Source: a virus
Length of the DNA stretch: 21,027 nt
IMG/VR virus record: IMGVR_UViG_3300047668_000866
Location: 1 to 21,027 of that record
Reading direction: 5' to 3' (one strand)
A program made the position numbers and the translations under genes. Below, piece after piece: positions 1-21,027 of this stretch. Below the pieces are notes generated by a model, which saw only the letters and a program-made list of their open reading frames with translations, was not told the DNA's origin and made no database searches. How positions within the stretch are numbered: the stretch's first letter is position 1; each line of letters begins with the position of its first letter.

Positions 1-575
1 TGTGTGAAAATCAGTTTGACAGGTTCGTTTGTTTCACCGATCTCACCACTGGACTAAATGACAACATAGATTGTCTTCCTATAGATGGATTGGGTAACTG
101 GGAAAAAATATCTCTCCTCCACAATAGCTTTGATGGAGATAACCTATACCTTGACTTGGATGTCATCGTACAGGGTAATCTTGACCCGTTATTCGCGTTG
201 TGTGATGAACCTACCATATGTGAGACATATTGGAAAAACTTCGGGGGTGAGTGGAACTCCAGTGTTATGGCATGGAACAAGTCTAATGCAAGTCACATAC
301 CAGAGTATTTCTTTGAGAACTATGATTATAACTTGCATAAATATAACGGTAAGGATGATAACTTTTTATATGATGAGAACCTATTCAAGAGAACCTTTCC
401 TAAAGGGTTGATATACTCTTTTCTTGGCGGCGTAGATGTTGAATCAGATACTTCCCCAAGGGCCCATCAAATAAAACCAGATTACCCAGTTGTTCTTTTG
501 AATGGGCAAAATGAAGTCAACTACAATTTGAGACAAAAATATTATGATGCACTTTCTTTGCATAAAATGGGGTAA
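1..575 (+). CDS. GT-A-type glycosyltransferase, 5'-truncated by the window edge
   Basis: The reading frame is open from the first complete codon at position 3 to a TAA at 573..575, so the true start lies outside the window. The visible 190 residues contain a CFTD segment near residue 10, a DLD motif (residues 51-53, YLDLDVIVQG) of the metal and nucleotide-sugar binding type, an NSSV segment, a DDN segment and a YSF segment. The three other plus-strand glycosyltransferases share the same blocks in the same order. By family it should transfer a sugar from a nucleotide donor; donor and acceptor cannot be read. It overlaps the next gene by 32 bases, so the two are probably translationally coupled. 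Assignment as a glycosyltransferase is firm; the exact family (GT8-like or other) is not. Confidence 0.85.
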   Translation, partial: CENQFDRFVCFTDLTTGLNDNIDCLPIDGLGNWEKISLLHNSFDGDNLYLDLDVIVQGNLDPLFALCDEPTICETYWKNFGGEWNSSVMAWNKSNASHIPEYFFENYDYNLHKYNGKDDNFLYDENLFKRTFPKGLIYSFLGGVDVESDTSPRAHQIKPDYPVVLLNGQNEVNYNLRQKYYDALSLHKMG

Positions 576-3276
576 CAAGTACTCTCCAGAATATGTAAAC
601 AATCTCTACAAAATGGTTCAGCAAAACTACTCCAAACGGTTTAAGTTTATATGCTACACGGACGAACCAGAGGGCATAGAGAAATCTATCAAGATTCGAC
701 CTATTCCAAATGTAGACCCCCTGCATCCAAAGTACTGGTTTGGCCAAGAAAACTTCTGTTGGGATAGAGCAAAGTTTCTTGTCTTGAACTCCCATCATTG
801 GTTGAAGACAAAGGGGCCTTTCTGTTACCTAGATTTAGATGTAATAATCCAAAACAACATCGATGAGATAGACGAACTATCCAAATCCCCGCACATGCTT
901 TACTCTAACTGGGAAGACCCTCGCGTACTAAAGGATAGAAGATTTAGTGACATACGGGGAAGTTTGTATAACTCCAGCGTAATGTTATGGTGTACCGACC
1001 AAGGCGAAAAGATTTACAATGATGTAATGAAACACAAAGATACTGTGTTTAAGACTTTCTTTAAAGGTACTGACAACTATTATCCCTACAGAGAACACGA
1101 TGTAGTCGGTGATAACTATTGGACTTTCTTGCCTGATGATTGGGTGTACTCGTATAATAGGGGAAGAACATATCCAGATGACGTAACACAACATCTATAC
1201 AGAGAGAATTCTAAGTTTTGTATATTTGAAGATTCTATTGGCGGCAAAAATAAGAACAACCTCAAACCACACGAACTGAGAGACTACAATCTTTTAATCC
1301 ACTGGCATGGCAAAACAGAATTTGAAAGACTCTGGTTACCCAAATTTCCCGACAACTTTTTCGATAAGAATAAACACACGGATAGAATTGATACCCTGAT
1401 TGAAAACGCAAATGAGTACGACCCATTTGTAAAACAGATTGAGGCTAGACACAAATCAACCATCGATGAATTCAGCAATGATTTGATTTCTATGCATAAG
1501 AAGTTTTTAGCAGACTTCCCAACAGACCCATTGTTACTCAGTGGAGATGAATCATTGTATTGGAATAAAGATGCCGATGGTATCTATGAATTCTACGAGG
1601 ATAGATTCGTCTACAAGATGCACAAAGTTGTATTTAATATCCTTGAAGAGAAGTTTAAGAAAGATAACCCCAAGATTAAAAGTGATTGGGAACAGTACAA
1701 CAACTCGTTTAACAATATCAAAAACTGGTCTAAGTTTGATTCCATGTCGGATGATACCCTAGAAAAGAATTATATGGATGCGAATATTGTGAATGGCATT
1801 CGTTCCATGATAGAAGAGAACGACTTGGTATCTCTTGCCGATAAGATGATTGAGTATTTTCCCGAACTAGATTTGCTCTTTGAAGGCACAGTGTCACAAA
1901 TAAAAGAAGCCTTTCCAGAGATAGAGAAAGAAATATCTGACCTGACTTTCATTCGACAGATAAAACCAGAACATAGGAATACAATCAAGGAGATATATGA
2001 TACTGGTGATATGATTTCCATGCATAAGAAGTTTTTAGCAGACTTCCCAGAGGACACACTTCTTATCAATGGCAGTCAATCCTTGTACTGGAACAAGAAT
2101 GTGGATGGTATATACAACTTCTACAAAGAAAGATATATTGCTAGACAACATGCGGTTGTTTCGGCCGAACAGGTTGTTCATGGCCCAGTGAGATATTTTT
2201 GGAACATTACTAACTACCAATGTTTTGCATTGTATCGGAGACTGTGGCACAAGAATGTTCTACCAAAACTCAAAGACGAGTTTATGAACAATGTGAAACT
2301 CTATGGTATGCAGCGATTGTTCTGGGACGCGAGTAATGAGGATACACAACAATTATATAAAAGATACTACATCGATAATCTCAAAGAACTCTTTTACAAA
2401 CAGGATTACGAGGCGGTATTTGAAAGACTATATAACATCATACCAAAAAATGACCTGTTAAACATTTTAAAACAGGACAAGACATCGGATGATGATACCC
2501 TAGTAAAGTATTTTCAAATGCATGGTGAACAATACAGTGACATGTACAAGGGATTGTATGAAGATGGCTCACCGGAAGGAGCGTTAATTCAACTCAGTAG
2601 TTCAAGAAATGATACGGATGACGAATACAATGACATCTTCGTAACTGGTCACGAACACACTTTATCATCTATCAAAAAGATATTCGATAGATACGGTGTG
2701 AGTTGGGTGACATTGATGTGTGAAATAAGTGACCCGACCAAGGCGCTTTGGTTTGAAGACATCTGCAAATATTTTCGCAAGAAAAATGTCACGGTGCATG
2801 TTCAGACGTATGATAAAAGTTATCTCAAACCAGAATGGGTTGACGATATCGAATATATAGATCATCCTCAACTCTCTGAGAATATGCCAGTTATAAGGAA
2901 AACGATAGCAAGTGATATCCCAGTTGACTTAGAAACACTGAAAATATTTAAGAAGAAAGATGAGGTAAGGAGACCAAAACCCAAGGCGAAAAAAGCAGAA
3001 CCAGTGTGGTGTGATGCTCGAAAGAGTGGTTACTTCTATATTAGTTCTGACGGTGGTGCATACCCATGCGCTTGGACTGCTAGAGATGTATTAGAGAATA
3101 GGGTATTGCCATACCACCCCATCGACTACACATACAATAGTAAGTACAATAATTTAATCCATTTCACCGTGGGCGAGGTTATATATAATAATGACTTTGA
3201 AAATATAAGTGAAAGTTTAAAGAGGAATCCTTTGAATATTTGTAATAAAAAGTGTGGTGGTTGCCATGCGAGTTAA
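544..3276 (+). CDS. Glycosyltransferase fused to a repeat region and a C-terminal SPASM-like Fe-S domain
   Basis: A 910-residue protein in three parts. Residues 1-285 are a GT-A glycosyltransferase: KWGNKY near residue 8, CYTD at 37-40, DLD at 97-99, NSS at 143-145, DN at 177-178, YSYNRGR from 202 and HWHG at 253-256. Residues about 300-690 are helical-looking and carry repeats: D313-V356 and D489-I532 are near copies, and two weaker copies follow. Residues about 692-800 have short strands (IFVTGHE, WVTLMCEI, VTVHVQTY) like part of a radical-SAM barrel, but no CxxxCxxC motif exists in the protein. A Lys/Pro-rich linker then leads to Cys823-x13-Gly-x4-Cys842 and Cys900, 904 and 907 at the C-terminus, which fits the first half of the SPASM motif plus a closing cysteine cluster. 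The start is ATGATG at 544 or 547; no strong Shine-Dalgarno is seen. The GT call is firm; SPASM-like is a motif-level call. Confidence 0.85.
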   Translation: MMHFLCIKWGNKYSPEYVNNLYKMVQQNYSKRFKFICYTDEPEGIEKSIKIRPIPNVDPLHPKYWFGQENFCWDRAKFLVLNSHHWLKTKGPFCYLDLDVIIQNNIDEIDELSKSPHMLYSNWEDPRVLKDRRFSDIRGSLYNSSVMLWCTDQGEKIYNDVMKHKDTVFKTFFKGTDNYYPYREHDVVGDNYWTFLPDDWVYSYNRGRTYPDDVTQHLYRENSKFCIFEDSIGGKNKNNLKPHELRDYNLLIHWHGKTEFERLWLPKFPDNFFDKNKHTDRIDTLIENANEYDPFVKQIEARHKSTIDEFSNDLISMHKKFLADFPTDPLLLSGDESLYWNKDADGIYEFYEDRFVYKMHKVVFNILEEKFKKDNPKIKSDWEQYNNSFNNIKNWSKFDSMSDDTLEKNYMDANIVNGIRSMIEENDLVSLADKMIEYFPELDLLFEGTVSQIKEAFPEIEKEISDLTFIRQIKPEHRNTIKEIYDTGDMISMHKKFLADFPEDTLLINGSQSLYWNKNVDGIYNFYKERYIARQHAVVSAEQVVHGPVRYFWNITNYQCFALYRRLWHKNVLPKLKDEFMNNVKLYGMQRLFWDASNEDTQQLYKRYYIDNLKELFYKQDYEAVFERLYNIIPKNDLLNILKQDKTSDDDTLVKYFQMHGEQYSDMYKGLYEDGSPEGALIQLSSSRNDTDDEYNDIFVTGHEHTLSSIKKIFDRYGVSWVTLMCEISDPTKALWFEDICKYFRKKNVTVHVQTYDKSYLKPEWVDDIEYIDHPQLSENMPVIRKTIASDIPVDLETLKIFKKKDEVRRPKPKAKKAEPVWCDARKSGYFYISSDGGAYPCAWTARDVLENRVLPYHPIDYTYNSKYNNLIHFTVGEVIYNNDFENISESLKRNPLNICNKKCGGCHAS
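1492..1521 (+). repeat. 30-base exact direct repeat, copy 1, inside the fusion gene
   Basis: Begins ATGCATAAGAAG and ends GACTTCCCA; identical to 2020..2049, 528 bases (176 codons) downstream and in the same frame. It encodes MHKKFLADFP. Protein similarity extends further on both sides (residues 313-356 against 489-532) although the flanking DNA has diverged. Confidence 0.9.
2020..2049 (+). repeat. 30-base exact direct repeat, copy 2, inside the fusion gene
   Basis: Second copy of the repeat at 1492..1521, base for base identical over 30 bases and preceded by a near-identical codon run (GATATGATTTCC against GATTTGATTTCT). Confidence 0.9.
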
Positions 3277-4078
3277 TGTAGTATGTGCTAAATGGGGAGA
3301 CAAGTACGGCCCACATTTTGTTAATCGCCTTTATAACATGTCTAAACGCAATACACCCACGACAATGGATTTCCATTTCTACTGTTATACCGACAATGCT
3401 GAGGGATTTGACCCCGATATTAAAGTTATCCCATTCCCAGACATCCCTAACATCCACCCAAAATACTGGTTCGGCGCAGATGACTTTAAGTATGGCATGG
3501 CGCGTTGTTGGGATAGACCAAAAACCTTCGTGTTTAACACGCACAATTTTGCCGCAGATAAACCAACTGGACGTTTCATCTTCTTTGATTTGGATATAAT
3601 AATCCAAGGTGATATCACGCCTCTCTTAACGTACAACACCGAACAACCAACTAAGATGCGGTCTTGGTGGCAAGACCCTAGACCAATGAAGACCAGACAA
3701 TTCAAACTGTCTCATGGTGCATACACGAATGGCAGTTGTCAAGTGTGGAGTGATGATCAGGCAGAACCTATCTGGAATGATGTTCTAAAAAATCAAGAAA
3801 AGATTTGGTTTACCTTCACAGACGGCACGGATAATTACCACTCTTGGAGATGGGGAGAGTATGGTGCAAAACTTTGGGACAACTTCCCCTCGCACATGGC
3901 GTACTCATATAATAGAGGGCGGTCATGGGATGAAGATGATTTAAATATTGGTATATACAGACCGAACTGTATACTCTGCGTATTCAATGTTGACCTATTA
4001 CCATTTGAAGATGAAAGTAGAGGTACTATAAAACAGGATGAACTCGCAGATCCTAAACTATTGGAGCATTGGAGATGA
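3266..4078 (+). CDS. GT-A-type glycosyltransferase
   Basis: A 270-residue single-domain protein, closely related to the N-terminal part of the upstream fusion protein. Shared blocks are KWGDKYGP near residue 9, CYTD at 40-43, HPKYWFG at 64-70, CWDRPK at 81-86, DLD at 108-110, NGS, TDNY and YSYNRGRSW. It ends at DELADPKLLEHWR, which aligns with the end of the glycosyltransferase domain of the fusion (HELRDYNLLIHWHG), so it is a complete domain. I chose the ATG at 3266 because it gives the same short lead before KWG as the paralogues; a GTG at 3254 is an alternative. It overlaps the upstream gene by 11 bases, and its stop is an ATGA overlap with the next gene. Sugar donor and acceptor are unknown. 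Confidence 0.85.
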   Translation: MRVNVVCAKWGDKYGPHFVNRLYNMSKRNTPTTMDFHFYCYTDNAEGFDPDIKVIPFPDIPNIHPKYWFGADDFKYGMARCWDRPKTFVFNTHNFAADKPTGRFIFFDLDIIIQGDITPLLTYNTEQPTKMRSWWQDPRPMKTRQFKLSHGAYTNGSCQVWSDDQAEPIWNDVLKNQEKIWFTFTDGTDNYHSWRWGEYGAKLWDNFPSHMAYSYNRGRSWDEDDLNIGIYRPNCILCVFNVDLLPFEDESRGTIKQDELADPKLLEHWR

Positions 4079-4233
4079 AAACGTACTGGAGATTGTGGGC
4101 CAAGAGTCTGGGTGAGAAGGAAGGAAACACCGACATCGAGGCAGATAAGATTGCAATGATTAGAACTGTCGTGGTACTCGTAAATTTTATTACATGTTTC
4201 TTTATAATTGCAGGAAATGTCCACCAATGGTAA
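4075..4233 (+). CDS. Small single-pass membrane protein (52 aa)
   Basis: Starts at the ATG of an ATGA overlap with the preceding glycosyltransferase stop and ends at TAA 4231..4233. It begins MKTYWRLWAKSLGEKEG, with an aromatic, amphipathic N-terminus, followed by an acidic patch (NTDIEAD), IAMIRT and one hydrophobic segment at about residues 31-47 ending in GNVHQW. From memory, small proteins of this shape (xYWxLWxxxLGEK at the front, xRT then a hydrophobic stretch at the end) occur in marine T4-like phages without a known function. The coupling on both sides and the low chance of such a coherent frame support a real gene. A membrane location is inferred from the hydrophobic stretch only. 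Confidence 0.75.
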   Translation: MKTYWRLWAKSLGEKEGNTDIEADKIAMIRTVVVLVNFITCFFIIAGNVHQW

Positions 4234-4907
4234 TGAATATTTACACGGTAAAATGGGGTGAGAAATACAATCACCAACATGTAAACAAAATCTATGAAGC
4301 GTGTCTAGAGTTTGTGACTTGCGACTTTAATTTCTTTTGTCTGACAGAAAATCCAAAAGGATTGGATGAGAACATTACCCCGTTAGCTTTGCCGGGCGGA
4401 AACAAACTGGCTAAGTGGTGGAACAAGATGTATCTCTTTGATACTAGTATTGTCTCCCAGAAGGGAGAGAAGATGTTCTTTGACATCGATACTATACTAC
4501 AACAAAACATAGACTCAATTGTGAACTACGAACCAGAAGATAATCTTTGTTTCGTGAAGACATGGTGGCACGACTTAGAATCTTCTTATAAAAACACTAG
4601 ACACATTCCGCATAAATATACCGATCTAAACTCTTCGGTTCTTAGGTGGAATGATGAGTTGAACACGGAAGAGATTACAGAATACTTTAATAAACATCGA
4701 AAACAAATACTATGGTACTATCGTGGTCTTGACAACTTCTTCTACAACAGAAGAATAACCAAAATCAAATTGTTTCCTATCGGTTGGGTGTATAGTTTTA
4801 ACCAAGGCTATATATTTCCACACGACATAGAAAAACATACCTACAGGGAACTACCATACATTTGTATTTTCGACTCAATGGGAAAAGGTGAAGATGTTAA
4901 ATTTTAA
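4227..4907 (+). CDS. GT-A-type glycosyltransferase (divergent paralogue)
   Basis: 226 residues from the ATG at 4227. It shows VKWGEKY near residue 8, FFCLTENPKGLDENI, a WW.K segment, FFDIDTILQQNID with DID at 86-88 in place of DLD, LNSSVLRWN, GLDNFFYNRR and GWVYSFNQGY. These are the same ordered blocks as in the other plus-strand glycosyltransferases, but it is more divergent and shorter. An AGGAAA at 4212..4217 is well spaced for the ATG at 4227. A second ATG at 4233 overlaps the preceding stop as TAATG and is also possible; an in-frame ATG at 4194 would overlap the small membrane-protein gene by 40 bases and is less likely. It overlaps the next gene by 14 bases. The substrate is unknown. 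Confidence 0.83.
   Translation: MVMNIYTVKWGEKYNHQHVNKIYEACLEFVTCDFNFFCLTENPKGLDENITPLALPGGNKLAKWWNKMYLFDTSIVSQKGEKMFFDIDTILQQNIDSIVNYEPEDNLCFVKTWWHDLESSYKNTRHIPHKYTDLNSSVLRWNDELNTEEITEYFNKHRKQILWYYRGLDNFFYNRRITKIKLFPIGWVYSFNQGYIFPHDIEKHTYRELPYICIFDSMGKGEDVKF
4885..4890 (+). promoter_or_regulatory. Ribosome binding site that selects the ATG at 4894
   Basis: AAGGTG lies three bases before ATG 4894 within GGAAAAGGTGAAG. The in-frame GTG at 4888 is part of this purine-rich site itself, so the ATG two codons later is the better start for the methyltransferase-like gene. Confidence 0.6.
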
Positions 4908-5577
4908 TTTTTTGAATAATTTGAAACACTGGGGTGAAGCGTTACATATTATAGAAAACAAAATGCCCCATAAACTAACAGATTTTAGGCAGTCTCTACA
5001 AGAAAATAATATGGAGGCCTCAATCTGGTTGGTTGAAGAACTTAAAAAATACTTAGAAGAATATTATACCAAACAAGGAAACCTCAGAATATTAATACTG
5101 AATTCTTGGTTGGGTGTTCCTATGGTTCCTCTTCTATGTGAGAATTTAGATGTAGGTCAGATACACCTAGTCGATATGGATGAGGAAAGTATTACTCTGT
5201 CCAAGTCATTCCACAAATATTACGCCCAAGAGAAGTTTGTAAACATCCGACATTGGAACATGGACATCCCATTTGAGTTTGAGAATCTAAACAAGATTGA
5301 TGTTGATGTGGTAATTTGTATTCACACGGAACAGATGTATCCGTTAACAGAACTCAACGGCAAGAATCCCAACGCAGTCTATGCAATGCAGAATTCAAAC
5401 GTGGTTGAAGAGATGTATGGCATCAACTGTGTCAACTCTATAGACGCACTGAAGGAACAGGTGGGTATATCAGAGTGTGGGTACGAGGGAACCAAACAAC
5501 AAGTATATTACTCGTGGGAAGGAAAGAAAGACTTTGACCGATATATGATTATCGGCCAGAGAGAAGGTTTCTTCTAG
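4894..5577 (+). CDS. SAM-dependent methyltransferase-like protein
   Basis: 227 residues. The order of elements fits a class I Rossmann methyltransferase: a strand and turn at about residues 66-80 (LRILILNSWLGVPMVPLL) in the place of motif I, an acidic strand end (IHLVDMDEES) where the ribose-binding acid is expected, NMDIPFEF, then a hydrophobic strand DVDVVICIHTEQMYPL in the place of motif IV. The C-terminus FDRYMIIGQ resembles the RFM.IG ending I recall from a methyltransferase-like family in marine T4-like phages. The glycine pattern of motif I is degenerate, so activity is uncertain. It is the last gene of the plus-strand run and its TAG shares a CTAG palindrome with the stop of the convergent gene. 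The substrate is unknown; a glycan or nucleoside is possible from context but not shown. Confidence 0.6.
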   Translation: MLNFNFLNNLKHWGEALHIIENKMPHKLTDFRQSLQENNMEASIWLVEELKKYLEEYYTKQGNLRILILNSWLGVPMVPLLCENLDVGQIHLVDMDEESITLSKSFHKYYAQEKFVNIRHWNMDIPFEFENLNKIDVDVVICIHTEQMYPLTELNGKNPNAVYAMQNSNVVEEMYGINCVNSIDALKEQVGISECGYEGTKQQVYYSWEGKKDFDRYMIIGQREGFF

Positions 5578-6197
5578 ACTGCATTTATGGTGGTGATGTC
5601 TTTTATCATGTCCTCCCACAATCCTTTGTGGGGGATAACAAACCCAAATGTTTGTCTAGGGCCGGTACTTCCAGCGGTGTGCCAGTATGGTTCTTCTTTA
5701 CCACCATAATACCCTATCTTGATATTCCAACCCACTGGGTCAGTGATGGTCTCGACTTTGCCGTCCTTTACATGCCGGAAGAATCCAGTGCCTTCACTGT
5801 GAGACATAAGAATATTATAGCCAGGCACATCCCAATTGTTATGCCACGCCATGAAACCACCGGCGGGATAATAGACATGGACGGCATTAAATTTCGCACA
5901 TAACCAAGCAGACAACTCCGCGCATGTAGATAAAGATTTCCGCATAAGTTCTTTGTTGACGCCATGTGTATTGTGAAAGTCGCATACCTTTGCAAACTCC
6001 GGCGGGCCCTTGTGGTCTAATCCCTTAGACTGAACTTCTTTGAGATATTCTTCTGAGGTATAATATTCCATGCCCCTATCACCGAATCGTCTTTCGTCCA
6101 AGGGTAAATCATTGTCGAACGAATGTTCATCGTAGAAATCCATCCACTCGTGAAGAATGTCCAACAACTCTGGGTTTACTACCTTCAATGTTTCCAT
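5574..6197 (-). CDS. 2-oxoglutarate/Fe(II) oxygenase-like protein with HxN in place of HxD
   Basis: 207 residues. The C-terminal half (from YYPAGGFMAWHNNW) looks like a double-stranded beta-helix oxygenase: His119-Asn-Asn121 where HxD/E is expected, then HSEGTGFFRHV, GWNIKIGYYGG, His173 in EPYWHTAG 54 residues later, and Arg181 eight residues after that (RQTFGFVIP), in the usual place of the 2-oxoglutarate carboxylate-binding arginine. Similar GWHTN-containing proteins are, as I recall, common in marine T4-like phages, so Asn at the third position may be a family trait rather than a local loss. Activity (hydroxylation or another oxidation) and substrate are not established. The start ATG lies 13 bases inside the end of the upstream glycosyltransferase gene, so the two are coupled. 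Confidence 0.6.
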   Translation of the reverse strand: METLKVVNPELLDILHEWMDFYDEHSFDNDLPLDERRFGDRGMEYYTSEEYLKEVQSKGLDHKGPPEFAKVCDFHNTHGVNKELMRKSLSTCAELSAWLCAKFNAVHVYYPAGGFMAWHNNWDVPGYNILMSHSEGTGFFRHVKDGKVETITDPVGWNIKIGYYGGKEEPYWHTAGSTGPRQTFGFVIPHKGLWEDMIKDITTINAV

Positions 6198-6904
6198 TTA
6201 TCTATATGCCTATTCAGTAGATAATGTCTAATTATAACTTCGGTGCCATCCAATTCTTCTGGTTTCTGACCGACAACAAAATTCCACCTAGCATCGGGTG
6301 ACTCAAACTCTCCAACAGTAACGGTATCTTTGTGTGCCGTTTTGTTTAGCAAGTACCACATCGTAAATGTATCCCACGGTTTGACCGATTCTGGATACGG
6401 ACTGACATCATGCATCGGCGCACTTTGAATTAAATAATACTTGTACCAATCATCCATCAACTTTGTTGTTGCTTTGTTCTTGCGATATACAAAGATACCG
6501 CAGTGGTATTTCATACTCTCATCATCATTCAGTTTTGTTATCTTTGCATTGTAGGGGCGGTTCAGTGTGAATATCACATCGTTGTCTTTTAGATGGTCGA
6601 ATGCATATCTAATGTCTTCGTGTTCTATCATAGTGTCACAGTCTAGATACATCGTGACATCGTATGGACTTGTAGACAACGCCCACAACTTTGCTCGGTT
6701 GTTCATAGGCATATCATTGCCCAACCCGTCATGCGTTCTTATCTGGTCAAAGAGTTTGTAGTCATCGAGTTCTACCCAATCTGCGTGAGTGAATAGAGTT
6801 ACGTTAGCTTCTGGATAGAAATCTTTGAGGGACTCTGCGGATTTTTTCGCAGCGATGTAATAATCTTTTCTAAGAGAAGCTACATATATGTAGCCCTTAG
6901 TCAT
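6185..6904 (-). CDS. Glycosyltransferase, DCD-type
   Basis: 239 residues from the ATG at 6904. The N-terminus YIYVASLRKDYYIAAKKSAES, then VTLFTHADW, MNNRAKLWAL at 67-76 and MYLDCDTMIEHEDI with DCD at 88-90 form a GT-A fold with a metal-binding DxD, closest in layout to GT8-like enzymes. Further conserved-looking parts are YHCGIFVYRK, PWDTFTMWYLL and the C-terminal IIRHYLLNRH. It differs from the plus-strand glycosyltransferases, lacking the KWG.KY lead and YS[YF]N block, and belongs to another subfamily. The ATG at 6904 forms an ATGACTAA overlap with the upstream stop and has AGGA 13 bases before it. A longer start at 6973 would overlap the upstream gene by 77 bases and adds residues unlike the family. 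The substrate is unknown. Confidence 0.8.
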   Translation of the reverse strand: MTKGYIYVASLRKDYYIAAKKSAESLKDFYPEANVTLFTHADWVELDDYKLFDQIRTHDGLGNDMPMNNRAKLWALSTSPYDVTMYLDCDTMIEHEDIRYAFDHLKDNDVIFTLNRPYNAKITKLNDDESMKYHCGIFVYRKNKATTKLMDDWYKYYLIQSAPMHDVSPYPESVKPWDTFTMWYLLNKTAHKDTVTVGEFESPDARWNFVVGQKPEELDGTEVIIRHYLLNRHIDKWKH

Positions 6905-7403
6905 TTTCGGCAATGTCCTGCGCGGCGAGTTCTGGGAACGTACCATCTGGTTTGAATGTATTTGGTGAGTCATAGAGTGCTTCTGACTGTAGTAACATGG
7001 TTACATAAGCCTGAACTTCTAACTGAGTCTTTGATTTGCGAATCAATTTCTTGAATCGTTTATCGTCTGAGTCTTTGATGGCAGGGATTTCAAATGCTTC
7101 CAATTTCATATTGAACAGGGCTTCTTGCATCAATCGGTTCTTGTGAACTTCTCGTTGCTGGTCTTCCTTCTCTGAATTCTCTTCGCAGGCAATTACATGG
7201 GCATCGGTGTTTGATTGAATATCTTCTTCACTGAACTCTTCCAAGATGGCAGTGAAGTCGGCATTAACCAATCCTTCTGTTATGTTACCAACATTGATTT
7301 GAGCGGGCCGATATGATTCACCAACCAATATTTCACAAAATAGTGAACGGGTTTCTTTATCTATCCATCGGGGGTTGCGGTACTTCGGAGTGTTTTCGGT
7401 CAT
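6897..7403 (-). CDS. Unknown protein, possible tail-fibre assembly factor
   Basis: 168 residues, acidic, with no signal peptide or membrane segment. It starts with an aromatic/proline segment (KYRNPRWIDKETRSLFCEI) and PAQINVGN, followed by an acidic region with alternating charges (about residues 54-90, EEFSEEDIQSNTDAH) and a helical C-terminal half ending TFPELAAQDIAEND. I do not recognise the family. It lies directly downstream of the fibre genes, where T4-like phages often carry fibre chaperones or adhesin-assembly proteins, so that role is suggested by position only. It has its own candidate late promoter at 7455..7462 and a GAGGA ribosome binding site. It overlaps the next glycosyltransferase by 8 bases. 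Confidence 0.7.
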   Translation of the reverse strand: MTENTPKYRNPRWIDKETRSLFCEILVGESYRPAQINVGNITEGLVNADFTAILEEFSEEDIQSNTDAHVIACEENSEKEDQQREVHKNRLMQEALFNMKLEAFEIPAIKDSDDKRFKKLIRKSKTQLEVQAYVTMLLQSEALYDSPNTFKPDGTFPELAAQDIAEND

Positions 7404-7423
7404 AATAAATCCTCATAATTTAA

Positions 7424-7455
7424 ATAGGGGCGGTGTTGATATCACCTACCCCTAT
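7424..7455 (-). terminator. Hairpin overlapping a late promoter; candidate terminator
   Basis: Inverted repeat in the gap between the 324-residue and 168-residue genes: ATAGGGG (7424..7430) pairs with CCCCTAT (7449..7455), and GGTG (7432..7435) with CACC (7443..7446), around a 7-base loop. On the minus strand it is followed by TTTAAATTAT, only a weak U-tract. It sits just after the stop of the 324-residue gene and could end or process the tail transcript. The outer arm shares bases with the late promoter octamer. Confidence 0.5.
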
Positions 7456-7462
7456 ATTTATA
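7455..7462 (-). promoter_or_regulatory. T4-type late promoter, TATAAATA
   Basis: Exact match to the T4 late promoter octamer on the minus strand, in the 65-base gap before the 168-residue gene. Expected initiation is about six bases downstream, near 7449, giving a leader of about 45 bases that includes GAGGA. It would drive the 168-residue gene, the glycosyltransferase and the oxygenase-like gene. Confidence 0.65.
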
Positions 7463-7468
7463 ACACAT

Positions 7469-8443
7469 TTAAGCGGTTCGTATGAACAGTTGTTTCGTTT
7501 CCTGAGTAGCACTAGATGTCAGTACAGTTGCACCAGCGTAAGTACCAGTGTATGTACCAGAGTATGAACCGGCATAAGCACCGTTAAGGAATCCAGCAAA
7601 GAATCTATTGTAGTAACCAGTATAAGAACCAGTGTAGTTTCCAGAGTAGTTCACATTAGAGATACTCTTTAACTGGTCAGTCATGGTTGAACCCATCTGT
7701 ACCCAAGTTCCAGTTGCAGAAGGTGAACCAGTTTGTAGTAAGTATTTTCCAACACCACCAGCAATGATTCGGTTTCTGAATGCGGGAACTAATGTTTGTA
7801 GGTTTGCAGCAGACATTTCCTGCGGTTCACCTGCCGTAGCGGCTTTCAATAGAATGTTCGTGTCTGTACCAGCAGCAGTAGTGGGCGCAGTTTTTTGGTA
7901 AAGATTGTAAGCTACGTCTGTTCCATCAACCTGAGTTTCAGTAAACGTGTACCGACTCGTCCAAGTTCCACCGGAGGGTGAAGATGTTCCAATTTTGTAT
8001 TGGCCAACCGTATTTGCATCCTCAGCGCACATTGCAGTTATAACGAGGTCTAGTACTTCTGTATCTAGTTCCGTGTCTGTGGCTTGTTCTACGGACGTTC
8101 CTGTCCACCTCAGAGGGTTGATTTGAGAACTTTCACTAACAGCACCAGTAGCCTGATTCAATCGATAGACGGTAGTTGTTATAGCTCCACCAGCGGGGTG
8201 TGTTCCTACCGTTTCATTTCTTTCTCTGTTTGAGAATGTTCCTACTTCGGTTGCTGCGGCAGAACCACCCGTAACTATTTTGAGTTCGCCAGTACCGTTA
8301 CCATCAGTATCGGTGGCAAATTTTAGAGTCACCACTCCCGCTACTTGGTTCTTTATTTCGACTGCGGTCAACTCGCGGAGTCCTTGAAGTCCTCCCGCTG
8401 CAGCTGGATAAGCTCCTGCTTTTAATGTTACTGGGCCTGCCAT
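7469..8443 (-). CDS. Virion fibre-type protein with C-terminal Tyr/Gly tetrapeptide repeat
   Basis: 324 residues, low in cysteine, rich in Thr, Ala and Gly, as in phage fibre proteins. The N-terminus MAGPVTLKAGAYPAAAGG is followed by LTAVEIKNQVAGVVTLKFATD and beta-rich segments such as WTSRYTFTETQVDG. Residues 201-260 include MSAANLQTLVPAFRNRIIAGGVGKYLLQTGSP, then a tryptophan segment. Residues 266-303 form about ten Y-x-G-x units, and the chain ends KQLFIRTA. I recall similar Y-x-G-x stretches in structural proteins of marine T4-like phages; their role is unknown to me. AAGGAGAA precedes the ATG and the gene starts 11 bases after the 281-residue fibre gene. A receptor-binding or decorating role on the tail is inferred. 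Confidence 0.75.
   Translation of the reverse strand: MAGPVTLKAGAYPAAAGGLQGLRELTAVEIKNQVAGVVTLKFATDTDGNGTGELKIVTGGSAAATEVGTFSNRERNETVGTHPAGGAITTTVYRLNQATGAVSESSQINPLRWTGTSVEQATDTELDTEVLDLVITAMCAEDANTVGQYKIGTSSPSGGTWTSRYTFTETQVDGTDVAYNLYQKTAPTTAAGTDTNILLKAATAGEPQEMSAANLQTLVPAFRNRIIAGGVGKYLLQTGSPSATGTWVQMGSTMTDQLKSISNVNYSGNYTGSYTGYYNRFFAGFLNGAYAGSYSGTYTGTYAGATVLTSSATQETKQLFIRTA
7535..7648 (-). repeat. Tandem Y-x-G-x coding repeat
   Basis: Codes for about ten consecutive tetrapeptides (YSGN YTGS YTGY YNRF FAGF LNGA YAGS YSGT YTGT YAGA) near the C-terminus of the 324-residue protein. The aromatic residue sits at every fourth position, and two units in the middle are degenerate. Confidence 0.85.
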
Positions 8444-8454
8444 TCAAGTTCTCC

Positions 8455-9300
8455 TTAATTAAGTAACGTACCAGATGAATTATAGACGGCGAGGCCTCTA
8501 TGTTTAATCCAATCCGTTGCATCTTTACATGTTAAAGTAAATGTAGTCTTAGCAGGTAGTGTTACAGCAGCGTTTGCCGATCCACCATCAATCTTATCGG
8601 AACTCGCGGGATACAATTTACAGTCTGTGGTGGTAGTATTCGATACAACAAGATGTAAACCAGCAGCGGCGGTTGGTAAAACAACACCCTGCGTGGCAGC
8701 ACCGACAGTGCCGATTACATTCATTGTTTCTGTCAACCCAGTTGCATCACCTTGACCAGAACCGGCAGTAGATACCGCAGCAGTCACACCAAATTGTGTT
8801 GAACCAAGTAATTGAACACTTGTATTTACTATCAAGTCTGCGACATTGGTTCCACCAGAACCTACTTGTCTCCATCCACCAGTACTAACACCTATCAACT
8901 CAGCACCATTAGCAGTTACTACTGATACGGGGGCGTTTGCAGAACCACCATCGATGGTTTCTGTAGAAGCGGGATATACTTTGATAGTAGCCCCACTCAC
9001 ATTGTAGATGTTTATTACCAGACCAGCAGCGGCAGAAGGTAGAAGTATACCTTGGTTCAATGAAGCAGTCGATACGATATTATATGTTTTAGTTAATGCG
9101 GTTGCGTTACCCTGAGTACTACCAGCAGCGGATACAGTGGCAGCGATGCCAAATGTAACATTACCACTAGCAGTAAGAGTCCCAACCACAACATTGTTTC
9201 CAGATTCATACTTATCATTGTTGAGGTTACTAAAGTTAGTATCCACCTCAGTATTGGTAAGTGGAGAACCCTTGGAAGCTCTGAGTGTTATAGTAGTCAT
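8455..9300 (-). CDS. Tail fibre protein with duplicated beta domain
   Basis: 281 residues. The N-terminus (ASKGSPLTNTEVDTNFSNLN) is the short fibre-type lead seen in many marine phage fibres, where a xLTNxExDxNFxNLN segment precedes the shaft. Two copies of one beta domain follow, residues 50-138 and 170-258, each with the order FG.(A)ATVS.AG..QG.AT.LT, an LP[ST]AAAGL segment, a YPAS..IDGGSANA segment and a closing hydrophobic strand. The chain ends HRGLAVYNSSGTLLN. The pattern of a polymer-like LPxAAAG strand, a YPAS turn and IDGG is reminiscent of domains in T4 gp10-type baseplate/fibre proteins, which is a weak resemblance. AGGGAC before the ATG is the ribosome binding site, and a GATAAATA promoter candidate sits 16 bases upstream. 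Confidence 0.8.
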   Translation of the reverse strand: MTTITLRASKGSPLTNTEVDTNFSNLNNDKYESGNNVVVGTLTASGNVTFGIAATVSAAGSTQGNATALTKTYNIVSTASLNQGILLPSAAAGLVINIYNVSGATIKVYPASTETIDGGSANAPVSVVTANGAELIGVSTGGWRQVGSGGTNVADLIVNTSVQLLGSTQFGVTAAVSTAGSGQGDATGLTETMNVIGTVGAATQGVVLPTAAAGLHLVVSNTTTTDCKLYPASSDKIDGGSANAAVTLPAKTTFTLTCKDATDWIKHRGLAVYNSSGTLLN

Positions 9301-9315
9301 GTTCGTCCCTATCTG

Positions 9316-9540
9316 TTATTTATCAATATTATTAACAAGTTGCATTAAAATGCTTTTGATTTCTTGGAAATCTTCTTTGAGACTATTTATATCATTCGAC
9401 ATTTCATCTATCTGAGTTGTCCGTTTGTTCGATAAAAACTTTCTCTTTTTGTATGCAGCCAACCCATTATGATCCACGTTAATAAGACCACCAGATGTCT
9501 TGTCTCTTTCGTACTCTGAACTAGATACCTGAGTTTTCAT
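9316..9540 (-). CDS. Small conserved phage protein with C-terminal coiled coil
   Basis: 74 residues. The N-terminal half has SSEYERDKTSGGLINVDHNGLAAYKKRK, a pattern (xYxRD..SGGLIN.D..GL.AYK) I recall from short proteins lying among structural genes of marine T4-like phages. The C-terminal half (EMSNDINSLKEDFQEIKSILMQLVNNI) has heptad-like hydrophobic spacing and is probably a coiled coil. No Shine-Dalgarno is close to the ATG, which lies 10 bases after the TGA of the giant structural gene, so reinitiation or a leaderless transcript is possible. The function is unknown; a virion or assembly role follows from position. Confidence 0.75.
   Translation of the reverse strand: MKTQVSSSEYERDKTSGGLINVDHNGLAAYKKRKFLSNKRTTQIDEMSNDINSLKEDFQEIKSILMQLVNNIDK
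9317..9324 (-). promoter_or_regulatory. Candidate late promoter, GATAAATA
   Basis: Matches the NATAAATA form of T4-like late promoters, 16 bases before the 281-residue fibre gene and overlapping the last codons of the 74-residue gene (GAT AAA TAA). Part of a 10-base element (GATAAATAAC) also found before the 74-residue gene. Confidence 0.5.
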
Positions 9541-9543
9541 AGT

Positions 9544-9551
9544 TATTTATC
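9544..9551 (-). promoter_or_regulatory. Candidate late promoter, GATAAATA, three bases before an ATG
   Basis: GATAAATA overlaps the TGA stop of the giant structural gene and ends three bases before the ATG of the 74-residue gene. A small perfect hairpin (CGCCT-TAC-AGGCG, 9553..9565) lies directly upstream. If it acts as a T4-type late promoter, the start of transcription would fall on or next to the ATG. Confidence 0.45.
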
Positions 9552-12500
9552 ACGCCTGTAAGGCGATAATCCTCAACTGTTTTGCTTCTGGTATTACAGA
9601 AGTATTTGTAGAAAGCATGACCAGTTTCGCAGAGAAGTATTTAAATCTCTTGAAACTAGTAGCGGCGACAGTAGCGGTTACTACGGGTCTTGTTCCCAAG
9701 AATGTCCACGTTATACCACCATCAGTCGCAGTTCCACTTGTGTGCGTAGGCGGAGAAGCGGCACCAGATGTCCCACCGATTGTTGCTTTGTATATCTTGC
9801 CATTGGTGTGAGCAACAATAGTGTTGACCGCAAATTGAGTACTTACTGTATGGTCTCTAAATACCTTGATTGTTGGTGCAGACCCATATCCACGGCCTGG
9901 GTTAACAATCTCGACAGTGGAGAGTCCACCATTATTCAATGTCGTAGTCTTGATTGCTGCCTGTGCGCTTGGCGTGCCACCCCCACTTATGAAGAAATCC
10001 ACATCACTTGTATTAGCAATACCACTACCAGCAGTACCAATCGTTAGTGCATTTACACGACTACTGGAGTATGTAAACACCCCAGCAGAATCAGTAGCGG
10101 TACTAGGAAGTTTAAAGTTGAAGTCGATGAATTGATTCTGTGCCATCGAGAATCCAGCAGGAGTAGTATCATCATACTCCATTTCTACCCAAGGTAAATC
10201 TCGTTGGAAATTTCCGTCATCTTCCTGAGCCTGTCCCTTAAAGTAAATCTTGAAACTTGAACCCTGCGGCATCCTCAGCGCGACTGAAAGTCTCACATCT
10301 TCAGCTTCCTGTCCATCAGCAAGTCGTACTACCCTAGAAAGGAATTTCGATTTTGCATTACCGGCGTTACCTGTTTCATTCGTGGTATCATTGTTTATCT
10401 CATAACTCCTAGTAATTACAGAATTACGATAGAGAGAAAGCACCGGCGATAAGTCAGCAGTCGTTGTATTCAACGAGTAGCGGTGTCGATAACTCTTCTT
10501 CGCCAATCGGTTACCACCACTAAATGCAGCTTCTTTTGACGCAGAATATACTGCCTTTTCTGTGGTCAACCCCTGTCTCACAACAGGAAGCATGTCAGTG
10601 AATGTTGTCCCAGCGGTACTAGCACCGACTGAATTAGTAGAACAGATTTTATAACCTAACTGCGCTTCTGGGAATTCTTTAGCCGTCATATTTGTTCTGA
10701 AGTTATTGAAGACCTTATTATAGATACTTGCAATCTTGAAAGTAGTGTTTCTATTGTAACCTATTTCACCACCGGCGGTGAGTGGTTCACCTGTACCAAG
10801 AACATCATTCGCAGCAAAGAATCTGTCTGCGTCACTATGAGCGGCAGCAACAGTTAATCTGTTATAGGTAATGTCTATTTTCTCTGTTAACGGGTCAACT
10901 TCTTCCACGTTACCATACTTCATCTTGAGCGAGAAGGTAGCACCAGAAGCACCAGCGGGCGCAACGGATGATTGTCCTGTAGTATCTGGGTCAAGAATGA
11001 CGGGGGAGTCTTTGTCAAGTACCAACTTGAATCCTACTCCACCATCAACAACTACCGCACCAGTTACTGCACCACCGGAAACAGCGGTGACTTTTAGTTT
11101 CACGCCACTCCCGTTTAAGTGATTCTCGGCCGAATCTGTTTTTGAAATTCCATTCAGCGTGATAATATTGTTTACACTATACCCAGAACCCCCAGATACA
11201 ATACCCAGTTTGAATGCGTGTACAGTCTGTCCGTCAACGGGTCTACCGTTCAAGTAGTCACTACAAATGGTATACTCAGCATCATCATTTGTAAATTCTA
11301 CTGTTCCAGTACCCACGGTAAATTGTTCGTAGAATACAACATATTTAATATCTTCTGTTTGGTGGGGACTCCATGCCCTGTTGTTAGATGATGTAAACAA
11401 CATACCACCAATGGTAGTTTCTTCTGCGGTAACTCTCTGAGTAGTTCCTATCTTATTTTCACCCAACTTGGAAACCCAAATATTGTAGTTCGGGTCATTC
11501 GCCTGTGGTAAAAGAACGAATGCATATTCTTCGTTTGGTGCAACATAAATCGGTTCATCAAACTCAAAGTCAGTAGCATACTGTTCGGTATATGTGTAGT
11601 TTGTTTGTTTGCCACCAGATGTGTCTGGGGTAGTTTTTACTTCGGTGTGTTTCAAGAATTTCCGAGCACCAGCCAGAACCGTGGCAGTCGGGAAACCATT
11701 CAAAACTTTTCTGATTTCACATGTGATACCCTTACTCGTATTGGTGGCAGTATTTACCGTGTTTGCAGTTTGTCCGGGCCTGTCCCTAAAGAATACTCTA
11801 ACCTTCTTGACGAACGCACCATTTGGTGCATTACCAATACCGAATGTCTGTGCGATTGGGTCACCTTGGAATACTGGCGGGTGATGAATAAATGACGGGT
11901 TAGTTGCATCAATACTAGCATCCAAACTCGCATCAACTGACATTGAGCCAGGTTGCAGGTTAACATCGGTTACTACAGTACCAACAAGTTTGGTCTGTGG
12001 ATTCTCCGCATCCCGCCGAACACCAAGTTTAACCGTGTGGGTTTCTATCACAAGTTCTGTTTGTTGTGTCCATGATTGTATAGAGAAAGCGGAGTAAGTT
12101 TCTTCTGCCGATGTCGTTGTAAAGTTAAATCTATCTGTTGGGTCATCCGTTACTCGCATTCTACGAGTACCTACACCAAATGTAGGAGTACCTAAATCTG
12201 CCGATACATACTGACCGTCCCCCTGCACCTGACCGCGAGGTAAGTGGTAGACAAATGCTGCGTCACCATTTTGGTCGGTGTGGATGGGTGAACCAAATAC
12301 AGCGGGTTCAGTTGGCGTGTAGTTGTAATTTTTGGAAACATTTGATGCACCGCCCAGTGGCACGCCAGTCAACTTAGTCTGTTCCATTATCACCGCTGAA
12401 CGGTTTCCTGAAGCTTTCCATGTAGGGAGTAGCGCGTCAAATTTGACAGCATCACATGGCAAACATCGAGGAGTTTGGTCAATATCATCAAAGAAGAAGT

Positions 12501-15500
12501 ACAGTCGTGTATTGGGTTTCAATCTGCGAACCCTAACACCAACCTTATTTCCCGACATGTTAGGCAACAAACTTACGTCTTTTACAGACGTACCCATATT
12601 GTTGGTCACTTTATGGATGGGCCCAGCTTCTGCGGTTTGAATCATATTGATGGTAGTTTGTTGAATGTCAGATACTTCCATTGTCTGATTCAGAGACACA
12701 CTGGCCTTAATGTTACCACCAATATCTCCTCCGATTGAAGATTCACCGACCTGTTCAAACCACCCACTTCTTGCGCGATTACCTATAGAGGTGATACCAC
12801 CACCAGCGACATCCCCAGTGATTGTGCCACTGGCATCACCACCACCATCGATGGTGATGGCTTCTCTGCTGTTAGTTCTGGTCTGACCGACAACGAATTT
12901 GTTGTCAGCGGTTAAGGCCCCCATCTCAAAGTTAGTTTCAAATCCCACAACATCCTTAGAAGAGTTAACCAATTTTATCTGGTCAGCGATATTCGTTCCA
13001 TTGGAGGATGTGATTGTATTTTTTTGCATTGCGGTTTTCATCTGACTACCAGTGTCAGAACGAGGGTGAACATCCATCTCACCATCATAGGTAAACTGCA
13101 ATTCGCCAACGCAGTTTCGTACTTTGGTCGCAAATCGATTTTCGTTACCAGCACTTAATGTATACGGTCTAGTAATCATACTACCTTGTTGAGTCCAACC
13201 AGAAGTACCATGTGAAGGGTTTAATATCAAGTCAACTTGGAAGTCATTGAATGAAGGCCCCAATCGTTTCCTAGACGAATCATAGGAAGCTGAATACTCT
13301 GGCGCAGACAAATCACTTAATAAATCACTATCAAATGGGTTAACATAGATACCATTTTTGAATCGGTCATTCCCGTTTGAATCCAAAATTATCTGGTCTT
13401 TAGCTTGCATCTCCATCAGACTTAGAGCGAGATAATATTCTAGTCTATTAATTCTCTTTTCTATGGCACCAATATCCCTCATAGAATATCGTTTGTTTTG
13501 CCCTTTTAATTTGTGATAGACGGCATTTAATTCTTGACCATATCTCTCTGCAAACGCGGGCGCCAATGATGGGAAAGGTGGAACTTGTATTTCAGCAATC
13601 TGCATTGCATCACCAAGTGCCGGTGGTTTAGCAGGCAGACTAGAAACGCCTTCGACTATTCTCATCGTACCGGACTTACTGATTACAAGTTTGTCAACCC
13701 TCGGCAAATAGTATTCTACGTCTGTAGAGAATGAACTATTCGGAGTAGGGAATTGACAACCATTCGTAGGCAAATCTAAATCATCTGTGTGATATGGGTT
13801 ATTAGTAGCAGCGGCAAGTGACGTAGTAGACACAGCAGTACCCTTAACTCTAGGTCTAAAGTCAATGGCATCTCTTAACTGGTATTCCCCTAGTCTCTCA
13901 GAGGAAAATGTAGGTATCTCAAACGTGTAAATGCCACTTGCACCACTATCATCTATTGGATATGAATTTTTAGCGAAATATGTTCCAGTAGAAGCACCAT
14001 AATTGGCAGTAAAGTGACTAAGTTTAACTGTAAGTAATCTAGAAGCGGTTGTGAGTGTACTAGAACCTTTCTTAATGAGTCGCGCATGTCCATAGAAATT
14101 ATCCGATTGTCCATTATCTAAGATGAAATCATTTATGTAGTTAACTGGTTTGACAGCATCCGTATCATCGGCCCAATTATTCATATCTGACGAAACATAG
14201 ACTGCTTCGATATTCAGTACGTCTACGATACCAAGTGGGAATGGCCCGTTAGCACCACCAACATTATCTCGCGTATCTAATTTAACATACCGTCCAATAT
14301 TGATTGCCTTGGGTACTGGTATAGCATCAACAACTTTTACTTCTACTTGTAAGTAAGCATCGTACCCTGCACTTGGATTACCCATATCAAACGACATGGA
14401 TTGTCCACTAGAAACGGCAGTAACCATGGCGGGGGTTAATCTCGCAACTCTACCCTCAGAACCAGATACGGTTCCGTATCCTAAATTGGTTATGCCAGTA
14501 GTCTTACAAACCATGTGAATTTTATTATCTAGTAAAGCCTGCGTCATAGAACCAGCAGTAAACGGGAAAATTACACCAGACCCCAAACTAGATGTACTGA
14601 GACTGAACGTACCATTGGAAGCAACAGTTACATTGAATTCTTCCGTGTAATAATATGCTGTATCATATGTTCCACCAGCAGCAGCGGCAAGAGTTTTTGT
14701 TGCTTGCCAAGGCGTTGGGTATATTAATTTGTTATATTCTGTTCCGAATAGTACAGCTTCGTCAGCAGTACCATCACCATTGTTGTCTTGTAATATAATA
14801 TCAGCAAAACCACTATCTGTACTGTTGGGGAATTGAATACTTCTGGCGTCTTTTAAAGACCCGCCGGTTATTTTTACATCGTATACAAAGAGTCTGTACT
14901 GGCAAGTAGCGGTTCCCACGGTTCCAGAAGCCCTCTTTAGGGCCCGAACACGACAAGTACCAACGGTTGATTGCAGAGCAGCATGGGCACCGAATGTAGC
15001 ATCCGTGACAGCAGTAGCGGCAGTTTGAGAACCAACCGAACCATAGTATCCAATATTACATATTGCTCCATCTTCTATGTTAAATACACCAGCCACTTCT
15101 TTTACGTTGAAGTAGTTTCCGTACCCCATTGTAACATCGAGGCCTTCTTTGACTTCGGTGGACGTACCCTTCCGTATCTTTATAGGAGTCTTCGCGTAAA
15201 ATTCTCTGCGGTATCCGTCAGCATATGCAATGCCAGGCGATACTAAAGCGACGAGGTGGTCAATAGAACCAGCATCAACTGGATTGTTACTGAAGTGGTA
15301 ACCATTGTTGTCTAGTTTATAAGAAGCTCCTCTGTATCCAAATGAGACACTGCCACTGAGAACTTCACCGGATGTATGTGTGGGTGGAGAACCAGCGGCG
15401 GAAGTACCACTAAGAGTTACTTCGTATAATTTATTAGCGTTATTTACAAACTGACCTACGGCGTAAGCAGTATTTACAGACGTATTGAAGGTGATACCTT

Positions 15501-16662
15501 TGATAGTCTTTAAGTGTTCTATGATTTGAATGGTGAATGGTTCTACAACATAGTCGCCATCACTTTCTCTTTTCTCAGCGGCAAATACTTTACCCAACTC
15601 AGCAAGTTCCGCAATATCACTATCATACTTCTTTGAAATCTGTCCATTCTGTACTTTGTAGAGAGCAGTAAATCCACTGGGGAATTCAAAGTATTTAAAC
15701 ACAACAGAACCATCAGTAGAGTTTCCAGTTGTGTGTACAGGCCCAGAACCTGAAGTGTTTGATGTACCAGCGGTGGTGACCTCATAGATGTTATCTTCAT
15801 TCGATATGAATTCACCAATTTCATAAACAGTACTAGTACTATAATTTTTACCAAAAGGAACTTTGGATATTACAGTATCAACTTTTGTTCTATCGGCGCC
15901 TGGGGCATTGTAGTTGTATGCACCCGTTGCTGGGTCTAATAGACTCGTGTCATCATCGGATGACTGTATTGATTCTGTTACCTCAATACCAACAAAGTAA
16001 TTAACATTCATGTTGAATGGGTCAAGTCTTATTTTTTGTGTATCATGTGCAATGAATTTGCCTTGAGCGTAAACTATTCCCTCTTCGATTACAAAATCGA
16101 TTGCGTACCCATAGAAGTTTTTAGTAAAAGACGCATTGTCGGTATTACTATCTACGACAAAGGTTTTGCCATTTCTGGCAGAAACTGAACTTGTTACGGT
16201 TAGGGTTTCCCCCGATTCAAACCGTATTGAAGATGCTATTGTACCTAGTTCGGATTCGTTGCCTTTGGTATAGTTTAGATATAGTGTTTTCTTTTTTACT
16301 ATATCAGTGTCACTACCAGTAAGTACACTAAGCACTTCTGCTTTAATTCCGGTAGTTCCACCAGTGATTGTATCTCCAACATAATCTGAGAGAGTGTCAT
16401 TTGATACTGCAACGGAACCAGAATCTAGGTCATTGATTTTGATGTATGGGATAAGAATAGGGTAACCAGAACCGCCCCTAACAGTCGCGCCATCTTTGAA
16501 TACATAATCACCAAACTCTTTGATGGTGTTCAGCATGTAATCTTGCAGTTGGGTTAGTTCCCTTGCCTGCACAGCAACGCCAGGCTTAAAGACCACGCGA
16601 TTGAATTTCTTAGCCGCCGTGAAGTCGTTATAATATGGGGTTACATTTAAATCAATCGCCAT
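9550..16662 (-). CDS. Giant virion structural protein, DUF4815 type
   Basis: 2370 residues. The N-terminus (MAIDLNVTPYYNDFTAAKKF, then FKPGVAVQARELTQLQDYMLNTI) is the hallmark of DUF4815 structural proteins found after gp8 in marine T4-like phages. A middle region (about residues 1020-1300) has ERYGQELNAVYHKLKGQNKRYSMRDI and a helical RINRLEYYLALSLMEMQAKD segment typical of the family. Three lectin-like modules with an LYEV..xGTS..xPxHTxG..xxG pattern lie at about residues 270-325, 390-447 and 2269-2325. GGSGY-type beta repeats occur at about 1815-1880 and near 2250. The protein starts 13 bases after the gp8 stop with AAGGGAAAG upstream. It probably forms or crosslinks the baseplate periphery or fibre network; the three modules may bind sugars. 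Confidence 0.87.
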   Translation of the reverse strand: MAIDLNVTPYYNDFTAAKKFNRVVFKPGVAVQARELTQLQDYMLNTIKEFGDYVFKDGATVRGGSGYPILIPYIKINDLDSGSVAVSNDTLSDYVGDTITGGTTGIKAEVLSVLTGSDTDIVKKKTLYLNYTKGNESELGTIASSIRFESGETLTVTSSVSARNGKTFVVDSNTDNASFTKNFYGYAIDFVIEEGIVYAQGKFIAHDTQKIRLDPFNMNVNYFVGIEVTESIQSSDDDTSLLDPATGAYNYNAPGADRTKVDTVISKVPFGKNYSTSTVYEIGEFISNEDNIYEVTTAGTSNTSGSGPVHTTGNSTDGSVVFKYFEFPSGFTALYKVQNGQISKKYDSDIAELAELGKVFAAEKRESDGDYVVEPFTIQIIEHLKTIKGITFNTSVNTAYAVGQFVNNANKLYEVTLSGTSAAGSPPTHTSGEVLSGSVSFGYRGASYKLDNNGYHFSNNPVDAGSIDHLVALVSPGIAYADGYRREFYAKTPIKIRKGTSTEVKEGLDVTMGYGNYFNVKEVAGVFNIEDGAICNIGYYGSVGSQTAATAVTDATFGAHAALQSTVGTCRVRALKRASGTVGTATCQYRLFVYDVKITGGSLKDARSIQFPNSTDSGFADIILQDNNGDGTADEAVLFGTEYNKLIYPTPWQATKTLAAAAGGTYDTAYYYTEEFNVTVASNGTFSLSTSSLGSGVIFPFTAGSMTQALLDNKIHMVCKTTGITNLGYGTVSGSEGRVARLTPAMVTAVSSGQSMSFDMGNPSAGYDAYLQVEVKVVDAIPVPKAINIGRYVKLDTRDNVGGANGPFPLGIVDVLNIEAVYVSSDMNNWADDTDAVKPVNYINDFILDNGQSDNFYGHARLIKKGSSTLTTASRLLTVKLSHFTANYGASTGTYFAKNSYPIDDSGASGIYTFEIPTFSSERLGEYQLRDAIDFRPRVKGTAVSTTSLAAATNNPYHTDDLDLPTNGCQFPTPNSSFSTDVEYYLPRVDKLVISKSGTMRIVEGVSSLPAKPPALGDAMQIAEIQVPPFPSLAPAFAERYGQELNAVYHKLKGQNKRYSMRDIGAIEKRINRLEYYLALSLMEMQAKDQIILDSNGNDRFKNGIYVNPFDSDLLSDLSAPEYSASYDSSRKRLGPSFNDFQVDLILNPSHGTSGWTQQGSMITRPYTLSAGNENRFATKVRNCVGELQFTYDGEMDVHPRSDTGSQMKTAMQKNTITSSNGTNIADQIKLVNSSKDVVGFETNFEMGALTADNKFVVGQTRTNSREAITIDGGGDASGTITGDVAGGGITSIGNRARSGWFEQVGESSIGGDIGGNIKASVSLNQTMEVSDIQQTTINMIQTAEAGPIHKVTNNMGTSVKDVSLLPNMSGNKVGVRVRRLKPNTRLYFFFDDIDQTPRCLPCDAVKFDALLPTWKASGNRSAVIMEQTKLTGVPLGGASNVSKNYNYTPTEPAVFGSPIHTDQNGDAAFVYHLPRGQVQGDGQYVSADLGTPTFGVGTRRMRVTDDPTDRFNFTTTSAEETYSAFSIQSWTQQTELVIETHTVKLGVRRDAENPQTKLVGTVVTDVNLQPGSMSVDASLDASIDATNPSFIHHPPVFQGDPIAQTFGIGNAPNGAFVKKVRVFFRDRPGQTANTVNTATNTSKGITCEIRKVLNGFPTATVLAGARKFLKHTEVKTTPDTSGGKQTNYTYTEQYATDFEFDEPIYVAPNEEYAFVLLPQANDPNYNIWVSKLGENKIGTTQRVTAEETTIGGMLFTSSNNRAWSPHQTEDIKYVVFYEQFTVGTGTVEFTNDDAEYTICSDYLNGRPVDGQTVHAFKLGIVSGGSGYSVNNIITLNGISKTDSAENHLNGSGVKLKVTAVSGGAVTGAVVVDGGVGFKLVLDKDSPVILDPDTTGQSSVAPAGASGATFSLKMKYGNVEEVDPLTEKIDITYNRLTVAAAHSDADRFFAANDVLGTGEPLTAGGEIGYNRNTTFKIASIYNKVFNNFRTNMTAKEFPEAQLGYKICSTNSVGASTAGTTFTDMLPVVRQGLTTEKAVYSASKEAAFSGGNRLAKKSYRHRYSLNTTTADLSPVLSLYRNSVITRSYEINNDTTNETGNAGNAKSKFLSRVVRLADGQEAEDVRLSVALRMPQGSSFKIYFKGQAQEDDGNFQRDLPWVEMEYDDTTPAGFSMAQNQFIDFNFKLPSTATDSAGVFTYSSSRVNALTIGTAGSGIANTSDVDFFISGGGTPSAQAAIKTTTLNNGGLSTVEIVNPGRGYGSAPTIKVFRDHTVSTQFAVNTIVAHTNGKIYKATIGGTSGAASPPTHTSGTATDGGITWTFLGTRPVVTATVAATSFKRFKYFSAKLVMLSTNTSVIPEAKQLRIIALQA

Positions 16663-16675
16663 CTTTGTCTTTCCC

Positions 16676-18274
16676 TTAGAACGTAAATATTATTTTTACT
16701 GTCTCTACCTGACCCTCTTCCCTTGTAATAGGTTTTCTATTATCAAAGTAGATTACGTCACCAGAATCAGTAGATATTTCTGGGTTCGCAAGACTATTTA
16801 TAGGTAAACCAGAGAGTCCTTTTGTAGTATTTGTGATAGTATCACTTACAGAGATACCCTTGGTGTTTTCTTGTAAGTACACACTATCATCAGTGCCATT
16901 ACCCGTAGTGTCTCGCAATTGCGCGACTGAGAATTTACCACCACTCGATGTCTCTATACTATCATCAGCACCATAATTATTTGGGTCATTGATAGTAACA
17001 ATGAAATGGGGTGAACCTGTTGCATCATCGAACAATGTTGACAGTCCGTACTTGGTAATGTTTTTTATCAGTCCGACTTGTCTATAGTCGTTACCTGTAA
17101 TTATGTCTCTTGAATCATTATCAAAAGAAACAGTCATCCCGACCCGTTTGCAAAACAATTCTTTTTGCGGGTGAGACCCGTGTCCCTCAATCGGTGAGAT
17201 GACAACTCTGAAAGTAGCATTAACTCCACTACCAGAGGCCTGCACCAGTGTAATAGCAGCGTTAGTATATCCACTGCCTGGAGCCGTTATGGTAACACCT
17301 GTGATATTACCGTTTGAATTCACTACAGCAGCGGCAGCTGCGCCAATCCCATCACCAGTTATAGTTAAAGTGACATCACCAGCAGTATAGTCAGTACCTT
17401 GCGCGGAAACAACTATCTTGTCGATGGTTCCTTTTACAGCAGTCCCCTCAACATTGGTTTGTAGTGTCGGAGTATCAGTACTACCCAGTGTCGCATCTGC
17501 TTTTGCGTTTGCTCCACCACCGCCTGTTAGTTTAATGTCAGCGAAAGTGTAACCACTACCTCCAGTAGATATGGAGATAGATGATACCGCATTGCCAGTA
17601 AGTGTAGCATTTGCGGTAGCACCTGTCCCATCCCCCTGTATGGTGACCGTGGGTGGTGAGGAATAACCACTTCCTCCGGCAGTAACAGCGATACTATTAA
17701 GTTCACCGTTAATATCGAAAGATGGTTGACCAGCACCAGATACTTTCCTGACTGGCATATAGGCGGTAGAGAGGAACTTAGTCCTATCAGACGCACCTAG
17801 TTGGAATAGAAACTTCCACTTATATAAATCAGCGGTTGTAAATATCTCCGTGCCAGTACTGGAAGGTTTAGTTGTACTTTGACCATTGTTGTTATTATCA
17901 ATACACTTGTAAACATTAAATGCATCTGTTAATACATAAAAGTTTGCAGCCTGCAATGATGTAGCGCCGGAATTGGCAGTATTACTGGGAGAATAATTAT
18001 CATCATAATTATCGTATATAGTTCCAGTAGCCCAATCAATTCGTTTCGCTAACATGGCGGTGTCAGCAGACTGTACCCTTTTTACAAAGAGTATTGTGTC
18101 TCTAAACTGTTGTACGTCCAACCGATTATCATAAAATGTATCGGGTGAAGTATCATCCGTCCATGTATCAGCACGCGAGGCTGCCATATAGAACTTGTCG
18201 TTTCCGTTATAGATGTCTCTATAAAACGATCTAGCCTGATGAAATCTCGCCTGTTCTAATAACAGAATGGCCAT
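16676..18274 (-). CDS. 8: Baseplate wedge protein gp8
   Basis: 532 residues against 334 in T4. The N-terminal part (ARFHQARSFYRDIYNGNDKFYMAASRADTW) matches the T4 gp8 layout of a helix, an FYNSI-like segment and a xGRSEPW-like segment. Then come RIDWATGTIYDNYDD, VYKCID and YKWKFLFQL, which match RRDW, VYRCLD and VWEYLFEI in T4. Residues 360-400 (PIEGHGSHP, YRQVGLI) correspond to the FRQISII...AHPND region, and the C-terminus GDVIYFDNRKPITREEGQVE...IIFTF matches GEMIYMENRPPI...INILFTF. Residues about 190-355 are an insertion of four glycine-rich beta repeats absent from T4 gp8. The protein acts in the baseplate wedge with gp7, gp10, gp6 and gp53. AAGGAG lies eight bases before the ATG. Confidence 0.87.
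   Translation of the reverse strand: MAILLLEQARFHQARSFYRDIYNGNDKFYMAASRADTWTDDTSPDTFYDNRLDVQQFRDTILFVKRVQSADTAMLAKRIDWATGTIYDNYDDNYSPSNTANSGATSLQAANFYVLTDAFNVYKCIDNNNNGQSTTKPSSTGTEIFTTADLYKWKFLFQLGASDRTKFLSTAYMPVRKVSGAGQPSFDINGELNSIAVTAGGSGYSSPPTVTIQGDGTGATANATLTGNAVSSISISTGGSGYTFADIKLTGGGGANAKADATLGSTDTPTLQTNVEGTAVKGTIDKIVVSAQGTDYTAGDVTLTITGDGIGAAAAAVVNSNGNITGVTITAPGSGYTNAAITLVQASGSGVNATFRVVISPIEGHGSHPQKELFCKRVGMTVSFDNDSRDIITGNDYRQVGLIKNITKYGLSTLFDDATGSPHFIVTINDPNNYGADDSIETSSGGKFSVAQLRDTTGNGTDDSVYLQENTKGISVSDTITNTTKGLSGLPINSLANPEISTDSGDVIYFDNRKPITREEGQVETVKIIFTF
16795..16802 (-). promoter_or_regulatory. Intragenic TATAAATA, possible late promoter for the giant structural gene
   Basis: Exact late octamer near the 3' end of gene 8, 133 bases before the DUF4815-type gene. 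It is in frame with codons for Ile-Asn-Ser-Leu, and two other intragenic octamers (9384..9391 and 19012..19019) also encode Ile-Asn-Ser-Leu, so codon choice alone may explain it. Confidence 0.25.
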
Positions 18275-18302
18275 GCACTAACTCCTTAGTAGATTAACTC
18301 TA

Positions 18303-18755
18303 TTAGGAGTCAGATACAGTTACCGTCCAAGTGATTTTTAACGTATCGGCAGCGGCTTTATTGACCACTGAGAATACAGTCCTGCAAAGCAGTGTTCCAC
18401 CAGAACTAGCGTTTAAAATAGCTGCTTCTACAACTGCACCAGTTCCAACACCAGCACCAAAGTCACCCACATAAGCAACTGAGTTTGACGATACTGTTGT
18501 AGATGTCAAAGTCGCGCGGCCTAGTTCAGTGGCGAGAGCAGTATTACCCGCAGCAGCTGAAGCAGAACCAGAACCGATTGCCATATGTGACATAGCGGTA
18601 GCAGTAGCATCTTTGATTCGTGAAGCAATATAGTTAAGGCCGTTGTTTACTACGACATTGGTTGAGTGTTGGGTCTCTTTTAAATTCCCTTCCTTATCAA
18701 ACAATTCAAGTGTCAATCGACCCTTGGCTTGTAAGGCATTTTTTTCTTGTAACAT
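18303..18755 (-). CDS. Small virion-type structural protein
   Basis: 150 residues. The N-terminal strand segment (KGRLTLELFDKEGNLKETQHSTNVVVNNGLNYIASRI) is followed by MSHMAIGSGSASAAAGNTALATELGR, a motif pattern (xMAIGxGxxxxAxxxTALxxELGR) that recurs in small tail-associated proteins of many phages, and a beta-rich C-terminus (LLCRTVFSVVNKAAADTLKITWTVTV). No cysteine cluster or membrane segment is seen. It lies between the gp7-position gene and gene 8, which is not the T4 order. It has a strong AGGAGAA ribosome binding site and its own late promoter 40 bases upstream. A tail or fibre-associated structural role is likely; the exact place is unknown. Confidence 0.75.
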   Translation of the reverse strand: MLQEKNALQAKGRLTLELFDKEGNLKETQHSTNVVVNNGLNYIASRIKDATATAMSHMAIGSGSASAAAGNTALATELGRATLTSTTVSSNSVAYVGDFGAGVGTGAVVEAAILNASSGGTLLCRTVFSVVNKAAADTLKITWTVTVSDS

Positions 18756-18794
18756 TGTGTTCTCCTGTTTGTTTAGTTGTTGCCTTGGTGTTCC

Positions 18795-18802
18795 TATTTA
18801 TA
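18795..18802 (-). promoter_or_regulatory. T4-type late promoter, TATAAATA
   Basis: Exact octamer in the 53-base gap between the truncated structural gene and the 150-residue gene. Expected initiation near 18789 gives a leader of about 34 bases containing AGGAGAA. It would serve the 150-residue gene and gene 8. Confidence 0.7.
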
Positions 18803-18808
18803 ACAATT

Positions 18809-21027
18809 TTAAAAACTTACTACAGTATCGGCAACATAATCTCCAGCAAAGTAAGTTAAATTCACTGTATATGATTGAGATATAAGACTACCACTATCTC
18901 CAATGGATACATTTTCGTCTTCTGATGAACCAGTTAAATCTATTTCTGCGGATAGAGTCGCCACATCGGCAGAGTCTGCACTTTCTGTTGGGTTAGTCTC
19001 AACTGTCAAACTATTTATACCGTCTGCCGCATCGGCAGAATCGGAAGGATTCAACCCAATATCAAACTTATTTAGTGTATCAGCGATATTGGATGTGTCT
19101 ACCTTGACACCCTGCCATAGTAGAGATGTAGTATCTTGTGATGATGAACCATCCACAGCAACTAACTGTGGATTTAGTACTGGTACATCAGCGATGTTCG
19201 ATGTGTCTGCGCTTACAGTTTCAATAACAAATACTGGTATGTTGTGGTCAGCATATGCATTGTTCGTTGTATTGATACCAACCCCAAACGTATTAACACT
19301 ATCAGCGGTATTGAATGTATCAGATACGGTTGGTCGCGCCTCAATGACACTAGCATCACCAATGTTGAATGAATCAACTGGGTTCCTGAAGAATACGAAT
19401 GATATCAGAACATGTTCGGAGAATTCAGCGGAATCTGCAAAGGCCGTTTCGACTGATAAATTAGTGAGCGTGTCACCCAAGAAAGCATAAGAAGTACTTC
19501 TCTCAGCATCGAATGCAATAAGTTGGGTGTATCTCGCTCCACCAGTGTTCTCAAAATAACCAGTAGCGTATTCTCCGGTATCAGCTGAGTTGAAGTTAAG
19601 TCCTACATCTTTTATCGGATTACCAAGAAGAGTATATAATTCAGCAAAATAGTCACCAGCAACAAGTCTTTCCACATAATCATCGGCAGCACTAGCACCG
19701 ACTACGGTGTATGGGTCACCCGTTTCAGTACCATCTGAGGTAGCATAGAAACTTGTTATGGACGTACCAATGTAAGTATATGGGCCTTCTTCATCCGTGA
19801 CGCCGGCAATGTCCGCCTTACTTGTTTCGACATCGAATGAATTCAAGGCATCGCCTGGGAAGAGAGAATCTGGGGTTATACTGTCAACCTCTATTCCCTT
19901 GACTATCGTGTCTTGGATAATCAATTCTTCAATATCTGGATACTTGAATAACATGTAAACATCTGTTTCTACTGTAAATCCAGTTGAGAAATCAATGTCT
20001 TGTTTTATTTGTAAGTCACCGAACAGGGCAAATCCAGCAGGGTGAGCTGCCCTCTTAACATAATCAGACCACTCGGAAGATTGTAATTCCGATTGTATCT
20101 GATAAGCATATGGTTGGTAAACTTGGTTGTCGAATAATCTATTCGCGTCTGATAAGAATCCACCAGAATCTCCAGCGACTCCACCCAGAACAGCATTGTA
20201 TCCTGTTTTAAAATCTACTATTGCAATGTTGCCAGTCGGTGAGGATAACTCCCCTTGGAAATCTTCCCTATTGAAACCTTGACCCACTGCAAGTACTTCT
20301 AGTCCTTTCGGGTAACCAGTTTCGTCCAGCGCGGTGATACGCACATAAGCATTGTTTGCCGTGGCCACCAATGTATACTCTTCCAAGAAGTAATCAACAG
20401 CATACTTACCTAGAACACTGCCGCCCTCATTGATTAGGTAAGAATCGCCGATTTTAAATCCACCAGTAGTGGTACTAGAACCAACCTTTATTGAATTGAA
20501 TTTACCAGTGTTTAAAACTCGTGTCACTATACCTTTGAATGCACTGAGGACATCTACCCCAGTACTTGGAAATACCTCATCTGCTAAACTCACAAAGGAT
20601 AACGTATTACCAGTGGTAATTCTAATTGCGGGGATATTATTATACCCGACACCAGATTGATTGTTTGTAAATAAAATCTGGGATATGACCCCATCGGTAA
20701 CTCTGGTCTCTAGGAGGGCATCGGTAGATATAGTGTCAGCAACATTTGGTGTTATAACAATACTTGGGTTGGCAGAAAATCCAGACCCAGCATCCATGAT
20801 GATGGCTTGTTTGATTCGGCCACTGGAAATAGTACCTACTTTTAAAAATACGCCAGTTCCAGTTCCACCGAATACTGAAGAAGCTATTTCTATTACTTCA
20901 TTTGGGTAATAATTTGTACCGTTGTCGGTTATACTAACCGAACTAACTGCATTACCAGCAATAACAACCGATAAGATTGCGCCAGAACTCCCACTGGAAT
21001 AGTGACCAGTAGCAGTACTTATTTCTA
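18809..21027 (-). CDS. Repeat-rich structural protein in gp7 position, 5'-truncated
   Basis: The frame is open from the right window edge to TAA at 18809..18811, giving about 739 visible residues; an internal ATG at 20797 falls inside a repeat (DAGSGFSANPSIVIT) and is not the start. The first 150 or so residues carry GSGF/GVGY-x-x-xPxIxI beta repeats like those inserted in gp8. A middle region (about 19920-20320) has YAYQIQSELQSSEWSDYVKRAAHPAGFALFGDLQI, an ordered fold-like stretch. The C-terminal third is a tandem series rich in Asp, Ala and Ser with DTSNIAD, DSADAAD and SADSAD cores about every 19-24 residues. By position before gene 8 it may correspond to T4 gp7, but no clear gp7 sequence block is seen, so this is synteny only. 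Confidence 0.75.
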   Translation of the reverse strand, partial: EISTATGHYSSGSSGAILSVVIAGNAVSSVSITDNGTNYYPNEVIEIASSVFGGTGTGVFLKVGTISSGRIKQAIIMDAGSGFSANPSIVITPNVADTISTDALLETRVTDGVISQILFTNNQSGVGYNNIPAIRITTGNTLSFVSLADEVFPSTGVDVLSAFKGIVTRVLNTGKFNSIKVGSSTTTGGFKIGDSYLINEGGSVLGKYAVDYFLEEYTLVATANNAYVRITALDETGYPKGLEVLAVGQGFNREDFQGELSSPTGNIAIVDFKTGYNAVLGGVAGDSGGFLSDANRLFDNQVYQPYAYQIQSELQSSEWSDYVKRAAHPAGFALFGDLQIKQDIDFSTGFTVETDVYMLFKYPDIEELIIQDTIVKGIEVDSITPDSLFPGDALNSFDVETSKADIAGVTDEEGPYTYIGTSITSFYATSDGTETGDPYTVVGASAADDYVERLVAGDYFAELYTLLGNPIKDVGLNFNSADTGEYATGYFENTGGARYTQLIAFDAERSTSYAFLGDTLTNLSVETAFADSAEFSEHVLISFVFFRNPVDSFNIGDASVIEARPTVSDTFNTADSVNTFGVGINTTNNAYADHNIPVFVIETVSADTSNIADVPVLNPQLVAVDGSSSQDTTSLLWQGVKVDTSNIADTLNKFDIGLNPSDSADAADGINSLTVETNPTESADSADVATLSAEIDLTGSSEDENVSIGDSGSLISQSYTVNLTYFAGDYVADTVVSF
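18900..19380 (-). repeat. Degenerate tandem Asp/Ala/Ser-rich coding repeat
   Basis: About seven to eight units of roughly 19-24 residues with a core of the form D-[ST]-x-N-x-A-D or D-S-A-D-x-A-D, followed by a hydrophobic strand such as INSLTVET or LNKFDIGL. DNA identity between units is low, so the repeat is old or under selection at the protein level. Confidence 0.65.

Follow-up and report, generated by a model that had tools for sequence, protein, structure and literature searches.

A phage glycosyltransferase joined to a putative radical-SAM/Twitch remnant that keeps its auxiliary cysteines

Could a phage glycosyltransferase carry the auxiliary iron-sulfur module of a radical-SAM enzyme whose own catalytic site has been lost? 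This question is raised by a DNA stretch of 21,027 nucleotides (hereafter the window), positions 1 to 21,027 of the IMG/VR virus record IMGVR_UViG_3300047668_000866. We infer that it belongs to a T4-like marine phage, because of its gene content and because the nearest named glycosyltransferase matches are in Kyanoviridae records. The original prediction, made from the letters alone, described one of its genes as a glycosyltransferase fused to a SPASM-like domain without a radical-SAM core. The features of this gene are as follows.

544..3276, + strand: GT-Twitch fusion protein, 910 aa, one continuous ORF
544..1353, + strand: GT-A/GT8-like glycosyltransferase domain, residues 1-~270 (PHROG 1962, invariant DxD, Foldseek)
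1372..2568, + strand: alpha-helical linker, residues ~277-675, differing in length among relatives (models; relatives of 439-914 aa)
1459..1632, + strand: helical repeat unit, copy 1, residues 306-363 (self-alignment score 200)
1981..2160, + strand: helical repeat unit, copy 2, residues 480-539 (self-alignment)
2575..2943, + strand: putative radical-SAM barrel remnant, residues ~678-800 (two AlphaFold models, Foldseek, profile match)
2605..2628, + strand: loop after beta1, expected site of CxxxCxxC, reading R-N-D-T-D-D-E-Y (688-695; by eye)
3001..3264, + strand: Twitch-like (truncated SPASM) domain, residues 820-907 (Pfam SPASM; 0/150 shuffles)
3010..3012, + strand: Cys823 codon, ahead of the beta-hairpin (Cys in 60/60)
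3067..3069, + strand: Cys842 codon, past the beta-hairpin (Cys in 59/59)
3241..3264, + strand: Cys900-x3-Cys904-x2-Cys907, past helix 883-894 (Cys in 56/56 each)

The fused ORF with a cysteine-bearing C-terminus is real. The same layout recurs in many independent contigs: a GT8-like domain (~1-270), then helical repeats that form a linker of varying length (~277-675), and last the C-terminal module (~678-910). These are single ORFs of 731-914 aa or, in a short form, of 439-481 aa, and therefore an assembly artefact is ruled out as the source of the fusion. The lengths of the relatives fall into four groups (439-481, 731-737, 807-838 and 907-914 aa), and in the shortest, such as L024, L090 and L091, the alpha-helical linker is almost missing and the glycosyltransferase is directly joined to the C-terminal module. 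IMG/VR was scanned with the C-terminus (23 loci), with its profile (50 loci) and with the Twitch profile (117 loci, 80 of them kept), these sets overlapping, and the conservation counts rest on 62 distinct viral proteins extracted from these relatives. Two scans of GTDB genomes, both relying on short exact peptide patterns, found no C-terminal module; the C-terminus had no match in 50,697 deposited phages at the sensitivity used, and a PDB sequence search with it returned nothing meaningful.

Two observations concern the linker itself. Residues 520-594 of one relative (L012, at 6159-8672), within the helical linker, have a weak Pfam match under the cut-off to DUF6557 (E 6e-4). Between L119 and L121 the linker (residues 290-670) is near-identical, with dS 0.27, whereas the glycosyltransferase, barrel and Twitch parts have diverged to dS 1.5-2.3, which suggests domain-wise recombination between phages.

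The N-terminal glycosyltransferase, previously drawn as residues 1-285, is GT8-like over residues 1-~270. It matches the PHROG 1962 glycosyltransferase (E 3e-4) and contains DLD 97-99, NSS 143-145, KGxDN 174-178 and HWHG 253-256, of which D97-L98-D99, the metal-binding DxD motif of GT8/GT-A enzymes, is invariant in 52 of 52 sequences. Against Pfam the domain has no match above the curated cut-off. Foldseek with the full-length model finds glycogenin and LgtC (prob 0.5-0.75), the glycosyltransferase region being modelled at low confidence. Like these GT8 enzymes, the fusion has the DxD motif, and its predicted structure gives GT-A fold matches of modest probability; unlike them, it adds a linker and a Twitch module and stays below the curated Pfam cut-off.

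At the other end of the protein, the five cysteines lie exactly where they had been placed, as Cys823-x13-Gly837-x4-Cys842 followed by Cys900, Cys904 and Cys907. They do not vary freely among homologues, each being 100% conserved wherever covered (56-60 distinct sequences). It should be noted that Cys37 and Cys72 of the glycosyltransferase domain are likewise invariant among relatives, and consequently cysteine invariance alone is no proof of metal binding. Pfam SPASM (PF13186) was found in 14 of the 15 C-termini tested (best E 1.1e-4) and, in whole-record searches, at E 9.5e-6 to 7.6e-4, all under the curated cut-off of 21.5 bits (the window scores 16.4 bits; the highest-scoring relative has 20.7 bits, with E 9.5e-6 in a search of a single record). 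The fusion family was also compared with A3, the intact radical-SAM/SPASM family of the phage protein L044, with 150 column-shuffled profiles as the control. The Twitch region aligned in register over 86-87 columns, and its score was reached by 0 of 150 shuffles.

Is it then a SPASM domain? SPASM is defined by the seven-cysteine motif CX9-15GX4C-CX2CX5CX3C-C and holds two clusters, while Twitch is the truncated form with one cluster, whose ligands are cysteines around a beta-hairpin and cysteines after helix alpha2' (PMC6231123). The SPASM resemblance originally proposed is above chance in Pfam, shuffles and Foldseek, and the window's first pair, C-x13-G-x4-C, does fit the motif. However, position 837 holds Gly in 30 relatives, Ser in 26 and another residue in 3, and the conserved cysteines are five, not seven. 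The predicted order, in a region of low model confidence, is C823, strands 830-833/838-840, C842, helix 843-852, helix 883-894 and C900/904/907, with cysteines flanking a beta-hairpin and further ones past helix alpha2'. Because of the five cysteines and this predicted hairpin/alpha1'/alpha2' order, a one-cluster Twitch appears a better fit than a seven-cysteine SPASM, and the Twitch half, with its five cysteines all kept, would probably bind one Fe-S cluster, possibly zinc.

It is improbable that the cysteine cluster is a structural zinc site and the module a scaffold with no redox or recognition role. Five cysteines are able to bind Zn, and roughly half of the relatives have another residue in place of the SPASM glycine, but the Pfam and fold matches are Fe-S radical-SAM families and the cysteines follow the Twitch ligand order (before the hairpin, after the hairpin, after alpha2'). 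A zinc ribbon at the family level was rejected: no Pfam zinc family matched the C-termini.

Ahead of the Twitch-like domain, residues 692-800 had been thought to look like part of a barrel, and the models suggest a putative remnant over ~678-800. AlphaFold models were made for residues 673-910 and for the full-length protein and compared with the PDB by Foldseek. About four of the six strands of a (beta/alpha)6 barrel are modelled, mostly at high confidence (beta1 679-683, helix 707-714, beta2 721-725, helix 737-746, beta3 750-755, beta4 768-771), and the top Foldseek matches are radical-SAM proteins, none under E 1e-3. For the 673-910 model, five SuiB entries stand at the top (prob 0.97-0.99), BlsE (prob 1.00, rmsd 2.6 over 86 columns) and CteB are within the first ten, and HydE is also matched. 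The full-length model returns five SuiB entries, BtrN (prob 1.00) and BlsE (0.99) before glycogenin and LgtC, and in a search of predicted structures from viruses the 11 best matches are all radical-SAM or Fe-S proteins. Thus the predicted structures find radical-SAM SPASM/Twitch enzymes first. Since no match passes E 1e-3 and the TM-scores are low, the support from these models, whose Twitch part has pLDDT ~35-80, is a consistent ranking with no single decisive match.

Could this resemblance be convergent, a generic beta-alpha-beta domain followed by an unrelated cysteine-rich tail? Response-regulator and Rossmann-like folds do appear lower in the Foldseek list of the 673-910 model, and the score of the half-barrel profile against A3 is modest, being reached by 6 of 150 shuffles (91 of 150 in a control against the other, wrong half of the barrel); global profile alignment (hhalign -glob) of the half-barrel gave nothing. 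Yet the Twitch profile score is matched by none of the shuffles, radical-SAM/SPASM/Twitch proteins lead three Foldseek searches, and the usual domain order of radical-SAM enzymes is a barrel and then Twitch, as here. We therefore consider convergence very improbable.

Matching IQLSSSRNDTDDEYNDI of the fusion, ungapped and by eye, against IEVTTYCNAACPQCPRN of the intact family places the three cysteines of the latter at 688, 692 and 695 in the loop 684-699; the profile alignment proper spans beta2-alpha2-beta3 only, and the loop equivalence is thus our inference. At these columns none of 58 sequences has a cysteine, the residues being R/Q/T/S/H/I, G/N/D/K/S/E and F/Y, respectively, while N689 and D690 are invariant. 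Further relatives also lack CX3CX2C in the barrel, so the motif of active radical-SAM enzymes is absent after beta1. The earlier statement that the protein has no CxxxCxxC holds for the barrel loop but not for the protein as a whole, as C900-x3-C904-x2-C907 has that very spacing. This triplet is ruled out by position as a working radical-SAM motif, because it lies at the last residues, after the Twitch helices and outside the barrel loop. Judged from these alignments, and provided that the barrel loop is rightly identified, the radical-SAM half is shown to be without the [4Fe-4S]/SAM site and so would be unable to generate radicals.

Is such a module still functioning? For five pairs, dN/dS is 0.03-0.07 in the glycosyltransferase, 0.04-0.05 in the linker, 0.06-0.07 in the barrel and 0.015-0.09 in Twitch, some dS values being near saturation. 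These values, 0.015-0.09 across the domains, rule out decaying debris in every domain and point to a C-terminal module that is, on sequence grounds, under strong constraint and functioning. The invariant cysteines, the Pfam SPASM match, the Foldseek ranking, the lack of cysteines at the CxxxCxxC site and the purifying selection together support the reading of a glycosyltransferase joined to a decayed radical-SAM/Twitch protein that retains its auxiliary-cluster site. The decay and the kept site proposed originally are thus upheld, whereas a full SPASM domain is not, the remains being Twitch-like with one putative cluster and about four of six barrel strands.

How does this protein compare with known systems? 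Like the Twitch enzymes BtrN, SkfB and MoaA, it has cysteines flanking a beta-hairpin and further cysteines past the second helix, and SkfB also has five conserved cysteines (PMC6231123). Unlike these enzymes, the fusion has no CxxxCxxC in the barrel, a truncated barrel and a fused glycosyltransferase. With the SPASM enzymes SuiB, CteB and PqqE, the last also being listed by Foldseek, it shares C-x13-G-x4-C, but it has five cysteines rather than seven and no active radical-SAM core. The phage L044 family (A3), found in one related phage record, aligns with the fusion in Twitch/SPASM and in beta2-alpha2-beta3 of the barrel, but keeps an intact CNxxCxxC, and its partner is a dehydrogenase-like domain instead of a glycosyltransferase. 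The C-terminal domain of L044 is short-chain-dehydrogenase-like by eye, and relatives of the radical-SAM/SPASM part of L044 (L097-L115) occur in several viral contigs. The mycofactocin cluster has the radical-SAM/SPASM protein MftC and the glycosyltransferase MftF in one peptide-modification pathway (PMC7491314; PMC3023750), there as separate proteins with an active radical-SAM enzyme, here as one protein with an apparently dead one. A published glycosyltransferase-fused Twitch with a lost radical-SAM site and kept auxiliary cysteines was not found in a non-exhaustive search of the open-access literature.

Then, what could the fusion act on? It lies in a cassette with the following neighbours.

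3..575, + strand: cassette glycosyltransferase, incomplete at the window edge, ~215-250 aa long in relatives (PHROG 1962; synteny)
3254..4078, + strand: cassette glycosyltransferase, 41% identity to fusion residues 3-259 (similarity, synteny)
4194..4907, + strand: cassette glycosyltransferase (PHROG 1962, E 3e-9)
4888..5577, + strand: cassette methyltransferase/spermidine-synthase-like protein (10/10 members match Pfam weakly, with E 0.002 at best; synteny)
5574..6197, - strand: cassette conserved protein with invariant H119, N121, H173 and R181 (2-oxoglutarate-oxygenase-like by eye only)
6185..6973, - strand: cassette protein with a DxD, resembling a glycosyltransferase by eye (no family match)
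6897..7403, - strand: cassette conserved small protein (no family match)
7469..8443, - strand: conserved neighbour whose C-terminus carries Y-[TSA]-G repeats, a candidate target for glycosylation (synteny)
16676-18274: baseplate-wedge protein, further along the window

On one strand the order is glycosyltransferase, GT-Twitch, glycosyltransferase(s) and methyltransferase-like gene; on the opposite strand it is the 5574-6197 family, the DxD protein, the small protein and the Y-[TSA]-G repeat protein. Of the 27 loci that were compared, nearly all keep this cassette within the reach of their contigs. One neighbouring ORF has a weak Pfam GT8 match. Among 80 loci of the 5574-6197 family, 57 have the C-terminal module and the other 23 contigs end before it, as judged from coordinates. 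The 5574-6197 protein has 256 IMG/VR relatives and no Pfam match of value; solved structures gave no match of value for this family or for the 4888-5577 family. The number of Y-[TSA]-G repeats differs greatly among relatives. The same phages also have a cluster of radical-SAM proteins (L027, L032, L034, L037; G001:C1 ~112-120 kb, and likewise G002), in which a SPASM-like cysteine domain precedes the radical-SAM core, opposite to the usual order.

The location beside a tail module and the conserved cassette are compatible with protein glycosylation, though no proof of it, and glycosylation of tail proteins is our best guess for the role of the cassette. The second, putative metal-binding site, which is kept unchanged, suggests, from sequence, that it may have been re-used to recognise or hold the sugar acceptor. 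We accordingly propose, at somewhat less than an even chance, that the dead radical-SAM/Twitch remnant is the acceptor-binding module of a glycosyltransferase whose cassette glycosylates an adjacent tail protein. A GT8-like glycosyltransferase would be connected, either with no spacer or by a helical-repeat arm of varying length, to a remnant that has probably lost both the [4Fe-4S]/SAM site and some of the barrel. This remnant, as a non-catalytic module, would present part of a protein to the active site of the glycosyltransferase. The target could be a tail protein encoded alongside, the Y-[TSA]-G repeat protein at 7469-8443 being one candidate. That acceptor recognition depends on the metal cluster, the phage enzyme decorating its own tail proteins, is a doubtful proposition.

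The same fusion and dead module might instead block superinfection by modifying the O-chain, a glycan on the surface of the host, with the module anchoring or stabilising the protein or binding the sugar-nucleotide or a carrier, and this too we regard as rather unlikely. Some of the structural matches, namely BlsE, BtrN and DesII, act on sugars or sugar-like substrates, in favour of this alternative. The host recognition cluster of pelagimyophages contains tail fibres, GT8 enzymes and radical-SAM cassettes, and host O-chain modification has been proposed for the GT8 enzymes (PMC7029224); such modification needs no protein-binding module, and therefore counts against the acceptor-module explanation. 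However, the cassette strictly adjoins one set of tail genes, a weak objection since a host-recognition cluster may gather both.

What auxiliary clusters do in SPASM/Twitch enzymes is a matter of debate, and a natural module that keeps the auxiliary site without radical chemistry isolates that question. If the remnant is indeed an acceptor-binding module of the glycosyltransferase, it would further suggest that marine T4-like phages have a system for protein glycosylation.

Follow-up and report, generated by a model that had tools for sequence, protein, structure and literature searches.

In the minus strand of a 21-kb virus record (21,027 nucleotides, the whole of which we call the window), a T4-type late promoter octamer runs into the stem of a hairpin lying between two genes read in the same direction, and the locus raises the question of what such an overlap does at the border between them. 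Our proposal, to which we give about an even chance, is that a promoter nested in a hairpin insulates, in little space, two units transcribed in the same direction. A polymerase arriving from the fibre genes would make the whole hairpin, and the upstream message would be ended there or marked for 3' trimming; a polymerase starting at the local promoter would begin inside the hairpin, without most of its 5' arm, and would run on into the gene for a 168-aa protein. Promoter and terminator would share bases, and the boundary would measure about 40 bp. The geometry of the overlap, the difference between the folds of the two transcripts, the survival of the nesting through a change of promoter class and its recurrence at sites with canonical terminators were all observed computationally.

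Promoter and hairpin at the focal locus

The minus strand of the window encodes a T4-like baseplate region, as judged from one gp8-like open reading frame (Pfam PF09215) and others matching PHROGs of baseplate or virion structural proteins; gene calls were our own picks among open reading frames, made without a gene finder. At E 0.001 neither Pfam nor PHROGs gave a match for the 168-, 262- and 207-aa ORFs, which leaves without support the idea, part of the original prediction, that modification genes lie downstream of the promoter. Positions 6897-8443, compared as DNA with 50,697 phage records, gave no matches, and a relative of the 168-aa ORF was found at E 0.01 in just one of these records, C48C1 (a weak match, 33% over 58%), a phage classed as Kyanoviridae in which the relative comes after a 10-kb gene annotated as hypothetical and beside tail genes. 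Two plus-strand ORFs that adjoin the minus-strand units, at 544-3276 (910 aa) and 4888-5577 (229 aa), have no Pfam matches at E 0.001. The late machinery looked for as a companion of a T4-type late promoter (gp55, gp33 and gp45) was found among the ORFs of relatives: gp55-, gp33- and gp45-like ORFs occur in G001 and G008, and a gp55-like late sigma ORF alone in G003, the relative closest to the window, a 39.5-kb contig that holds locus L004 and is identical to the window at the focal site.

The octamer TATAAATA, a sequence match at 7455..7462 on the minus strand, stands six bases after the stop codon (at 7469) of a 324-aa ORF (7469..8443, minus strand); RNA reading through from this ORF would contain the complete hairpin. 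Downstream lies the 168-aa ORF (6897..7403, minus strand; ATG at 7403), its start codon 52 nt from the last octamer base. The focal octamer, TATAAATA, is thus on the coding strand and shortly 5' of a gene, as expected of a T4-type late promoter, for which NATAAATA would also have counted. TATAAATA occurs five times in the window, always on the minus strand, against a shuffle mean of 1.58; 5 of 100 shuffles also reach five, so the count alone is just mildly unusual. Four copies of NATAAATA in the window are in promoter position, and one has a start-spanning hairpin of -9 kcal/mol or lower, where shuffles predict 0.15.

Base 7455 belongs both to the octamer, as its last base, and to a 32-nt hairpin of 12 pairs (7424..7455, minus strand; -16.7 kcal/mol), which consists of a 5' arm at 7455-7448 and 7446-7443 with base 7447 bulged, a loop at 7442-7436 and a 3' arm at 7435-7424. 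Within it ATAGGGG (7455-7449) pairs with CCCCTAT (7430-7424). It had been predicted that the octamer ends on the first base of this stem, and the position is right; the helix is larger than was described, having 12 pairs and one bulge. Its stability is unusual (z -4.4; none of 200 shuffles is equally stable), and the GC-rich, stable stem of an intrinsic terminator is present. The U-tract after it is weak, with 4 T in 7 bases, and for this reason termination at 7424 is something that we infer; a terminator scan of the window did not list the hairpin, and an Rfam search of 6800-8000 at E up to 1 returned no matches. Some 21 nt separate the end of the stable stem from the 168-aa start codon downstream, and the stem leaves free the likely Shine-Dalgarno sequence, GAGGA at 7410..7414 (minus strand), as read from the sequence.

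Passages of PMC1524935 place the T4 late octamer at -13 to -6 relative to +1. By this rule, if the octamer is used, transcription would start at 7449 (minus strand). That base lies within the 5' arm, six nucleotides past the octamer and 46 nt from the start codon, and six nucleotides of the arm would therefore be missing from the local RNA. Folding both transcripts, the check proposed with the original prediction, gave a result that fits it, with a best fold of -20.8 kcal/mol for the read-through RNA against -5.8 for local RNA beginning at 7449. The local fold varies with the distance between octamer and start: -14.6 for three bases, where the inner GC stem is kept, -10.9 for four, -8.6 for five and about -6 for six to nine. 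Since a start three bases past the octamer restores a -14.6 kcal/mol stem, the escape of local RNA from the hairpin hangs on the real 5' end.

Nesting in relatives and at other sites

We collected 25 IMG/VR contigs encoding the 168-aa protein at 69-100% identity, and all 25 have a hairpin at the focal position (-6.6 to -16.7 kcal/mol, merely -6.6 in four of them). Four relatives equal the window: the octamer is perfect, the stem begins at its last base, neither a -35 nor a -10 box is left, and in these and the window the start predicted from TATAAATA lies 6 nt into the 32-nt hairpin. The other 21 carry TTGACA-17/18-TA(T/C)AAT with the -10 box (TATAAT in 15 contigs, TACAAT in six, all six with the 18-base spacer) in the loop. 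Their start is predicted in the 3' arm, at 19 of 22 or 21 of 25 nt of the hairpin, and RNA from this sigma70-type promoter would accordingly lack the hairpin. These 21 also have an octamer-like sequence, CATATATA in 12 (type B) and CATAAATA in nine (type C), but their stem starts 4-5 bases after it, and RNA begun from it would consequently keep much of the stem (-5.0 to -7.8 kcal/mol on its own). The type C CATAAATA, a late octamer by the rule of our scans, may be a late promoter too, in which case its RNA would carry the hairpin and meet the T-tract. Of the seven U-tract bases, four are T in the window, the four twins and the 12 type B contigs; the nine of type C have T5-6.

Promoter class and hairpin register have thus changed together between the window type and the 21, and in 26 of 26 sequences (the window and its 25 relatives) there is a hairpin with the better-matching promoter predicted to start inside; this holds for either sigma class. 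The promoter had been called late, a description that fits the window and its four twins, where TATAAATA is present; it is not the constant part of the arrangement, since in 21 of 25 relatives a sigma70-like promoter matches best. That a local start falls inside the hairpin, and that the full stem forms only in read-through RNA, agrees with the folds, with nesting in 26 of 26 sequences and with its recurrence elsewhere, and depends on the start site. Compensation in the focal stem is slight (one pair is changed on both sides, and shuffles match it), too thin for covariation to serve as an argument. The sigma70-type sites are real in this phage group: perfect TTGACA-N16-18-TATAAT occurs six times in G001 (160 kb, both strands) where 0.5 is expected, four of the six being intergenic and before genes. 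At one perfect site in G001 (L035:11962-11990, plus strand; 17-base spacer) TATAAATA lies in the spacer, and its counterpart in G003 (L040:12964-12971, minus strand) has kept the octamer but neither of the sigma70 boxes, which parallels the focal site.

A scan of G001 found start-spanning hairpins of -9 kcal/mol or lower at 3 of 26 intergenic octamers, against 0.10 expected, and at two of eight sigma70 sites, against 0.15 expected, one of these two being the focal locus. The octamer sites are those at gp32, p156 and hsp20, the first two of them clear; the hsp20 site was dropped as an escape case, its own transcript keeping the hairpin (-9.2 against -9.9 kcal/mol).

The gp32 site lies between a gp32-like gene and a 509-aa ORF, which from its cysteine motif we read as a probable radical SAM enzyme, and consists of a terminator with CATAAATA at the loop. 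Among 53 relatives, 52 show the upstream end (the 53rd matched just the 3' part of the gene) and represent 24 distinct sequences. The site is nested in 21 of these 24 (47 of 52 loci), with CATAAATA at the loop, a start predicted in the 3' arm and a tail of T6-7; the remaining three sequences (L095, L096 and L097; five loci) have no octamer there, and the contig of L095 carries the element about 1 kb further upstream. Covariation was scored on 10 of the 21 nested sequences, that is, 13 representatives minus L071, which is identical to L054 in this stretch, and minus L072 and L073, whose bulged stem misfits the columns and which both pair by eye. All cells of the 10 rows are paired, and covariation is 0.149 against 0.030 in shuffles (0 of 500 as high), all of it from one of the seven pairs (C-G, A-U, G-U, U-A), the other six being invariant. 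Local transcripts of two gp32-site sequences fold at -2.6 and -4.6 kcal/mol.

Before a 156-aa ORF (the p156 site), TATAAATA leads into a stem, GGGGAC..GTCCCC, that is followed by T5-8. After two of 26 loci were dropped, their match beginning inside the gene, the nest was found in all 12 distinct sequences (24 of 26 loci), with the predicted start at stem position 3-10 and a T score of 5-6 (5 to 8 T by eye) in each. It is kept in G008, with a changed stem, at 48% protein identity, and two local transcripts fold at -3.1 and -5.3 kcal/mol. Both sites have the two parts of an intrinsic terminator, a GC stem and a U-tract, the gp32 site with T6-7 in its 21 nested sequences.

Occurrence in other phage genomes

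Sites were counted as of the escape type where the local RNA loses at least 5 kcal/mol, with a detector that needs an ORF start within 150 nt. In G003, G001, G008 and G009 together, 5 of 66 intergenic octamers were of this type against 2 of 260 permuted 7-mers (Fisher p 0.0045), the five octamers representing just three orthologous sites and both permuted cases overlapping octamer sites already in the count. The gp32 site of G009, plain to see in the sequence, escaped the detector. The stretches read of C48C1, Melnitz-3, HTVC008M and Syn9 showed no significant excess (2 of 42, one each in C48C1 and Melnitz-3, against 4 of 224, three of which overlap the C48C1 site; p 0.24). The site in Melnitz-3, a cultured Methylophilales phage, has TATAAATA in the loop of a terminator (L300:26318-26356, plus strand) between tRNA-Leu and a gp5-like gene, and transcription is predicted to begin in the 3' arm. 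Promoter-before-hairpin cases number four, one each in G001, C48C1, HTVC008M and Syn9, and are weak (-8.0 to -10.4 kcal/mol).

For T4 the control covered 93.9 of 168.9 kb, and in these stretches none of 24 octamers was of the escape type, against 3 of 85 permuted 7-mers. This zero says little about hairpins over ribosome sites, because a published case, I-TevI, lies within the stretches and went unreported by the detector; gene e, we take it, lies outside the 93.9 kb. Four T4 regions have a terminator-like hairpin and then a late octamer side by side, with no overlap, and G001 and G003 share one such side-by-side site. At T4 L047:48038-48085 and L048:11280-11330 (both minus strand), the predicted start of an early-type promoter (TTTACA..TATAGT) falls within a hairpin of 48-51 nt; the two hairpins are near copies, with a Shine-Dalgarno sequence in the 3' arm. 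In G001, a sigma70-type promoter with one mismatch (L038:13568-13617, plus strand) has its predicted start in a -12 kcal/mol hairpin; as this hairpin reaches the Shine-Dalgarno sequence of a 170-aa ORF, the layout resembles that of gene e.

An octamer within 220 nt after gp32 was found in none of seven phage records examined, which were taken from the 40 matches listed of 2,416 matching records; three of the seven (Melnitz-3, DLP6 and pf16) have plain terminators there. Scanning viral contigs for CGCC-W7-GGCG-T6 gave at least 81 sites in 80 of at least 120 stretches, with the loop ATAAATA in 10 and an octamer in the loop in 12; other loops form families of their own, and the scan was for that reason not used as an enrichment test. 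One such family has the loop TTTATAT (13 of the at least 81 sites, in many contigs including L184, L185, L187, L195 and L198), perhaps a single gene family or a mobile element. An identical terminator with TATAAATA in the loop (CGCCTATAAATACAGGCG followed by T7) occurs at L204:7438 and L224:2305, in two further contigs.

Insulator, translational switch or compaction

We rate the arrangement a variant of a known T4 device. Passages of PMC3014915 and PMC2988022 describe, for T4 gene e, I-TevI, segB and Aeh1 mobE, an inhibitory hairpin in the leader whose 5' strand includes a late promoter; as in these genes, the octamer here lies in the 5' strand, the hairpin would form only in RNA started upstream, and late RNA would escape it. 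Their hairpins hide the ribosome site and block translation, whereas here that site stays outside the stem, and U-tracts close the better sites; at the gp32 and Melnitz-3 sites the octamer is at the loop, and the focal promoter of 21 of 25 relatives is of sigma70 type. Could the focal hairpin, with an extension, nevertheless be a translational switch of the gene e type, hiding the 168-aa ribosome site in read-through RNA with no termination? The precedents speak for this, as does the read-through fold of the window, where UUAUAA, encoded by the octamer, pairs with UUAUGA beside the Shine-Dalgarno sequence and gains about 4 kcal/mol (-20.8 against -16.7). We think it rather unlikely: the focal site has the late promoter in the 5' strand, but its stable stem pairs with neither the Shine-Dalgarno sequence nor the start codon, the extension is weak and missing from the G001 fold, and T5-8 tails, the mark of a terminator, follow the hairpins of type C relatives and of the gp32 and p156 sites. 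As the weak extension does reach the Shine-Dalgarno sequence in the window fold, a mixed effect of termination and ribosome-site hiding is possible. The hairpin might instead stabilise the 3' or 5' end of the fibre or 168-aa mRNA, or be an RNase site in it, with no role as terminator. The weak U-tract would suit this, as would the stem kept by an octamer start in types B and C; the T5-6 tails of type C and a sigma70-type start past the 5' arm, which would remove the hairpin, make it improbable.

The overlap might also be mere compaction, an ordinary terminator and a promoter, uncoupled, that overlap in about 65 nt of intergenic space. The window, G001 (gp32 and p156) and G004 have gaps of 52-65 nt where promoter and hairpin are nested, and spaces so short could force an overlap without function; the side-by-side sites of T4, G001 and G003 and the four promoter-before-hairpin cases fit as well. 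T4 itself has a terminator and a late promoter in tandem between genes 8/9, 18/19 and 35/36 (T4 record), likewise in one short space between late genes, but with the hairpin ending before the octamer where here the two are nested; the terminator between genes 35 and 36 is named in a passage of PMC1524935, and another notes a terminator downstream of gene 32 for five of six T4-like genomes. The ordinary gene 32 terminators of Melnitz-3, DLP6 and pf16 resemble the gp32 site in having a hairpin after gp32, and differ in having no octamer in the 220 nt. Against compaction, which we also consider doubtful, stand a start inside the hairpin in every focal sequence despite the joint change of promoter class and register, and the excess of octamers over permuted 7-mers in the window's clade. 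In the literature searched, which included few subscription papers, we recognised no promoters nested in terminators of T4-like phages.

Our preferred reading remains the insulator, for which other sites of related phages provide better evidence than position 7424 does. That the hairpin stops or processes upstream mRNA and lets a separate message restart, as originally proposed, gains from the terminator tails of those sites; at the focal site itself the weak U-tract and the result of the terminator scan count against it. E. coli polymerase is reported in PMC6978380 to stay on DNA after termination, and a far-fetched extension is that the nest is a handover point: a terminated polymerase would remain on the DNA, and the promoter, lying in the same 20-40 bp, would capture it again together with gp55 or sigma70. 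If so, the nest would re-programme polymerase between units, and selection would keep the start inside the hairpin for either sigma class.

The nests extend a translational trick of T4 to apparent transcription boundaries in Kyanoviridae-like marine phages, mostly uncultured, and the arrangement survives a change of promoter class. A promoter start inside a terminator stem would offer a sequence rule for unit borders in the genomes of uncultured phages, and Melnitz-3, being a cultured phage, provides a testable case.
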